64,000 bases of DNA, taken from contig CP166130.1 in assembly GCA_041228335.1 (NCBI GenBank), positions 1,450,638-1,514,637 on the forward strand, written 5' to 3'. The translations under genes and the position numbers were made by a program. This document shows, piece after piece, positions 1-64,000 of the stretch (position 1 is the stretch's first letter; each line of letters opens with the position of its first letter). Origin of the DNA: Alphaproteobacteria bacterium LSUCC0684 (GTDB taxonomy: Bacteria > Pseudomonadota > Alphaproteobacteria > Puniceispirillales > UBA1172). Under the pieces are notes generated by a model. That model was not told the DNA's origin and searched no databases. It saw only the letters and a list, made by a program, of their open reading frames with translations.

Positions 1-1320
1 AACGGAATTGCGAAACCGGCAGAGATCAAACACCCTTGTTTTCCAGACATCGATAAGCGGCGCATAGCCGCCGCACATATCACCATAAAGCGTAGCGTAG
101 CCGGTGGCATATTCGGATTTGTTTCCGGTGCTGAGCAGCAGCTGCCCCGTCGTGTTCGAGATGCTCATCAAGGCAAGCCCGCGCAGCCGGGACTGGAGAT
201 TTTCCCGGGCAAGACTGGCATCACCTGCGGCAAACGGAGCTTCAAGCATTGCATCAATGGCGACCATGGCGGGATTGATATCGATATTATCAAGGCGGAT
301 ACCAAGATTTGCCGCAAGCAGCGCGGCATCATCAAGGCTGATCTGGCTTGTATAGGGTGATGGCATCATCACGGCATCCACCCGGTCAGCCCCGAGCGCA
401 TCGACCGCAAGCACCGCCACAAGCGCGCTGTCGATACCGCCGGAAAGACCGAGAATGACACGCTCAAACCCGTTCTTTTCCACGTAATCCCTGATCCCGA
501 GCATGAGGCAGCGCCAGATGGCGAGATTGCCCTCATCAGGTTTGTGGACAGGCCCTTCCAGACGCCAGCCATCGGCGCCTTTACGAGCCTCGATCAAGGT
601 GACGGATTCCGTAAAACACGGCAGGTAAGCGGCGATCCTGCCGCCCGGGTTGATGGCAAAAGATGCCCCGTCAAAGACCTGATCATCCTGACCGCCCACC
701 AGATTGACATAGATGAGCGGCAACCCGCTTTCGCTGACCCTTGCCACTGCCGCCATCATGCGGTCATCGATCTTGCCTTCCTCAAAAGGTGACCCGTTGC
801 AGGAGATCAGCATCTCGGCGCCGGATTCCTCAAGACATTCAACGAGATCCGCATGCCACATATCCTCACAGACGGGCAGACCAAGCCGCACGCCACGGAC
901 CATCACCGGGCCAGGCATTTCGCCTGGAATGAAATTCCGTGGATCATCGAAAACACCTGTCCGCGGCAATCTTGCCTTGTCACGAACACCGATGATCTCA
1001 CCGCCATCAAGCACATAAACCGAATTCCGGATGAAGCCCTTTTCATCACGGCGTGGCGCCCCGACGATGATCCCGGGGCCGCCATCACTTGTGGCGGCGG
1101 CGAGCATCCCCACTGTTTCCTCGACCTTTTCAAGAAAGCCTTCGACCTGAACAAGATCATCCACCTGATAGCCGCTGAGATAGACTTCCGGCGCAACGAT
1201 GATATCCGCACCCTGCGCCATGGCCGTCTTGCGGGCATCGAGCAGTTTGCGGGCATTTCCCGTAATATCGCCAACCGTGGAATTCAGTTGGGCCATGGCA
1301 AAGAGAAGCGTATCGGTCAT
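1..1320 (-). CDS. nadE: Glutamine-dependent NAD+ synthetase, partial (C-terminus off the left edge)
   Basis: Makes NAD+ from deamido-NAD+, ATP and glutamine in the cytoplasm. The reading frame is open from ATG at 1320 to the window edge, giving 440 codons of a protein that is usually 540-680 residues. The N-terminal half is a nitrilase-type glutaminase with the expected Glu45 (APEVYLSGY), Lys115 (RDKARLP) and Cys151 (PVCEDMW). The second half begins the ATP-pyrophosphatase domain, with the P-loop LSGGIDSA and later STGNKSE and KTRVFDLCR. A nicotinate phosphoribosyltransferase-like gene follows on the same strand after one opposite-strand gene, which suits an NAD salvage neighbourhood. The family call is firm; only the C-terminus is missing. 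Confidence 0.93.
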   Translation of the reverse strand, partial: MTDTLLFAMAQLNSTVGDITGNARKLLDARKTAMAQGADIIVAPEVYLSGYQVDDLVQVEGFLEKVEETVGMLAAATSDGGPGIIVGAPRRDEKGFIRNSVYVLDGGEIIGVRDKARLPRTGVFDDPRNFIPGEMPGPVMVRGVRLGLPVCEDMWHADLVECLEESGAEMLISCNGSPFEEGKIDDRMMAAVARVSESGLPLIYVNLVGGQDDQVFDGASFAINPGGRIAAYLPCFTESVTLIEARKGADGWRLEGPVHKPDEGNLAIWRCLMLGIRDYVEKNGFERVILGLSGGIDSALVAVLAVDALGADRVDAVMMPSPYTSQISLDDAALLAANLGIRLDNIDINPAMVAIDAMLEAPFAAGDASLARENLQSRLRGLALMSISNTTGQLLLSTGNKSEYATGYATLYGDMCGGYAPLIDVWKTRVFDLCRFRNSV

Positions 1321-1440
1321 AGCCGTTATGTATCCTCTTTATGGGGAATTATCAAAGGAAACCGTCATCCATGTTGCGGCGGCGATGTTTCCATGCAAGG
1401 CTTTAATCATCAACAGGTATTCAATACAGGAAAATCCATC

Positions 1441-1740
1441 ATGGCAAAAGGATATCTCGTCGGCACCATCACCGTCACCGACCCGGATGCGTATAAACCC
1501 TATATGGAAAACACCTCCCGCCTGGTGGCGAAATATGGCGGCAGATACCTCATTCGCGGCGGCGACATGACCGTGGCGGAGGGCCAGATCGACCATGACC
1601 GTGTTGTCGTCATCGAATTCGGCAGCATGGAGGCGCTTCAAAACTTCTACAATGACCCTGAATACGCGGAAGTGAAGAAGATCAGGCAGGCAAATTCCCG
1701 TGGCGTCATCATGAAGGTTACCGGCGTGGAAAGCGACTGA
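1441..1740 (+). CDS. DUF1330 family protein
   Basis: A 99-residue protein of the DUF1330 family, small ferredoxin-like alpha/beta barrel proteins of unknown biochemical role. Family features seen are the start AKGYLVGTITVTDP, a central RYLIRGG, then VVIEFGSMEAL and a tail with FYNDPEYAEVKKIR. The frame stays open upstream into nadE, but the ATG at 1441 gives the family length and the conserved N-terminus, so longer starts are rejected. It is a lone plus-strand gene between two minus-strand NAD genes and converges on the second with a 19-nt gap. Function is unknown. Confidence 0.85.
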   Translation: MAKGYLVGTITVTDPDAYKPYMENTSRLVAKYGGRYLIRGGDMTVAEGQIDHDRVVVIEFGSMEALQNFYNDPEYAEVKKIRQANSRGVIMKVTGVESD

Positions 1741-1759
1741 GCCAAGATCCAGGGCCAGA

Positions 1760-2896
1760 TTAGGACGGGATCAGGAATTCTCGACCTGTTTTGACCCGGT
1801 AGACCCCATCATAGGAAATAATATCTGCAGTAGCATAGGTCTCGGACCATTTTTCCGGCAGATACGAGCCGGTGCCGATGAGATTGACGGGCGCCTCAGC
1901 GAGCGCAAAAACCCGGCATTTTTCCGGATCAAAACCGCTTGAGCACACGATCTTGACATCAGGAAATCCGGCAGCGTCAAGTTGTTCCCTCAGATGCCAA
2001 GTCGCCGCTGCCGACACGCCGGTGCCGATCAGATGCTTGAGTTCGGCGTCGCTGCGATATCCACGAATTGAAGATGGGGAATTGCGTTCAAGCACCGCAT
2101 AGGATTGCTGCACATCGAGATCTTCAGCATACCGGCCGCCATGGGTGTCGAGACGAAGGGCCAGGGTACCGGCCGCTGCACGTTCGGGAAAAGCACGAGC
2201 CACTTCGAGACTGTCGGTGATCTCGCGGCCGAAATAATCCACCAGAACGGTCAACGGTTCATCCGGGAAGGTTTCATCATAGATACGCGCCGCCTCCACC
2301 GTTGAGCCGGCATAGCCGATCAGCGCATGGGGCATCGTTCCCCTGCCCTTGTCGGTATTGAAGAAATGTGCCGTATGATCGGTGGCACAGCCGACAAAAC
2401 CGCAGGCCCCCTTCTGTTTCTGGGCAACGGCCGACCCGACCGAGGCACCATAAGCCATCATCTCCGCCATTTCGGTTCCGGCGCAATGCCGCGCATCCAT
2501 GGCGAGGAACGACACCTCCGGCAGGGCCGCGCACATTGCATGAGCGTTATAGGCGGCAACCGAAGCGGCCCCGATCCGCTGCAGAAAGATCGTCTCAAGA
2601 TCGACCATGGCGGTGAGCGGGCCGGTAATGTAAAGGATGGGATCACCCGCTCCGACCCAGCTGCCTTCGGGATGCTTCAGATCAAGACGGTATTTCACGC
2701 CTCGCTGGGCCAGCATCCCCTCAAGCCAGTCGAGGGCAAGCCGCGGGGCCGAAAGAACAGGCCGCCGCATAAAGACCGCATAGGTGACGTCGCAATCCCC
2801 CTTGCGCCCGACCACCGCCTTCGTCCGCAGGAAGTAACTGTCAGTCAGGCGAGGTTGATCTTCAGCTTTCGGTCCGGGGAAAGGTATCTCAGCCAT
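1760..2896 (-). CDS. Nicotinate phosphoribosyltransferase family protein
   Basis: 378 residues. Family members join nicotinate to PRPP to give nicotinate mononucleotide, the first step of the Preiss-Handler NAD salvage route. Visible features are LTDSYFLRTK near the N-terminus, the core MDARHCAGTEMAEMMAYGAS, LRLDTHGGRY with the ribose-phosphate binding region, and SSGFDPEKCR with GTGSYLPEKW near the C-terminus. It is of the shorter type, without the C-terminal extension of E. coli PncB. The partial NAD synthetase gene lies downstream on the same strand, which supports an NAD role. Quinolinate phosphoribosyltransferase-like activity is a less likely alternative. Confidence 0.8.
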   Translation of the reverse strand: MAEIPFPGPKAEDQPRLTDSYFLRTKAVVGRKGDCDVTYAVFMRRPVLSAPRLALDWLEGMLAQRGVKYRLDLKHPEGSWVGAGDPILYITGPLTAMVDLETIFLQRIGAASVAAYNAHAMCAALPEVSFLAMDARHCAGTEMAEMMAYGASVGSAVAQKQKGACGFVGCATDHTAHFFNTDKGRGTMPHALIGYAGSTVEAARIYDETFPDEPLTVLVDYFGREITDSLEVARAFPERAAAGTLALRLDTHGGRYAEDLDVQQSYAVLERNSPSSIRGYRSDAELKHLIGTGVSAAATWHLREQLDAAGFPDVKIVCSSGFDPEKCRVFALAEAPVNLIGTGSYLPEKWSETYATADIISYDGVYRVKTGREFLIPS

Positions 2897-2929
2897 GGCA
2901 ACAACCTTTGTGCTTTCGCCTGCCGTACT

Positions 2930-4300
2930 CTAGCCCCTTGAGCCGTTGTCACGGCGCATCTTGAGCAGATCAGCAATGAGAAACGCAAGCTCGAGCGACT
3001 GATTGGCATTCAGCCTCGGATCACAGAATGTATGATAGCGATCGGAAAGATCTTCTTCGGTCACTTCGGCCACATTGCCGCCGACGCATTCGGTCACATC
3101 GGCGCCGGTCATTTCAAAATGAACCCCGCCCGGATAGGTGCCGATCGCATCATGCGTTTCAAAAAAGCCGCGCACCTCTTCCATCACGTCATCAACACGC
3201 CGTGTCTTGTATCCGGTTGAAGATTTGACCGTATTGCCATGCATCGGATCACAGCACCAGACCACATGACGGCCTTCTGCCTTGACCTTCTTTAGCAGCG
3301 GTGCAAGCCCTTCACGAACCTTGCCAGCCCCCATGCGGGTAATAAGGGTGAGCTTGCCGGGGATATTCTTCGGATTGAGCACATCGATCAGTTTCAGCAA
3401 CTCATCGGGGTCCAGCGACGGGCCGCATTTCATCCCGATCGGGTTGGCGATACCGCGCATGTATTCGACATGCGCGCCATCGAGCTGGCGAGTCCGGTCC
3501 CCGATCCACAGCATATGGGCCGAAGTGGCAAGTTTCGCGCCTTCAGGGGTGATGGTGTCCTGTCTCGTGAACGCCTCTTCGTAATTGAGCAGCAGCGCTT
3601 CATGGCTTGTATAGAGATGCGTTTCCCTCAGCGATCTGCTGGTCACGCTTGAGACACCGCAGGCGCGCATGAAGGAAAGGCATTCGTCAATCCGTGCGGC
3701 CAGTTCTTCATAGCGGGAGGTCTGACCCGGTCCGGTGATATAATCAAGATTCCAGGAATGCACCTTTTCAAGATCAGCAAGACCGCCTGAGGCAAATGCC
3801 CGGATCAGGTTGAGCGTCGCCGCGGATTGATGATAAACCTTTTTCAGCCGTTCGGGATCAGGCACACGGTCTTCGGCGGTAAACCCGATTGCGTTGACCA
3901 TATCGCCGCGATAGCTAGGCAACTCGACCCCGTCAATGGTTTCGGTCGGCGCTGATCTCGGCTTGGCAAACTGCCCTGCCATACGCGCGATCTTAACCAC
4001 CGGCATGGAGGCACCGAAGGTCAGGACCACGGCCATCTGCATCAGCACCTTGAAGGTATCGCGGATATGATTGGCTGAAAATTCCTCAAAACTTTCCGCG
4101 CAGTCTCCCCCTTGCAGCAGAAACGCCTGACCAAGGGCAACCTGCCCCAGTTTTTCCCTCAATTCCTGGATTTCGCCGGCAAAGACAAGCGGCGGCATCT
4201 GGCCAAGATCGCTTTCAACCTTCGCAAGTGCAGCGGCGTCAGGATATTCCGGCACCTGAACGATTGGCCGTTCCCGCCAGGATGATGATGACCAGTCCAT
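2930..4300 (-). CDS. Class II 3-deoxy-7-phosphoheptulonate synthase
   Basis: 456 residues. Condenses phosphoenolpyruvate with erythrose-4-phosphate, the first step of the shikimate pathway to aromatic amino acids. It is the plant/mycobacterial-type class II enzyme: metal-binding Cys67 in [11 protein letters not shown], the [11 protein letters not shown] motif, [16 protein letters not shown] with a metal His, [15 protein letters not shown] and [14 protein letters not shown]. Length is normal for the class. It lies 63 nt after the glutathione reductase gene and 33 nt before the nicotinate phosphoribosyltransferase gene on the same strand, so the three may share a transcript. Confidence 0.95.
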
Positions 4301-4363
4301 AAATATTCGCCTTCCCAGTGATGTTGTCTTTATGTATCAGGTACACGCCGCCATTGGCAATGA

Positions 4364-5719
4364 TTATTCCCGCGGCGTACGCATGGTAACGAATTCCTCT
4401 GCCGCCGTTGGATGTATCCCGATTGTCGCGTCAAAATCAGCCTTGGTGGCACCAGCCTTGATGGCAATGGCCATTCCCTGAATGATTTCCGGTGCATCCG
4501 GGCCCAGCATATGCACGCCAAGGACTTTCATATCCTCTTTTGCGACAATCATTTTCATGTAGGTTTTTTCGTCGCGGCCGGAGATGGTGTTTTTCATCGC
4601 CCGGAAAGATGCCTCATACACCGTGATTGGAATTGAAGCCGCAATGGCATCCTCCTCGGTCATCCCGACGGTCCCCACAGGAGGCATCGAAAACACGGCC
4701 GACGCCACGTTGCGATGGTCAACCACCCGCGGCGCATTGCCGTAAAGAGTGTCCGCAAAGGCATGTCCTTCGGCAATCGCAACCGGTGTGAGGTTGATCC
4801 GGTTCGTGACATCACCGATGGCAAAGATAGACGGCACGGTGGTGCGGCTTTCGGCATCGACCCGGATTGACCCATGCTTTGTCATCGCAACACCAATGTC
4901 TTCAAGCCCGAGGCCGCGTGTATTGGGTTTCCGTCCCGTCGCCGCCATGACCGTATCCGCCTGAAGACGGCTACCATCGCTCAAGGTTACGGTCTTATTG
5001 TCGTTATCGCCTTCAACCGAGGTGATCGTCTTGCCGGGATGAAGAATGATCCCGCGCTCAGCGGCAGCAGTGGCAAAAGCATGGCGGATATCCGGATCAA
5101 ACCCCCGCAGCGGTTCCTCGGCGCGGTACACAAGATGCGTCCTTGCACCAAACCCGTTGAAGATACCGGCAAATTCAGCCGCAATAAACCCGCTGCCATA
5201 GATGACAACCTCATCGGGCCGGTGGCTGAGATCAAGCGCCTCGTTTGAGGTAATCGCGTGCTCGGCAAGCCCGGGCACATCCGGCAGAAAGGGCCAGCCA
5301 CCAACAGCGATCAAAATGATTTCGGCCGTAATCTCGCGTCCCTCCACCGCAACGCTGTGCGGGCCGGTGACAACACCGCGTCCGGCAATCGTGGTGACAC
5401 CCGCATTGTCCAGAAGCGACTGGTAGATACCGGCCAGCCTGTCAAGCTCCTTGTTCTTGGTTTTGATCAACTGGCCCCAGTCATGGGCCGTATCGACCTC
5501 CTGCCAGCCAAAACCGATCGCGTCCTCGAGCTCGGCGGAGAACTGGGCGCCATAGACAAGAAGCTTCTTGGGCACGCACCCCCTCAGAACACATGTCCCG
5601 CCCGGCCTGTCCTCTTCAATGACCGCCACTTTCGCGCCATGCTGGGCGGCTATGCGACTTGCCCGAACCCCGCCGGAACCGGCGCCGATGGTAATCAGAT
5701 CAAAATCAAAGGCAGCCAT
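4364..5719 (-). CDS. gor: Glutathione-disulfide reductase
   Basis: 451 residues. An FAD- and NADPH-dependent cytoplasmic enzyme that regenerates reduced glutathione. The FAD-binding GAGSGG is at residues 12-17, the redox-active pair Cys43/Cys48 sits in GGTCVLRGCVPKK, the second nucleotide-binding fold is YGSGFIAAEFA, and the active-site His is in the C-terminal GIHPTAAEE. The start at 5719 is chosen because GGGAGG lies 7 nt upstream and the family N-terminus begins there; the frame could extend to 5863 but those residues have no family match. A glutathione S-transferase gene lies about 0.7 kb away. Confidence 0.95.
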   Translation of the reverse strand: MAAFDFDLITIGAGSGGVRASRIAAQHGAKVAVIEEDRPGGTCVLRGCVPKKLLVYGAQFSAELEDAIGFGWQEVDTAHDWGQLIKTKNKELDRLAGIYQSLLDNAGVTTIAGRGVVTGPHSVAVEGREITAEIILIAVGGWPFLPDVPGLAEHAITSNEALDLSHRPDEVVIYGSGFIAAEFAGIFNGFGARTHLVYRAEEPLRGFDPDIRHAFATAAAERGIILHPGKTITSVEGDNDNKTVTLSDGSRLQADTVMAATGRKPNTRGLGLEDIGVAMTKHGSIRVDAESRTTVPSIFAIGDVTNRINLTPVAIAEGHAFADTLYGNAPRVVDHRNVASAVFSMPPVGTVGMTEEDAIAASIPITVYEASFRAMKNTISGRDEKTYMKMIVAKEDMKVLGVHMLGPDAPEIIQGMAIAIKAGATKADFDATIGIHPTAAEEFVTMRTPRE

Positions 5720-5798
5720 CAAAGCCTCCCTGCTTGCTTTTCGTATCAGAGGTTTATGTAAGCATGACGGCGGAGAAAATCCAGCCGGAAGAGACGGA

Positions 5799-6266
5799 TT
5801 AATGCCGGTGGGGAAGAATAGCAGCTTCGCTGAACACCGCCGTTTCAGCAGGCCAGCCATCATCGGGGAAATCTAAATCCGCATTGAGGTAGCACTCCAT
5901 CAGCATCCGGTGGCAGATAATGCTGGTGACAAGTTTACCCAGGCTGAATGAGCTGTTCATGCTGATGCGCTGGTAGGTGGTCAGGGTCACCGGGCCGACA
6001 CTGATCCCGTAGCAGCCCAGAGAATGGCCAGATAACCCCTCACGGAAGAAGGTCTCCATCATCGGGACGAGAACAGGCTCACCTTCGGCGCGAGTCCCGG
6101 TTGCATAAAGCAGAAAGTTTTTTTTCGGGATCAAGGTTTCAATATGAACCGGAAAATGCTGATCATCGCCGATGATCCAGCGTGACTCGCCAAGTTGCGA
6201 GATCATGCCGATATCATGACTGTCATTTTCTGCCAGCGCCAACAACAATCGCCCAAGGGAAGCCAT
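5799..6266 (-). CDS. Hypothetical protein, possibly CesT/type III chaperone-like fold
   Basis: 155 residues, not confidently recognised. The ATG at 6266 is preferred over a GTG at 6284 because GGAGG sits 8 nt before it. There is no signal peptide or membrane segment. The pattern is a short helix (LGRLLLALAE), a run of beta strands around RWIIGDDQHFPVHIETL and NFLLYATGT, a helix MMETFFREGL, then strand pairs and a long helix. This resembles the small single-domain CesT (class I secretion chaperone) layout, but no type III genes are visible, so the comparison is tentative. It lies 79 nt upstream of gor on the same strand. Confidence 0.55.
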   Translation of the reverse strand: MASLGRLLLALAENDSHDIGMISQLGESRWIIGDDQHFPVHIETLIPKKNFLLYATGTRAEGEPVLVPMMETFFREGLSGHSLGCYGISVGPVTLTTYQRISMNSSFSLGKLVTSIICHRMLMECYLNADLDFPDDGWPAETAVFSEAAILPHRH

Positions 6267-6404
6267 ACACCAATCCTCCACCACCGTGGATATCAGCGAC
6301 AGGCAAAAAAAACACTTATCCTAAACAGTAAAGCCATACCCTTTCGGCAGGGCTGTTTTCACAAAAGATCGCCATCGGTCATGCGATATGTTCTCAACAG
6401 AAGA

Positions 6405-6429
6405 CGGGCGATGCGTTGCGCATCGCCCG
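6405..6429 (-). terminator. Strong hairpin downstream of the GST gene
   Basis: A perfect 11-bp stem, CGGGCGATGCG with CGCATCGCCCG, around a 3-nt loop. It starts 36 nt beyond the stop of the GST gene in its direction of transcription. The following minus-strand bases (TCTTCTGTTG) are only moderately T-rich, so it could be an intrinsic terminator or an mRNA-stabilising 3' hairpin. Confidence 0.55.
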
Positions 6430-6465
6430 GATGGTTGAGGCTGATGAATGTTCCAGCCCTCGGTT

Positions 6466-7101
6466 CTATCGCTTACGCCAGGGCGCCATGTCGATTTCCG
6501 GCGGCAGCGTGTCGTGGTAGCCAGGCGTCGCCGCGGCAAAGGCGGTGATCCATTTTTCCATCTCCGGGCAATGGTCACGCCAGTTGAGCTGTTTGCGGAA
6601 ATCAAGATAGTCAAGCACGCAGGCAAGCCCCATTTCCGCGATATCCGGCATGGCGCCATTCGCATAGGCAGGGGTATCCTTGGCAACAGCATCAAGAGAC
6701 CGGCGGATTTTATCTCGCTGATATTCAACAAAGCTTTCAAGACGCATCTCTTCGGGGCGAAAACGGCTTTCGTAAACAACAAGGATCGCCGCATCAAGAA
6801 TACCGTTAATCCTGGCGTTACGGGTGAGCACATCAAACCGCCGTGCCGGATCAGCCGGGATGATCTTGCCGCCACCCGCGTGATGATCAAGATATTCGAG
6901 AATAACGCGGCTGTCATAGAGCGCCTGATCCCCCGCGATCAGAACAGGTATCTTGCCAAGAGGATTGAGCTTGCGGACCGGATCATCCGGATCGGTTGTT
7001 TCCGTAGGGACAACGGTGATCTGGTCCATGACCCCGAGGACATGGGCAGCAATTTTCACCACGCGTCCAAAGGGAGAGGCTGGAGCGGAGCATAGTCTCA
7101 T
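6466..7101 (-). CDS. Glutathione S-transferase family protein
   Basis: 211 residues. The N-terminal thioredoxin-like domain has SPFGRVVKIAAHVLGV, where Ser is the likely thiolate-stabilising residue. It is followed by the glutathione-site NPLGKIPVL with its cis-Pro, and then ALYDSRVILEYLD. The C-terminal half is the all-helical domain. Family members conjugate or reduce small electrophiles or peroxides with glutathione in the cytoplasm; the substrate cannot be predicted. It reads in the same direction as gor. A strong hairpin follows the stop codon. Confidence 0.9.
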   Translation of the reverse strand: MRLCSAPASPFGRVVKIAAHVLGVMDQITVVPTETTDPDDPVRKLNPLGKIPVLIAGDQALYDSRVILEYLDHHAGGGKIIPADPARRFDVLTRNARINGILDAAILVVYESRFRPEEMRLESFVEYQRDKIRRSLDAVAKDTPAYANGAMPDIAEMGLACVLDYLDFRKQLNWRDHCPEMEKWITAFAAATPGYHDTLPPEIDMAPWRKR

Positions 7102-7230
7102 AAAGGTTGCCTTTCAAAAAAAGAGTGAAGCATTTTTCAGATTGATTCATGGAACCCAGGATCACCTTGTCAGGCAAGCCGACCTTTGTCTATTGCCTTT
7201 TGCCAGAAACGTATCGGCACGAAAAACCGT

Positions 7231-8265
7231 TCAACGCAAAAGATCATGGGCATCCCCCCAGCAATCCGTCAACTGGAACCCCTCCGGGTAGGGATCGTCC
7301 GGATCAAGCCCGATCTGGTGCATACCATAAATCCAACCACGGCCACGAATTTCAGGGATAATCATCGGATGGCCGTCTCTTTCCCTGATATCGGCGATAC
7401 GCACATCAAAACGGCTGTCGATGATCGATCGCGCGATAAATTCATCCCCCGGGCCAGCTTCGCCGCGGGCCGCCATGACCGCAAGCCGGGCGGCATTGCC
7501 GGTGCCGCAAGGGGAACGATCCACCCGGCCCGGCGGCATGATCGTCGCCCCGCGCAGATCGCCATTCACCTCCCTTGCGGTGAACATGACATAGGAGATG
7601 CCCTCAAGTCCGGGATAGTCCGGGTGAGCAATCTTGAGCCGGGAATTTACCGCCCGGTGGATGGCACTTCCTGCCGAAACAAGTCGGCGCGCGTTCTCCG
7701 GCCTGATTTCAAGGCCGATTGAGGCTGCGTCCACCAGCGCATAGAAAATACCGCCAAACGCAATATCAACCCGGACCGGCCCGATGCCCTCCACCTCAAG
7801 CTCGGCGTCGAGTTGATCAGCATAGCACCCGGCGAGACGCAGCTTGACCGCCTTGCAGGCACCATCGGCACATTCCGCCTCCACGTCCACAAGACCTGAT
7901 GCGGTATCAAGGGTGAAGCGGCTGATGGGTTCAGTCATCGGAATATGACCACATTCCAGCAACACGGTGCTGAGGCAGATGGTGTTGGAGCCCGACATGG
8001 CATGAGTCTTGTCGGCCTGCATGATGACAAAGCCGATATCGGCCTCCGGATACTTGGCCGGCAGAAGCAGGCAGGTGCTCATCTGCGCATAGCCGCGCGG
8101 CTCAAAGACAAGAAACCGACGTAGCTTCTCGCCGTCCCCGTTAAGCCAGTTCAGGGTCTCGAGAATGCTTTTCCCGGGAAGAGACGGGACGCCGCCGGTG
8201 ACAATCCGGCCAATTTCCCCCTCGGCATGGGCTTCGACCATGGTGACCATTTTTTTCCAGCGCAT
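7231..8265 (-). CDS. Proline racemase family protein, likely hydroxyproline 2-epimerase (Ser/Cys type)
   Basis: 344 residues of the proline racemase superfamily, whose members epimerise or dehydrate hydroxyproline with two facing acid/base residues. The first site, usually Cys in MCGH, is Ser91 in AMSGSNTIC; the second is Cys253 in DRSPCGTGNAARL. Ser/Cys members are a known variant and are usually linked to hydroxyproline epimerisation rather than proline racemisation. The start at 8265 was chosen because it begins 4 nt after the stop of the enoyl-CoA hydratase gene, and residues encoded further upstream show no family match. No other hydroxyproline catabolic gene is visible here. Confidence 0.82.
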   Translation of the reverse strand: MRWKKMVTMVEAHAEGEIGRIVTGGVPSLPGKSILETLNWLNGDGEKLRRFLVFEPRGYAQMSTCLLLPAKYPEADIGFVIMQADKTHAMSGSNTICLSTVLLECGHIPMTEPISRFTLDTASGLVDVEAECADGACKAVKLRLAGCYADQLDAELEVEGIGPVRVDIAFGGIFYALVDAASIGLEIRPENARRLVSAGSAIHRAVNSRLKIAHPDYPGLEGISYVMFTAREVNGDLRGATIMPPGRVDRSPCGTGNAARLAVMAARGEAGPGDEFIARSIIDSRFDVRIADIRERDGHPMIIPEIRGRGWIYGMHQIGLDPDDPYPEGFQLTDCWGDAHDLLR

Positions 8266-8269
8266 CGGA

Positions 8270-9064
8270 TCACTCTTTCCCAGATGAGGGCGCACCGGTG
8301 AAAGAGGCCGGGCGCTTTTCCCTGAAAGCCGCAACGCCCTCAAGGTGATCAGGGGATTGCCCGGCTTGATGCTGAAGTTCCGCTTCACGCTTGAGCTGGT
8401 CTTCCATGGTGTTTGTCGCCGCCTCCTGGATGGCTGTCTTGGCAAGAGCATAGGCATGTGTCGGGCCCGATGCCAGCCTGCCCGTGAAATCGCGGGCAGC
8501 ATCGGCGAATCCCTCGCTTTCATAGATCTCCCAGGCAAGCCCCCAGTCCAGCGCCTGCCGGGCGGAGATCGGCGCTGCCGTAAAGGCCAGTGCCTTTGCC
8601 CGCATCTCCCCAAGTCTTTCACGCAAGAGCCATGTCCCGCCCGCATCCGGGATCAGTCCGATCCGGCTGAAGACTTCCATGAACTGCGCGTCCTCCGAGG
8701 CCAGCACGATATCGCAGGACAGCGCGATATTCGCGCCTGCCCCCGCGGCAACACCATTGACCGCGGCAACCACAGGTTTTTGAAGTGCCCGGATCAATTC
8801 GACAAGTGGATTGAAATGATTTTCCAGAGTGGCCTTGAGATCAAGTTCACGGATATCGTCGACTTCGTTCAAATCCTGACCTGCGCTGAAGGCACGTCCC
8901 TCACCGGTGATCATCACCGCGCGGCAGGACGTATCATCTCCAGCCGCGACCAGTGCAGCATGCAGTTCCGCCATCATCGGCTTGGTAAAGGCATTGAGCC
9001 GTTCCGGTCTGTTCAGACGGATTTCAATCCATGATCCGTGGCTTTTGGTGATCAGTGTTTTCAT
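8270..9064 (-). CDS. Enoyl-CoA hydratase/isomerase family protein, PaaG-like
   Basis: 264 residues with a crotonase fold. The oxyanion-hole segments are GRAFSAGQDLNE and NGVAAGAGANIAL, and the acidic residue expected of PaaG-type isomerases is in SRIGLIPDAGGTWLL. PaaG acts on the ring-epoxide CoA ester in phenylacetate breakdown, but no other paa gene is seen, so the true acyl-CoA substrate is unknown. The stop lies 4 nt before the start of the proline racemase-like gene, so the two are probably co-transcribed. A thioesterase gene is divergent, 134 nt away. Confidence 0.85.
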   Translation of the reverse strand: MKTLITKSHGSWIEIRLNRPERLNAFTKPMMAELHAALVAAGDDTSCRAVMITGEGRAFSAGQDLNEVDDIRELDLKATLENHFNPLVELIRALQKPVVAAVNGVAAGAGANIALSCDIVLASEDAQFMEVFSRIGLIPDAGGTWLLRERLGEMRAKALAFTAAPISARQALDWGLAWEIYESEGFADAARDFTGRLASGPTHAYALAKTAIQEAATNTMEDQLKREAELQHQAGQSPDHLEGVAAFREKRPASFTGAPSSGKE

Positions 9065-9198
9065 GACCTCTCCCCAGATAGAACAAGGATGATCGGCGAA
9101 ATTTCCTCATCCTGCAATCTTATTGATGACGCGGCCTGCGATCATGACCTAAACTTGGGGCAATTCACCCGGCCAATCCGCCACAGGAGCTTGATCAA

Positions 9199-9615
9199 AT
9201 GGATGCCTTCATCACCCGGACCCGGATCATGTTTCAGCATTGCGATGTGGCAGGAATAGTTTATCACCCTCGATTCTTTGACATGATTAGCGGTGCCGTT
9301 GAGGATTTTTTTGAAACCCGGCTGGGCTGGCACTGGGCCCGGATGCATGGCCCTGATGGCAGCGGCGTGCCTACGGTCACGATTACGGTGGATTTCACTT
9401 CGCCGGTACGGCTGGGGGACTGGCTTGACCTTGAAGTCAGGGTGCTTGAAGTGGGGCGGAGCAGCCTCAGCCTAGAGGTGCTCGGGACCGTCGAGGGCAG
9501 GCAGGCCTTCGATGCCCGCCCAAAACTGGTTCATGTCGAACTTGCCACCATGACCTCCCGCCCTTGGCCGGACGAGATCAGGGCAAGGCTTGTCGAGAAT
9601 CTTGGGCCTGCCTGA
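9199..9615 (+). CDS. Acyl-CoA thioesterase, 4-hydroxybenzoyl-CoA thioesterase family
   Basis: 138 residues with a single hotdog fold. The family signature FQHCDVAGIVYHPRFFDM contains the catalytic Asp16, and TVDFTSPVRLGDWLDLEV forms the central strands. Such enzymes hydrolyse aromatic or short acyl-CoA esters. It is divergent from the PaaG-like gene, which suggests, but does not prove, a link to the same acyl-CoA chemistry. Length is normal for the family. Confidence 0.88.
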   Translation: MDAFITRTRIMFQHCDVAGIVYHPRFFDMISGAVEDFFETRLGWHWARMHGPDGSGVPTVTITVDFTSPVRLGDWLDLEVRVLEVGRSSLSLEVLGTVEGRQAFDARPKLVHVELATMTSRPWPDEIRARLVENLGPA

Positions 9616-9673
9616 TCCAGGCCTATTCAGGAGATTCTTATTTAGTTTCTGAAACTATCTGAACATATGCGCC

Positions 9674-10093
9674 TCAGGTCATGACTGTCAGCATAAAACC
9701 CATAATGGCGCAGGTTGCCACTACGCCCGTTAACTGAGCGGCCATAACAGTAATATTGATCTTGCTTGAAAGCCTCTCCTCCATCGCGGCCATATCTTTG
9801 CGTAACCTCTCCTCCATCACAGCCATATCCTTGCGGAGGCTCTCTTCCATTATGGCCATATCCTTGCGGAGGCTCTCTTCCATTGTGGCCATATCCTTGC
9901 GGAGGCTCTCTTCCATTGTCGCCATATCCTTGCGCAGGTCCTCTCCCAGATGGGTAAGATCCACTTTGGTCGCGAGGCGATCATCTAGCAGGCTGGCGTA
10001 ATGGTTGGCCAGCACCTCAGCCAGTGCGGTGTCCATCCCGGCCTTGGCCAGATCTTTCACAAACTTATGGGTGTCGAAGGCAAGTGACGTCAT
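9674..10093 (-). CDS. DUF1640-like coiled-coil protein with hendecad repeats and a C-terminal membrane segment
   Basis: 139 residues. The N-terminal part (FDTHKFVKDLAKAGMDTALAE) resembles DUF1640/CCDC90-type proteins. Residues about 50-108 are an unbroken coiled coil built from five near-identical 11-residue units of the form SLRKDMATMEE, with changes only at a few positions. A hydrophobic segment near the C-terminus (AQLTGVVATCAIMGFMLTV) should anchor it in the membrane. Function is unknown; homologues are variable in repeat number. The repeat array is also visible in the DNA. Confidence 0.75.
   Translation of the reverse strand: MTSLAFDTHKFVKDLAKAGMDTALAEVLANHYASLLDDRLATKVDLTHLGEDLRKDMATMEESLRKDMATMEESLRKDMAIMEESLRKDMAVMEERLRKDMAAMEERLSSKINITVMAAQLTGVVATCAIMGFMLTVMT
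9774..9938 (-). repeat. Five tandem 33-bp repeats inside the coiled-coil gene
   Basis: Units begin at 9774, 9807, 9840, 9873 and 9906. The middle three are nearly identical (core GGCCATATCCTTGCGGAGG) and the outer ones have diverged by several bases. Because 33 is a multiple of three, each unit adds one 11-residue coiled-coil hendecad without shifting the frame. Copy number could vary between strains by slippage or recombination. Confidence 0.95.
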
Positions 10094-10275
10094 TCTCTTT
10101 TCTAAGCCGCAAGGTAAACCACGTCAAGAGTTTGATTTATGTAACAGTTTTCCCTAATAAGCGACAACGCCATTCATTTCGGAACAATTTCAGTAAACAC
10201 AAACTGACCTGCGGGTAATATCGATTGCACAAATGCTTATTAACTATTTGATTATAAGACATTTTAATAAGGAAA

Positions 10276-10367
10276 TGGCGGAGGGGAAGGGATTCGAACC
10301 CCCGAAAGGAATTTCTTCCTTTAACGATTTAGCAAACCGCCGCCTTCAGCCACTCGGCCACCCCTCC
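10276..10367 (-). tRNA. tRNA-Ser (anticodon GCU)
   Basis: A 92-nt type II tRNA including an encoded CCA at 10276-10278. The acceptor arm is GGAGGGG pairing with CCCCTCC, the D arm contains GGCCGAGTGGCTGAAGGC, the anticodon loop TTGCTAA gives anticodon GCU, the long variable arm is typical of serine tRNAs, and the T arm is GGGGGTTCGAATCCC. It reads AGC/AGU codons. Confidence 0.97.
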
Positions 10368-10585
10368 GCGAAAAGTGGGTCAATGGGCAAAGCCCCACGG
10401 CGTATGCATGACTTCTTCCTACCGTTAAGCGTCGCCTCTGTCAAATGCCAAAATTGTGTCTTTTCATGATTGGTGGAAAGGCCTGCCCTTTGCCTTGCCT
10501 CCACGGGCTTGCCCGCAGGCTGACATGCTGGCAAGATGCCCCATCATCTGACCACATCTTCACCATCCTGAGAGAAGTAATCACC

Positions 10586-11338
10586 ATGGCACAGCCCTCC
10601 ATCCGCCTCATTGTCTTTGATAAGGACGGTGTTCTGCTTGATCTTGAACGCACCTGGATGCCGGTGGTTGTTGCCATGGCGGAATATCTGGTGAATAGAC
10701 TTGACGGCAAGGCGGACAGGGATGCGCTGCTGGCGGCGGTGGGGGTGAATATCACCCCCGGCACTAATACCGGCAGCATCGTTGAGAACGGGGCTTTTGC
10801 CGCCGGAACTTTTGCCGAAATGCGCGATATCTGGGCAGGAATGGAGCCGGGCCTGATACCTGTTTTTGATGATCACGCCCGCTATCGTGCCGACATCCTC
10901 CGTATCAGCCAGGAAACCGTCCGCGGCAAGACTGTCGCCAAAGGCAATGTCCGAAAGGCATTGATGGAACTGAAAGATCAAGGCTATGCGCTGGCGCTGG
11001 CAACCAACGACAATACCGACAGCGCCCATATCAACCTTGATGACATGGGAATCCGCAATCTCTTTGATGCGATCATCTGCGCCGATAGCGGCTTTGGCCG
11101 CAAGCCCGAAGCCGGCGGGCTACTTGAATGTTGCCGCCGCTGCGGATGCAAGCCCGCTGAAGCCGTGATGATCGGTGATACCGCAACGGATTGGGCCGCG
11201 GCCAATAATGCCGGATACAAGGGCTTTATCACCATCGCCAATGGCACAATGCAAAAACCTGAATACATCCCCGAAACGGATGCCGTTCTGCCCAGTATCG
11301 AAGGTCTTGGTGAGGTAATCCGGCGGCTCTTTTCCTAG
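10586..11338 (+). CDS. HAD superfamily hydrolase, phosphoglycolate phosphatase-like
   Basis: 250 residues. HAD motif I is [10 protein letters not shown] with the nucleophile and acid Asp, motif II is LATND, the motif III Lys is in FGRKPEAGG, and motif IV is [17 protein letters not shown] helical cap lies between motifs I and II. Such enzymes dephosphorylate small phosphorylated metabolites; phosphoglycolate is only the nearest named substrate. The start at 10586 is preferred over 10445 because the HAD fold begins directly after it and AGAGAAG lies upstream. Its stop codon overlaps that of gatB within one CTAG tetramer. Confidence 0.88.
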
Positions 11339-12798
11339 CCGTCGAGTTTTGTCTTTAGCAACTGGTTGACCATGCCGGGATTGGCCTGCCCTTTGGAAGC
11401 TTTCATCACCTGACCGACAAAGAAACCGAACAGTTTATCCTTGCCGCCGCGATATTCCTCAACCTTGTCCATATTCTCGGCCAGCACGGTATCGATCATG
11501 GCCTCGATCGCCCCGGTATCGGAAACCTGTCGCAGCCCCTTTTCTCCGATGATCTTTTCGGGGTCTGCACCGGTTTCAACCATATCAGCGAACACATCCT
11601 TGGCGATCCGGCCTGAGATTGTGCCATCGCTGATCAGGCCCACCAATATCCCGAGCTGATCCGGCGAAACCGGGCTTTCCTCAAGGGTTTTACCCAACTT
11701 GTTGAGGGCACCGAAAAGTTCCACCGTCATCCAGTTTGCCGCGAGCTTGGCATCACGTCCCTTGGCAACCGCCTCATAGAATGCCGCGGTTTCCCGATCC
11801 TCGCTGATCACGGTCGCATCATAGGGGGTGAGTCCGTACTGGCTGATCAGCCGCGCCTTGAGGGCGTCGGGCAACTCCGGCAGGCTTGAGCGGATTTCCG
11901 CAACCCAGGCTTCATCCAGAACGAGCGGCAGGAGATCCGGATCAGGGAAATAGCGATAATCATGGGCATCTTCCTTTGAGCGCATGGCGCGGGTCATGCC
12001 CGTGCTGGTGTCAAACAGCCGGGTTTCCTGATCGATTGCCCCGCCGTCTTCGAGAATTTCGATCTGGCGGGCAACCTCGCTATTGATCGCCTGGGCAATA
12101 AACCGGATGGAATTGAGGTTCTTTGTCTCGGTACGGGTGCCGAAAGGCTCACCTGGCCTTCGGACCGACACGTTGCAATCCGCCCGAAGCGAGCCTTCTT
12201 CCATATTCCCGTCGCAAGTGCCAAGAAAACGGAGGATTGAGCGAAGTTTGCTGACATAGGCGGCGGCTTCCTCGGCGGATCTCATATCCGGACGGGAGAC
12301 AATTTCCATGAGCGCCACCCCGGACCGGTTGAGATCGATATAGGATTTGCTCGGATGCTGGTCATGCAGGGATTTGCCTGCATCCTGTTCGAGGTGAAGC
12401 CGTTCGATCCCGATCGTGCGCGTTGTCCCATCTTTAAGATCGATGGTGATACTGCCTTCACCGATAATCGGCTGCTTGTACTGGCTGATCTGATACCCTT
12501 GGGGAAGATCGGCATAGAAATAGTTCTTGCGATCAAAAACACTGACGAGATTGACCTCGGCATTAATGCCGAGGCCGGTACGGACCGCCTGCTCGACGCA
12601 AAAACGGTTGATCACCGGAAGCATCCCCGGCATCGCTGCGTCCACCAGCGAGACATGTTCGTTAGGCCCGGCCCCGAACGACGCCGAGGACCCGGAAAAG
12701 AGCTTCGAGTTGCTGGAGACCTGGGCGTGGACTTCAAGGCCGATGACGACTTCCCAGAGGCCGCTACGGCCTTTGACCAGTTTCGAGTTTTCCGTCAT
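11335..12798 (-). CDS. gatB: Asp-tRNA(Asn)/Glu-tRNA(Gln) amidotransferase subunit B
   Basis: 487 residues. The tRNA-binding and kinase subunit of GatCAB, which converts Glu-tRNA(Gln) and/or Asp-tRNA(Asn) to the amide form. The N-terminus [11 protein letters not shown], then [18 protein letters not shown] and [19 protein letters not shown], are the GatB signature, and the C-terminal 150 residues form the YqeY-like tRNA-binding tail. It overlaps the end of gatA by 4 nt (ATGA), so translation is probably coupled. GatB tail-to-tail overlaps the HAD gene. Confidence 0.97.
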
Positions 12799-14279
12799 GA
12801 CCTGCCTCCTGCGGCCTCGGTTGCGAGGGCGGTAAACCCAGCCGCTTTCTCAACGGCCCGCCCTGCCCGGATAAGCACGTCCTCACGGAAGGAGGGCGCG
12901 ATCAGTTGCAGGCCCAGCGGCAAGCCGTTCACGGCAAGCCCCGACGGTACCGACATCGCCGGAACCCCGGCCAGACTTGCTGGAACGGTGAATACATCGT
13001 TGAGATACATCGTCACCGGATCAGTGATTTTCTGGCCGATCGGGAACGCCGCCGAAGGCGTTGCGGGCGTCAACAGAAGATCAACCGCATCAAAGGCTGA
13101 GATAAAATCCTGCTGAATTAGACGCCGTGTCTTCTGGGCCTTGAGATAATAAGCATCATAATAGCCAGCCGAAAGAACATAGGTACCGATCAGAATTCGT
13201 CTTGTGACCTCATCCCCGAAACCTGCAGCACGGGTGGCGGCATACATCTCGTCAAGGGATTTGCCCTCAACCCGGGCGCCGTAGCGCACCCCGTCGTAAC
13301 GCGCCAGATTGGAGGAGGCTTCTGCCGGTGCCACGATATAATAGGCTGGCAGAGCATATTTGGTATGCGGCAGGGAAACCTCGACACAAGTAGCCCCGGC
13401 ATCCTCAAGCCATTTCCGCCCCTCTTCCCAGAGCGATACGATCGCGCTGTCCATGCCATCCATCGTATATTCGGCAGGGATACCGATCTTCAGCCCCTTG
13501 ACCCCGTCTTCAATCTCCTTGAGCAGATCCGGCATGGGGTCGGCGACCGAGGTGGAATCCCCCGGATCATGACTTGCCATGGACTGGAGCATAAGGGCGG
13601 CGTCTTCCACCGTCCGGCAGATCGGCCCTGCCTGATCAAGAGAGGAGGCAAAGGCCACAATGCCGCGGCGTGAACAGCGTCCATAGGTAGGCTTAACGCC
13701 AACCACCCCGCAGAACGCCGCAGGCTGGCGGATGGAACCGCCGGTATCCGTGCCCGTTGCCATCAGCGATGAGCGCGCCGCAACTGACGCCGCCGAGCCA
13801 CCTGAAGAGCCGCCAGGGGCGTAGGCGTTATCGTCACCGGAAACTTTCCAGGGCGAGATAACCGGCCCACGGGCGCTGGTTTCATTTGCTGAACCCATGG
13901 CAAATTCATCACAGTTCAGCTTCCCCAGCATCACGGCGCCGTCATTCCAGAGATTTTGCGTCACCGTGGATTCGTATACCGGCTTATAGCCGTTGAGGAT
14001 GTTTGAGCAGGCCGTTGTCTCAACCCCTTCGGTGCAGAAGAGATCCTTGACGCCGACCGGTATCCCTTCAAGCGGACGGGCCTCGCCGGCGGCAATACGC
14101 TCATCGCTTGCCCTTGCCATGGCCCGGGCCTTATCCGCCGTAACCTCGGTATAAGCGTTGAGGCCTTCGGTCTCGGCGGCCGCATCGAGATAGGCTGCCG
14201 TCAGTTCGGTTGCTGAAATTTCCTTTGCAGCCAGTGCCTTTATGGCCTGGGCTGCCGTAAGATCAAGACAGGTGCTCAT
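12795..14279 (-). CDS. gatA: Asp-tRNA(Asn)/Glu-tRNA(Gln) amidotransferase subunit A
   Basis: 494 residues. The amidase subunit of GatCAB, which frees ammonia from glutamine for the transamidation done by GatB. The amidase-signature Ser-cis-Ser-Lys triad is Lys78 (VGVKDLF), Ser158 (PGGSSGGSA) and Ser182 (TGGSIRQPA). It overlaps gatC upstream by 4 nt and gatB downstream by 4 nt. Length is standard. Confidence 0.97.
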
Positions 14280-14563
14280 TCCACCACCTTTGGGACAACA
14301 AAGAAGCCGGACATGGTTTCCGGCGCATTGGCAACAACATCTTCTTGGATATTGCCATCGGTCACCTGATCGTCCCGCATCGGCAGGGCGTGACCGGTGA
14401 CACTGGAAAGCGGTTCGACATCATCGGTATTGACTTCGTTCAGCTGCTCGATCCAGGAAAGGATGCCGTTCAGCTCCTGGGCCATCGGCTCAAGCCGGTC
14501 GTCGCCGATATCGATACGGGCGAGACGGGCAATTCGGGAAACGGTGGATTTGTCGACAGACAT
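14276..14563 (-). CDS. gatC: Asp-tRNA(Asn)/Glu-tRNA(Gln) amidotransferase subunit C
   Basis: 95 residues. The small subunit that wraps around and stabilises GatA-GatB. The start [16 protein letters not shown] and the central [19 protein letters not shown] are typical, as is the C-terminal FFVVPKVVE. The ATG at 14563 gives the family length and lies 9 nt after AGAG; an in-frame ATG at 14569 is also possible, while the frame open to 14929 runs over ruvX and is rejected. It is first of the gatCAB operon and divergent from ruvX with about 55 nt between starts. Confidence 0.93.
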
Positions 14564-14618
14564 GGCCATTTGCTCTATGAATGGGGAGTATGTAACCAGA
14601 GGGGTAATAGCATCGGTT

Positions 14619-15092
14619 ATGCCTGTATGCAAGATAGACGAGATCAGGGCACTTGTACCATCCGGCAAGCGGCTCATCGGCCTTGACGTTGGCAAGAAAA
14701 CCATCGGCCTTGCCACCTGTGATGCCAGTTGGACGATCGCGACCCCGCATTCGATCCTGTGGCGGCAGAAATTCACCCCGGATATGGAAAAACTCTTCGC
14801 CCTTATTGACCGGGAAGAAACCATCGGCGGCATGGTCATCGGCTGGCCGAAAAACATGGATGGAAGCGAAGGTCCCCGATGTGATTCCATCCGTGACTTC
14901 ACCCATGCCATGCTTCGCCTGCGCGACATGCCTGTTGCGTTTCAGGATGAACGCCTTTCCACCGCCGCCGTCGAATCTGCCATGCTCAGCGCTGACATGA
15001 CCCGCCAGAAGCGCCATCTTAAGCGCGATGCACTGGCGGCAGGCTGGATCCTGCAATCAGCACTGGACGCGATAGCCTCACCCGATATATAA
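14619..15092 (+). CDS. ruvX: Holliday junction resolvase-like / pre-16S rRNA nuclease
   Basis: 157 residues of the YqgF/RuvX family, RNase H-fold nucleases that in E. coli mature the 5' end of 16S rRNA. The first strand holds [15 protein letters not shown] with the catalytic Asp, followed by [14 protein letters not shown] and [13 protein letters not shown] with a second acidic site; the end has [15 protein letters not shown]. The start at 14619 was chosen by length and because upstream codons overlap gatC on the other strand. It leads a ruvX-pyrB-pyrC'-plsY run, with pyrB 7 nt downstream. Confidence 0.92.
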
Positions 15093-15099
15093 GCAAGCC

Positions 15100-16131
15100 A
15101 TGTCAGGTCAGCGCACATCGGCAGACAGCAAGGCCGATACCCACGATAAAGCCGGAAATGAAGGGCTGGCGAGCGCCGCCCGTAACCCTGAAGCATTTGC
15201 CAGACTCGACCAGCAGCATCTGCTGGGCATCGAAGGCATGTCCCGACCGGTGATCGAAGGCTTGATTGACCGGGCGAACCAGTTTGCGGAATTGCCCAGC
15301 CGTGAAATCCTCACGCATTTGAAGGGGATTACCGTCTTCAACCTGTTTTTTGAAAATTCCACGCGTACCCGTGTCAGTTTTGATCTGGCGGCGCGCAAGA
15401 TCGGCGCTTCGGTGGTCAATGTGCCGGTTTCCACGTCATCCATCAAGAAAGGTGAAAGCCTCCTCGATACGGCGGTGACCCTCAATGCCATGCATCCTGA
15501 TATACTGGTCATGCGGCATCATAATTCCGGCGCCAGCCTGATGCTTTCCCGCCATGTCGATGCCGCGGTGGTGAACGCAGGCGACGGCCGTCACGAACAT
15601 CCCACCCAGGCCCTGCTTGATGCCCTGACCATCAAGCGCAGACTCGGGCAGATCACCGGGCTTAAAATCGCCATCTGCGGTGATATCGCCAACAGTCGGG
15701 TGGCCCGGTCCAATATCCATCTTCTTTCCACCCTTGGGGCGGAAATTCGTCTTGTCAGTCCGTCGACGCTACTGCCGGCCGGTATCAGCAATATGGGCGT
15801 TGAATGCCACCATGACCTGATGGAGGGGATCGAAGGGGTTGATATCGTCATGCTGCTGCGCTTGCAGACAGAACGCATGCAGGGAACCGAGACCCCGTCG
15901 CAACGTGAATTCTTCCATCTTTTCGGGCTTGATGCAGCTAAACTAAGTGAAGCGGCGCCAAATGCCCTGATCATGCATCCCGGCCCCATGAACAGGGGCG
16001 TTGAGATTGACAGCGCTCTCGCCGATGATGTTGAGCGCAGCCTGATCACGATGCAGGTGGATATGGGTGTTGCCGTCCGCATGGCCTGCCTCGAAGCTGT
16101 CGCCGCCAGACGTCAGGAAGGAACAGGTTGA
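15100..16131 (+). CDS. pyrB: Aspartate carbamoyltransferase catalytic subunit
   Basis: 343 residues. Forms carbamoyl-aspartate from carbamoyl phosphate and aspartate in pyrimidine synthesis. The carbamoyl-phosphate motif [18 protein letters not shown], the MRHHNSGA loop, [10 protein letters not shown] and the C-terminal [13 protein letters not shown] are all present. An extra stretch of about 30 polar residues precedes the usual start and may be disordered. The stop overlaps the ATG of the dihydroorotase homologue (TGATG), consistent with assembly of the two proteins into one complex. Confidence 0.96.
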
Positions 16132-17441
16132 TGAGCCGGACCTTTTTTGACCATATCCACCTTGTTGATCCATCTACGGGCTGGGATAAAACCGCTTCGG
16201 TTCTAATCGAGGATGGCAGAATTGCCGCCGTCGATGACCCTGCGAAGATAGGCCCGCCCCCATCCGATGCCACCATCATCACTGCAGAAAATGCCGTTCT
16301 TGCACCAGGACTGGTGGATATGCGCGTGCAATCACGCAATCCCGGTCATGCCTATCAGGAAAGTCGGCAGAGCCTGACCGAAGCGGCCATCGCAGGCGGG
16401 ATCACCACCATGGTCTGCCTGCCAAACACAGCACCGGTGCTGGATGACCCAGACAGTCTCGCCGCGCTTGTTCGCCACGATCGCAACGAAAAGAGGGCCA
16501 CCCCGCGGATCTTCGCCTATGGGGCGGCAACACGCAATCTGGACAACGAACATATGGCGGAACTGGGATTGCTGGCCGAAGCCGGCGCCGTAGGCTTTAC
16601 CAATGGCATCATCCCTATTGCCGACAGCCTGGTCATGCGCCGGATCATGGATTACGCCGCAATGCTGGACAAACCCGTCATCCAGCATGCTGAAGACATG
16701 TCTCTGGCCGCGGGCGGGGAGATGAATGAAGGGGAAAACTCGACACGTCTCGGGCTGCGTGGAATTCCGGCCGAAGCCGAAGAGGTCATGATCGCGCGGG
16801 ATATCACTCTTGCCAGGCTGACAGGTGCCCGCTACCACATCGCGCATGTTTCCACCGCCCGCGGGGTTGATCTGGTGCGCCGGGCCAAGGCGGAGGGGAT
16901 CAGTGTCACCTGCGATACCGCCCCGCCTTATTACCTGTTGAACGATGTTGCCGCCCTTCAATACGACACCCGCTTTCAACTCTCCCCGCCATTAAGAGGC
17001 GATACCGACAGGCAGGCCGTGCTCGCCGGCATCATCGATGGCACGATTGACTGTATCGCCAGCGATCACGCGCCCCAGGACAGGGATTCCAAGCTTCTGC
17101 CCTTCGGTATTGCCGCCCGGGGCAGTTCCGGTCTTGAAACCCTGCTTGCTCTTGTGCTTGGCCTTTATACAGATGGACATCTGCCACTCTTGAGGGCGAT
17201 GGAGCTGATTTCGACTGCACCGGCTGTCCTGCTTGACCTGCCCGGTGGCAGTCTTGCCCCTGGCGCCACCGCCGATATGGTGCTGTTTGCACCTGAAAGA
17301 GGCTGGCAGATCAGGGGGGGCGCCTTCCGTTCGCTCTCCAAATCCACCCCGTTTGAAGGCCACCCTGTTCAGGGCAAAGTGATCAGCACATGGATAGACG
17401 GCAAGATGGCATTCAAGGCAGATCCCCCCCATGGAACCTGA
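16131..17441 (+). CDS. Dihydroorotase homologue, probably non-catalytic (PyrC' type)
   Basis: 436 residues with an amidohydrolase fold and the dihydroorotase family layout (PGLVDM, GGITTMVCLPNTAPVLDDP, IASDHAPQD). The metal-binding HxH of active enzymes is replaced by Arg65-Val66-Gln67, and the usual PHH segment reads APPYYLLND, although the His in VIQHAED and IAHVS remain. Loss of these ligands is known from PyrC' proteins of pseudomonads, which do not catalyse but hold aspartate carbamoyltransferase together. The ATG at 16131 overlaps the pyrB stop; an in-frame TTG just before it is rejected. A separate active dihydroorotase should exist elsewhere. Confidence 0.88.
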   Translation: MSRTFFDHIHLVDPSTGWDKTASVLIEDGRIAAVDDPAKIGPPPSDATIITAENAVLAPGLVDMRVQSRNPGHAYQESRQSLTEAAIAGGITTMVCLPNTAPVLDDPDSLAALVRHDRNEKRATPRIFAYGAATRNLDNEHMAELGLLAEAGAVGFTNGIIPIADSLVMRRIMDYAAMLDKPVIQHAEDMSLAAGGEMNEGENSTRLGLRGIPAEAEEVMIARDITLARLTGARYHIAHVSTARGVDLVRRAKAEGISVTCDTAPPYYLLNDVAALQYDTRFQLSPPLRGDTDRQAVLAGIIDGTIDCIASDHAPQDRDSKLLPFGIAARGSSGLETLLALVLGLYTDGHLPLLRAMELISTAPAVLLDLPGGSLAPGATADMVLFAPERGWQIRGGAFRSLSKSTPFEGHPVQGKVISTWIDGKMAFKADPPHGT

Positions 17442-18039
17442 TCTCTTGTCTATTGGTCTTGTTGCGCTCGGGGCCTATCTTCTCTGCTCCCTGCCCTTCG
17501 GCCTCATCATCGCCCGCCTGATGGGGCTCGGTGACCTCCGCCAGATCGGTAGCGGCAATATCGGTGCAACCAATGTTCTTCGCACCGGCAGCAAATCCGC
17601 CACTGCTGCTACCCTGATCCTCGATATCGGCAAAGGTGCCGTCGCCGTTCTCATCACCGGCCAGACCACCGGATCCTCAACGCTGGTTGCCATAGCTGCG
17701 GTGCTCAGCGTTGTCGGCCACTGTTTTCCCGTCTGGCTCAGATTCAAGGGGGGCAAAGGCGTTGCCACCGGCATCGGCGTGGTTGTTGCTATGCATCCGC
17801 TGTCCGGCCTGGCAATGATAGCCTGCTGGATTGCCACCGCCGCCATCACACGGATTTCTTCAGCGGCGGCGATTGTATCCTATCTTGCCGCCCCTGTTTT
17901 TCTATTTCTTCTTGCCGATGATACCGCGCGACTTCCGCTGGCCATTGCTGCCCTCATAATTGCCATCCTTTCCATCATTCGGCATCGGGCGAATATCAGC
18001 CGTCTGCTGGCTGGAACAGAGCCAAAAATCGGCCGTTGA
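17431..18039 (+). CDS. plsY: Acyl-phosphate:glycerol-3-phosphate acyltransferase
   Basis: 202 residues. An inner-membrane enzyme that starts phospholipid synthesis by acylating glycerol-3-phosphate from acyl-phosphate. About five hydrophobic helices are visible. The three conserved cytoplasmic loops are present: GSGNIGATNVLRTGSK, RFKGGKGVATGIGV, and RHRANISRLLAGTEPKI at the C-terminus. It overlaps the end of the dihydroorotase homologue by 11 nt and is followed by dprA after 55 nt. Confidence 0.95.
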   Translation: MEPDLLSIGLVALGAYLLCSLPFGLIIARLMGLGDLRQIGSGNIGATNVLRTGSKSATAATLILDIGKGAVAVLITGQTTGSSTLVAIAAVLSVVGHCFPVWLRFKGGKGVATGIGVVVAMHPLSGLAMIACWIATAAITRISSAAAIVSYLAAPVFLFLLADDTARLPLAIAALIIAILSIIRHRANISRLLAGTEPKIGR

Positions 18040-18055
18040 TTTCACTCTTAATCCG

Positions 18056-18094
18056 TTAACGATATTTTAAGACATTATCTTTATACTGTCCGGT
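18056..18094 (+). promoter_or_regulatory. CtrA-like box overlapping a possible leaderless dprA promoter
   Basis: TTAA at 18056-18059 and TTAA at 18067-18070 are separated by exactly 7 nt, matching the TTAA-N7-TTAA consensus of the alphaproteobacterial cell-cycle regulator CtrA. A -10-like TATACT follows at 18082-18087, placing the predicted transcription start at or next to the dprA ATG at 18095. No Shine-Dalgarno sequence is present. The CtrA box would then cover the -35 region, as at CtrA-activated promoters. Confidence 0.5.
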
Positions 18095-19198
18095 ATGAAG
18101 ATTGCGGAAAAGATTGCTCGTCTGCGTCTAATTCGCAGCAACACCATCGGGCCCATAACTTTCCTGACATTGATCAAGCGCTATGGTAGCGCCCTTGAAG
18201 CAATTGACAGACTGCCGGAGTTGACACGCCGTAGCAATGTCCGGGTCAGGCTGACCACCAAGACCATGATCGAAGATGAGATGGCCAGCCTTGAGAAGAT
18301 TGGCGGCTGGATGATTGTCCGTGGTGAAGACAGCTACCCCGCCAGCCTGGATGCGTTCGATGATGCGCCGGGATGTCTTTCGGTGATTGGCCACACGCCG
18401 CTTCTGCATCGTCCGGCTGTATCTATTGTCGGGTCGCGCAACTCCTCTGCCAATGCCATGACCTTTTGTGAGCAGATTGCAACAGAACTCGGAGAGCATG
18501 GATTTGTCGTTGCATCCGGGCTTGCCCGCGGCATTGATGCCGCCGCGCATCTGGGCGGGCTTGCTGGCGGTACGATCGCGGTTCTTGGTGGCGGGGTGGA
18601 TCAGATCTACCCGAGGGAAAACGAAAAACTCTATCAGCGTGTCTGCGCCGAAGGCGTGGTGATATCGGAAATGCCCTTTGGCATGCAACCGCTGGCCCGT
18701 CATTTTCCGATCCGCAACCGGATCATTGCGTCATTGAGTCTGGCCACCCTGGTGGTTGAAGCCGGGCTCAAATCAGGCTCGCTTATTACCGCCCAGGAAG
18801 CGAGCGATCGCGGCCGTGAGGTGCTGGCCGTGCCCGGAATACCGCTTGATCCCCGCTCTTACGGGTGCAATGATTTGATTCGTGATGGCGCCGTTCTCAT
18901 TCGTAATATCGATGATATCCTGGAGGTCGTGCAAGACTATGATATGCACGCACCTGATCCGAAATCTGTTATCGAGGCGGCTGAACCCAGCCGTTCCATC
19001 TCTCCCGAAGATCTAACCCATGCCCATGCAGAATTGCGAAAGTTTTTAAGTTTTGACCCCATCGAGGTTGACGAATTGATCCGGCGATGTCATTTGTCAG
19101 CTTCGGTGGTAAACGTGGCGTTGCTGGAAATGGAGCTTGCCGGGGTCGTCACCCGGCTCTATGGAAACCGCGTTACGCTCACCTACGAAAAGAACTAA
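18095..19198 (+). CDS. dprA: DNA-processing protein DprA
   Basis: 367 residues. Binds incoming single-stranded DNA during natural transformation and loads RecA. The Rossmann core has VSIVGSRNSSANAM, ASGLARGIDAAAHLGG, AVLGGGVDQIYP and FPIRNRIIASLS, and the C-terminus is the winged-helix DprA tail (FDPIEVDELIRRCHLS). Upstream lies a CtrA-like box with a -10 placed for a leaderless start. It precedes topA by 62 nt, a common alphaproteobacterial order. No other competence gene is in the window. Confidence 0.95.
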   Translation: MKIAEKIARLRLIRSNTIGPITFLTLIKRYGSALEAIDRLPELTRRSNVRVRLTTKTMIEDEMASLEKIGGWMIVRGEDSYPASLDAFDDAPGCLSVIGHTPLLHRPAVSIVGSRNSSANAMTFCEQIATELGEHGFVVASGLARGIDAAAHLGGLAGGTIAVLGGGVDQIYPRENEKLYQRVCAEGVVISEMPFGMQPLARHFPIRNRIIASLSLATLVVEAGLKSGSLITAQEASDRGREVLAVPGIPLDPRSYGCNDLIRDGAVLIRNIDDILEVVQDYDMHAPDPKSVIEAAEPSRSISPEDLTHAHAELRKFLSFDPIEVDELIRRCHLSASVVNVALLEMELAGVVTRLYGNRVTLTYEKN

Positions 19199-19260
19199 GT
19201 TACTGTAATCACTAGTATCTGCAGCCATTGCGCAGTCGCACATAGCAGGACCAAGGTACC

Positions 19261-21879
19261 ATGAAGGTTGTAGTTGTTGAATCGCCAGCCAAGGCCAAGA
19301 CAATCAATAAATATCTCGGCAGCGACTATAAAGTCATCGCCTCGGTGGGTCATATCCGCGATTTGCCCGCCAAGGATGGATCGGTTGATCCTGAAAATGA
19401 TTTTGCCATGAAATGGGAATTGTCGAGCCGCAGCAACGTCCCGGTCAGCGAGATCAGCGCCGCGCTCAAAGGAGCGACAAAACTCATCCTTGCGACCGAC
19501 CCCGATCGCGAGGGGGAGGCGATCTCATGGCATGTTCAGGAGGTCCTGACCCAGAAGAAAGCTCTTAACGGGGCACCGGTGGAGCGTGTCGTTTTCAATG
19601 AAATCACCAAATCCGCCATTCTCGATGCCATGGCAAAACCCCGCCAGGTCAATGCCGAACTGGTGGAGGCCTATCTTGCCCGCCGTGCTCTTGACTATCT
19701 GGTGGGGTTCGGTATCTCCCCGATCCTCTGGCGCAAACTGCCGGGCGCAAGATCAGCCGGACGCGTGCAATCTGTTGCCCTGAAACTGATTTGCGAGCGC
19801 GAAGCTGAAATCGAAATCTTCAAGGCAGATGAATACTGGACCGTCGAGGTCCATCTTGAAAAGGAGAATGGCCAGAAATTCACCGCGAGATTGACTCATC
19901 TTGAGGGAGAAAAACTTGGCAAACTCAGCCTCGGGAACGAAGCCGCCGCCACCCATGCGGCCGATGTCATCCGGGCATCAAGCCTTGAAGTGGGCAAGAT
20001 TGAAACCAAGCGTATCAAACGTCATCCCCAGCCGCCCTTCACCACCTCGACCCTGCAACAGGAAGCCAGCCGCAAACTCGGCTTTTCCGCCAGCCGCACG
20101 ATGCGTGTTGCCCAAAAACTTTATGAAGGCATCAATATCGGCAGCGAGACAACCGGGCTGATCACCTATATGCGAACCGATGGCGTACAACTTGGCCAGG
20201 AAGCGATCAGCGATATCCGCAACGCGATTGGCGCGTATAAGGGGGGCCGCTACCTTCCATCAACGCCGCGGGTATACAAATCCAAGGCCGCCAATGCCCA
20301 GGAAGCACATGAAGCGATCAGGCCAACCGCGATCACCCGCCGCCCCGAAGACATCAGCCAGTATCTCGATGGGGATCAACGGCGGCTTTATGAGCTGATC
20401 TGGAAGCGCACCATCGCAAGCCAGATGGAATCGGCTGAACTTGACCAGACCGGAGCGGATATCATCGATGGCGATGGCAAGGTGGTGTTACGCGCTTCAG
20501 GCTCCGTCATCGTCTTTGATGGCTTTCTTTCCGTATACAGGGAAGACCGGGATGATACCGTCCAGGGCCAGGATGAAAAGGCGGATAACGCCCTGCTTCC
20601 GCCTCTTGCCAGCGGCGAGATGCTGAACACGATCGATATCAAGCCGGAACAGCATTTCACCCAGCCGCCGCCTCGCTTTACTGATGCAAGCCTGGTCAAG
20701 CGGATGGAAGAGTTGGGAATCGGCCGTCCATCAACATATGCCAGCATACTTTCGGTACTTCAGGACCGGAATTACGTCATCAAGGACCGGGGCCGGTTTG
20801 TGCCCGAAGACCGGGGAAGGATTGTCTCTGCCTTTCTTGACAGTTTCTTTGCCCGCTACGTCGAATACGGCTTCACCGCAAGGCTTGAGGAAGACCTTGA
20901 TCGTGTCTCCGATGGCAAGCTGGACTGGAAAGCCCTGCTTGCAAATTTCTGGAAGGATTTCAAGGCCCAGCTTGACGGTATGACGGACCTCAGTCGCGGC
21001 GATGTTCTTGAAAAGGTTGATATGCTGCTCGAACAGCATTTCTTTCCCTTGGGCGAGGACGGCGCACCGATGCGGCAGTGCCAGCATTGCGGCGACGGCA
21101 AACTCGGGCTTCAACTCGGCCGGTTCGGGGCGTTTATCGGCTGCTCCAACTATCCGGATTGCAAATACACGCGCCAGATCGGCGAAGACAGCACCAATGA
21201 TGCCGGCACCGATCTTGCCGACGGGGAAAAACATCTCGGCATTGACCCTGCTTCCGGCCTTGATGTCATGCTTAAAAAGGGACCTTACGGCATCTATGTC
21301 CAGCTTGGCGGACCGGAGGTGAAGAAACCGAAACGCTCCAGCGTGCCTAAGGATATCGACGCCATGACAATGGTGCTTGATCAGGCACTGGCCTTGCTTG
21401 CCCTGCCACGTGATATCGGCCTTCACCCGTCCAGCGGCGAGATGATCACCGCCGGGATCGGGCGCTATGGCCCCTATCTCAGGTTCGGCGGCGCCTATGT
21501 CAGCCTGCCAGCCGATGATACCGTGCTGAATATCGGCCTCAATCACGCCGTTGAGCTGATTGAAACCTCAGGCAAGTCCGCCGGGCGTAAGCTTGGCGTG
21601 CATGGCGAGGGCGGAGAGATCATGGTCAAATCCGGGCGATTTGGCCCCTATGTTGAGCAAGATGGAATCCGGGCCACCATCCCGAAGACCATGGATCCAG
21701 AGACAATCACCCCGGATGAAGCGCTCAGGTTGATTGAGATCAAAAAGGCCAAGGGCCCGGCCAGACCCAGGAGCAAAAAGGCACCCGCCCGGAAATCCGC
21801 CTCCCGTAAAACTGCCGGTACCAGAGCCAAACGCACCGCCTCAGGCTCTTCCCGGAAGTCATCGGCGCAGCCCTCCTGA
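19261..21879 (+). CDS. topA: DNA topoisomerase I
   Basis: 872 residues. Type IA enzyme that relaxes negative supercoils. The Toprim domain begins VVVESPAKAKTI and contains TDPDREGEAISWH. The catalytic Tyr303 is in LITYMRTDG. A four-Cys zinc motif (CQHCGDGKL...GCSNYPDCKY) follows the core, then three topoisomerase C-terminal repeats (KGPYGIYVQLG, IGRYGPYLRFGG, SGRFGPYVEQDG), and a Lys/Arg/Ser/Ala-rich tail likely to bind DNA non-specifically. Its TGA overlaps the rnr ATG by one base. Confidence 0.97.
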   Translation: MKVVVVESPAKAKTINKYLGSDYKVIASVGHIRDLPAKDGSVDPENDFAMKWELSSRSNVPVSEISAALKGATKLILATDPDREGEAISWHVQEVLTQKKALNGAPVERVVFNEITKSAILDAMAKPRQVNAELVEAYLARRALDYLVGFGISPILWRKLPGARSAGRVQSVALKLICEREAEIEIFKADEYWTVEVHLEKENGQKFTARLTHLEGEKLGKLSLGNEAAATHAADVIRASSLEVGKIETKRIKRHPQPPFTTSTLQQEASRKLGFSASRTMRVAQKLYEGINIGSETTGLITYMRTDGVQLGQEAISDIRNAIGAYKGGRYLPSTPRVYKSKAANAQEAHEAIRPTAITRRPEDISQYLDGDQRRLYELIWKRTIASQMESAELDQTGADIIDGDGKVVLRASGSVIVFDGFLSVYREDRDDTVQGQDEKADNALLPPLASGEMLNTIDIKPEQHFTQPPPRFTDASLVKRMEELGIGRPSTYASILSVLQDRNYVIKDRGRFVPEDRGRIVSAFLDSFFARYVEYGFTARLEEDLDRVSDGKLDWKALLANFWKDFKAQLDGMTDLSRGDVLEKVDMLLEQHFFPLGEDGAPMRQCQHCGDGKLGLQLGRFGAFIGCSNYPDCKYTRQIGEDSTNDAGTDLADGEKHLGIDPASGLDVMLKKGPYGIYVQLGGPEVKKPKRSSVPKDIDAMTMVLDQALALLALPRDIGLHPSSGEMITAGIGRYGPYLRFGGAYVSLPADDTVLNIGLNHAVELIETSGKSAGRKLGVHGEGGEIMVKSGRFGPYVEQDGIRATIPKTMDPETITPDEALRLIEIKKAKGPARPRSKKAPARKSASRKTAGTRAKRTASGSSRKSSAQPS

Positions 21880-24155
21880 TGAGTTCCGGCAAAGATGACC
21901 TCGGCAAGCCCCGTTCTTTCCGGCCGGATGATCAGGACCTTCCCGATGATCAGGACCTCATTGACTATATAAAAAGCCAGCCTTCCCCGCCCAAGGTAAA
22001 AGACGTGGCAAGGGAGTTCGGCATTCGCGCTGATGGCCGTGCCGCATTGCGGCGGCGGTTACGGCAACTGGCTGAAAACGGCCAGATAGACCGTCTTGAA
22101 GGCCGCCGTCTGGGCAGCCCTGAAAATCTGCCGCCGGTCATGGTGCTGACCATTACCCGCATCACCGATGATGGCGATGCTCTTGCCGAACCTCTTGAAC
22201 ATGCTCCAATACCCGCGCCACAAATCCTGATTGTCGCGGATCGCAGGAAAGGCCGCAGCATCGCTGTCGGGGATCGTGTGCTGGCACGGATGACACGCCT
22301 TGATCAAGGTTCCTATCAAGCGCAGATCATCCGCCGTCTTGATCGCCATCAATCCAAGCTATTTGGCCATGTTTTCAAGGATGGCAAAGGTTACGGGCTT
22401 GAGCCGGTGGAACGCGGTGGAAAATCACCGCTCCAGCTGATAGCGCCGGATACACAGATCAGCTACGCTGCAGGGGATCTGGTCGAGGCGGAAATCCTGC
22501 GCTCTTCAGGATATGGGCCAAAGACCGCCCGGGTGATCCGCAATCTTGGTCCGGCCGATCAGTCCGGTGCCTTCTCAGCCCTTGCTATTGCCGAATTTGA
22601 GTTGCGGCACATCTTTCCCGACGCCGCCATCGCCGAAGCGGAGGCTGCACGAAAACCTGAACTTGGCAACCGGGAGGATTTGCGCGACCTGCCGCTTGTC
22701 ACCATCGATGGCACTGATGCAAAAGACTTTGACGACGCCGTGCATGCCCTGCCAACCGATGATGGTGGCTGGAAATTGACCGTGGCCATAGCCGATGTGG
22801 CCCATTACGTCGCCGCAGGAAGCGCGCTTGACCTCGAAGCCCGGGCACGGGGAAATTCCGTCTACCTGCCGGACATGGTGCTGCCGATGCTTCCCGAAGC
22901 TCTCTCCAACGGTCTTTGCTCCCTTGTCCCTGGGGAAGACAGGGCCTGCCTTGCGGTGGAAATGGTGATCGATGACAGGGGACAGATGAGCGAGCATCGC
23001 TTCTTTCGCGGTCTCATGCGGTCCCATGCCCGCCTAACCTATGACTGGATGGAAGAATACAGAACCGGCAAGGATACCGAAACTCCCGCCGGTCTTTCGA
23101 CCACCTGCCTCGACAATCTCTTCGGGGCCTATGAAGCGCTTGCCCTAAAGCGGAAGGAGCGCGGCGCGCTTGAGATTGACCTGCCGGAAAAGAGAATCAT
23201 CTTCGATACGGACGGCAAGGCGGTGGGCGTATCACGTCGGCATCAGTCTCCGAGCCAGAAACTGATCGAAGAGTTCATGATCCTCGCCAATGTTGCGGCG
23301 GCCGAAACCCTTGAACGGGCAAAAGCCCTCTGCGTTTACAGGGCCCATGAACCTCCTGACCCCGCCAAAGTGGAGGGCTTGCGTGAAACCGCAAAAGCAA
23401 TGGGGCTGAGCTTTGCCAAAGGGCAGGTCATTCGGCCGGAGATTTTCAACACCCTTCTTGAAAAGGCGCGGGCACGCGGCGATGAAGCCGGTCTTGTCCT
23501 GCTCAATGAAACGGTGCTTCGGTGCCAGTCGCAGGCGGAATACCGTATCACCAATCCCGGGCATTTCGGGCTTGCCTTGCGGCGGTACGCGCATTTCACC
23601 TCCCCCATCCGGCGTTACGCTGACCTGATGGTGCATCGCAGCCTTATCCATCTGGTCGAGCAGGGTAAACCCATCGCATCACCAGACCCGGATGAAGCCG
23701 GGATCATCGCCGCCGATATTTCGGAAACCGAACGCCGGGCGGCGGCAGCGGAACGACGGACAACCGACCGTTTTGCCGCCCAGCTCATGATCGAACAGCG
23801 CGGGACCATCACCCGTGGCCACGTTACCAGCGTCACCGGTTTCGGCGCATTTGTCGCGCTTGAGCCTTATGGAAGTGAGGGACTTCTGCCGTTTTCGCGT
23901 CTGCCAAGTGATTTTTACGAAACGAACCCATTTGAGGGAACGATCAAGGGACAGCGCTCAGGGCTTACCATCCGTACGGGGCAGAAAATCGACGTCCTGA
24001 TTGAGGACGTCGCCCCGCTCAAGGCCAGCGTTACCCTCGCCTGGGCAGAAGATGGCCAAGCCTTGGCTGGAGGCAAAGGCCTGATACGGCGAAAAAAGAC
24101 ATCGCGCGGCAGGAAATCCAGCACCATGAAAAACCGCCGGAAGCATCGGCGATAA
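21879..24155 (+). CDS. rnr: Ribonuclease R
   Basis: 758 residues. A processive 3'-5' exoribonuclease that degrades structured RNA. Order of domains: a helix-turn-helix-like N-terminal region (PPKVKDVAREFGI), cold-shock domains, the RNB catalytic core with the acidic cluster DGTDAKDFDDAV, a C-terminal S1 domain (GHVTSVTGFGAFVAL) and a basic tail (RRKKTSRGRKSS). Near the N-terminus the pair PDDQDL is directly duplicated. It is translationally coupled to topA. Confidence 0.96.
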   Translation: MSSGKDDLGKPRSFRPDDQDLPDDQDLIDYIKSQPSPPKVKDVAREFGIRADGRAALRRRLRQLAENGQIDRLEGRRLGSPENLPPVMVLTITRITDDGDALAEPLEHAPIPAPQILIVADRRKGRSIAVGDRVLARMTRLDQGSYQAQIIRRLDRHQSKLFGHVFKDGKGYGLEPVERGGKSPLQLIAPDTQISYAAGDLVEAEILRSSGYGPKTARVIRNLGPADQSGAFSALAIAEFELRHIFPDAAIAEAEAARKPELGNREDLRDLPLVTIDGTDAKDFDDAVHALPTDDGGWKLTVAIADVAHYVAAGSALDLEARARGNSVYLPDMVLPMLPEALSNGLCSLVPGEDRACLAVEMVIDDRGQMSEHRFFRGLMRSHARLTYDWMEEYRTGKDTETPAGLSTTCLDNLFGAYEALALKRKERGALEIDLPEKRIIFDTDGKAVGVSRRHQSPSQKLIEEFMILANVAAAETLERAKALCVYRAHEPPDPAKVEGLRETAKAMGLSFAKGQVIRPEIFNTLLEKARARGDEAGLVLLNETVLRCQSQAEYRITNPGHFGLALRRYAHFTSPIRRYADLMVHRSLIHLVEQGKPIASPDPDEAGIIAADISETERRAAAAERRTTDRFAAQLMIEQRGTITRGHVTSVTGFGAFVALEPYGSEGLLPFSRLPSDFYETNPFEGTIKGQRSGLTIRTGQKIDVLIEDVAPLKASVTLAWAEDGQALAGGKGLIRRKKTSRGRKSSTMKNRRKHRR

Positions 24156-24235
24156 AGACTTGACTTTCCGCTCCCGATGGGCGATTTTCCGCGCCTGAGT
24201 TAACTCGCATATCCGCGCAAACGAGGAGCATTGCT

Positions 24236-24403
24236 ATGGCCAAGCCAGCAACCCTTCAGATTAAACTGCTGAGCACCGCCGACACCGGCTATTTTTACGT
24301 GACCAAAAAGAACCCTCGCACCAAGCCCGAAAAGCTTGAGCTGAAGAAATATGATCCCAAAGCCCGCAAGCATGTGCTTTTTCGTGAGGCAAAAATCAAG
24401 TAA
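24236..24403 (+). CDS. rpmG: 50S ribosomal protein L33
   Basis: 55 residues, starting [18 protein letters not shown] and ending with [13 protein letters not shown], the usual proteobacterial L33. It lacks the zinc-binding CxxC pairs, so it should be the zinc-independent form. GAGGAG lies 7 nt before the ATG. It lies 80 nt downstream of rnr, a common alphaproteobacterial association. Confidence 0.96.
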
Positions 24404-24409
24404 GTTTTG

Positions 24410-24432
24410 GTCTTATTCGTAAAGGATAAGAC
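24410..24432 (+). promoter_or_regulatory. Stem-loop presenting the Shine-Dalgarno of the ROK kinase gene
   Basis: A perfect 7-bp inverted repeat, GTCTTAT and ATAAGAC, with a 9-nt loop that contains AAAGG; the stem ends at the base before the ATG at 24433. The ribosome-binding site is thus shown in the loop, while the stem abuts the start codon. It may modulate initiation, or be chance. Confidence 0.35.
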
Positions 24433-25332
24433 ATGCGGCTTGGCATAGATCTCGGGGGAACCAAAACCGAAGCCGCCGTCATGAACAATGACGGCGACAT
24501 GATCTGGCGCTACCGCATTGCCACCGACAAGACCAGCTACAGCGCCGTCCTTAATACCATCGAATTTGTCACCTCCCTTGCTCGCAAGGAAACCGGGCAT
24601 GACGGCCCGGTCGGGATGGGTATTCCCGGCAGCATATCGCCCGAAACCGGGCTGGTGCGCGGTGCCAATACCGTCTTGTTGAACGGCCAGAATCTCCGCG
24701 CCGACTGCGAAGCCCGGACAGGGCGCTCTTTCCGTCTTGAAAATGATGCCAACTGTTTCGCGCTCTCGGAGGCAATCGATGGGGCGGCAGCAGGATATGA
24801 AACGGTGTTCGGCGTCATTCTGGGGACGGGTTGCGGCGGCGGTATCGTGACCGGTGGACGGCTGCTGACCGGCGCAAACGCCATAGCCGGCGAATGGGGC
24901 CATACCCCCCTTCCCTGGCCTCTTGCCGGGGAATATGAAGGCCATGATTGCTGGTGTGGCCAGCAAGGATGTGTTGAAACCTTCATTTCCGGAACAGCGG
25001 TGGGTGAAGATTACGCCAAACGGAGCGGTGTGGCGATGCCTGTCGATGAGATGGCTTCTCGTACCGGCATCGATCTTGTGGCTGAAAGCGTCCTCCAGGT
25101 TCTTGAAGACAGGCTGGGACGGGCACTGGCCCAGATCATCACGATCCTTGATCCGGATGCCATCGTGCTTGGCGGGGGACTTTCCAATCTTGACCGACTC
25201 TACACCAATGTGCCGCTGAAATGGCCGGCTTTTGTTTTCGGCCGTGATGTCAACACACCTCTGTTGAAACCTCTCCACGGTGATTCCAGTGGCGTCCGCG
25301 GTGCAGCATGGCTCTGGTCTGATGACGCATGA
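24433..25332 (+). CDS. ROK family sugar kinase (fructokinase/N-acetylglucosamine kinase type)
   Basis: 299 residues. The ATP-binding DLGGTKTEAAV is at the start, GIPGSISPETG marks the sugar site, ENDANCFALSEA holds the catalytic Asp, and GTGCGGGIV is the second phosphate loop. The ROK zinc motif is present as EWGHTPLP...CWCGQQGCVETFISG. Most similar in layout to Mak/NagK kinases; the sugar cannot be assigned. Its last 11 nt overlap dinB. Confidence 0.88.
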   Translation: MRLGIDLGGTKTEAAVMNNDGDMIWRYRIATDKTSYSAVLNTIEFVTSLARKETGHDGPVGMGIPGSISPETGLVRGANTVLLNGQNLRADCEARTGRSFRLENDANCFALSEAIDGAAAGYETVFGVILGTGCGGGIVTGGRLLTGANAIAGEWGHTPLPWPLAGEYEGHDCWCGQQGCVETFISGTAVGEDYAKRSGVAMPVDEMASRTGIDLVAESVLQVLEDRLGRALAQIITILDPDAIVLGGGLSNLDRLYTNVPLKWPAFVFGRDVNTPLLKPLHGDSSGVRGAAWLWSDDA

Positions 25333-26608
25333 GGATTTCATCTGCCGGGACTGCTGTTCGGCGGGAACATCTCCGCCGATTTCAACCTGCCCATCCTGCC
25401 AGTCCTCACGCATCGTCCAGCATCCTGAGCTTATGCGGCTGAATATTGCCCATGTGGATTGCGATGCCTTTTACGCCAGCATTGAAAAGCGCGATAACCC
25501 TGACCTGTATCACAAACCCGTGATAGTCGGTGGAGGCAAGCGGGGCGTTGTCGCCGCGGCCTGCTACGTGGCACGGATAAACGGAGTTCGTTCAGCCATG
25601 CCGATGTTCAAGGCTCTATCCTTATGCCCTGATGCGGTTGTGATACCACCGCGGATGGATGCATACCGTGACGCAGGGCTGAAAATCCGCGACCTGATGC
25701 TGGAGTTGACCCCGTTGGTCGAACCTCTTTCGATTGATGAGGCCTTCCTCGATCTATCCGGCACCGAGCAGTTGCATGGCCAACCTCCGGCCCTTAGCCT
25801 GATCAAACTTGCAAAACGCATCGAAACCTATGTCGGGGTTTCTGTTTCAATCGGTCTTGCCGCCAATAAATCCATGGCCAAGATTGCCTCTGATCAGGAC
25901 AAGCCGCGTGGATTTCATGTGATTGGCGCGAATGATGCCGCCGAATGGCTGGCCCCGAGACCTGTTTCAATTCTCTATGGTGCGGGGAGAGCGCTGGTTC
26001 AGCGGCTCAAGGCAAGGGGTATAGAAACCTGTGGTGAACTGGCGGCGGCAGACCCGCGCGTCATCCTGGAGGAGGCAGGCGAGCATGGGCCATCTCTGCA
26101 GCAGCGTGCCCGCGGTATCGACCCGAGAAAGGTAATCCCGGACAGCCCGCCAAAAAGCATTTCATCCGAAACAACCTTTGAAGATGACATCAGTGATGCG
26201 GAGATCCTTGCCGCCTGGCTCGAAAAACTGACCGAGAAGGTATCAGCGCGATTGAAGAAAAAATCCATGGCCGGACGCCGGGTGGTGCTGAAACTCAAAT
26301 CCCATGACTTCCGCACCATCACGCGTTCAACCACCCTTGTAACGCCATCGCAGATGGCGGATCAGCTTTTCCATGCCGCGATGTTTCTGCTCAACCGTGA
26401 AATCAGCCCGCAGAAGAAATGGCGTCTCATTGGGGTTGGAGTTGAAATGTTAAGCGACAGCGCCAAAGCAGAAACCACGGATCTGGGTGATCCAGACCGT
26501 TCCCGGCGCTTGCGGCTGGAAGAGGCGATGGACAGGGTCAGAACCCGTCATGGTGAGGGCAAGATCATGCGTGGTCGCCGGCTGACTATTGAGAATAAAC
26601 CAACCTAG
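25322..26608 (+). CDS. dinB: DNA polymerase IV with N-terminal zinc-ribbon-like segment
   Basis: 428 residues. A Y-family polymerase for translesion synthesis. The palm motifs are HVDCDAFYASIEK and PLSIDEAFLDLSG, with ARINGVRSAMPMF in the fingers and a helix-hairpin-helix thumb, followed by the little-finger domain. About 38 residues precede the polymerase, carrying two CxxC pairs (Cys8/Cys11 and Cys23/Cys26) that look like a small zinc ribbon. The start at 25322 overlaps the ROK kinase gene by 11 nt. The stop overlaps that of the EipB-like gene within CTAG. Confidence 0.93.
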   Translation: MTHEDFICRDCCSAGTSPPISTCPSCQSSRIVQHPELMRLNIAHVDCDAFYASIEKRDNPDLYHKPVIVGGGKRGVVAAACYVARINGVRSAMPMFKALSLCPDAVVIPPRMDAYRDAGLKIRDLMLELTPLVEPLSIDEAFLDLSGTEQLHGQPPALSLIKLAKRIETYVGVSVSIGLAANKSMAKIASDQDKPRGFHVIGANDAAEWLAPRPVSILYGAGRALVQRLKARGIETCGELAAADPRVILEEAGEHGPSLQQRARGIDPRKVIPDSPPKSISSETTFEDDISDAEILAAWLEKLTEKVSARLKKKSMAGRRVVLKLKSHDFRTITRSTTLVTPSQMADQLFHAAMFLLNREISPQKKWRLIGVGVEMLSDSAKAETTDLGDPDRSRRLRLEEAMDRVRTRHGEGKIMRGRRLTIENKPT

Positions 26609-27411
26609 CAGCCCTTTTCCGTAACCGGTTCAATGGAATTGAGTCGAGCCCGCATCACGAAATCCCCGTAATCAACCGAATAGGAACGAATAATCCCGTT
26701 TTCCTGCATGTCGAACTGAATTTCATAATCCGGTTCAGCATCAGCTGCATCAGGGTTGAAATACGCAATGCGAAGCGGCCAGTAACTGTCCTGGCCAAGA
26801 CTGCCGAGCAATTCATCCGGAGTGACCTCTTTCCTGTTGCCGATAATCGTGCTTACAAAATAGATCGCGTCTTCCTGATCTCCGCCAAGGAAGAGCGTCG
26901 ACTGATGTACTTTCTTGCCCTTGCGAGCTAATGACAGAAGATCCTGCATATGTTTTACTGGAAAGACAGTGTTTTCCGGCAATTCCTGGCTGCCTTCTTC
27001 GCTATCAAGAAAAAAAGCCTCTGCCATGCCATCGCTGATATTGGCGAAGCCTTCGTAAGAGTTTTCTCCCGTGATGGTGGAATTCTCGACCACGTTGAAG
27101 GAGAAGGCTGTGCCTGAATAGCTTTCCCAGGTCTCGTAATGTGAAATGAAATTGGAAATACGGCCACTGTCACCTATACCAAAAGAGATGGCATAGTCCT
27201 CCACCGCAGTCCAACCGTCACAGGACCGTTCCAGCCGATAGGATGTACGGCCGTCGATTGTCTTTACATTTGATGATGACGTGGAGGATTTCAGATCAAG
27301 ATCATAGACGGCAAAATGAGGCGAAAACCCACCAGCCATAGCGTTTCCGCCAGTGATGATAAACGATGTCAGAAGCCCCATGACATAGATAATCTGACGA
27401 TAGCCGCACAT
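26605..27411 (-). CDS. EipB-like periplasmic cell-envelope protein (DUF1849)
   Basis: 268 residues with an N-terminal signal segment (IIYVMGLLTSFIITGGNAMAG). DUF1849/EipB proteins form a beta-spiral in the periplasm and are needed for envelope integrity in Brucella. Motifs such as FAVYDLDLKSS, FGIGDSG and FPVKHM fit the family. Two Cys, Cys64 (ERSCDGW) and the last residue Cys268, match the disulfide that joins both ends of EipB. It is divergent from rnd, with a likely promoter region of about 125 nt between them. Confidence 0.85.
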   Translation of the reverse strand: MCGYRQIIYVMGLLTSFIITGGNAMAGGFSPHFAVYDLDLKSSTSSSNVKTIDGRTSYRLERSCDGWTAVEDYAISFGIGDSGRISNFISHYETWESYSGTAFSFNVVENSTITGENSYEGFANISDGMAEAFFLDSEEGSQELPENTVFPVKHMQDLLSLARKGKKVHQSTLFLGGDQEDAIYFVSTIIGNRKEVTPDELLGSLGQDSYWPLRIAYFNPDAADAEPDYEIQFDMQENGIIRSYSVDYGDFVMRARLNSIEPVTEKGC

Positions 27412-27451
27412 GCCTTACCTCGTGTTTTCGGTTGTTTTAATGGTCAATACA

Positions 27452-27457
27452 TATAAT
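27452..27457 (+). promoter_or_regulatory. -10 element, probable rnd promoter
   Basis: A consensus TATAAT in the divergent space between the EipB-like gene and rnd. No good -35 at 17 bp is seen; TCGGTTG lies somewhat farther upstream. It would give a leader of about 70 nt for rnd. Confidence 0.35.
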
Positions 27458-27536
27458 GTGTCTCAAAAAGATGGTTGCGCAAGCGGTTTCGGCATTTATG
27501 TCTTCCCTTATCATCACCGCACAAAACAGGATATCC

Positions 27537-28700
27537 ATGGATTTGTCTCCCACACTCATTCACAGCAACAAGGAACTTGAGGCATTATGCCGCCGCCTGA
27601 AGCATCACGATCATGTTGCGGTGGATACGGAATTCATGCGCGAGACAACCTATTTTGCCCGGCTTTGCCTCATACAGGTCGCCTCGGCCGAAGAAGCCGC
27701 CGCGATTGACCCGTTGGCGGATGATCTTGATCTCTCCCCGCTCTTTGAGTTGATGCGCATGCCTTCCGTGATCAAGGTTTTCCACGCTGGCAGGCAGGAT
27801 CTTGAAATCTTTCTCAACCTGATGGGAGATCTCCCCACCCCGATATACGACACCCAGATTGCGGCCATGGTTTGCGGCTTTGGTGACCAGGTGGGGTATG
27901 ACCGGCTGGTTAAGGGCATGCTGGGCAAGACCATAGACAAGGCCTCTCGTTTTACAGACTGGGCCTTGAGACCGCTTTCGGAAAAGCAGATTCGCTATGC
28001 GCTCGACGACGTTATCTTTCTTGAGGAAATCTTCCCCCTCATGGTCAACCACATCCGAAAAGCAAAAAGAGAATTCTGGCTGACCGAAGAAATGGATGCG
28101 ACCACTGACCCCTTGCTCTATCGCACCGATCCCGAAAAAGCATGGAAGCGCATCAAAAACAAAGGCATCAAACCTGCCGTACTGAACCGGCTCAAATATC
28201 TTGCAGCCTGGCGAGAAACAGAGGCACAGGAGCGCAACATCCCCAAAACCCGACTGATCAAGGATGACACTTTAATGGCGCTGGCGCTTGCCAATCCTTC
28301 ATCCGCGGCAGCTATTAACCGTATCCGGGGGTTTCCTGGCGGGGCTGGTGGCAAGCTGGTCCAACCTGTGCTCACCACCCTGGGCAAGGCGGCATCTGCC
28401 CCCAAAGAGACATGGCCGGTTATTGAACCCATGACAAAAGCCAAGCCTCCCCAGGCGGTGGTAGATCTTCTGCGAGTCTTGCTCAAGCATATTTCGGATG
28501 ACGCCGAAGTCGCGCCAAGACTTATCGCGAGTGCGAGCGACCTTGAAATGATCGCCCTTGGGAAGAGTGATGGCATCAAGGCTATGACGGGTTGGCGATA
28601 TGAGATTTTTGGCAAACATGCCGAAGCCGTCAGAAGCGGACGCCTGGCATTGTCTTCAAATGGAAGCCGCATCAACATGCATGACGTTGAAAAGGGCTAA
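27537..28700 (+). CDS. rnd: Ribonuclease D
   Basis: 387 residues. A 3'-5' exoribonuclease of the DEDD family involved in tRNA 3' processing. The acidic motifs are VAVDTEFMRETTYF, VFHAGRQDLEIF and YALDDVIFLEEIF, followed by a C-terminal HRDC-type region (KPPQAVVDLLRVLLKH). The ATG at 27537 is chosen because AGGA lies 6 nt upstream and the family N-terminus begins there; longer frames to 27456 are less likely. The stop overlaps that of ppx tail to tail. Confidence 0.93.
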   Translation: MDLSPTLIHSNKELEALCRRLKHHDHVAVDTEFMRETTYFARLCLIQVASAEEAAAIDPLADDLDLSPLFELMRMPSVIKVFHAGRQDLEIFLNLMGDLPTPIYDTQIAAMVCGFGDQVGYDRLVKGMLGKTIDKASRFTDWALRPLSEKQIRYALDDVIFLEEIFPLMVNHIRKAKREFWLTEEMDATTDPLLYRTDPEKAWKRIKNKGIKPAVLNRLKYLAAWRETEAQERNIPKTRLIKDDTLMALALANPSSAAAINRIRGFPGGAGGKLVQPVLTTLGKAASAPKETWPVIEPMTKAKPPQAVVDLLRVLLKHISDDAEVAPRLIASASDLEMIALGKSDGIKAMTGWRYEIFGKHAEAVRSGRLALSSNGSRINMHDVEKG

Positions 28701-30187
28701 TCTTCTTCCCGTGGGATAATCTCGATTTTCCTTGTTGAATATTCCTGCATTGCCTCAACACGTCTTGCATAAAGCATGGATTGTTTGCCCATTGTTGCGA
28801 CAGGAAAAGCAATGCTTATCGTCTTTTGTCTCGAAACTATCCCGATCTTTCTGATAATCGCCGGTATACCGCCACTTATGGTCATCATCATTCGCAAGGT
28901 GAGGCCGATAAACCGCGCGGATTTTCGTTCTTTCCTGCTTAACATGCCCTTGAACAGTGATCTTTTCGGGAATTTGCCTGTATAGCGGATATAGAGAACG
29001 GCGGCCATCCAGACACGTTCGGAATGCTCGATGCCAACCACTGAAAGCCCGAGCATTTTATCAATGGCAAGGATGCCTCTGTAGTCGGGATGCTCAAGCC
29101 AGCAGAGATCAGCAAGATAGCAGCTGGCCCTCGCCAGACGGCCCAGGGTCGGCGGCAGATCAACCAGTAACGGGTCTAGCGATGATGCAAGAACAGGCCC
29201 AAGATTTTCAAACCGGTAGGACATGCTGCCATATTCCGCCACACCTGCAATCAACGGGTCGATCCCAGCGATGGCACTGTCCAGTTGATCAAAGAGAATC
29301 CCCTCTCGCAATCCATAACTGGAGAAGATGATCTTCTCCGGCTTCATCACCTTGATGATGGATCTCATGACGCGGTTACCCTGACGCATGCTGCCATATC
29401 TGGCTGGTGGAATCCCCTTTATGATACCTTCCGCGGCATCAACCTTTTCCATGAGTGAGAGCAATTGATCCGCTTCCAGACAAAGCCCATGGACAATATC
29501 AACGCGGTTTTTGCGAAGAGAGGCATAGGCGGTTGCGAGCGCTCTCCAGACACCTCCAACCGCATAGAACGTCCCGCCCTTCTCTTCGGCCAGCCAACCC
29601 AGTTTCACCAGTTCGGCATGAATCACTTTTTCAGGAAGATCAAGAAGGTGGCCAAGCTGGAGGCTGCCGTTCTTTGCTTCACGGAGATCTTGTCCCGGAA
29701 CAATGTTCAGCATTTCAAGGCTACCGCCACCGATATCCCCGACGACACCATTAACCTCAACGAAGCCGCTCAGTACGCCTTTGGCCGACAGCATCGCCTC
29801 TTCCGAACCTTTGAGAATACGGATGGGAACACCCAGCAGGGATTCAGCCGGTGCAAGGAAATCCATTTTGTTGGACGCGCGTCGCACCGCTTCTGTTGCA
29901 AAAACCTCCAGCCGTTCAACCTCGCTGTTTCTGAAGATCATGGCAAAACGGGACAGGGTTTCCATCGCATGATCTATCCGGTCCTTCGCCAGTACACCAT
30001 GTTCATTCACGCCTTCACCAAGACGGCAAACCTCACGCTCATTGAACTGTGGATGCGGCAACCGGCCACCGGCACGATAAATCACGAGACGGATCGAGTT
30101 AGACCCGATATCAATCAGTGCAATTCGCTTATCGCTGATAATTTCTTCCGGGGAGAGACTACGGAGATTGTCCAAGACAGCAACCAT
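28697..30187 (-). CDS. ppx: Exopolyphosphatase / guanosine pentaphosphatase family protein
   Basis: 496 residues. Releases phosphate from the ends of polyphosphate; relatives also cleave pppGpp. The actin-like ATPase fold shows ALIDIGSNSIRLVIY, EVFATEAVRRASN, VVGDIGGGSLEM and FYAVGGVWRALA. The C-terminal part is a helical HD-like region. It begins one base after the ppk stop, so kinase and phosphatase of polyphosphate are made together. Confidence 0.93.
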   Translation of the reverse strand: MVAVLDNLRSLSPEEIISDKRIALIDIGSNSIRLVIYRAGGRLPHPQFNEREVCRLGEGVNEHGVLAKDRIDHAMETLSRFAMIFRNSEVERLEVFATEAVRRASNKMDFLAPAESLLGVPIRILKGSEEAMLSAKGVLSGFVEVNGVVGDIGGGSLEMLNIVPGQDLREAKNGSLQLGHLLDLPEKVIHAELVKLGWLAEEKGGTFYAVGGVWRALATAYASLRKNRVDIVHGLCLEADQLLSLMEKVDAAEGIIKGIPPARYGSMRQGNRVMRSIIKVMKPEKIIFSSYGLREGILFDQLDSAIAGIDPLIAGVAEYGSMSYRFENLGPVLASSLDPLLVDLPPTLGRLARASCYLADLCWLEHPDYRGILAIDKMLGLSVVGIEHSERVWMAAVLYIRYTGKFPKRSLFKGMLSRKERKSARFIGLTLRMMMTISGGIPAIIRKIGIVSRQKTISIAFPVATMGKQSMLYARRVEAMQEYSTRKIEIIPREED

Positions 30188-30188
30188 T

Positions 30189-32381
30189 TCAGGAGTCTAT
30201 TTGCACCCTGCGGGAAGTGTTTTTGGACTTCTTCAGTGCTGAGCCACGCCCCGAAAGACTGGGATTGGTCATGAAGAAGTGATGGGCTGAAAATTCTTCC
30301 TCGCTATGGCCGGCAACACGGTGATAGCTGCCATCCGCGGCAAGTTGCCAACTGTTCAGTGTATCGTTAAGGTTGGCGGTCATTACCTGATCGATGATCT
30401 GGCGGTGCACGGTCGGGTTTTCAATCGGCATCATGATTTCCACTCGCCGATTGAGGTTTCGAGGCATCAGATCTGCCGAGGAAATATATACCTTTGCCTG
30501 ACCGGACGGCAGCGGTTTGCCATTTGCAAAGACGTAGATTCGGGCATGCTCGAGGAAACGCCCGATAAGCGAAGTCACCCGGATATTTTCCGACAAACCC
30601 GGCACACCCGGGCGCAGACAGCAAATCCCGCGGACAACACAATCAATCGGCACGCCTGCTCGGGATGCTTCGTAAAGCTTATCTATGCAGGCCGTATCAA
30701 CCAGCGAATTCACCTTGATCCAGATGCCGGAAGGCTCACCCGCTCTGGCCGCTTCGATTTCACGATCGACCGCTTCGGTAAATATCTTTCGTGCCGTGAC
30801 CGGTGCGTACCCGACTTTGTTTAGATTCTCGGGTTTGACATAGCTGGTCATGAAATTGAAAATCCGTACAATATCTGAGCAGATTTCAGGCTCTGACGTG
30901 AAAAAGGACAGATCGGTATAGATTTTCGCTGTTACCGGATGATAATTCCCGGTGCCGCAATGGGCATATGAACGCAAGACTCCATCTTCCTGCCGCACCA
31001 CAAGAGAGAGTTTGGCGTGGGTCTTCAAATCTACAAATCCGAACACAACCTGGACGCCGGCACGTTCAAGGTCACGGGCAAGCCTGATATTCACTTCTTC
31101 ATCAAAACGAGCCTTGATCTCCACCATCGCTGTCACGGATTTGCCTTGCTCGGCCGCCGAGATCAATGCCCGGACAATTGGCGAATCCGGTAGCGTGCGA
31201 TAGAGCGTCTGACGGATGGAAACAACCTTTGGGTCTTCAGCGGCCTGACGAAGAAACTGCAGAACGACATCAAAGCTTTCATAGGGATGATGGACCAAGA
31301 TATCCTTGGACCTGATGGCCGCAAAGCAGTCTCCGCCAAAATCCCTGATACGTTCGGGAAAACGCGGGGTATAGGCAGGAAACCTCAACTGATCCGGGCC
31401 ATAACCACAGAGCTGTTCCAGATCATTCAAGCCAATCATGCCGCCAACATGCGCGACATCCGCTTCATCAACCATCATGGCTTCAAGAAGGCTGCTGACA
31501 AAAGGTGTACGATCGGTGGTGGATGAAAGCTCAAGTGCGATCACATTGCCACGCCGCCTGGCTTTTAACGCTGTTTCAAACGTCGCAACCAGATCTTCGG
31601 CTTCTTCATCAACCTCAAGTTCGCTATCCCGCAACACCCGGAACATCACGTGGTTGGTAAGGGTATGACCCGGGAAGATCGACGCAAGATTCAGGATGAT
31701 TACATCTTCCAGCGCGATAAACCTGTCGTCCTGCCCGGGCAGATGAACAAACCTTTTGAGCTTGGGCGATATCAGGATCAACGCCTGCATAAAACGCCCT
31801 TTCTTGTTTTCAAGACCTAGAAACGCCCCAAAACCGCGGTTGGCAATAAACGGGAATGGATGCGCTGGATCAATGGCCATCGGGGCGATTACGGGAAGAA
31901 TTTCGGCGTTGAAATATTCTGCAAGGAAATGGCGATCGGCATCATTCAGCTCATCCCGCCCTACAACCGCCACCCCTTCCCTCGCAAGTAGCGAGAGAAG
32001 ATCAGGAAGAATGGCCTGCTGGCGTGCCAGAAGCAGGGAGACACGAGAGGAAATCGCCTCCAGCACATCCTGCGGCGAAGAAAGACTCTGATCATTTTCG
32101 AGCATGCCGCGCGCCACCTGTTGCTTCAGGCCGGCCACACGCACCATCATGAACTCATCAAGGTTATTGGCGGAGATGGCAAGAAAACGCAATCTTTCAA
32201 GAAGTGGGTGACGCGGGCTTTCGGATTCTGCCAGCACCCGCTCATTGAATGCCAGCCACGAGATCTCCCGATTGATAAGATGATGCTGATCTTCCATCCC
32301 GATTGGGGGGATAGGCATCGTTCCATCCGACACTGATGTCAGGGTAGATATGTCCATACCTGCTGGATTGATCGTGTTCAT
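30189..32381 (-). CDS. ppk1: Polyphosphate kinase 1
   Basis: 730 residues. Polymerises the terminal phosphate of ATP into polyphosphate at the membrane. The N-domain begins INREISWLAFNERVL and FLAISANNLDEFMMVRV, and the catalytic domain holds the autophosphorylated His in YAHCGTGNYHP and a second catalytic His near VRGICCLRPG and FLEHARIYVF. The start at 32381 is used because a frame open to 32609 would run into the upstream SDR gene. It lies between the SDR and ppx on the same strand. Confidence 0.95.
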   Translation of the reverse strand: MNTINPAGMDISTLTSVSDGTMPIPPIGMEDQHHLINREISWLAFNERVLAESESPRHPLLERLRFLAISANNLDEFMMVRVAGLKQQVARGMLENDQSLSSPQDVLEAISSRVSLLLARQQAILPDLLSLLAREGVAVVGRDELNDADRHFLAEYFNAEILPVIAPMAIDPAHPFPFIANRGFGAFLGLENKKGRFMQALILISPKLKRFVHLPGQDDRFIALEDVIILNLASIFPGHTLTNHVMFRVLRDSELEVDEEAEDLVATFETALKARRRGNVIALELSSTTDRTPFVSSLLEAMMVDEADVAHVGGMIGLNDLEQLCGYGPDQLRFPAYTPRFPERIRDFGGDCFAAIRSKDILVHHPYESFDVVLQFLRQAAEDPKVVSIRQTLYRTLPDSPIVRALISAAEQGKSVTAMVEIKARFDEEVNIRLARDLERAGVQVVFGFVDLKTHAKLSLVVRQEDGVLRSYAHCGTGNYHPVTAKIYTDLSFFTSEPEICSDIVRIFNFMTSYVKPENLNKVGYAPVTARKIFTEAVDREIEAARAGEPSGIWIKVNSLVDTACIDKLYEASRAGVPIDCVVRGICCLRPGVPGLSENIRVTSLIGRFLEHARIYVFANGKPLPSGQAKVYISSADLMPRNLNRRVEIMMPIENPTVHRQIIDQVMTANLNDTLNSWQLAADGSYHRVAGHSEEEFSAHHFFMTNPSLSGRGSALKKSKNTSRRVQIDS

Positions 32382-32457
32382 CGCATGCTCGCTGAAATAT
32401 GAAATTTTTATACCAGATATGGATATTCCCGACAAGAAAGGCTCTGCCCCAACTCCG

Positions 32458-33240
32458 TCAGAGGCTGGAATTGAATGCCCCTCCGTCAATGAGGAGATTC
32501 TGCCCCACCACATACCCAGCATGGGCGCTACACAGAAACGCGCAAGCCTGCCCAAATTCATTGATTTCCCCAATCCTGCCGCAGGGATTTGCGGCTTCTG
32601 CTGAAGCACGAATCTCCTCGACAGATCGACCTTCCTTTTCAGCCCGAGCCTGAAAAAGGCTGCTGATCCGATCCGTATTGAACTGGCCTGGCAGAAGATT
32701 GTTGATGGTAACGTTATGTCGCGCCACCTGACGCGCGATACCGGCGCAGAACCCCGTTAAACCAGCACGAGCGCCATTGGACATACCAAGCTGGGGGATG
32801 GGATTTTTCACGGATCCCGACGTGATGTTGACAATACGGCCAAACCGCTGATCAATCATCGGGTCAATAACTGCCTTGATAAGCTCAATTGGGGTCAGCA
32901 TGTTGGCGTTCAGCGCACTGATCCAGTCCTCACGCTCCCAGTCACGAAAATCACCAGGAGGCGGTCCGCCTGCGTTATTGACCAGAATATCAACGGTCTT
33001 ATCCGCCGCGCCAAGTACTGCAGCACGGCCTTCTTCGGTGGTGATATCCGCAGCAATTGCCTTGACATTTACACCATAGGTATCCCTTAGCCTATCTGCT
33101 GACGCATTCAATACATCCGCACTGCGTGCATTCATGATCAGATTGACGCCGTTTGCCGCCAGTTCTTCAGCACAGCCAAGCCCAAGCCCCTTGCTGGAAG
33201 CACAAACAATAGCCAAGCGTCCGCCAATTCCAAGATCCAT
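32458..33240 (-). CDS. SDR family protein lacking the YxxxK active-site pair
   Basis: 260 residues with a Rossmann fold: CASSKGLGLGCAEEL for the cofactor, NNAGGPPPGD after it, and ITSGS with the usual catalytic Ser. Where classical SDRs have YxxxK the alignment reads SNGAR in LGMSNGARAGLTGF, so Tyr and Lys are replaced by Ser and Arg. Such divergent SDRs occur in other proteobacteria with unknown substrates. It lies 19 nt after hdaA and 76 nt before ppk1 on the same strand, an unusual insertion in a common alphaproteobacterial order. Confidence 0.82.
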   Translation of the reverse strand: MDLGIGGRLAIVCASSKGLGLGCAEELAANGVNLIMNARSADVLNASADRLRDTYGVNVKAIAADITTEEGRAAVLGAADKTVDILVNNAGGPPPGDFRDWEREDWISALNANMLTPIELIKAVIDPMIDQRFGRIVNITSGSVKNPIPQLGMSNGARAGLTGFCAGIARQVARHNVTINNLLPGQFNTDRISSLFQARAEKEGRSVEEIRASAEAANPCGRIGEINEFGQACAFLCSAHAGYVVGQNLLIDGGAFNSSL

Positions 33241-33259
33241 AATTAATCCTTTCTATTTT

Positions 33260-33940
33260 CTAAAGTAGTCGAGGTTGATGCTGATCCAGCACTTCTCGTG
33301 CCATTGAAATCGTGGCTTTTTTCTTACGGGCAAGAGCGAGAGCATTAATTGCTGCAATGATTGCCTTTGCCGCGGAGAAACTGCGTTCCATCCGTTCAAC
33401 GATATAGCGGGCTACCTCCCCGTCAAGAGCAAGACCAAGATCATCTGCATGTTTCTGGACAAGCGCCATCAGAAGAGTATCATCCGGGGGCGTGATTTCA
33501 GCCGCCACCAGACCAGCGAGGCGCGAAGACACATCAGCCAGGACCCAAGCCATTTCAGCCACCGGCACCCGTGAAAGAACAAGGAGACTGCCTCCTTCTG
33601 CAATCCTGTTGAGGAGATGAAAAAGAACATCTTCAGGCCAGTCATTTCCCGGAAGTGGATGATCCAGCACCAGATGCGGTCTGGGCCCAAGCTCTTCAAG
33701 ATCAGCAGAAGTAAGGGCGTTGAGCAGTTTTGCTCCACTCTCTTTCATCCAGATGGCCGCAAGGTGAGATTTTCCTGCATCCGCTGGACCAAGCAGAAAC
33801 ACCCCTGATATGCGTCCCGGCCAATCCGGCCACCGGTCGATCCAGTCTGCAGCAAGAGCATTGCATCCCCCCAACACGAAATCTTCGCGCTCAAAGCTTG
33901 GTGTTGACATGAAGTCAATCGTAAATTGCGTTCTATTCAT
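33260..33940 (-). CDS. hdaA: DnaA-related replication inactivator HdaA
   Basis: 226 residues, a short AAA+ protein similar to DnaA domain III. With the sliding clamp, HdaA stimulates ATP hydrolysis by DnaA to prevent re-initiation. The Walker A site is GPADAGKSH, Walker B is LVLDHP, and an arginine-finger and lid region follows (VERMERSFSAAKAIIAAIN). The N-terminal region (MNRTQFTIDF) may hold a clamp-binding motif. It starts 9 nt after the DUF2066 gene. Confidence 0.9.
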   Translation of the reverse strand: MNRTQFTIDFMSTPSFEREDFVLGGCNALAADWIDRWPDWPGRISGVFLLGPADAGKSHLAAIWMKESGAKLLNALTSADLEELGPRPHLVLDHPLPGNDWPEDVLFHLLNRIAEGGSLLVLSRVPVAEMAWVLADVSSRLAGLVAAEITPPDDTLLMALVQKHADDLGLALDGEVARYIVERMERSFSAAKAIIAAINALALARKKKATISMAREVLDQHQPRLL

Positions 33941-33949
33941 CGGGGTATT

Positions 33950-35089
33950 CTACTGGTCCAATGGCAGAAGGTTAAGCCTTTCATTGCCTGCAGGATCAGG
34001 GCCGGGCCCAAGCATTAGCCCGGCAGATTCAAGGGCATAGGTAAGTGATCGCATCGAACTGTTAAGATTAACCCGCAAAAGCCCACCATCCGCGGCAACA
34101 TGCATCACGGCAATACTATGCACAGGGGCAAGTCCCTCAATGGTCTGGAGTGCATCAGCCCAGATTTTAACATCACTTGCGGGAACGAAAATAGCAACTG
34201 AAGCAACAGGTTCATGTGCAATAACATTTGTCTTGCGCCACACGTCTTCGATATTTCGGATCATTTCGCTGGAAAGCCATCTCAAGGTTTTTTCAGCCTT
34301 GTTGGCGGGAAGTAGCATATCATTAAGAGAGTAAAATTCGGACTCAAGCTTGCCATTGCGGTTATATATGCGGGCGGTCGCGTTCATATTCAACGATTGG
34401 CCATCCTCACTTTGTGCAATACCTGGAGTGACCGTGGTAATGATGACACGCTCGGCCTTCTCAAGGCGAGCTGCCGCGGCAATCATCTTCGCCTCCCCTC
34501 TTGCGATAGCTCCGGCTTCTACGGCACGCTCGGTCGCAAGATTTTCCGGCAGCGACAAGGTGACAAGCCCATCATGACCGGAGAGCTCTTCTCTCCAGGC
34601 TTCAAGCCAGTGATTGGGCTGACGCCAGATTCGCGGCTGTCCTGGGATATTCCAGACCGGAAGCACAAGCATACGTCCTGATACAAGTTCGGCATGAAGC
34701 TGTGATTTCTCAGCAAAATGAGCCCGAACCAGATCACGGTCGTAGCAGTAATCAAATTCCGCGATATATCGCTTGGGTAACACGGTCTCACGAACAAGTC
34801 TTGTATAATCGATCAGGTTGCTCACGTCTTCAGGGCTGATCTCATCCGGACCAGACTGCCAATCAAGCAGGAGTCTTGACGTAAGCTGACGCCAGGATTT
34901 TTCAACCCCCTGCTTCATCGCTATTGTGCGGGCGGCATTCCCGGAGTCGGATAAAGCTTCGACTTGAACGCCCTTAACAAGAAAGGCTGGCGCAGCGCAG
35001 CGTGTCTCAGCCATGGCATTCTCCGCACGGCCAAGGAAAACACTGACGCAAAGTGCCAGAATCAGCGTATAACGGTAGAAATACGACAT
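33950..35089 (-). CDS. DUF2066 domain protein, exported
   Basis: 379 residues with a signal peptide (LILALCVSVFLGRAENAMA). The mature part shows the DUF2066 pattern, beginning FLVKGVQVEALSDSGNAARTIAMKQGVEKSW. Function is unknown. Homologues commonly lie next to purM, and here it is divergent from purM with 47 nt between starts. On its own strand it leads a run that continues with hdaA, the SDR gene, ppk1 and ppx. Confidence 0.82.
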   Translation of the reverse strand: MSYFYRYTLILALCVSVFLGRAENAMAETRCAAPAFLVKGVQVEALSDSGNAARTIAMKQGVEKSWRQLTSRLLLDWQSGPDEISPEDVSNLIDYTRLVRETVLPKRYIAEFDYCYDRDLVRAHFAEKSQLHAELVSGRMLVLPVWNIPGQPRIWRQPNHWLEAWREELSGHDGLVTLSLPENLATERAVEAGAIARGEAKMIAAAARLEKAERVIITTVTPGIAQSEDGQSLNMNATARIYNRNGKLESEFYSLNDMLLPANKAEKTLRWLSSEMIRNIEDVWRKTNVIAHEPVASVAIFVPASDVKIWADALQTIEGLAPVHSIAVMHVAADGGLLRVNLNSSMRSLTYALESAGLMLGPGPDPAGNERLNLLPLDQ

Positions 35090-35136
35090 GATGAAACTCC
35101 GGATACCTTTATAAAGATAAGATCAGGACTGTCCAG

Positions 35137-36237
35137 ATGGAGGCTACCATAAGCAAGGAAAACAACAAAGATATCCCCCTCACCTATAGCTCTGCAGGGG
35201 TAAATATTGATGAAGGTGATGCTCTTATCGACGATATAGGTGCAGATACACGTCGGACGGCAAGACCAGGCGCCGATGCAACGCTCGGCGGTTTTGGAGC
35301 CATGTTTGATCTCAAAGCTGCGGGCTTCAGCGATCCGGTACTGGTGGCGGCTACCGATGGTGTGGGCACGAAACTCGAAGTTGCCCGCGCCTCAGGACAT
35401 CACCGAAGCCTCGGGATTGATCTTGTGGCCATGTGCGTTAATGATGTGCTGGCACAAGGAGCGATGCCGCTTTTTTTCCTTGATTATTATGCCACCGGCA
35501 AACTGGATCGGCGCATTGCTGCTGACGTTGTTGCAGGAATTGCCGATGGATGCGTGATGGCAGACTGCGCGCTGATCGGGGGAGAGACAGCAGAAATGCC
35601 AGGAGTCTACCCGGACGGCGGTTATGACCTCGCAGGTTTCTGCGTTGGCGCGATGGAACGAGGGCAGATGATTGACCCTGCCCGCACCCAGAAGGGTGAT
35701 GTGGCCATCGCTATTGCTTCAAGCGGCGCACATGCCAATGGCTTTTCCCTGATCCGCAAGATTGTAGACCGCACTGGCCTTGACTGGGCTGACGTCGCAC
35801 CATTTGCCCTGGACAAAACGCTGGGTGAGGCGATGCTTCAGCCTACATCTATTTATGTGAAAGCCATCAGGGACGTGATGACAAGACTTGGTGGGGTTGA
35901 TCGGATCCATGGACTTGCGCATATCACTGGTGGCGGGTTGATTGAAAATCCGCCTCGAGCTTTCAGAAAAGACCTTGCCCTTGAGCTTGATCTGGGCACA
36001 TGGGAGTTACCTTCCCTTTTCCAGTGGCTCATGGCTGAAGGATCTGTTCCGGGTGTGGAAATGGCGCGTGTCTTCAATTCCGGGATCGGCATGTTGATTT
36101 ATGTTGACGCGGCAGATGCGGAAGATGCTATCGAGGCCATTCGCTCGGCAGGGCATGACGCCTGGATCGCCGGTCAACTGGTTGACGATGCAGGGAATGG
36201 CCGCGTTCATCTGATCGGGCTGGATACCTGGGGCTGA
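35137..36237 (+). CDS. purM: Phosphoribosylformylglycinamidine cyclo-ligase
   Basis: 366 residues. Closes the imidazole ring to form AIR in purine synthesis. Family features: GADATLGGFGAMFDL, AATDGVGTKLEVA, GIDLVAMCVNDVLAQGA, GGETAEMPGVY and HITGGGLIENPPRA. Length is normal. It is followed by purN after a single base, so both purine steps are coupled. Confidence 0.97.
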   Translation: MEATISKENNKDIPLTYSSAGVNIDEGDALIDDIGADTRRTARPGADATLGGFGAMFDLKAAGFSDPVLVAATDGVGTKLEVARASGHHRSLGIDLVAMCVNDVLAQGAMPLFFLDYYATGKLDRRIAADVVAGIADGCVMADCALIGGETAEMPGVYPDGGYDLAGFCVGAMERGQMIDPARTQKGDVAIAIASSGAHANGFSLIRKIVDRTGLDWADVAPFALDKTLGEAMLQPTSIYVKAIRDVMTRLGGVDRIHGLAHITGGGLIENPPRAFRKDLALELDLGTWELPSLFQWLMAEGSVPGVEMARVFNSGIGMLIYVDAADAEDAIEAIRSAGHDAWIAGQLVDDAGNGRVHLIGLDTWG

Positions 36238-36238
36238 A

Positions 36239-36901
36239 ATGCCGCTTCGTCTGGGAATACTGATTTCGGGGCGCGGGAGTAATATGCTGGCTCTGCTCGA
36301 TTATGCCGCGCAGGATGAAACCGACATTGAAGTTGCGGTAGTTCTTGCCGATGGCGACGCCCCCGGCCTTGATATTGCCGCTGCCCGCGGCATCGCAACA
36401 GCCAATATCCCAAGGCTTAATGATGAAAACCGAAAAAATCATGAGTCTCGGCTAATTGCTAAGCTGGAATCCCATGGGGCAGAACTGATTTGTCTTGCTG
36501 GATTTATGCGTCTCGTCTCTGCCGAATTCTGTGCCCGGTTTGACGGCAGGCTGATCAATATTCACCCGTCTTTATTACCCAAACACAAAGGGCTTGACAC
36601 CCATGAGAAAGCTCTTGCAGATGGTGATCGCGAACATGGGTGCAGCGTCCATCTTGTTACTCCGGGAATGGATGAAGGTCCGGTCCTGGGCCAACGTCGG
36701 GTGGAAGTGCTTGAGAATGATACTAGCCGCACACTTGCAGATCGTGTTCTTGCCGAAGAACACCGCCTCTACCCACTGGTTGTCGGGGCGATTGCGGCTG
36801 GCCTGCTCAGCAAGCATGAAGGAAGATACAAGCTCAATCCTGGTGCTATAAAAGGGCGAATTGAAGGACTTCCCTTTCCCTTGAAATGGCCTGCTGATTA
36901 G
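36239..36901 (+). CDS. purN: Phosphoribosylglycinamide formyltransferase
   Basis: 220 residues. Transfers a formyl group from 10-formyl-tetrahydrofolate to GAR. Motifs are ILISGRGSNM at the start, CLAGFMRLVS, the catalytic INIHPSLLPKHKGLDTHEKAL, and VTPGMDEGPVLGQ with the catalytic Asp. The gene begins one base after the purM stop. Length is normal for the family. Confidence 0.97.
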   Translation: MPLRLGILISGRGSNMLALLDYAAQDETDIEVAVVLADGDAPGLDIAAARGIATANIPRLNDENRKNHESRLIAKLESHGAELICLAGFMRLVSAEFCARFDGRLINIHPSLLPKHKGLDTHEKALADGDREHGCSVHLVTPGMDEGPVLGQRRVEVLENDTSRTLADRVLAEEHRLYPLVVGAIAAGLLSKHEGRYKLNPGAIKGRIEGLPFPLKWPAD

Positions 36902-36953
36902 TCCATAAATATTTTACGCAAAATACACGCTGATAACAACTTGGGGGACCCCG

Positions 36954-37085
36954 ATGGACACAACCAATTTTGACAGTCATGCTCGTCAGCACCTCAACAC
37001 CTATAAAGGGTTCATGACCTTTTCCAAGATCTCTGTCATTGCCATTGCCACTGTTCTGGTATTGATGGCTATCTTTTTACTTTAA
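36954..37085 (+). CDS. aa3-type cytochrome c oxidase subunit IV-like small membrane protein
   Basis: 43 residues. The N-terminal HARQHLNTYKGFMTFSKIS followed by a single hydrophobic helix (VIAIATVLVLMAIFLL) matches the bacterial aa3-oxidase subunit IV family, which packs against the oxidase core in the inner membrane. GGGGGA lies just before the ATG. It stands alone after purN, away from any oxidase operon in this window, and ends in a strong bidirectional terminator. Confidence 0.8.
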   Translation: MDTTNFDSHARQHLNTYKGFMTFSKISVIAIATVLVLMAIFLL

Positions 37086-37103
37086 GCTTCAACACCAGCT
37101 ATG

Positions 37104-37136
37104 AAAAAAGGGCCGTTCAACGGCCCTTTTTCTTTT
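37104..37136. terminator. Bidirectional intrinsic terminator between the subunit IV-like gene and ndk
   Basis: Stem GGGCCG and CGGCCC around the loop TTCAA, flanked by six A on the left and CTTTTTCTTTTC on the right. It can stop transcription of the plus-strand small gene and of ndk from the minus strand. Confidence 0.9.
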
Positions 37137-37153
37137 CTTTCAGGGTAGATTGC

Positions 37154-37576
37154 CTAGCCGGTGATTTCATCTTCATCGAAGAAAAAGTTGATTTCAATCG
37201 CAGCATTTTCAAGACTGTCTGACCCATGAACGGAATTTGCCTCGATGCTTTCCGCAAAATCTTTACGGATTGTGCCTTCGGCAGCATCTGCCGGATTTGT
37301 TGCGCCCATGATTTCACGGTTGCGGGCAACGGCGTTCTCACCTTCCAGCACCTGCACAACCACTGGCCCCGATGTCATGAATGCGACAAGATCATTGAAA
37401 AAAGGCCGTTCTTTGTGAACTGCGTAAAAGCCTTCCGCCTGATCACGGGTCATGTTGATGCGCTTTTGGGCAACTATGCGGAGGCCACCTTCTTCAAGGC
37501 GAGCGGCAACCTGGCCAGTGATATTGCGGCGAGTCGCATCCGGCTTGATAATGGAAAAGGTACGTTCGAGAGCCAT
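37154..37576 (-). CDS. ndk: Nucleoside diphosphate kinase
   Basis: 140 residues. Exchanges terminal phosphates among nucleoside di- and triphosphates. The start [44 protein letters not shown] and the phospho-histidine site NSVHGSDS are all present. It is 141 nt downstream of holC on the same strand and ends at the bidirectional terminator. Confidence 0.97.
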
Positions 37577-37624
37577 GTCATATCCTTTGAAATTGGGGTG
37601 ATGCAGGTCTGCCCTGCTGTCCTG

Positions 37625-37645
37625 CCCGCCTTATAGAGAGGCGGG
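37625..37645 (-). other. Hairpin in the holC-ndk spacer
   Basis: CCCGCC at 37625-37630 and GGCGGG at 37640-37645 form a 6-bp GC stem with a 9-nt loop, about 50 nt upstream of the ndk start. No T-run follows on the minus strand, so it is not a classical terminator; it may be a leader structure of ndk. Confidence 0.3.
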
Positions 37646-37717
37646 TGCCCCTTGGCAAGCCTCATATGAAAGAAAGAGGTCACCGCGAGCCATCATGAAC
37701 CAAAATTCATCCGGGGT

Positions 37718-38173
37718 TCAAGCACTCTGGGTCCAGCGGCCGGTCTCTTCCTGCTGCCAGTAGCTGAGATCATGGCCAGCATCGCCAAGAGCTTTCCACT
37801 GGGTTCGGGCTTCAGCCACCGCCGTATCCAGATGCCCGTCAAAGAGAATGAAGACACGTTCCGCCTCATCTGGCAATTGCGGCATTCGGCCATCAATGAG
37901 GAAGAAAAAGGTGGCGTTGTTCGGGTTTGAGCTGATATCCCCTGTCAGCCAGATCGGACAGATGGCGGCATCTTCATCATCTCTGCCAGTTACGCCATGA
38001 GGCAGCCAGCTTTCAGGCTGACGTGACCATATTGCGGTGGAAAACTGGCCAAGTCGTGCCTCATCACAGCAAACAACAGCTCTTTTTTCGGCAGCCATGG
38101 TCTTGGCCAGCAACGGCGGCAGAGCTTCATCAGCACCATGCCTTGTCAGATGATAGAATGCTACTGCCGCCAT
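37718..38173 (-). CDS. holC: DNA polymerase III chi subunit
   Basis: 151 residues. The chi subunit links the clamp loader to single-stranded DNA-binding protein. The start VAFYHLTRHGADEALPPLLAK, VVCCDEARLGQFSTAIWSR, PIWLTGD and the end YWQQEETGRWTQSA are typical of the alphaproteobacterial form. It begins 7 nt after the pepA stop, and the pepA-holC pairing is common in proteobacteria. Confidence 0.92.
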   Translation of the reverse strand: MAAVAFYHLTRHGADEALPPLLAKTMAAEKRAVVCCDEARLGQFSTAIWSRQPESWLPHGVTGRDDEDAAICPIWLTGDISSNPNNATFFFLIDGRMPQLPDEAERVFILFDGHLDTAVAEARTQWKALGDAGHDLSYWQQEETGRWTQSA

Positions 38174-38180
38174 CTCAGGA

Positions 38181-39659
38181 TCAGGCGCCGTTCTCTATCC
38201 AGCGTGTCAACAACCGGACGCCATAGCCCGTCCCGCCTGTAGGGACGGTAGGGCGTGATTTTTCCGACCAGGCCATGCCGGCGATATCGATATGTGCCCA
38301 CGGTACGCCTTCGACAAAACGTTCAAGAAAACAGGCGGCGGTAATTGATCCACCCCAGCGGCCACCGATATTCTTCATGTCAGCAATGTGCGATTTGAGA
38401 AGTTTATTATACTCTTCTCCCAGCGGCATTCTCCAGGCTTTCTCACCTGTATCAAGTCCGGCTTTGATGAGTGTATCCGCCATTTCATCATCATTGCTGA
38501 ACAGCCCCGCATGTTCCTTGCCAAGCGACACGATAATCGCCCCGGTAAGTGTTGCAAGATTGACCATTTTTTCCGGCTCGAAATGACGCAAGGCATAAGT
38601 CAGAACATCAGCGAGGACCAGTCTGCCTTCGGCATCGGTATTGATGATTTCAACTGTCTGTCCCGACATGGAGGTTACAACATCACCCGGACGCGTTGCC
38701 TCTCCATCCGGCATGTTTTCAACAAGTCCGATAAGACCAACAACATTCCGTTCAAGCTTCATGCCGCTTATTGCACGCATCGTGCCCGTAACCGCCGCGG
38801 CACCACCCATATCCCACTTCATGTCTTCCATCCCGGCAGCAGGCTTAATGGAAATGCCGCCGGTATCAAAGCAGACCCCTTTACCCACCAGTGCAACCGG
38901 TTTTTCATCATTTGCGCCGCCATTCCAGCGCATCACCACCATCCGGGATTCGCGGCGACTCCCCTGACCAACGGAGAGCAGCAAATGCATTCCTTCTTTC
39001 CGCATGGCGTCTTCATCGAGGATTTCTACCTCCACACCCTGATCACGAAGAGCAAGGCAGCGGTCGGCAAAACTGGCCGGATAAAGAATATTGGCAGGTT
39101 CGGTAACAAGGTCACGGGCAAGAAAAACCCCTTCTGCTCTCTGTTGTAAACGACCAAACTCAGCTTCAGCCTTATCCGCATGAGTTGAAGCCACCGTCAA
39201 GCTGAACTGTTTGGGCGTGGCCTTCTCCCCCTTGGTAAAATAGTGACTAAACGTGTAGGAAGCCAGCATCGCCCCATGTGCGACTTCGGCAACCCAATCC
39301 GCCTCACCTTCATCAAGGACAAGCGTGGCATTGGAAATCTGTGCTTTACCCAGTGCGGCAAATATGTGGCCACCAAGATCTTCTGCTTCCTTGCCAGCAT
39401 TCTTTTGCGCTTCCGTACCGACCAGCAGGATTGTTCCTTCTTTTGCTCGAACAATCAGACTTGATCCTGCACCCGCCTTAAATTCGGCTTCGGCCATTGC
39501 TCGTTTAAGCACTCCACCGATAACATCATCCAGCCTCAGTGCTGATGAAGACAGGGAAATATCTCCATCCTCTCCATCTTTCTTGCTTACAAGAACAATG
39601 GCCGGAAAGTGAGATGGCTCTGGAAGGTTGTCAAACCGGAGAGACAGGGAAGCGGTCAT
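38181..39659 (-). CDS. pepA: Leucyl aminopeptidase (M17)
   Basis: 492 residues. A two-metal cytosolic aminopeptidase; in some bacteria PepA also binds DNA in site-specific recombination. The C-terminal catalytic domain has VGKGVCFDTGGISIKPA, the metal ligands in MKWDMGGAAAV, and the family signature NTDAEGRLVLAD. The N-terminal 170 residues are the variable domain. It is divergent from lptF. Confidence 0.96.
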   Translation of the reverse strand: MTASLSLRFDNLPEPSHFPAIVLVSKKDGEDGDISLSSSALRLDDVIGGVLKRAMAEAEFKAGAGSSLIVRAKEGTILLVGTEAQKNAGKEAEDLGGHIFAALGKAQISNATLVLDEGEADWVAEVAHGAMLASYTFSHYFTKGEKATPKQFSLTVASTHADKAEAEFGRLQQRAEGVFLARDLVTEPANILYPASFADRCLALRDQGVEVEILDEDAMRKEGMHLLLSVGQGSRRESRMVVMRWNGGANDEKPVALVGKGVCFDTGGISIKPAAGMEDMKWDMGGAAAVTGTMRAISGMKLERNVVGLIGLVENMPDGEATRPGDVVTSMSGQTVEIINTDAEGRLVLADVLTYALRHFEPEKMVNLATLTGAIIVSLGKEHAGLFSNDDEMADTLIKAGLDTGEKAWRMPLGEEYNKLLKSHIADMKNIGGRWGGSITAACFLERFVEGVPWAHIDIAGMAWSEKSRPTVPTGGTGYGVRLLTRWIENGA

Positions 39660-39801
39660 GGATTATCCTCAATTTCGCCTCGGAGAAAGGCATGGTGAAA
39701 AATTTCTTTGATTGTAGTATTGGGATCGGGAAAGAGAATATCAAGACTTGAGGTGGAAAAGCTTGCTCATCACCTCTATTTTGTTGATAAAAATGTCAAA
39801 T

Positions 39802-39817
39802 CATGCATTTTTGCATG
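39802..39817. other. Small inverted repeat in the pepA-lptF divergent region
   Basis: CATGCA and TGCATG separated by TTTT. It lies in an AT-rich intergenic region 29 nt before the lptF start and could be an operator half-site pair or a leader hairpin; nothing ties it to a known regulator. Confidence 0.3.
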
Positions 39818-39845
39818 GCAACTTTAGGACAGGCATCATAACCGG

Positions 39846-40940
39846 ATGGAACTTCATCGCTATATCGTGAAACAGATTCTGGTATGGCTTGCAATCACCG
39901 TGATTACTTTAATTGGGATTGTTTGGCTATCCCAGGCACTAAGGCTGATTGAACTGCTGGTCAATAAAGGGGCTGATTTGTCCCAGTTTATCATTCTGAC
40001 CCTTTTGTCGATACCGCTCTGGCAGATGATCATCCTGCCTATCAGTACCTTGATTGCCACGATTATCGTGCTTAACCGGCTTCAGCAGGATCGCGAGATC
40101 ACCGCTATGCAGGCGGCGGGCCTTAACAATTATTTCATCATGCGGGGACCTCTTTTTCTCGGTTTCATGGTAACGGTTTTTCTCTATGTGAATTCTATCT
40201 TCATCCTACCTTTCACCTTTTCAAGCTATAAAACCCAGATTAATTCAATCCGCACCTCGGCACCTATCGTTGTTTTGCAGGAAGGGGTATTCACCGATCT
40301 CGCCGAAGGTCTCACCGTCTTTGTCAAGGAACGCGAAGGTCAGGTAAATTTCAACACCATTTTTGTTCATGACAAAAGATCGAAGAACAAGATCACCGAG
40401 ATCGTCGCGGAACGTGGGATGATTGATACTAATCCAACCTCGCCAAAGCTGATTTTCTATAATGGGACACGCTCACAATATACCAGCGGTGAAACGCGCG
40501 CCACCATGCTGAATTTCGAGGAATATTCACTCAGTCTGACCAACGAGTTAGAGAGCCAGAAACAGCGTGTGCTTGATTATAATGAGATGCCGATTTCGGA
40601 CTTGCTTCTCAATAATGACAGGAGTCCGAAATACCTGAGAGAAATGCGTGCAGAAGGGCATTATCGCCTGGCGTCTCCGCTTTTGGGGATGACGATGTTG
40701 ATCCTTGGGGCCACCGCCATCCTAAGTCGTCGGTATAGCCGTGTTGGAAGCTGGAAATATGTATCATTTGGTATGCTGACGGCTATAGGAACCCTGGTCG
40801 GGGTGATCATGTCACGGGGCCTCACGGTGACTCATCCAGAAATGTTCCCCTTGATTTACGCTTTTTCGATTTTACCAGGTCTTGGCGGTATGATGATGAT
40901 GCGGGAACGTAGCCGCATAACGAAAGTGGCTGAAGCATGA
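39846..40940 (+). CDS. lptF: LPS export ABC transporter permease LptF
   Basis: 364 residues of the YjgP/YjgQ family. With LptG and the LptB ATPase it extracts lipopolysaccharide from the inner membrane. Hydrophobic helices lie near residues 10-30, 55-75, 95-120 and in the C-terminal third, around a periplasmic beta-jellyroll. The N-terminus MELHRYIVKQILVWL is typical. Its stop overlaps the lptG start by 4 nt. Confidence 0.93.
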   Translation: MELHRYIVKQILVWLAITVITLIGIVWLSQALRLIELLVNKGADLSQFIILTLLSIPLWQMIILPISTLIATIIVLNRLQQDREITAMQAAGLNNYFIMRGPLFLGFMVTVFLYVNSIFILPFTFSSYKTQINSIRTSAPIVVLQEGVFTDLAEGLTVFVKEREGQVNFNTIFVHDKRSKNKITEIVAERGMIDTNPTSPKLIFYNGTRSQYTSGETRATMLNFEEYSLSLTNELESQKQRVLDYNEMPISDLLLNNDRSPKYLREMRAEGHYRLASPLLGMTMLILGATAILSRRYSRVGSWKYVSFGMLTAIGTLVGVIMSRGLTVTHPEMFPLIYAFSILPGLGGMMMMRERSRITKVAEA

Positions 40941-42037
40941 TTGGCAGTCATATCTCATTAACCCTTTTTCGCTATCTGAGCTGGCATATCTTCACTCGCA
41001 TCATGCTTTCCCTAGGGGTCATTATGTCGATTGTTGCCCTCATCGACACGGCCGAACTTTTCCGGAGAGTTTCAAACAAATCACAGGTGGAAAACTCGGC
41101 CATTCTTCTGATGGAAGCAATGAAAATCCCATCAACACTGCCCGATCTCATTCCGTTTGGAGTCCTGATCGGAAGCATTTTCAGCTTCCATAAACTCAGG
41201 TCTACCAATGAAGTGGTTATTGCGCGAACAAGTGGACTATCGCTTCTAAAATTCATGGTTGCACCAATCACATTTGTATTCCTTTTCTCCATATTTGCTC
41301 TCGTGGTCATTGACCCTATCGCTTCAGCCACCAAAAAGCGGTATCTAGCCCTTGAAGATGAACTTTTCGGAAGCAAGGGGCGTAATCTTAGTGTTTCAAC
41401 GGAAGGTATATGGTTCCGCGATCAGCAGACCGACTTTCCTGTCATTATCCATGGAGAAGCAATAGACAGCGCAACCATGGAGATTATTGCGCCAGTTGTG
41501 TATACGTTCGGCCAGGACGACAAATTGATTACCCGTTATTACCCTGACCATCTGTTCCTTAAAGATGGCTTCTGGCTGCTTGAAGGCGGCAAAAAAATGG
41601 GAGCAGATGGAGTCATCAATTCATCCGACATCACCCAATTGGAAACCTCATTGCGGGAACGTGATCTTAATCACTCAAACAAACGTCCGGAAACTATCCC
41701 GTTTTTTGAGCTCTGGAGCTATATTTCCGTACTGGAGAAGGCCGGGCTTTCGAGTCTCGGGCATTCATCATATCTTTATTATCTGATGTTTATGCCGTTT
41801 GTTCTTGTAGGAATGATCATGATTGCTGGCAGGTTTGCGCTAGCCTACAGCAACCGGCAGGGCTGGATACATCTGGTGGTATTTACCTTGGGGCTGGGGC
41901 TTACCTTCTATTTTGTGAAGGACTTTCTCTATGTTCTTGGCTCCTCCGGTCGACTGCCGCCAGTCCTTGCCGGGAGCGCTCCCGGGGTGATCATGATCAG
42001 TCTAGGCACTGGTCTATTATTTCGTGCGGATGAATAA
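40937..42037 (+). CDS. lptG: LPS export ABC transporter permease LptG
   Basis: 366 residues, paralogous to LptF: N-terminal membrane helices (RIMLSLGVIMSIVALID, LIPFGVLIGSIFSF), a periplasmic jellyroll domain (GIWFRDQQTDFPVIIHGEA) and C-terminal helices. Coupled to lptF by ATGA overlap. In many proteobacteria lptD follows, but here the next gene, 69 nt away, is surA. Confidence 0.93.
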   Translation: MIGSHISLTLFRYLSWHIFTRIMLSLGVIMSIVALIDTAELFRRVSNKSQVENSAILLMEAMKIPSTLPDLIPFGVLIGSIFSFHKLRSTNEVVIARTSGLSLLKFMVAPITFVFLFSIFALVVIDPIASATKKRYLALEDELFGSKGRNLSVSTEGIWFRDQQTDFPVIIHGEAIDSATMEIIAPVVYTFGQDDKLITRYYPDHLFLKDGFWLLEGGKKMGADGVINSSDITQLETSLRERDLNHSNKRPETIPFFELWSYISVLEKAGLSSLGHSSYLYYLMFMPFVLVGMIMIAGRFALAYSNRQGWIHLVVFTLGLGLTFYFVKDFLYVLGSSGRLPPVLAGSAPGVIMISLGTGLLFRADE

Positions 42038-42106
42038 TTTGTCTTACTTGCCATTGGCATTGAGGATTTCTGAGACTACATTCAGGAAATACCCCAAAGG
42101 AATTCA

Positions 42107-43402
42107 ATGATCATGACTAGAACAACCTTTTCAACATTGCATCGAGTTGTCTGTGCGCTCTTTTCGATCTTGAGTGTTATGGTTGTTCCTGCCATGGCAA
42201 ATTCAGCTTCCGTTCAGGTTATTGCCGTGGTTGATGGCAAACCGATCACCAACATTGATTTTGAAGAAAGACGCCATTTTCTGGTCAAGACAACAGGCAT
42301 AAATGATACGCCCGAAATGCGGGAACAGATTGATAAGGATGTCCTGCAGATGCTGATCGATGATGTGATCAAGATCAGCGAAGGGTTGAAATTCGGAGGG
42401 GATGTCGAGGCATCGGCACTTCAGCGGGCAAATGACCTCGTGAACATGTCTTTTTCCCAGAACGGCGAGAATCCTGATACTGTCCTGGAACAGCTTGGCA
42501 TAAGCCGGGATGTGGCGGCAAAAAAATTCATGGCGGATGTGCTCTGGGCCTCAACCTTGCAGTCACGTTTTGCAGATCAGTTTGCCGGCGCACGCAATGA
42601 AGCAATCGAAGAATTGGAACGCATCAAGGCTAATTCGAGAAAACCGCAAATCAATCTTGATGAGATTGTCCTCGTGCCAGAGCCAAACAGAAATTATGCT
42701 GAAACACTCAACCTTGCGTCACAGATTCATAACGCCTTGAAAGAAGGGGCTGATTTTGGCCGGATTGCCCAGCAATTTTCTATTGCCGGCAGTAGCCAGA
42801 ACGGAGGAAAACTTGGCTGGAGTCTTTTAGACCGCCTGCCTGATCCTGTTCGCGAAACTGTCGACAATATGGAAACCGGATCCATTTCCCAGCCCGTTGA
42901 AATAGATGGTGCTGTTGCCATCTTCCGCGTCAATGCCATTCGTCGAGACGGAAAGGCAGATCCTCTGGAAGCCCAGATCCGTGTTGGACGCCTACTTCAC
43001 CCCCTACCTCAAAATGCTGACGAGGGGACAGTAAATAGTGTTTCAGTCAAGATCACGAATGATCTTGCTGGAAGGTCAAATTGCGATGAAATCAGCCAGA
43101 TTCATCAACAATATGGATCTACTTCCGCATTCGATCTTGGCACATTCAAACTGACGGATGTTGCACCGAGGCTACGTTCCATTCTAGCACCGCTTGATGC
43201 GGGGCAATGGACACAACCTATTCGTTTCAGCGAAGGGGTGGTTGTCTTTGCTATCTGCGAGAAAACCTTGCCGACGCTTGTTCTGCCTACGATTGAAGAG
43301 ATCGAAGCATCTATCCAGAACCGACATTTCTCGGTCCTGTCGTCGCGATATCTTTCCCGACTGCGCCGCCAGGCCGTAATCGAATACAAGGAAAGGGGAT
43401 GA
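42107..43402 (+). CDS. surA: Periplasmic peptidyl-prolyl isomerase/chaperone SurA
   Basis: 431 residues with a signal peptide (VCALFSILSVMVVPAMANS). SurA escorts outer-membrane proteins. The N-terminal chaperone module (AVVDGKPITNIDFEERR) is followed by one clear parvulin domain with ADFGRIAQQFSIAGSSQNGGKLGW, and a C-terminal region. AAAGGA lies 5 nt before the ATG at 42107; a second in-frame ATG at 42113 is also possible. The pdxA start overlaps its stop by 4 nt. Confidence 0.9.
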   Translation: MIMTRTTFSTLHRVVCALFSILSVMVVPAMANSASVQVIAVVDGKPITNIDFEERRHFLVKTTGINDTPEMREQIDKDVLQMLIDDVIKISEGLKFGGDVEASALQRANDLVNMSFSQNGENPDTVLEQLGISRDVAAKKFMADVLWASTLQSRFADQFAGARNEAIEELERIKANSRKPQINLDEIVLVPEPNRNYAETLNLASQIHNALKEGADFGRIAQQFSIAGSSQNGGKLGWSLLDRLPDPVRETVDNMETGSISQPVEIDGAVAIFRVNAIRRDGKADPLEAQIRVGRLLHPLPQNADEGTVNSVSVKITNDLAGRSNCDEISQIHQQYGSTSAFDLGTFKLTDVAPRLRSILAPLDAGQWTQPIRFSEGVVVFAICEKTLPTLVLPTIEEIEASIQNRHFSVLSSRYLSRLRRQAVIEYKERG

Positions 43403-44400
43403 TGTCATCCGGCCGGGTATTTATCACCCCGGGGGAGCCTTCTGGTATCGGGGGCGAAATCCTTATTAAGTCTATTCAGACGGGTATCGGCCAGTTACTC
43501 ACCCGTGATGATCCGGACCGTCTTGCTCGTCTTGCTGACGATTTAGGCAAGCCTATTGATCTAAAGGTTGTCGAATCCGTTGAGGCCACGTCAAACCTGC
43601 CTGACCGGACGCTCGGTGTCATTCCGATGACATGGCCAGAAGCCCCAATCCCTGGCTTGCCTTCGGCAGCAAATGCCCAGGCCGTTATTGACAGCATAAC
43701 CGTAGGTGCTGAACTTGCACGGGATGGCCGTGTTCTTGGCCTTGTCACAAATCCCATCCAGAAATCAACTCTTTACGCAGCCGGATTTAAAAGCCCGGGC
43801 CATACCGAATATCTTGCCGAAATTGATGGACCCCAATCTCGGCCAGTGATGATGCTGGTCTCGCCGATGCTTAAAGTTGTGCCCCTTACGATCCATATCC
43901 CCCTCAAAGACGTCTCTTCAGCTATTACAGAGACAAAAATCATTGAGACGGCAACAACCCTGGATACGGCGTTGAGGCGAGATTTCAACCTGCAGACCCC
44001 ACGCATTGCCGTGACCGGACTTAATCCGCATGCTGGAGAAGACGGCACTCTTGGCCGTGAAGAAATCGATGTAATCATCCCGGCACTAAAAAAACTGACA
44101 GATATGGGAATTCTGGTCAGCGGTCCATTTTCGGCCGATACACTCTTTCACGAAGATCGGCGGCAGGATTACGACGCCGTTATTGCCATGTATCACGATC
44201 AGGCCTTAGTCCCGATCAAAACCCTTGATTTTCACGGCGGGGTCAATACAACCCTCGGACTCAGTTACATTCGCACCAGCCCGGATCACGGGACTGCACT
44301 TGACCAGGCAGGAAAGTTTACAACAAGCCCGGTCTCATTGATGGCAGCGATCAACCTTGCTTTTGAAATGGCGCGCAACCGGCAGGGCCGCCATGCCTGA
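43399..44400 (+). CDS. pdxA: 4-hydroxythreonine-4-phosphate dehydrogenase
   Basis: 333 residues. NAD-dependent step of pyridoxal phosphate synthesis. TPGEPSGIGGEI at the start, metal His in GHTEYLAEI, MYHDQALVPIKTL and the RTSPDHGTALD motif identify it. It overlaps surA by 4 nt and rsmA by 8 nt, the standard surA-pdxA-rsmA arrangement. Confidence 0.96.
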   Translation: MMSSGRVFITPGEPSGIGGEILIKSIQTGIGQLLTRDDPDRLARLADDLGKPIDLKVVESVEATSNLPDRTLGVIPMTWPEAPIPGLPSAANAQAVIDSITVGAELARDGRVLGLVTNPIQKSTLYAAGFKSPGHTEYLAEIDGPQSRPVMMLVSPMLKVVPLTIHIPLKDVSSAITETKIIETATTLDTALRRDFNLQTPRIAVTGLNPHAGEDGTLGREEIDVIIPALKKLTDMGILVSGPFSADTLFHEDRRQDYDAVIAMYHDQALVPIKTLDFHGGVNTTLGLSYIRTSPDHGTALDQAGKFTTSPVSLMAAINLAFEMARNRQGRHA

Positions 44401-45244
44401 CCCAGTTATTGAAAAAATAAACCATCTGCCTCCATTGCGGGAGGTTATCCGGAAGGCAGGGCTCGATGCCAAAAAAAGCCTTGGACAGAATTTTCTTCTT
44501 GATCTCAATCTGACAGGGCGGATAGCGAGGGCCGCGCCAACGCTTGATGGCACGGTGATAGAGGTTGGCCCAGGGCCGGGCGGCCTTACCAGAGCACTCC
44601 TGCTGGCAGGTGCGGAACATGTAATTGCGATTGAAAAGGACCGCCGGGCGATTGCGGCATTAAAGCCGTTGGTGGATGCGGCTGAAGGCCGTCTTGAAAT
44701 CATCGAGGAAGATGCGCTCAAGCTTGATGTTGCCAGTCTTGGACCCCGAAACAAATCACGCCAGATTGTCGCTAACTTGCCCTATAATATAGCAACGGGA
44801 CTGCTTTTAAACTGGCTAGGCCAGGGTGAAAGCCTGACCTCCATGACATTGATGTTCCAGCGTGAGGTGGGCCAGCGCCTTGCAGCGGGACCTGGTGAAG
44901 ATGCCTATGGTCGGCTTTCGGTGATGGCGCAGTGGCGGTGCCATGTTAAGCGTCTTTTTGACATTCCGCCTGAAGCTTTCGTGCCACCGCCAAAAGTGAC
45001 ATCGAGCGTCGTACAACTGATCCCGCGCCCGGTTCCTCTTGCCCCGGCAGAAGTCAATATTCTCGAAGAAGTCACCCGCGTGCTTTTTGGTCAGCGCCGC
45101 AAAATGCTTCGTGCCTCATCCAAACCGATTGGCGGTATTGATCTCCTGGAGCAGGTTGGCATTGCTGGAGATGTCCGTGCTGAAACTCTTCAGGTAGAGG
45201 ATTTTTGCCGCATTGCAGAAGCGTTGCGTAAAGTTCGGGCCTAG
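44393..45244 (+). CDS. rsmA: 16S rRNA (adenine1518/1519-N6) dimethyltransferase
   Basis: 283 residues, also called KsgA. Dimethylates two adenines in the 3' end of 16S rRNA. SLGQNFLLD at the start of the fold, VGPGPGGLTRALL (SAM site), the acidic AIEKD, and catalytic motif IV NLPYNIAT are present. The start at 44393 is preferred over 44357 because it gives the family N-terminus and overlaps pdxA by only 8 nt. Its stop overlaps that of gmk in CTAG. Confidence 0.95.
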   Translation: MPDPVIEKINHLPPLREVIRKAGLDAKKSLGQNFLLDLNLTGRIARAAPTLDGTVIEVGPGPGGLTRALLLAGAEHVIAIEKDRRAIAALKPLVDAAEGRLEIIEEDALKLDVASLGPRNKSRQIVANLPYNIATGLLLNWLGQGESLTSMTLMFQREVGQRLAAGPGEDAYGRLSVMAQWRCHVKRLFDIPPEAFVPPPKVTSSVVQLIPRPVPLAPAEVNILEEVTRVLFGQRRKMLRASSKPIGGIDLLEQVGIAGDVRAETLQVEDFCRIAEALRKVRA

Positions 45245-45903
45245 TGCCCCTCACGCAGGCTTTTGACAAATCCAGTAAGCCCTGTCTGGCGATCCCGACG
45301 CAACCGTTCGGCCATGAGAATGGATTTCACCTGCCGGACCGATGTTTCCAGATCAATATTGACAATGATGTAATCATATTCTGGATAATGTGACATTTCA
45401 TCTGCGGCTTTGCTCATTCGCCTTGCGACGACTTCCGGCGCATCCTGACCGCGCTTGTTGAGGCGGTTTTCAAGTTCACCAATCGATGGAGGGAGAATAA
45501 ATACCGAAACCAGATCATCACGTGCCCGGGCTTTGAGTTGCTGGGTTCCCTGCCAGTCTATATCAAATAGCACATCCTTACCCTGACTCATCTTGTCTTC
45601 AACCTGTGCTCTTGGTGTACCGTAGTAATGATCAAATACCTTGGCGTATTCAAGAAACCTGTTCTGATTGATCATCAGTTGAAAATCTTCCGTGGAAACA
45701 AAGCTGTAATCAACTCCTTCCACTTCCCCCGGACGGCGCTTTCTAGATGTTGCGGATATAGACAGATATAGATTGTCATCTTCTTCAAGCAATCGGCGAG
45801 ATATTGATGACTTTCCGGCACCGGAAGGAGACGATAGAACAAGCATCAGACCACGCCGTGAAATTCCATGGATATAAGATGGGTCTGAATACACGCCGGT
45901 CAT
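45241..45903 (-). CDS. gmk: Guanylate kinase
   Basis: 220 residues. Phosphorylates GMP to GDP. The P-loop is SPSGAGKSS, GMP-binding features include SATSRKRRPGEVEGVDYSF and GTPRAQVED, and DIDWQGTQQL is the second nucleotide motif. The ATG at 45903 is chosen because AGGA lies 7 nt upstream; a GTG directly before it is less likely. It ends the fabD to gmk cluster on this strand. Confidence 0.96.
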   Translation of the reverse strand: MTGVYSDPSYIHGISRRGLMLVLSSPSGAGKSSISRRLLEEDDNLYLSISATSRKRRPGEVEGVDYSFVSTEDFQLMINQNRFLEYAKVFDHYYGTPRAQVEDKMSQGKDVLFDIDWQGTQQLKARARDDLVSVFILPPSIGELENRLNKRGQDAPEVVARRMSKAADEMSHYPEYDYIIVNIDLETSVRQVKSILMAERLRRDRQTGLTGFVKSLREGH

Positions 45904-45995
45904 CACCTGGTCCTTTGTTTAATACACGCCACATACTAGCCGCAAGACCTGGAGGCCTCAACTCAGAAGTCACTCAGGGCATGGCTTACCTTACT

Positions 45996-47015
45996 CTAAT
46001 TTCCTTCAGATTGCCTCAAGGCACGCCAAGCCCGGACATTGCGGTTATGTTCGGCCAGCGTGCGGGCAAAAGCATGACCACCTTTGCCATCAGCAACAAA
46101 ATAGAAAAAAGGTGTTTCTTCAGGGTTCAGCGCCGCGTTTAGACTATCAAGTCCCGGATTGCAAATCGGTGTTGGAGGCAGACCATTTTGCATATAGGTA
46201 TTCCAGGGACTAGGATCCTTGAGATGATCGCGGGTAAGCCGTTCCACTATCCTCCCTGAGCGAAAAAGCCCGTAAAGCACGGTCGGGTCAGATTGCAATC
46301 TCATCCCGGCCCGAAGTCGATTGACAAAAACTGACGCAACCTTACCGCGCTCTTCGACAAGGCCAGTTTCCTTTTCTATGATTGAAGCCAGGATAATCGC
46401 CTCATCAAGACTGGTATAGGGCAGATCTTCAGCGCGCTCAGCCCAGGCTTCGGCAAAGGCTATTTCCCTTGCCTTCCGGATACGTTCAACAAATACATTT
46501 CGATCCGTTCCACGGGTGAAGAAATAAGTTTCAGGCAGAAGTTCACCTTCCCTGATTTCCGGGGTGATATTTCCTGAAAATCTTGCGTCATCCTGCAATG
46601 CAGATGTAACCTCAACGCTGGTCCAGCCCTCCGGGATAACAAAACTGTGCTGGATCGCCTTGCCTTCGTGAATGATATCCATGGCCTCAGAAAGACTGGC
46701 ACCCGGCGGCAATATAAACTCGCCTGCCTTCGGACGATACTGCTTGTCACGACGACGCTCTTCGATCCGCATCACCCATCGGTTGTGCGGAATACCTGCC
46801 CGTTCCAGCAGGGCACTGATCACGACCCTTCCCGCCCCTTCAGGAACGAGGATGATTTCGCTATCTTTCATCACTCCAGGGCGATGTAATTCAGAGAAAA
46901 ACCATATGATGAGGGCACCTGCCCCTGCGGCAACAATGAGAAGCAACGCCGAAAGCACCCCAAAATATTGTCTAGGGCGGGTTTCTTTGGTTGTCTTGTC
47001 CGTATTATCATCCAT
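45996..47015 (-). CDS. mltG: Endolytic murein transglycosylase MltG
   Basis: 339 residues. Cleaves nascent glycan strands in the periplasm and is thought to end peptidoglycan chains. One transmembrane helix at about residues 18-40 is followed by a LysM-like module and the YceG catalytic domain with the Glu in LASIIEKETG and the YNTYMQNGLPPTPICNPG-like segment (WNTYMQNGLPPTPICNPG). It lies between fabF and gmk, its usual alphaproteobacterial place. Confidence 0.94.
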   Translation of the reverse strand: MDDNTDKTTKETRPRQYFGVLSALLLIVAAGAGALIIWFFSELHRPGVMKDSEIILVPEGAGRVVISALLERAGIPHNRWVMRIEERRRDKQYRPKAGEFILPPGASLSEAMDIIHEGKAIQHSFVIPEGWTSVEVTSALQDDARFSGNITPEIREGELLPETYFFTRGTDRNVFVERIRKAREIAFAEAWAERAEDLPYTSLDEAIILASIIEKETGLVEERGKVASVFVNRLRAGMRLQSDPTVLYGLFRSGRIVERLTRDHLKDPSPWNTYMQNGLPPTPICNPGLDSLNAALNPEETPFFYFVADGKGGHAFARTLAEHNRNVRAWRALRQSEGN

Positions 47016-47051
47016 GGTTCAGGTCCAGCCACCCATGGAGGGCCGGTCCGA

Positions 47052-48317
47052 TCACTCGACCTTGCCCACGATCAGGCTGGCATTGGTGCCGCCGAAGCCA
47101 AAGGAATTGGACATCACGTTGCGCACGGTTTTCTTTTTTGATTTATGCGGAACAAGATCGAGATCCGCCACTTCATCTGCCGGATCATCAAGATTTCTTG
47201 TCGGAGGTACGGTATCTGTGTAGCTTGCCATAATCGAGAAAATCGCCTCGATTGCACCGGCGGCGCCCAGAAGATGCCCGGTTGCGCTCTTGGTAGATGA
47301 CATTGACATGTTCTTGACCGCCGAACCGAATAGACGTTTTATTGCTCCTGCCTCAATAACATCACCAAGCGGGGTTGAGGTTCCGTGAGCATTGACATAA
47401 TCCATATCCTGAGGGGCAAGGCCGGAATCCCTTAAGGCCGCCTGCATGGCGCGAAAGCCGCCATCGCCATCATCGGCTGGAGCAGTGATATGGTGGGCAT
47501 CGCCGGAAAGACCATATCCCTTGATCTCACCATAAATCGTAGCGCCCCTTGCCTTGGCATGTTCATATTCTTCAAGAACAACGACGCCAGCCCCCTCACC
47601 CATGACAAAACCGTCACGTCCCTTGTCCCAAGGGCGGGAAGCAGCCGCAGGATTATCGTTGAAACCGGTAGAGAGCGCCCTTGCGGCGGCAAAACCGGCC
47701 ACGCCGAGGCGGCAGATTGCAGCTTCCGCGCCACCAGCAACCATCACATCCGCATCACCGTATTTGATAAGCCTTGCAGCATCACCTATCGCATGACATC
47801 CGGTTGAACATGCCGTAACAACAGAATGATTAGGGCCTTTGAAACCGAATTTGATCGAAACCTGGCCGGAGATGAGGTTAATCAGCGAGGATGGAATAAA
47901 GAAAGGACTGATCCGGCGCGGCCCGCGTTCATCCATCAATCGTCCGGTTTCATAAATTGTCTGCAAGCCGCCAATCCCTGAGCCAATCATCACGCCGGTG
48001 CGGTGCTGCTTTTCTTCATCATCAGCAACCCAGCCAGAGTGCTCAACTGCCATGATGGATGCGATGAGACCATAGAGAATAAAAGGGTCGATTTTACGCT
48101 GATCCTTGGGTTCAACCCAGTCATCGGCGTTAAGTGTTCCGCCAGTGCCGTCGCCACGAGGTATCATCGCGGCAATCTGGCAGGGCAGGTCCTCCACCTC
48201 AAAACTATCGATCTTACGGAACCCGTGCTGTCCATCAAGCAGGGCATTCCAGTTATGATCAAGTCCGGCACCTAAAGGGCTGACTATTCCCATTCCGGTG
48301 ACGACAACACGTCTCAT
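47052..48317 (-). CDS. fabF: Beta-ketoacyl-ACP synthase II
   Basis: 421 residues. Elongates acyl-ACP in fatty-acid synthesis. The catalytic Cys is in VTACSTGCHAIGDA, and the two His are in NAHGTSTPLGD and KSATGHLLGAAGA. The ATG at 48317 gives the family N-terminus MRRVVVTG, but an in-frame TTG at 48323 has better spacing (6 nt) from AGGA, so translation may begin two codons earlier. It follows acpP by about 30 nt. Confidence 0.96.
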   Translation of the reverse strand: MRRVVVTGMGIVSPLGAGLDHNWNALLDGQHGFRKIDSFEVEDLPCQIAAMIPRGDGTGGTLNADDWVEPKDQRKIDPFILYGLIASIMAVEHSGWVADDEEKQHRTGVMIGSGIGGLQTIYETGRLMDERGPRRISPFFIPSSLINLISGQVSIKFGFKGPNHSVVTACSTGCHAIGDAARLIKYGDADVMVAGGAEAAICRLGVAGFAAARALSTGFNDNPAAASRPWDKGRDGFVMGEGAGVVVLEEYEHAKARGATIYGEIKGYGLSGDAHHITAPADDGDGGFRAMQAALRDSGLAPQDMDYVNAHGTSTPLGDVIEAGAIKRLFGSAVKNMSMSSTKSATGHLLGAAGAIEAIFSIMASYTDTVPPTRNLDDPADEVADLDLVPHKSKKKTVRNVMSNSFGFGGTNASLIVGKVE

Positions 48318-48347
48318 GGTCAATGCTAGTCCTGAGGTGGAAAAAGG

Positions 48348-48584
48348 TTAGGAACCGTTGGCGCTGATGAAATCAACGGCGTCTTTGACCGTCTGGATCT
48401 TTTCCGCGGCATCATCGGGGATTTCGCACCCGAATTCTTCTTCAAAAGCCATAACCAGTTCTACTGTATCCAGGCTATCTGCACCGAGATCGTCGATAAA
48501 GCTTGCGCCCTCTACCACCTTGGAATCTTCAACACCGAGGTGCTCAACAACAATCTTTTTGACGCGATCTGCAATGTCACTCAT
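48348..48584 (-). CDS. acpP: Acyl carrier protein
   Basis: 78 residues, strongly acidic. Carries growing acyl chains on phosphopantetheine attached to Ser37 in [17 protein letters not shown] lies 8 nt upstream of the ATG at 48584; the frame could extend to 48602 but the canonical start is clear. It lies between fabG and fabF with a 185-nt leader that contains two palindromes and a -10 element. Confidence 0.98.
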
Positions 48585-48611
48585 CGTGGTCTCCCCTTGC
48601 AACGGGTTGGA

Positions 48612-48617
48612 ATTATA
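48612..48617 (-). promoter_or_regulatory. -10 element, probable acpP promoter
   Basis: A consensus TATAAT on the minus strand, 28 nt before the acpP start. A -35 with ideal spacing is not evident. A separate promoter would suit the high demand for acyl carrier protein compared with the fab enzymes. Confidence 0.4.
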
Positions 48618-48675
48618 AGTTTAGCGCGGTTTGCGCCGTGATAATGAAGCGTTTAGATAACAAATATTTTCCCGA

Positions 48676-48708
48676 AAGGCTAGCCTTCGATTACGTGTAT
48701 TTTACACG
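48676..48708. other. Two adjacent palindromes in the fabG-acpP spacer
   Basis: AAGGCTAGCCTT at 48676-48687 is a perfect 12-bp palindrome. Seven bases further, CGTGTA-TTT-TACACG at 48694-48708 is a second dyad, with partly pairing flanks ATTA and TAAT. They lie upstream of the acpP -10 on the minus strand and could be operator sites or a weak attenuator after fabG. Confidence 0.4.
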
Positions 48709-48769
48709 ATAATGACATCATTGCCATCGTGAAGAATTGATCCTCTCCTCTTCACCTGACAGAGGGATT

Positions 48770-49510
48770 CTAGAGCATTGCCATCCCGCCATTAATATGA
48801 AGAGTGGCGCCGGTGAGATACCCGGCTTCTTCACTGGCAAGAAAGGCGACTGCCGCGGCAACTTCATTAGCCTCACCCAGTCTGGCGGCTGGTATTCCTC
48901 CCATGAGCGAAGCTTTCTGATCTTCGCTGAGGGCATCCGTCATAGGCGTGCGAATAAAGCCTGGAGCAACGATATTGGCCGTCACCCCGCGGGAGGCAAC
49001 TTCGGCGGCCAAGGCTTTTGTAAACCCTGTCAGTCCGGCTTTGGCGGCAGCGTAATTAGCCTGCCCCGGATTGCCCGTATACCCAACGATGGAAGACATC
49101 TGGATGATCCGCCCCCACCGTGCCTTCATCATACCGCGCAACGCTGACCTCGAAAGCATCATCGCTGCCTTGAGATTTACGTTCATGACGGCATCCCAGT
49201 CTTCGTCTTTCATCCGCATCAGCAGATTATCCCGGGTAATACCGGCGTTATTGACCAAAATATCGATCGGCGCGCCGGTAGCATCACCTGCCCTTGCGAC
49301 AAGTCCAGACACATCATCGGCATCAGAGAGATTTGCAACAAGCACTTCGCAGCGGCCATCAAGGCGTGATGCAACATCATCAAGCACCGCCTGACGCGTG
49401 CCAGTGAGCACAACTGTCGCGCCCTGACGATGAAGAGCTTCGGCAACTTCGGCACCAATCCCGCCACTTGCGCCAGTGACAAGTGCGGTATGTCCGTTCA
49501 GTTCAAACAT
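48770..49510 (-). CDS. fabG: 3-oxoacyl-ACP reductase
   Basis: 246 residues, a classical SDR. NADPH-dependent reduction of 3-oxoacyl-ACP. Cofactor motif TGASGGIGAEVA, NNAGITRDNLLMRM (FabG signature), and the catalytic Ser in MSSIVGYTGN with YAAAKAG (Tyr and Lys). It is 33 nt after fabD on the same strand. Confidence 0.97.
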   Translation of the reverse strand: MFELNGHTALVTGASGGIGAEVAEALHRQGATVVLTGTRQAVLDDVASRLDGRCEVLVANLSDADDVSGLVARAGDATGAPIDILVNNAGITRDNLLMRMKDEDWDAVMNVNLKAAMMLSRSALRGMMKARWGRIIQMSSIVGYTGNPGQANYAAAKAGLTGFTKALAAEVASRGVTANIVAPGFIRTPMTDALSEDQKASLMGGIPAARLGEANEVAAAVAFLASEEAGYLTGATLHINGGMAML

Positions 49511-49543
49511 GCGAATCCCCCTTTAATGAGTGGTTTTGCCTGC

Positions 49544-50488
49544 CTAGCCCATAAGCTCGGCAAAAGCCTTGATATCTTCCGGTGTTTCCACATTCAACGC
49601 GGTCGCATCAGGCAAAGTTCGCTTTACCAACCCGGTCAGAACCTTTCCGGTGCCAATCTCAATAAATCGCTCGATGCCAGATTGAGCCATGTTAATCAAT
49701 GTCTCATGCCAGCGAACAAGCCCCGTAACCTGGGTGATAAGATTCTCACGGAGAATAGAAGGGTCCGTCTCCGGTGCTGCAGTAACATTGCAAAACAACG
49801 GCAGGCTGGGCGGATGCATCGTCACCCCGGCCAGCGCCGTTGCCATGGCATCAGCGGCAGGCGCCATCAAGCGGCAATGAAAAGGAGCACTTACCGGCAG
49901 TTTGATGGCACGGCGGATACCCATTTCTTTAGCGAGTTCCAGCGCCTCATCCACATCAGCAACTGCGCCACTGATAACCACCTGCCCTGGAGCATTGTCA
50001 TTGGCCATATCTAGCGCATTCCAGTTTTTATGATTGATAATGGTCTCTACCTGTTCACGATCAGCGCCAAGGAGAGCGGCCATTGCGCCCTCTCCCACTG
50101 GCACTGCATTCTGCATGGAATCCCCTCTGAGACGGAGAAGTTTTGCTGCAGTTGCTATATCAAACGTACCAGCCGCCGCAAGAGCTGCGTATTCCCCGAG
50201 CGAGTGGCCGGCTACGGCATCACCGAGTTGATCAATAGATTTGCCTAATTGCTCTTCAATTACTCGTGTAACCATGAGTGCTGTTGTCATCAACGCAGGC
50301 TGCGCATTGCGAGTCATGCGAAGCGTGTCTTCAGGGCCTTCTTTCATGACCTTACCCAACCCGCCACCAAGCGCTGCATCGACTTCTTCCATTACCGAGC
50401 GCGCAACGGGAAACGCCTCAAGAAGCGCTTTCCCCATTCCGACTGCTTGCGACCCCTGCCCCGGGAAAAGAAAAGCTGTTTTTGTCAT
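49544..50488 (-). CDS. fabD: Malonyl-CoA:ACP transacylase
   Basis: 314 residues. Loads malonyl groups onto ACP. The start FLFPGQGSQAVGMGKAL, the nucleophile Ser in AGHSLGEYAAL, the Arg segment LLRLRGDSMQ and the His in VSAPFHCRLM are present. It is first of the fabD-fabG-acpP-fabF-mltG-gmk group and has a recognisable promoter upstream. Confidence 0.97.
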   Translation of the reverse strand: MTKTAFLFPGQGSQAVGMGKALLEAFPVARSVMEEVDAALGGGLGKVMKEGPEDTLRMTRNAQPALMTTALMVTRVIEEQLGKSIDQLGDAVAGHSLGEYAALAAAGTFDIATAAKLLRLRGDSMQNAVPVGEGAMAALLGADREQVETIINHKNWNALDMANDNAPGQVVISGAVADVDEALELAKEMGIRRAIKLPVSAPFHCRLMAPAADAMATALAGVTMHPPSLPLFCNVTAAPETDPSILRENLITQVTGLVRWHETLINMAQSGIERFIEIGTGKVLTGLVKRTLPDATALNVETPEDIKAFAELMG

Positions 50489-50525
50489 GCCATGCCTGTA
50501 AATTGGGTTTATCGATTAAGAATTT

Positions 50526-50554
50526 GCTATAGCATTGATCCCATACCCCGGCAA
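50526..50554 (-). promoter_or_regulatory. Probable fabD promoter
   Basis: On the minus strand TTGCCG (50554-50549) and TATAGC (50531-50526) are spaced exactly 17 bp, each matching four of six consensus bases. It lies about 40 nt before the fabD start. Confidence 0.45.
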
Positions 50555-50581
50555 GCCAAGCCCAAGGACTGCCATGCTTAA

Positions 50582-50779
50582 CTATAGCGATGCCATCCAG
50601 TTGCTTCGATGCCAGTTGATCACAAATCCAACCGCAACGATGACCACAAGGATCAGCGCATAACTTAACAGACGCTTTGTAGTTGGGGAAATGTCAGTGC
50701 TTTCAATCCTGTCATACGCTTTCCAAGCAACAAACATCAGCACAAGAATACCGACACCACCCACAAGTACTGTATCCAT
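50582..50779 (-). CDS. Small two-helix membrane protein divergent from proteorhodopsin
   Basis: 65 residues, not recognised. Two hydrophobic helices (VGGVGILVLMFVAWKAY and LLSYALILVVIVAVGFVIN) are joined by a short polar loop (DRIESTDISPTTKR) and followed by a short WHRSNWMASL tail. AGGA lies 7 nt before the ATG, supporting translation. It is divergent from proteorhodopsin across a 206-nt AT-rich region and may share regulation with it, or belong to the fab side. No function can be assigned. Confidence 0.65.
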   Translation of the reverse strand: MDTVLVGGVGILVLMFVAWKAYDRIESTDISPTTKRLLSYALILVVIVAVGFVINWHRSNWMASL

Positions 50780-50820
50780 CTTTCATTCCTGTATGATTGA
50801 AATTTAAAAATTATTATTAA

Positions 50821-50974
50821 TCTAACAAAATTATTTCATATAAAAAACAATATTTTACATAAACATACTTATAAAAAATTAATCTAAATAATTGCCCCGC
50901 CCCATTTCCGACATATTTTGACCTCCAAGGTGAATGAATTTTTTCCATTCATCGTAAATAAACTCAACGTTGAG
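50821..50974 (+). promoter_or_regulatory. Proteorhodopsin upstream region: G-free AT tract and palindrome at the ribosome-binding site
   Basis: Bases 50821-50880 contain seven C and no G on the plus strand, an extreme AT tract that could act as an UP element or flexible promoter DNA; TTTACA and TATAAA-like motifs are present but not at ideal spacing. Just before the gene, CTCAACGTTGAG at 50963-50974 is a perfect 12-bp palindrome that runs into the Shine-Dalgarno GAGGAG, 8 nt before the ATG. It could pair as RNA or bind a dimeric regulator. Confidence 0.45.
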
Positions 50975-50985
50975 GAGTATCTACA

Positions 50986-51756
50986 ATGAAGATGCTGAAT
51001 AAAGTCACTAAACTGGCTATCCCTGCAGCAGCATTCTCTTTTATGCCCATGGTAGCCAATGCAGCTCAAAACCTGCAGCAGGATGATTTTGTCGGAATTT
51101 CCTTCTGGCTTATCTCCATGGCCCTGATTGCCTCCACGGCTTTCTTCTTCCTGGAAACACAGCGTGTTTCCGCCAAGTGGAAGACGTCTCTTGTCGTGTC
51201 GGGTATGGTCACCATGGTTGCTGCTGTTCACTACTTCTACATGCGTGATGTATGGGTGGCGACAGGCGACACACCAACCGTGTATCGTTATATTGACTGG
51301 CTGATTACCGTTCCATTGCTGATGGTTGAATTCTACCTGATCCTGCGGGCGATTACCAACGTGTCATCCGGCGTTTTCTGGCGCCTGATCATTGGTACCA
51401 TGGTGATGCTGGTTGGTGGATATCTCGGCGAAGCCGGATATATCAACATCACCCTCGGCTTCATCATCGGGATGGCAGGCTGGATTTACGTTCTTTATGA
51501 AATCTTTGCCGGTGAAGCAGGCAAGCTGAATGCTGGTTCTGCACCAGCTTCCGTTCAGTCTGCTTTCAACACCATGCGTTGGATTGTAACCATCGGCTGG
51601 GCGATTTATCCGCTTGGCTATTTCTTCGGATACATGACTGCCAGCGCCAGCATGGAAAGCCTGAACGTGATCTACAACCTCGCCGACGTTCTCAACAAGA
51701 TCGCCTTTGGTGTGATCATCTGGAGCGTTGCCGTGTCTGAATCAGAAAAGGCCTAA
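50986..51756 (+). CDS. Proteorhodopsin (green-absorbing type proton pump)
   Basis: 256 residues with a cleavable signal peptide ending near PMVANAA and seven transmembrane helices. The retinal Schiff-base Lys238 is in NLADVLNKIAFG. The proton acceptor Asp104 and donor Glu115 are in RYIDWLITVPLL and MVEFYLIL, so it should pump protons outward. Leu112 occupies the spectral tuning site (position 105 of the first described protein), predicting green absorption. His82 matches the conserved His partner of the acceptor. It heads the retinal pathway genes, and a stable hairpin follows its stop codon. Confidence 0.97.
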   Translation: MKMLNKVTKLAIPAAAFSFMPMVANAAQNLQQDDFVGISFWLISMALIASTAFFFLETQRVSAKWKTSLVVSGMVTMVAAVHYFYMRDVWVATGDTPTVYRYIDWLITVPLLMVEFYLILRAITNVSSGVFWRLIIGTMVMLVGGYLGEAGYINITLGFIIGMAGWIYVLYEIFAGEAGKLNAGSAPASVQSAFNTMRWIVTIGWAIYPLGYFFGYMTASASMESLNVIYNLADVLNKIAFGVIIWSVAVSESEKA

Positions 51757-51765
51757 ACATCAAGT

Positions 51766-51793
51766 TTCGGGCAATCCATCAGGGTTGCCCGAA
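51766..51793 (+). promoter_or_regulatory. Intercistronic hairpin between proteorhodopsin and crtE
   Basis: TTCGGGCAATCC pairs with GGGTTGCCCGAA around the loop ATCA: a 12-bp stem with one G-U pair, starting 10 nt after the opsin stop. No T-run follows, so it is not a full intrinsic terminator. It could protect the opsin message from 3' exonucleases or partly stop transcription, giving more opsin than enzymes. Confidence 0.65.
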
Positions 51794-51831
51794 CTCTCCC
51801 ACGACAATGAAAAGAGCTTAAGGGGGAAATT

Positions 51832-52851
51832 ATGGATGATCTTGCTTTTAATGCCCTCGAGGTGACCAGGCTTAACCCTGCGGCAACCCAAAACGCAGAC
51901 CCCCTTTCAAATATCCGCACCCTTATTCTGAATTCACTGCCTGATGCAGATGAACCGCTTGGCCAGGCCGCGCACCACCATTTTGAAGATCCAGGAAAAA
52001 TGCTGCGCGCCGGACTTGCTCTCTCCACCGGCAAAGCGTTTGGCATTCAGCCCGAAGCCTGCATGAACTGGGCTGCAGCAATTGAAGTTTTGCACAATGC
52101 TTCACTGATCCATGATGATATTTCCGATGGTGACACCGCACGCCGTGGCAGGCCTTCGATCTGGGCTGCCTTTGGTCGTGATACTGCCCTCGCTCTCGGT
52201 GACTGGTTGATTGCACTATCCTTTGAATTTGCTGCAAAAGCCGCGATTGCAGGAAGCAACCCTAAACTTGTTGCAACACTCTCCCATCATATGAAAGACA
52301 CCACTACCGGTCAGGCCATGGAATTTGAAACAACAGGCTACCCTGACTGGAGATGTTATCGACAGATTATCAGGGGCAAGACAGCCCCGCTTTTCATCGC
52401 TCCGGTGGAAGGAATGGCTCTCCTTGCTGGTCGGGACGATATTGTTGAACCGATCACCCAGTATTTTAACGCCGTTGGCACCGCTTACCAGGTGGCGAAT
52501 GATATTCTTAACATCCTCGGGACCGATGGCGCTATCAATCCCGCGTCAGATCTTGCCCGCCGGGCACCAAACGGGGTCATCGTGACCTTTCGAAACCTTC
52601 TGGTTGGAAAAGAAGCCCGGGAATTTGACTCCTGGCTGTTATCAGGAGATCAAGGCCAGGTAGCAATGTGGTATCACCAGCTGCTTCAATCTTCGGCAAT
52701 TAAGGTAACCACCGAGTTGATGAATGGTATCCTGCGGGATGCGGAAAACAAGGCAACCTTTGTCCCCCATGAGTTGAGCCATATTGTCCAGCCTATTCAA
52801 AAACTGCTAACATCGATTTGTTCGCTTTCGCTGGAACACGCCGCTGAATAA
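51832..52851 (+). CDS. crtE: Geranylgeranyl diphosphate synthase (polyprenyl synthetase family)
   Basis: 339 residues. Makes the C20 precursor of carotenoids. The first Asp-rich motif is intact (HDDISDGD, Asp95, Asp96 and Asp99), TTTGQAMEFE and RGKTAPLF follow. The second Asp-rich motif, usually DDxxD, reads NDILN (Asn223 to Asn227), keeping only the central Asp. It is 75 nt after the opsin gene and starts the crtE-crtI-crtB-crtY-blh-fni run. Confidence 0.9.
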   Translation: MDDLAFNALEVTRLNPAATQNADPLSNIRTLILNSLPDADEPLGQAAHHHFEDPGKMLRAGLALSTGKAFGIQPEACMNWAAAIEVLHNASLIHDDISDGDTARRGRPSIWAAFGRDTALALGDWLIALSFEFAAKAAIAGSNPKLVATLSHHMKDTTTGQAMEFETTGYPDWRCYRQIIRGKTAPLFIAPVEGMALLAGRDDIVEPITQYFNAVGTAYQVANDILNILGTDGAINPASDLARRAPNGVIVTFRNLLVGKEAREFDSWLLSGDQGQVAMWYHQLLQSSAIKVTTELMNGILRDAENKATFVPHELSHIVQPIQKLLTSICSLSLEHAAE

Positions 52852-52876
52852 CTTTCCCCTGAGGGATACGAATACC

Positions 52877-54397
52877 ATGAAAAAGCCCGATAGCTACCGG
52901 ACCAACGGCCAGAAAGTTCTGGTGATCGGCGCGGGGTTTGGCGGTATTGCATCAGCCCTGAGGATGCGGGCCCGGGGGTATGATGTCACGCTGGTGGACA
53001 GGATGAACGCCATTGGCGGACGCGCCCAGGTATTTGAACGTGGCGGTTTCCGGCATGATGCTGGTCCGACCGTCGTGACAGCTCCATTTCTTTTTGATGA
53101 ACTCTTCGAACTTTTTGGTGAGAAGCGGGAAGATCACGTCGAGTTTCGACCTCTTGATCCCTGGTACAGGTTTGTTTTCAATACTGGTGAGACTTTCGAT
53201 TATCGGGCAAGCGTTGAAGACACGATGACCGAAATCGAACGGTTTTCGCCTGAAGACAAGAAAGGATATGAGCGCCTGCTGAAAGCATCAAAGGATATCT
53301 TTGAAATCGGCTTTGAACGGCTCGCCGCGCGTCCGTTTACCCGTTTCTTCACGATGGTTCAGCAGATACCGGCTCTGCTCAAGCTCAGAAGCTACATGAC
53401 CGTTGCCCAGATGGTGAACAGTCATATCCGCCACCCGCTACTTCGCCAGGCTTTTTCGATCCATCCACTTCTTGTGGGGGGCAATCCATTTTCGACAACC
53501 TCGATCTATACCCTGATCCATTATCTTGAACGACGCTGGGGCGTCTGGTTCGCCATGGGAGGAACTGGCAAACTGGTGGCCGAATTGATGAATTTGATGG
53601 AACGGCAGGGGATTGATGTCAGGCTTGGTGTTGATATTGAACACATCACCCTTCAGAACGGCCTCGCCAATGGCGCAGTTGCGACCAACGGAGATGTGTT
53701 TGAAGCAGACCGGGTTATCTGCAATGGCGATCCGCCGACTGTCTATGCCCAGATGATGCCTGAGGGCCACAACCGTCCCAAAAAGACTCTTCCTGAACGC
53801 ATGACCCATTATTCCATGGGGCTTTACGTGCTTTTCTTTGGCACCCGCAAATCCTACCCGGATATAGCTCATCACACTATCTGGATGGGGCCGAGATATA
53901 GAGAGCTGCTCAAGGATATTTTTGATCGGAAAATTCTTGCCGATGATTTTTCGCTCTACCTCCATCGCCCAACAGCGACCGATAAAAGTTTCGCCCCGGA
54001 GGGTTGTGACAGTTTCTATGTGCTCTGCCCGGTGCCCAATCTTCTTGGCAAGGTTGACTGGAATATTGAAGGTGAACGTCTCAAGACCCGGATAACCGAC
54101 GCCCTTGAACGCACCATCATGCCGGGCCTTTCCGAAGCGATGTGTGAAGAATTCTGGATGACACCCGAGGATTTCAAAAAGGATTATCGGGCCATGCACG
54201 GCACCGGGTTTTCGATTGCACCCATCTTTTCGCAATCGGCCTGGTTTCGCTACCATAATCGTGACCCGGATATTCCTAATCTGTATTTTGCCGCCGCCGG
54301 GGCCCACCCTGGCGCGGGGATGCCTGGAGTTCTCTGTTCTGCCAAGGTTGTTGAGGCACTGGTGGCAGAAGATGAGGCAACGCATCGGGTGGCGTGA
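52877..54397 (+). CDS. crtI: Phytoene desaturase
   Basis: 506 residues. FAD enzyme that converts phytoene to lycopene by four desaturations. The FAD-binding VIGAGFGGIASALRM and GGRAQVFERGGFRHDAGPTV are at the start, and the bacterial phytoene dehydrogenase signature YFAAAGAHPGAGMPGVL is at the C-terminus. 25 nt separate it from crtE. CrtI-type enzymes that stop at neurosporene exist, but beta-carotene use downstream favours lycopene. Confidence 0.95.
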   Translation: MKKPDSYRTNGQKVLVIGAGFGGIASALRMRARGYDVTLVDRMNAIGGRAQVFERGGFRHDAGPTVVTAPFLFDELFELFGEKREDHVEFRPLDPWYRFVFNTGETFDYRASVEDTMTEIERFSPEDKKGYERLLKASKDIFEIGFERLAARPFTRFFTMVQQIPALLKLRSYMTVAQMVNSHIRHPLLRQAFSIHPLLVGGNPFSTTSIYTLIHYLERRWGVWFAMGGTGKLVAELMNLMERQGIDVRLGVDIEHITLQNGLANGAVATNGDVFEADRVICNGDPPTVYAQMMPEGHNRPKKTLPERMTHYSMGLYVLFFGTRKSYPDIAHHTIWMGPRYRELLKDIFDRKILADDFSLYLHRPTATDKSFAPEGCDSFYVLCPVPNLLGKVDWNIEGERLKTRITDALERTIMPGLSEAMCEEFWMTPEDFKKDYRAMHGTGFSIAPIFSQSAWFRYHNRDPDIPNLYFAAAGAHPGAGMPGVLCSAKVVEALVAEDEATHRVA

Positions 54398-54445
54398 AGA
54401 ATTGATGGCTTGATAGCAATGATCAGAGGCTGATGTGAGGAAACA

Positions 54446-55363
54446 ATGACCGAAGCCATGATCCTAGAGGCAGAAATGACCCTCCGCCAGGAAGGCCGCA
54501 CCTTCCATTGGGCAAGGCGGTTTCTTGGTCAGGGTATGGGGCAGGACGCCGCGAGGCTCTATGCTTTCTGCCGCCTGCTTGATGATCTTGCTGACGGCGA
54601 TCTGCCCAACGGAGCAAGACGGTTGATGTCCATCCGTGACAGCCTGTTGGGAAATACAACCGCCCTTGATCCTGCCCTGCTTGAATTCCGCCCTTTCATA
54701 CATGTTAAAAATTTGCCTGAAGATGTGCTTATCGCTCTCATTGATGGACTTCTGATGGATCAGGAAACAGTCCTGCTCGGTACAAGAGAAGATCTGGCAA
54801 GATACAGCTATCATGTGGCCGGTACTGTCGGGATCCTGATGTGCCGTATCCTCGACTGCGACAGCCCCGAAGCAACGGCGTTTGCCATCGATCTCGGGAT
54901 TGCCATGCAGCTTACCAATATTGCCCGGGATGTGCTTGAGGATGCCCATATGGGACGTCGTTATCTGCCCGGGGACTGGGTTGGCGGAATAACTCCACGC
55001 GAAATCGTCCTCGCCACACAAGAAGCCGACGCCATGATCATCAAACAGGTTGCCGAAGGTGTCATGCGCACCCTGTCACTTGCGGAAACCTATTACGAAA
55101 GCGGGATCATGGGGCTCAGCTATCTTCCCATGAGAGCGCATATCGCCATCCTCATTGCTGCCCGGGCTTACCGTCAGATCGGGCTCCAGCTCGCTCGTCA
55201 AGGTTATAACTGGCAGGACGGAAGGCAGGTGACATCCACGGCAACAAAGGCATGTTCGAGCATCGCCGCCTTACCGCTCATGCGGTACAGATCAAAGGCC
55301 GTACTCCCCCATGATGACCGTCTGCATCATGGCCTTGAAGGCCTTCCCCATGCCCGGGGATAG
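54446..55363 (+). CDS. crtB: Phytoene synthase
   Basis: 305 residues. Condenses two GGPP to phytoene. The first Asp motif is CRLLDDLAD and the second is TNIARDVLEDAHMGRRYLP, both intact. TFHWARRFLGQ near the start corresponds to the usual FYxA segment. The 3' end overlaps crtY by 14 nt. Confidence 0.94.
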   Translation: MTEAMILEAEMTLRQEGRTFHWARRFLGQGMGQDAARLYAFCRLLDDLADGDLPNGARRLMSIRDSLLGNTTALDPALLEFRPFIHVKNLPEDVLIALIDGLLMDQETVLLGTREDLARYSYHVAGTVGILMCRILDCDSPEATAFAIDLGIAMQLTNIARDVLEDAHMGRRYLPGDWVGGITPREIVLATQEADAMIIKQVAEGVMRTLSLAETYYESGIMGLSYLPMRAHIAILIAARAYRQIGLQLARQGYNWQDGRQVTSTATKACSSIAALPLMRYRSKAVLPHDDRLHHGLEGLPHARG

Positions 55364-56480
55364 GATCAGGGTTGGAATACTTGGCGGGGGTGGAGCTGGT
55401 CTCAGCCTAGCCCGCCGACTTGCCGGCATGGAGATGCTGGATCTTATTATTGTCGACTCGCAGAAACCCCGCGATCGCGCCGATCACAGCTGGGGGTTCT
55501 GGCATACGCAAGGCATGGATGATGCCTTTCACATGGCACGGAAACATTGGCACCGATGGCAGATCATCACCGAAACCGGAACAGCAGATCAAAGGGCGGA
55601 ACGGTTCGCCTATGCCGCAATTGAAAGTAAGGCATGGCTTACGGATTGCCGGCTTAAATCCATGAAATCCGGGGCAGAGATCCATCCCTACCATGTGCAT
55701 GCTGTTCGCAGGACAGATTCAACCTTCGTGCTTGAAACTGATGATGGTGAGATCACGGTGGATGCGGTTTACGACAGTCGCCCACCCCCCTTACCAGAGG
55801 GGATCATGCTCCAGCATTTTCTGGGCTGGGAAATCGAGACCGAACATCCCTGTTTTGATGAAAGCACGGCTGTGCTCATGGATTTTCGATGTGATCAGTC
55901 CCGCGGCGTGCATTTTATCTATATCCTGCCCTATTCGGCGCATCGAGCGCTCGTGGAATCCACCATGTTTACCCCAACTCTAGAAGAAAACACCTTCTAT
56001 GAAAACGCGATTGACCGATATTGCCGAGAGATCCTTGCATCAGGGCAATATCGAATTCTGCGGCGGGAAAAAGGTGTGATTCCCATGGGGGTTTTTGCCC
56101 CGAGAGATCCGGAACTGCCCTCCATAGGCGGCAATGGCGGGGCCATCCGGCCATCGAGCGGTTATGCCTTTGCCTTTATCCAGAAACAGGCAGACGCCAT
56201 TCGTGCCTGCATCACCGGCGGGGAGATTCACGCCTCAACACTCCCGCATCAACCTGTTGATCTCTGGATGGATCGCATATTCCTGCGAGTCCTCAGACGA
56301 TTTCCAGGCATTGCCCCACGCCTCTTTCTGGCCATTGGCAAAGCCTTGAACGGAGATGCCATGGCACTTTTCATGGCTGGTGAAGCAACATGGAGTATTC
56401 GCCTTAAAGTGATACTGGCGATGCCGAAATGGCCATTTATCCTTGCCCTGGCAGGCGTGGGAAGGCATCGCCATGGTTAG
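55350..56480 (+). CDS. crtY: Lycopene beta-cyclase
   Basis: 376 residues of the bacterial CrtY family. Forms both beta rings of beta-carotene. The dinucleotide fold GILGGGGAGLSLARRL is at the start, followed by DHSWGFW, and FDFRCDQ-type and GGNGGAIRPSSGYAF segments further on. The ATG at 55350 is chosen because AAGG lies 8 nt upstream; the frame is open from 55311 but has no ribosome-binding site there. The end overlaps blh by 8 nt. Confidence 0.93.
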   Translation: MPGDRIRVGILGGGGAGLSLARRLAGMEMLDLIIVDSQKPRDRADHSWGFWHTQGMDDAFHMARKHWHRWQIITETGTADQRAERFAYAAIESKAWLTDCRLKSMKSGAEIHPYHVHAVRRTDSTFVLETDDGEITVDAVYDSRPPPLPEGIMLQHFLGWEIETEHPCFDESTAVLMDFRCDQSRGVHFIYILPYSAHRALVESTMFTPTLEENTFYENAIDRYCREILASGQYRILRREKGVIPMGVFAPRDPELPSIGGNGGAIRPSSGYAFAFIQKQADAIRACITGGEIHASTLPHQPVDLWMDRIFLRVLRRFPGIAPRLFLAIGKALNGDAMALFMAGEATWSIRLKVILAMPKWPFILALAGVGRHRHG

Positions 56481-57342
56481 CCCCGGCCTGATCGAAACCC
56501 TCGGCATGGTCAATGTGATCAGCCTTCTTGCGGTGGTTGCCATCGGCCTGCCCCATGGCGCGATGGATGGCGCGGTGGCGCTGGCGCTCGGCTATGGCCG
56601 CAACTGGCCCAGGATGGGAGCATTTATTCTCGGCTATATCGCGCTGGCCGGTCTGGTGGTGATGTTCTGGCTTGGTTTTCCCGTGCTGGCGCTGGCGCTG
56701 TTTTTATTGATCAGCCTTGTGCATTTCGGCAACGGGGATACCGATACAATACATCCCTTGCATCGCTTGGTGCAGATACTCTGTCATGGCGGGATCGTGG
56801 TGGTGGCAATCCCGCTTTTTCACCCAAATATCACCAGTGAGCTTTTCTCCTATCTTTCAGGTCCGGATGCCGTGGTGATCCGGTCTTATCTCTATCCCCT
56901 TGCTATGGTGATAACTGTAGCGGGGCTGATTTACGCTGGCATTGCCATACGCATTCCTTCAATGAGGCTTCGGTTCCTCGAATTTATCGGGCTTCTGATG
57001 TGTGTATGGGCCCTGCCTCCGCTTGCGGGTTTCGCCATCTATTTTGCCGGAGTTCATACCCCGCGACATGTGCGGCGGATTTTCCTCAAGCTTCGCGCCC
57101 ATGATCCGGCCGTTTCACCGTTTCGGCTGACGGCTCTATTTACATCGGTCACCTGGATTGGGGGGGCCTTAGCGTATTTCTATCTGGCAGAGCGCATGGC
57201 CGTTGATGCCGCCGCTTTTCAGGTCATCTTCATTGGTCTTGCCGCGCTGACCTTTCCCCATATGATCTTGATCGATGCGGTCTTTCGCCCCAAGATGAGA
57301 GACTTAGTTACGGAAACCCCTGATCATGACCAGAACCGCTGA
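56473..57342 (+). CDS. blh: Beta-carotene 15,15'-dioxygenase (Brp/Blh)
   Basis: 289 residues, an integral membrane enzyme that splits beta-carotene into two retinals, the chromophore of the opsin. Conserved His that should bind iron: His28 (GLPHGAMDG), His84 (LVHFGNGD), His195 and His199 (GVHTPRHVRR), and a further His263 (FPHMILID). At least six hydrophobic helices are visible. The ATG at 56473 overlaps crtY and has AAGG 7 nt upstream. It overlaps fni by 17 nt. Confidence 0.94.
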   Translation: MVSPGLIETLGMVNVISLLAVVAIGLPHGAMDGAVALALGYGRNWPRMGAFILGYIALAGLVVMFWLGFPVLALALFLLISLVHFGNGDTDTIHPLHRLVQILCHGGIVVVAIPLFHPNITSELFSYLSGPDAVVIRSYLYPLAMVITVAGLIYAGIAIRIPSMRLRFLEFIGLLMCVWALPPLAGFAIYFAGVHTPRHVRRIFLKLRAHDPAVSPFRLTALFTSVTWIGGALAYFYLAERMAVDAAAFQVIFIGLAALTFPHMILIDAVFRPKMRDLVTETPDHDQNR

Positions 57343-58354
57343 CCGTAAGGATATCCACCTTGATCTTGCCCGCGCCCCCCAGTCAAGGTCTGGCATCTCC
57401 CATGATCTTGACCGGGTGCAGCTCGAACACAATGCCATGCCCGAATGTCATTTCAACGAGATTGATCTGACCTGCCGGTTTCTGGGCCACCGGCTATCCA
57501 TGCCCTTGATGATCGGCGCCATGACCGGCGGAACCGACCGTGCTGATGCCATCAACTGCCTACTTGCCGAGGCGGCAAATGAGATCGGCATTGCACTTGC
57601 CGTGGGATCACAGCGTGCCAGCCTCGAAGCAGGCCGTGATCAGTCAGGGCTGCGCGCCAATGCGCCAAATATTCCGATTATTGGCAATCTTGGCGGTGTT
57701 CAACTTGCCCGTCCGGGCGGGATTGACCTTGCCAGACGCGCTGTTGATGCCATCGAGGCAAACGCTATGGCAATTCATCTAAACCCCTTGCAGGAAATTG
57801 CCCAGCCTGAAGGCGATCACGACTGGCGCGGCGTTGAAGAGGCGATTGCTGCCTTGTGCGATACCCTGCCCTGCCCTGTCATCGTAAAGGAAGTGGGGGC
57901 CGGGATATCAGCTTCCGTTGCCGCAAGGCTGATGGCGGCAGGCGTCCGTTATGTTGATGCAGCTGGACTTGGAGGAACGAACTGGACCCGCATTGAAACC
58001 CAACGCAGAAATGGCGATGAAGACATCTTTACCCCCTTCCTTGACTGGGGAATTCCCACCCTTGATGCCATCGTTCAGATACGCTCGCACCTGCCTGATC
58101 TCGGGCTCATTGCCTCGGGCGGAATACGGCATGGACTGGATGCGGCAAGAGCACTCTGGCTAGGGGCGGATATGGTTGCTGCCGCCGGCCATTTCCTCAC
58201 CCTCGCCGAGGATGAGAAAACTCGCCTGACGCCTGAAAAACTTGGGCAGGGACTGGAAAACTGGCAACTGCAGATGCGCATCTGTCTGTTTCTGACGGGC
58301 AGCCGGAATATCGCCGAATTTCGGCGTGCCAGAGGGGTGATAAAAAATTCCTGA
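57326..58354 (+). CDS. fni: Type 2 isopentenyl-diphosphate delta-isomerase
   Basis: 342 residues. FMN-dependent enzyme that interconverts IPP and DMAPP, supplying GGPP synthesis. RKDIHLDL near the start, IGAMTGGT, HLNPLQE, VKEVGAGIS and ASGGIRHG are family motifs. It is the last gene of the coupled retinal cluster, overlapping blh by 17 nt. Type 2 isomerases are common in proteorhodopsin cassettes. Confidence 0.95.
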   Translation: MTRTADRKDIHLDLARAPQSRSGISHDLDRVQLEHNAMPECHFNEIDLTCRFLGHRLSMPLMIGAMTGGTDRADAINCLLAEAANEIGIALAVGSQRASLEAGRDQSGLRANAPNIPIIGNLGGVQLARPGGIDLARRAVDAIEANAMAIHLNPLQEIAQPEGDHDWRGVEEAIAALCDTLPCPVIVKEVGAGISASVAARLMAAGVRYVDAAGLGGTNWTRIETQRRNGDEDIFTPFLDWGIPTLDAIVQIRSHLPDLGLIASGGIRHGLDAARALWLGADMVAAAGHFLTLAEDEKTRLTPEKLGQGLENWQLQMRICLFLTGSRNIAEFRRARGVIKNS

Positions 58355-58422
58355 TTTTTTTCACATCAGGGGTTGATCAAGCGTAGATCAGATACATTTT
58401 ATGGGTAATAATCTCCCCCGGT

Positions 58423-58463
58423 GGTGGTCTCAGTTCCTCCCCCAAACAGTTACTGAGACCACC
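58423..58463. promoter_or_regulatory. 12-bp perfect inverted repeat upstream of the photolyase gene
   Basis: GGTGGTCTCAGT at 58423-58434 and ACTGAGACCACC at 58452-58463, separated by 17 nt. It lies 69 nt after fni and 71 nt before the photolyase start. No T-run follows, so a terminator is unlikely; an operator for a dimeric or tetrameric regulator or an RNA leader hairpin fits better. Confidence 0.5.
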
Positions 58464-58534
58464 CAATCCCCCGATGGATGATTAATGCCTTTTAAATCCA
58501 CCATTTTGAATTTATCAATCGGGCGTTCGACCTG

Positions 58535-60055
58535 ATGGGCAATTTGCGTCTTGTGCTGGGCGACCAGTTGAGCACTTCCCTTGCATCGCTTGCAGACCTC
58601 AAGATGGGTGACACGGTGCTGATGGCCGAAGTCGCGGAAGAGGCCGGATATGTCAACCATCACCAGAAGAAGATAGCGTTCATTTTTTCGGCCATGCGGC
58701 ATTTTGCCGAAGAGCTTCGGCAGGATGGCGTGAATGTCGTCTATGTAAAGTTTGATGATCCGGAAAATACCGGCAGCCTGCGCGGTGAGGTTGAACGAGC
58801 TGTTCATCGCATCAACCCTTCGCGGCTTATCCTGACCGAACCAGGCGAGTTCCGGCTTCGTGAGGAATTCGGCACCTGGGAAGATGTCTTTGGCCTTTCG
58901 GTCGAGCTCCGCCCTGATACGCGATTTCTTACCACCATTCAGGCGTTTTCATCCTGGGCAGAGGGCCGAAAATCCCTGCGGATGGAGTTCTTCTACCGTC
59001 AGGCCCGCCGCCAGCATCAGATACTGATGAATGGCGAGGACCCCGAAGGCGGCCAATGGAATTTCGATCAGGAAAACCGGCAACCGCCCCGGGAAGGGGT
59101 GAAGCCTCCGGCCACGTTCAGGGTCGAACCTGATGCCATAACACGGGACGTGCTTGATCTGGTCCGCCAGAAGTTCAGCCACCATTTCGGGCATCTCGAC
59201 GGGTTTGGATATGCGGTTTGCCGGAAGGATGCGCTCAAGGCGGTTGATCTATTCATTGAGGAACGTCTGCCGCATTTCGGCACCTGGCAGGATGCGATGG
59301 TAGATGGCGAGCCCTGGATGTATCACGCGCATATCGGGCTTTACCTGAATGCCGGTCTTCTGCTCCCCCTTGAAGTGATCCGGCGTGCGGAACAGGCCTG
59401 GCATGAAGGAAAAGCCCCGCTTAACGCGGTTGAAGGATTTATACGCCAGATCCTTGGCTGGCGCGAATATGTGCGCGGAATCTACTGGCTCAACATGCCG
59501 CAATACGCGAGCGCCAATGCCCTTGGCGCCCATCGCCCCCTGCCTGATTTCTACTGGACGGCTGATACCGACATGCGGTGCCTTCAGCAATGCGTTACCG
59601 AAACCCGGGACAACGCCTATGCGCATCATATCCAGCGGCTCATGGTGCTGGGAAATTTTGCCTTGCTGGCGGGGATAGACCCTGCCGAAGTCAATGCCTG
59701 GTATCTGGCTGTCTATGCCGATGCCTATGAATGGGTTGAACTGCCCAATGTCAGCGGCATGACCCTCTATGCTGATGACGGGTATCTAGCCAGCAAACCC
59801 TATGCCGCAAGCGGCGCCTATATCAACAGAATGTCCACCTATTGCCGACGCTGCCGATACAAGGTTGCCGCCAAGAGCGGCCCGGATGCCTGCCCGTTCA
59901 ACTACCTTTACTGGGATTTTCTGATCCGCAACCGCGGCAGGCTGAAGAACAACCCCCGGATGGGAATGCCGTACCGGACGCTGGACCGGATGGATGCAGG
60001 CAAAATCGAAATCATCCGACATGACAGTCGGCGATTTCTCGATGGACTGGACTGA
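58535..60055 (+). CDS. Iron-sulfur cryptochrome/(6-4) photolyase family protein (PhrB/FeS-BCP)
   Basis: 506 residues. The N-terminal Rossmann-like domain starts LRLVLGDQLS. Four Cys that should bind a [4Fe-4S] cluster are Cys349 (DMRCLQQ), Cys437 and Cys440 (TYCRRC) and Cys453 (DACPFNYLYW), the spacing known from Agrobacterium PhrB. GWREYVRGIYW and the helical FAD domain follow the family. PhrB repairs (6-4) photoproducts with light; relatives act as photoreceptors. The ATG at 58535 lacks a clear ribosome-binding site. It lies on the same strand as the retinal cluster. Confidence 0.92.
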   Translation: MGNLRLVLGDQLSTSLASLADLKMGDTVLMAEVAEEAGYVNHHQKKIAFIFSAMRHFAEELRQDGVNVVYVKFDDPENTGSLRGEVERAVHRINPSRLILTEPGEFRLREEFGTWEDVFGLSVELRPDTRFLTTIQAFSSWAEGRKSLRMEFFYRQARRQHQILMNGEDPEGGQWNFDQENRQPPREGVKPPATFRVEPDAITRDVLDLVRQKFSHHFGHLDGFGYAVCRKDALKAVDLFIEERLPHFGTWQDAMVDGEPWMYHAHIGLYLNAGLLLPLEVIRRAEQAWHEGKAPLNAVEGFIRQILGWREYVRGIYWLNMPQYASANALGAHRPLPDFYWTADTDMRCLQQCVTETRDNAYAHHIQRLMVLGNFALLAGIDPAEVNAWYLAVYADAYEWVELPNVSGMTLYADDGYLASKPYAASGAYINRMSTYCRRCRYKVAAKSGPDACPFNYLYWDFLIRNRGRLKNNPRMGMPYRTLDRMDAGKIEIIRHDSRRFLDGLD

Positions 60056-60111
60056 CCGGCTCATCTGACTTTATACTCGCGATTGACCGCAACCGATGAG
60101 AATTTGATCCG

Positions 60112-61122
60112 ATGATTTTCCGACAGCTTTTTGATACGACGTCTTCCACCTACACCTACCTGATTGCCAGCCGGGCTGGTGGCGAGGCGCTGCTGATCGA
60201 TCCTGTTTTCGAAAAAACGGAGCGTTATCTCAAACTTCTCGAAGAGCTTGATCTGCGGCTCGTCAAAGTCGTTGATACGCATGTCCATGCTGATCACGTC
60301 ACCGCCATGGGGGTCTTGCGTGACACCACCAACTGCATCACCGTGATGGGCGAGCAATCTTCGGTTGATGTTGTTTCCATGCGGGTCGCGGATGGAGAAA
60401 AGGTCCGGATCGAGGGCATTGAACTCACCGCCATGTATACCCCGGGCCATACCGATGACAGCTATTCCTTTTCGATGGATGACCGGGTGTTCACCGGCGA
60501 CACACTTCTGATCCGCGGCACCGGCCGCACCGATTTTCAGAATGGTGATGCGGCGCATCAATATGACTCGATCTTCAACAGGCTTCTGAAACTGCCGGAC
60601 AACATGCTGGTCTATCCCGCGCATGACTACAAGGGCGATATGGTTTCAACCATTGCCGAAGAACGCGCCAACAACCCGAGGCTGCAGGTTTCAAGCCGCG
60701 AGGAATATATCGAGTTGATGAACAATCTCAATCTTCCCAACCCGAAGATGATGGATGTGGCGGTGCCGGAAAACCAGAAAATGGGCATCACCCTTGACCG
60801 GCAACGTGAAGTCCCCACGCTCGATGCCAAAAGGCTGAAAGAGGGTGCCGAGGGATATCTGATCGTGGACCTGCGCGAAAAAGGCGAGCGGGAGAAATCC
60901 GGCATCATCCCCGGCTCGGTGCATGCGCCATTCAGCTATGTCGATCAGCATCTGCCGATGCTGCAGCAATCCGGCAAGCCTATCGTATTCTACTGCGCTG
61001 TTGGCGAAAGATCGACGCTGGCGATCGGCATTGCCAAGGCAAAAGGGATCACTGACTGCGCCCATATCGCAGGGGGATATCAATCCTGGCTGGATTCGGG
61101 CGGCGCTACCGAGACTGTCTGA
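60112..61122 (+). CDS. Persulfide dioxygenase-rhodanese fusion (ETHE1-like)
   Basis: 336 residues. The N-terminal metallo-beta-lactamase domain has the metal site THVHADH, with YTPGHTDDSYSF, FTGDTLLIRGTGRTDF and YPAHDYKG as in ETHE1-type persulfide dioxygenases. The C-terminal domain from about residue 235 is a rhodanese with the catalytic Cys in FYCAVGERS. Such fusions oxidise glutathione persulfide and handle sulfide. A -10-like TATACT lies 40 nt upstream, suggesting its own promoter. The end is marked by a strong terminator. Confidence 0.88.
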   Translation: MIFRQLFDTTSSTYTYLIASRAGGEALLIDPVFEKTERYLKLLEELDLRLVKVVDTHVHADHVTAMGVLRDTTNCITVMGEQSSVDVVSMRVADGEKVRIEGIELTAMYTPGHTDDSYSFSMDDRVFTGDTLLIRGTGRTDFQNGDAAHQYDSIFNRLLKLPDNMLVYPAHDYKGDMVSTIAEERANNPRLQVSSREEYIELMNNLNLPNPKMMDVAVPENQKMGITLDRQREVPTLDAKRLKEGAEGYLIVDLREKGEREKSGIIPGSVHAPFSYVDQHLPMLQQSGKPIVFYCAVGERSTLAIGIAKAKGITDCAHIAGGYQSWLDSGGATETV

Positions 61123-61145
61123 TCCCGCCAAAACCCCAAAAAAAG

Positions 61146-61178
61146 ACCGCATCAGATGATGCGGTTTCTTTTGCTTTT
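61146..61178. terminator. Bidirectional intrinsic terminator
   Basis: Stem ACCGCATCA and TGATGCGGT with loop GA, followed on the plus strand by TTCTTTTGCTTTT and preceded by an A-rich run. It ends the persulfide dioxygenase-rhodanese gene on the plus strand and the tRNA-Glu transcript on the minus strand. Confidence 0.92.
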
Positions 61179-61210
61179 CCAGCCTGATCCGGGTTCCGGT
61201 CAGGGCGGTG

Positions 61211-61286
61211 TGGCGACCCGTACGGGATTCGAACCCGTGTTGCCGGCGTGAAAGGCCGGTGTCCTAGGCCTCTAGACGAACGGGTC
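61211..61286 (-). tRNA. tRNA-Glu (anticodon UUC)
   Basis: 76 nt including an encoded CCA at 61211-61213. The acceptor is GACCCGT/ACGGGTC, the D arm GTCTAGAGGCCTAGGAC, the anticodon stem CCGGC/GCCGG around CTTTCAC giving UUC, and the T arm CGGGTTCGAATCCCG. It is the only glutamate tRNA in the window; in organisms with GatCAB its relatives for Gln are first charged with Glu. Confidence 0.97.
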
Positions 61287-61367
61287 ATCAAGGCGTGCCA
61301 TTGAATAGCCAATTGCTTGGGCGAAATCAAGCATGATTATGCAGGAAGACCAATATTATTGACGGTT

Positions 61368-63158
61368 TCACCTTCCGGCGGCAGCAGATTGAAGCTCCCT
61401 TGCATCCTCGATGAGAAACTGCACCTTCACCTGGCCCTGATATCGATTGCGTGAAACCCGGCCCAGCACCTGCATCGGCCGGCCATCGGTTGCCGATTGC
61501 AGCGCCGCCGCAAGAGGTGTTCCCGCCACGCGGAAAGCGACGGCGTCAACCTGACCGGTTGCATCCATAAGGCGCATGGCAAGATGTGTCTTGCCCCGGC
61601 CCATGGTGCGGAAGCCTTCAACCCGGACATGATCAAGACAGAAGCGTGGTTCGGGAAATCCGCTGCCGAAGGGCCCGGCCTGATCAAGCCAGTCAAGCAG
61701 TTCAAGCGAGCAATGCCCGGCCCCGATCGGGGCATCGACCAGATGCGAGATAACCGGGCCTTCGGCGCCAAAATCAGCTCTTGCCCGCGCTTCCATGAAT
61801 TCCTGAAATGCCGGGAGATGTTCCATATCAAGCGTAAATCCCGCCGCCATATCATGCCCGCCACCGGCGATCAGCAAGCCTTTCTGGCTTGCGGCCATGA
61901 TCGCAGCGCCAAGCCGAAACGGCGCCATGGACCGCGCCGACGCCTTGCCGATACGGCGGCCATCCGCGCCGGTCACAACGCTCATCACCGCGGCGGGCCG
62001 ACCAAACCTTTCCCGTATCCGGCCTGCGGAAATGCCGACCACGCCCTGATTCCACCCCTCTGCATGGGCGAGAAGAAAGATACGTCCCTCGTCCCGCTCC
62101 AGCATGGCGGCGGCGGTGGTGGTGACCTCCTCTTCGATCTCCCGGCGGCGTGAATTCAGCGCATCGAGTTCCTCTGCCATGACCAGCGCCTCGGCTTCAT
62201 CCGACGAGGTGAGCAGGCTGACCCCGAGGCTTGAATCCCCGATCCGGCCACCGGCATTGATTCGCGGGCCCAGGATGAACCCAAGCGCATACACATCCGG
62301 CGGCGCATCCAACCGGGCCGTATCGGCCAGCGCCGCAAGTCCGGGCCGGTCCCGCCGTGCCATTACCTTGAGGCCGGCGCGGACAAATGCCCGATTAAGT
62401 CCCTTGAGCGGCACGACATCGGCGATGGTTGCCAGCGCCACCAGATCAAGGCACTCCATGAGGGCGGGTTCCGGGCGATCATGGGTGAAGACGCCATCCT
62501 GGCGAAGCCGCCGCACCAGCCCCGCCATCACCATGAAGGCCACGCCGGCGGCGCATAGATACCCAAAGGCGCCGCTGTCTTCGAGCCGGTTCGGATTGAC
62601 CACGGCGAGCGCGGCGGGCAGTTCCGGGCCGGCAATATGATGATCTATTATCAGCACATCAAGACCGGCCTGCTGCGCTGCTGCAATCGGCCCATGGGCG
62701 GTGATGCCGCAATCGACGGTGATGATGAGCTGACAGCCTTGTTTTTTGAGCTCAAGAAGGGCGGGCAGATTGGGGCCATACCCTTCGGCAAACCTGTCCG
62801 GGATATGAATGCCGACCTCAAGGCCGAGGGACCGAAAGACAAGGGCAAGTATCGCCGCCGACGAGGCCCCGTCAACGTCATAATCCCCGAAAATGCCGAT
62901 CTTCTCCCTTGCCTTGACTGCTTTCGCGAGCCGGTCAACCATCGCGTCCATGCCCGTGAACACCGAAGGATCAGGCATCAGATCTCTTATTTTCGGATCA
63001 AGCCAGGCAAGGGCATCCTCACGGGTGATCCCGCGCCCGGCCAGCACCAGCGCCAGCGCAAGAGGCATGCCGGTCTCCTCGGCAATGCCCATCGCTATTC
63101 TCGGGTCTGCCGGAACGGTTTCCCACAAGGCTCCTGATGCGGACCGCTCAGCCGTCAT
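61368..63158 (-). CDS. recJ: Single-stranded-DNA-specific exonuclease RecJ
   Basis: 596 residues. A 5'-3' exonuclease in recombination and mismatch repair. The DHH-family motifs GIFGDYDVDGASSA, TVDCGIT and IIDHHIAG are present, with the DHHA1 part (GGGHDMAAGF) and a C-terminal OB fold. The ATG at 63158 overlaps the end of the homoserine dehydrogenase gene by 11 nt; a GTG at 63161 is possible. In many alphaproteobacteria glpX lies between hom and recJ, but it is absent here. Confidence 0.95.
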   Translation of the reverse strand: MTAERSASGALWETVPADPRIAMGIAEETGMPLALALVLAGRGITREDALAWLDPKIRDLMPDPSVFTGMDAMVDRLAKAVKAREKIGIFGDYDVDGASSAAILALVFRSLGLEVGIHIPDRFAEGYGPNLPALLELKKQGCQLIITVDCGITAHGPIAAAQQAGLDVLIIDHHIAGPELPAALAVVNPNRLEDSGAFGYLCAAGVAFMVMAGLVRRLRQDGVFTHDRPEPALMECLDLVALATIADVVPLKGLNRAFVRAGLKVMARRDRPGLAALADTARLDAPPDVYALGFILGPRINAGGRIGDSSLGVSLLTSSDEAEALVMAEELDALNSRRREIEEEVTTTAAAMLERDEGRIFLLAHAEGWNQGVVGISAGRIRERFGRPAAVMSVVTGADGRRIGKASARSMAPFRLGAAIMAASQKGLLIAGGGHDMAAGFTLDMEHLPAFQEFMEARARADFGAEGPVISHLVDAPIGAGHCSLELLDWLDQAGPFGSGFPEPRFCLDHVRVEGFRTMGRGKTHLAMRLMDATGQVDAVAFRVAGTPLAAALQSATDGRPMQVLGRVSRNRYQGQVKVQFLIEDARELQSAAAGR

Positions 63159-64000
63159 CACTGGTATCGGCGATCACCATCACCGCAGGATCTTCGAGCA
63201 CGCAATCCAGCGTCTTCATGCCCGCAAGCGCAGCTTCCATCGCCTTGAGATCAGTCTCATGGGTGGTGATCACCACCGGCACGGACCCGTTCTCCCCTTC
63301 ATCGGAACGCCCCTGCTGCAGGAGCGATTCCACCGACATGTCATGATCACGCAAGACGGCGGTGACATCCGCCAGCACGCCGGGGCGATCATAGACCGCA
63401 AGACGGATATAAAACCTGTTCTGCCTGCCGCTGTTATTCGGTGCCGGGCAGGGCGCGAGCGATGCCGCATCTATCCCGAAGAAGGGCGATACCCGGCCAC
63501 GGGCGGTATCGATAATATCCGCAAGAACCGCCGAAGCGGTGGCGCCTGCGCCTGCGCCCGGGCCGACCGCGGTGACGTTGCCGATCGGCCTTGCGTCAAT
63601 CGAGACGGCGTTGAGCGGGCCGGTCACCTTGGCAAGCTGGGAAGATTTCGGCACCAGCGTCGGCTGGACGCTCAAGAAAATGCTGCCATCCACCTTCTCG
63701 GCGATGCCAAGCAGACGTATCACGTATCCCAGATTATCCGCGCAAGCGATGTCCAGCGCGTTGACCGACCTTATCCCGGCCACCGCAATAGCCTCAAAAG
63801 CAGGCACCGAGCCGAAGGCCAGCGCCGCAAGAAGCGAGAGTTTATGCGCCGCATCAATCCCGTCGATATCAAAGCCCGGGTCAGCTTCGGCATAGCCGAG
63901 GGCCTGGGCTTCGGCCAGCACATCTTCAAATTCGCGGCCCGTATCCGCCATGGTGGAGAGGATATAGTTGCAGGTTCCGTTGAGGATGCCGGAGACACGG
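63148..64000 (-). CDS. hom: Homoserine dehydrogenase, partial (N-terminus off the right edge)
   Basis: About 283 residues of the C-terminal part. Reduces aspartate semialdehyde to homoserine for threonine and methionine synthesis. The catalytic-domain start RVSGILNGTCNYILSTM is read at the window edge, then DPGFDIDGIDAAHKL, and a C-terminal ACT domain (RLAVYDRPGVLADVTAVL) that commonly binds threonine for feedback control. The true start lies beyond 64000. It overlaps recJ by 11 nt. Confidence 0.95.
   Translation of the reverse strand, partial: RVSGILNGTCNYILSTMADTGREFEDVLAEAQALGYAEADPGFDIDGIDAAHKLSLLAALAFGSVPAFEAIAVAGIRSVNALDIACADNLGYVIRLLGIAEKVDGSIFLSVQPTLVPKSSQLAKVTGPLNAVSIDARPIGNVTAVGPGAGAGATASAVLADIIDTARGRVSPFFGIDAASLAPCPAPNNSGRQNRFYIRLAVYDRPGVLADVTAVLRDHDMSVESLLQQGRSDEGENGSVPVVITTHETDLKAMEAALAGMKTLDCVLEDPAVMVIADTSDDG

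Follow-up and report, generated by a model that had tools for sequence, protein, structure and literature searches.

A SAR116-type proteorhodopsin-retinal cassette in strain LSUCC0684 with a conserved stem-loop behind the opsin gene and an unusual CrtE motif

Introduction

In SAR116 bacteria, the retinal-synthesis cluster lies beside the proteorhodopsin (PR) gene on the same strand, with one group excepted, and a low-GC subclade is devoid of the isomerase (PMC8547437). In the puf operon of Rhodobacter capsulatus, an intercistronic hairpin favors the light-harvesting message, according to Klug et al. 1987 as summarized in PMC6238624. Strain LSUCC0684 is a SAR116 isolate belonging to subclade Ic (PMC12262181). 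The window analyzed here is the whole stretch of 64,000 nucleotides at positions 1450638-1514637 of its closed genome (2,704,644 bp), and coordinates given below are those of the window. The cassette that it carries is already known from SAR116 relatives and is in itself ordinary. The conserved hairpin between opsin and crtE and the variant active site of CrtE appear not to have been described before. A search of the open literature, with most subscription papers outside its reach, returned no description of a stem-loop or a small ORF at PR.

Results

Seven genes follow one another on the forward strand, all with ATG starts and free of internal stops: the opsin gene (PR, 50986-51756, 256 aa; Pfam Bac_rhodopsin, 2.9e-48), crtE encoding a trans-isoprenyl diphosphate synthase (51832-52851, 339 aa; polyprenyl_synt, 7.5e-44), the phytoene desaturase gene crtI (52877-54397, 506 aa; crtI_fam, 549.9 bits for a cut-off of 238), the phytoene synthase gene crtB (54446-55363, 305 aa; SQS_PSY, 2.7e-52), the lycopene cyclase gene crtY (55350-56480, 376 aa; Lycopene_cycl, 1.9e-48), blh encoding a beta-carotene 15,15'-dioxygenase (56473-57342, 289 aa; BCD, 9.3e-53) and fni encoding a type 2 isopentenyl-diphosphate isomerase (57326-58354, 342 aa; IPP_isom_2 family). 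They are separated by spacers of 75, 25 and 48 nt and then overlap by 14, 8 and 17 nt. ORF and family searches thus reproduced exactly the gene content, order, single strand and spacing given in the preliminary description, and each product matched its expected Pfam or NCBIfam family in an unbroken reading frame. The opsin gene together with crtE, crtI, crtB, crtY and blh, contiguous, on the same strand and with intact frames, constitutes a PR-retinal cassette. A mechanical call would start crtY at the in-frame ATG at 55311.

Curated thresholds were passed by the opsin, CrtI, Blh (blh_monoox, TIGR03753, 196.4 bits for a cut-off of 95.25) and Fni (TIGR02151, 358.6 for 281.3 bits). CrtE, CrtB and CrtY scored below the NCBIfam curated cut-offs for exact function (CrtE reached 81 bits against equivalog NF045685, cut-off 460), so that their names draw on the Pfam match, the motifs and the gene context. 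In CrtB, neither Asp motif is broken. Blh conserves H38, H94, H205 and H209 (numbered from a TTG at 56443), including those that we take to be the iron ligands.

The opsin carries the motif D104/T108/E115 (DTE) and the Schiff-base lysine K238. Its L112 corresponds to position 105, where Leu indicates green tuning (PMC5864233), and the protein is thus a predicted green-tuned DTE proton pump. Among 35 readable opsins of the order, position 105 is Leu in 22 and Gln in 13. This sample disagrees with the near-universal blue tuning published for SAR116 opsins (90/91; PMC8547437), a difference that sampling or convention may explain. A perfect palindrome, CTCAACGTTGAG (50963..50974), runs into the Shine-Dalgarno sequence of the opsin gene. 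A palindrome stands directly before the Shine-Dalgarno sequence in the opsin leader of every lineage (CTCAATATTGAG in genus g2), and the copy in the window is a possible operator or leader hairpin.

Including LSUCC0684 itself, 55 of the 61 genomes of the order carry the opsin. The arrangement PR-crtE-crtI-crtB-crtY-blh-fni was found in every cassette-bearing genome sampled from f1 and f3, two of the four families of the order, with some copies cut by contig ends. The comparison with other alphaproteobacterial genomes that had been proposed earlier thus gave the same seven-gene order throughout the f1 and f3 cassettes sampled. Collinearity across the two families argues that the arrangement is not due to chance. 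Family f4 has PR-crtI-crtB-crtY-blh without crtE and fni, and family f2 has a bare opsin, with no match to blh. The order common to the f1 and f3 relatives, together with the published SAR116 retinal clusters, makes the cassette a new copy of a known type.

The description of the seven genes as consecutive holds for their order, but not for the evenly read operon that it implied, since a stem-loop splits the opsin gene from crtE (51766-51793, forward strand; 12-bp stem, 4-nt loop). Only 2 of the 8 bases after this stem are T, and in the absence of the U-tract that accompanies the GC-rich stem of an intrinsic terminator, it is not a canonical terminator. We folded the first 70 nt past each gene's stop codon at every cassette joint and computed z values against dinucleotide shuffles. 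At the opsin joint, 32 of 32 cases showed a stem of 9 bp or longer (median stem 12 bp, median z -4.5). Each of the remaining five joints had such a stem in 1-8 of 26-35 cases (median z -0.3 to +0.25), a comparison to be read with caution as the folded stretch is coding sequence where genes overlap. The sequence of the stem is wholly different between lineages, while its structure and position persist. Comparable structures were found past most opsins read in other families (none at locus L295, a weak one at L195), and an Rfam search gave a tRNA match only. Since the stem-loop is conserved at the opsin joint and rare elsewhere, the cassette is probably not evenly expressed: the opsin message would be stabilized or partly terminated, and the pigment genes read at a lower level. 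The likeliest role of the structure would be to raise the opsin message over that of the pigment genes.

Alternatively, the stem-loop could be the terminator of the opsin gene, and the six pigment genes a separate unit with its own promoter. In 15 of the 32 relatives, at least 5 of the 8 bases past the stem are T, which makes those stems classical intrinsic terminators, and a similar structure also follows the bare opsin genes of family f2. We nevertheless consider two units rather unlikely for the window, where the stem is followed by so few T and the 75-nt spacer leaves little room for a promoter ahead of crtE. No promoter stands out there, as a sigma-70 scan returned sites no more frequently than in shuffled sequences. 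One unit, unevenly expressed, is the reading that we retain.

The preliminary description also held that beta-carotene is made for retinal only, in the absence of ketolase, hydroxylase and light-regulator genes. At curated thresholds, the first two absences extend to the whole genome, in which no CrtW or CrtO ketolase and no CrtZ-like hydroxylase was recognized. FA_hydroxylase, FA_desaturase and CrtO-like matches located elsewhere were weighed as carotenoid hydroxylases or ketolases and discarded, with scores far below the cut-offs (26 bits for a CrtW cut-off of 350; 282 for a CrtO cut-off of 1000). CrtZ proteins are roughly 170 residues long, whereas the hydroxylase matches have frames of 256-513 residues.

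The third absence needs qualification, because a homologue of FeS-BCP photolyases and CryB lies 180 nt downstream from fni on the same strand (58535-60055; DPRP domain). The match is full-length, with PhrB (3.9e-190) and CryB (1.3e-167) as the closest solved structures, which places the protein in the FeS-BCP group. CryB of Rhodobacter is a regulator of photosynthesis, yet for this gene product a role as (6-4) photolyase is more probable than a regulatory one. Among the loci read, the photolyase gene adjoins the cassette elsewhere only in genome G005, in which it is split. Wherever contigs of the other genomes are long enough to judge, it lies far from the cassette.

The photolyase gene points to light stress at the locus, and nothing in the pathway obliges beta-carotene to pass entirely through Blh; the pigment might then be an end product as well, for photoprotection or as an antenna, besides being the retinal precursor. 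This is unlikely in our view, as CrtZ, CrtW and CrtO have no match above curated cut-offs in the genome and the opsin has a Phe at the site that we take to be the carotenoid-binding Gly of xanthorhodopsins. Use of beta-carotene for retinal remains our preferred reading.

The statement that the cassette holds all that is needed for retinal is correct as to gene completeness, but the active site of CrtE is non-canonical, so it presupposes a variant enzyme that makes GGPP. CrtE belongs to PF00348 and has a canonical first Asp-rich motif (FARM, DDxxD; D95, D96, D99), preceded by Ala-Ser at -5/-4. Its second motif (SARM), whose first Asp normally binds Mg2+, is NDxxN (N223, D224, N227) instead of DDxxD/N. 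The same was observed in all 26 of 26 SAR116 copies, and the motif reads NDIKN in genome G209, outside the group. In a FastTree phylogeny, the 27 ND sequences group as a single clade with a support of 0.80. CrtE homologues adjacent to crtI in other families have DDxxD, as do the only three further cassette-type homologues retrieved by a phylum-wide search. The FARM and the substrate-site Lys/Arg residues are invariant, and a crtE dN/dS of about 0.05-0.1 in close pairs indicates strong purifying selection. A search of the genome contig with CrtE gave one remote match; just two further synthases with this fold turned up in the genome, one of IspB type and one of IspA type (Tyr at -5). The CrtE structure predicted from the single sequence was unusable (pLDDT 37).

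Human GGPP synthase (GGPPS) has DDxxN, and a fungal GGPPS mutant (D250N/N254S) retained ~40% of its activity (PMC7484799). Together with the invariant residues and the selection, this mutant suggests that SAR116 CrtE is most likely a functioning GGPPS with an unusual motif. The name crtE itself rests on position and likely function, that of a predicted GGPPS. An enzyme that has become terpene synthase-like, or an inactive partner of an IspA that supplies GGPP, is improbable: NDxxN is derived and lineage-wide, the similar NDxxS marks fungal IDS-like terpene synthases (PMC7484799) and family f4 manages without crtE, but the FARM and substrate-binding residues are held invariant, the Ser and Glu of the NSE triad are absent, the fungal double mutant is still active and IspA resembles an FPP synthase.

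Upstream of the cassette lie fabD, in divergent orientation, and a divergent 65-aa ORF (50582-50779, reverse strand) predicted to encode a two-helix membrane hairpin. The ORF gave nothing above cut-off against Pfam, and its AlphaFold model is a confident helical hairpin (pLDDT 88). Matches occur in 35 genomes of the order, its own included, and about 27 of them adjoin the opsin gene by coordinates, with in-frame stops in the opsin-adjacent copies of genomes G041 and G048. The ORF is absent from five of the six opsin-less genomes, and the sixth (G049) has a weak, doubtful match. In f3 and f4, an intact copy is present anywhere in the genome in 11 of 14 genomes with Leu105 versus 1 of 9 with Gln105 (Fisher P 0.003, uncorrected for kinship), and beside most blue-tuned opsins of these families the ORF is missing or broken. 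Homologues adjoin the opsin in f1-f4 and in f34 while the gene behind varies, and this persistence suggests, tentatively, that the two-helix protein could be a dedicated partner of this type of proteorhodopsin. If so, proteorhodopsin would have an overlooked small membrane partner.

Discussion

When enzyme activities, proton pumping, a promoter and a role for the stem-loop are read from the sequence, the locus is best explained, with good probability, as a SAR116-type PR-retinal cassette in which a green-tuned pump is fed with retinal and the stem-loop favors the opsin message. Fni would contribute DMAPP and CrtE would form GGPP despite its NDxxN second motif. CrtB, CrtI and CrtY would lead from there to beta-carotene, which Blh would cleave into two retinals. 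Retinal would bind K238 of the opsin, and the pump would charge the membrane in the light. A single promoter upstream of the opsin gene would drive the whole unit, and the stem-loop would keep the opsin message above that of the pigment enzymes, by stabilizing the 3' end in the window and by partial termination in the relatives with a U-tract. An excess of opsin would suit a cell that requires many copies of the pump but few of the enzymes.

For the cultured SAR116 strain LSUCC0684, the cassette indicates a capacity to synthesize its own retinal and self-sufficient proteorhodopsin phototrophy. A stem-loop at one joint only offers a testable route to an excess of opsin over the enzymes of retinal synthesis. 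CrtE provides a test case, in a natural lineage, for a GGPPS with Asn in the metal-binding SARM.

Cassettes of other alphaproteobacterial families share the gene order as far as they were read. In f12, f139 and f154, where the whole cassette was read, the first six genes are ordered as here, and in f108 the part read, PR-crtE-crtI, agrees as well. Unlike SAR116, all four keep DDxxD in the SARM of CrtE, and no fni match was found beside blh in the loci read. Closer to LSUCC0684 is the genome that we take to be Ca. Puniceispirillum marinum IMCC1322 (G016, locus L125), which has the same seven genes on one strand in identical order. The flanks differ, with fabD and the small ORF upstream and the photolyase gene downstream in LSUCC0684, whereas the small ORF of IMCC1322 lies ~330 kb from the cassette.

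Compared with GGPP synthases of the CrtE/PF00348 type, CrtE has in common the family match, the FARM and the small residues that precede it, and differs in the SARM, which is DDxxD or DDxxN in canonical CrtE and NDxxN here. The genes of the R. capsulatus puf operon are unrelated to those of the PR cassette. As the puf hairpin is summarized in the source cited above, the two loci would be alike in keeping the message of an abundant photosystem protein above that of the genes downstream.

Sequences flanking the proteorhodopsin gene

A two-helix ORF of 65 amino acids lies on the minus strand beside the opsin gene (window 50582-50779), and this divergent linkage to the opsin was found in four families of the SAR116 order (f1-f4) and in family f34, which carries a homologue of the small ORF. 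In families f3 and f4, the ORF is absent or broken next to most blue-tuned opsins. In IMCC1322 (G016), it is not linked to the opsin. At two f34 loci (L250 and L251), the ORF is located between a divergent opsin gene and an IspA-type synthase gene; at L250 it precedes the latter on the same strand, with a gap of 2 nt. A palindrome (window 50963-50974) precedes the opsin Shine-Dalgarno sequence. Most SAR116 lineages carry a palindrome at the same place in the opsin leader, each with its own lineage-specific sequence, and a symmetric CG to TA change distinguishes genera g1 and g3 from g2.

Composition of the cassette and additional candidate genes

At f4 loci L142-L148 and L161, the cassette is reduced to PR-crtI-B-Y-blh, crtE and fni being missing. 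The IspA of these genomes has a Tyr at position -5 before the FARM motif, as in FPP synthases. An alphaproteobacterium from outside the order (G209; L166 and L191) carries a crtE-I-B-Y-blh cluster whose CrtE contains the NDxxN motif of SAR116 CrtE (DDxxD in other alphaproteobacterial cassettes); this cluster is about 90 kb away from the opsin match, which has an internal stop.

Outside the window, a CrtO-like FAD oxidoreductase (G000:C1:1284277-1285860, own genome) is probably not a ketolase, with a score of 282 bits where the CrtO model requires 1000. Two mutually similar genes of the FA_hydroxylase/sterol desaturase type were also found there (G000:C1:1516927-1517313 and 791827-792216), one of them lying downstream of the cassette at a distance of about 8 kb.

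Spectral tuning

Among 35 SAR116 opsins, including that of the window, 22 carry Leu105 (green) and 13 Gln105 (blue), which disagrees with the 90 blue opsins out of 91 given in PMC8547437.
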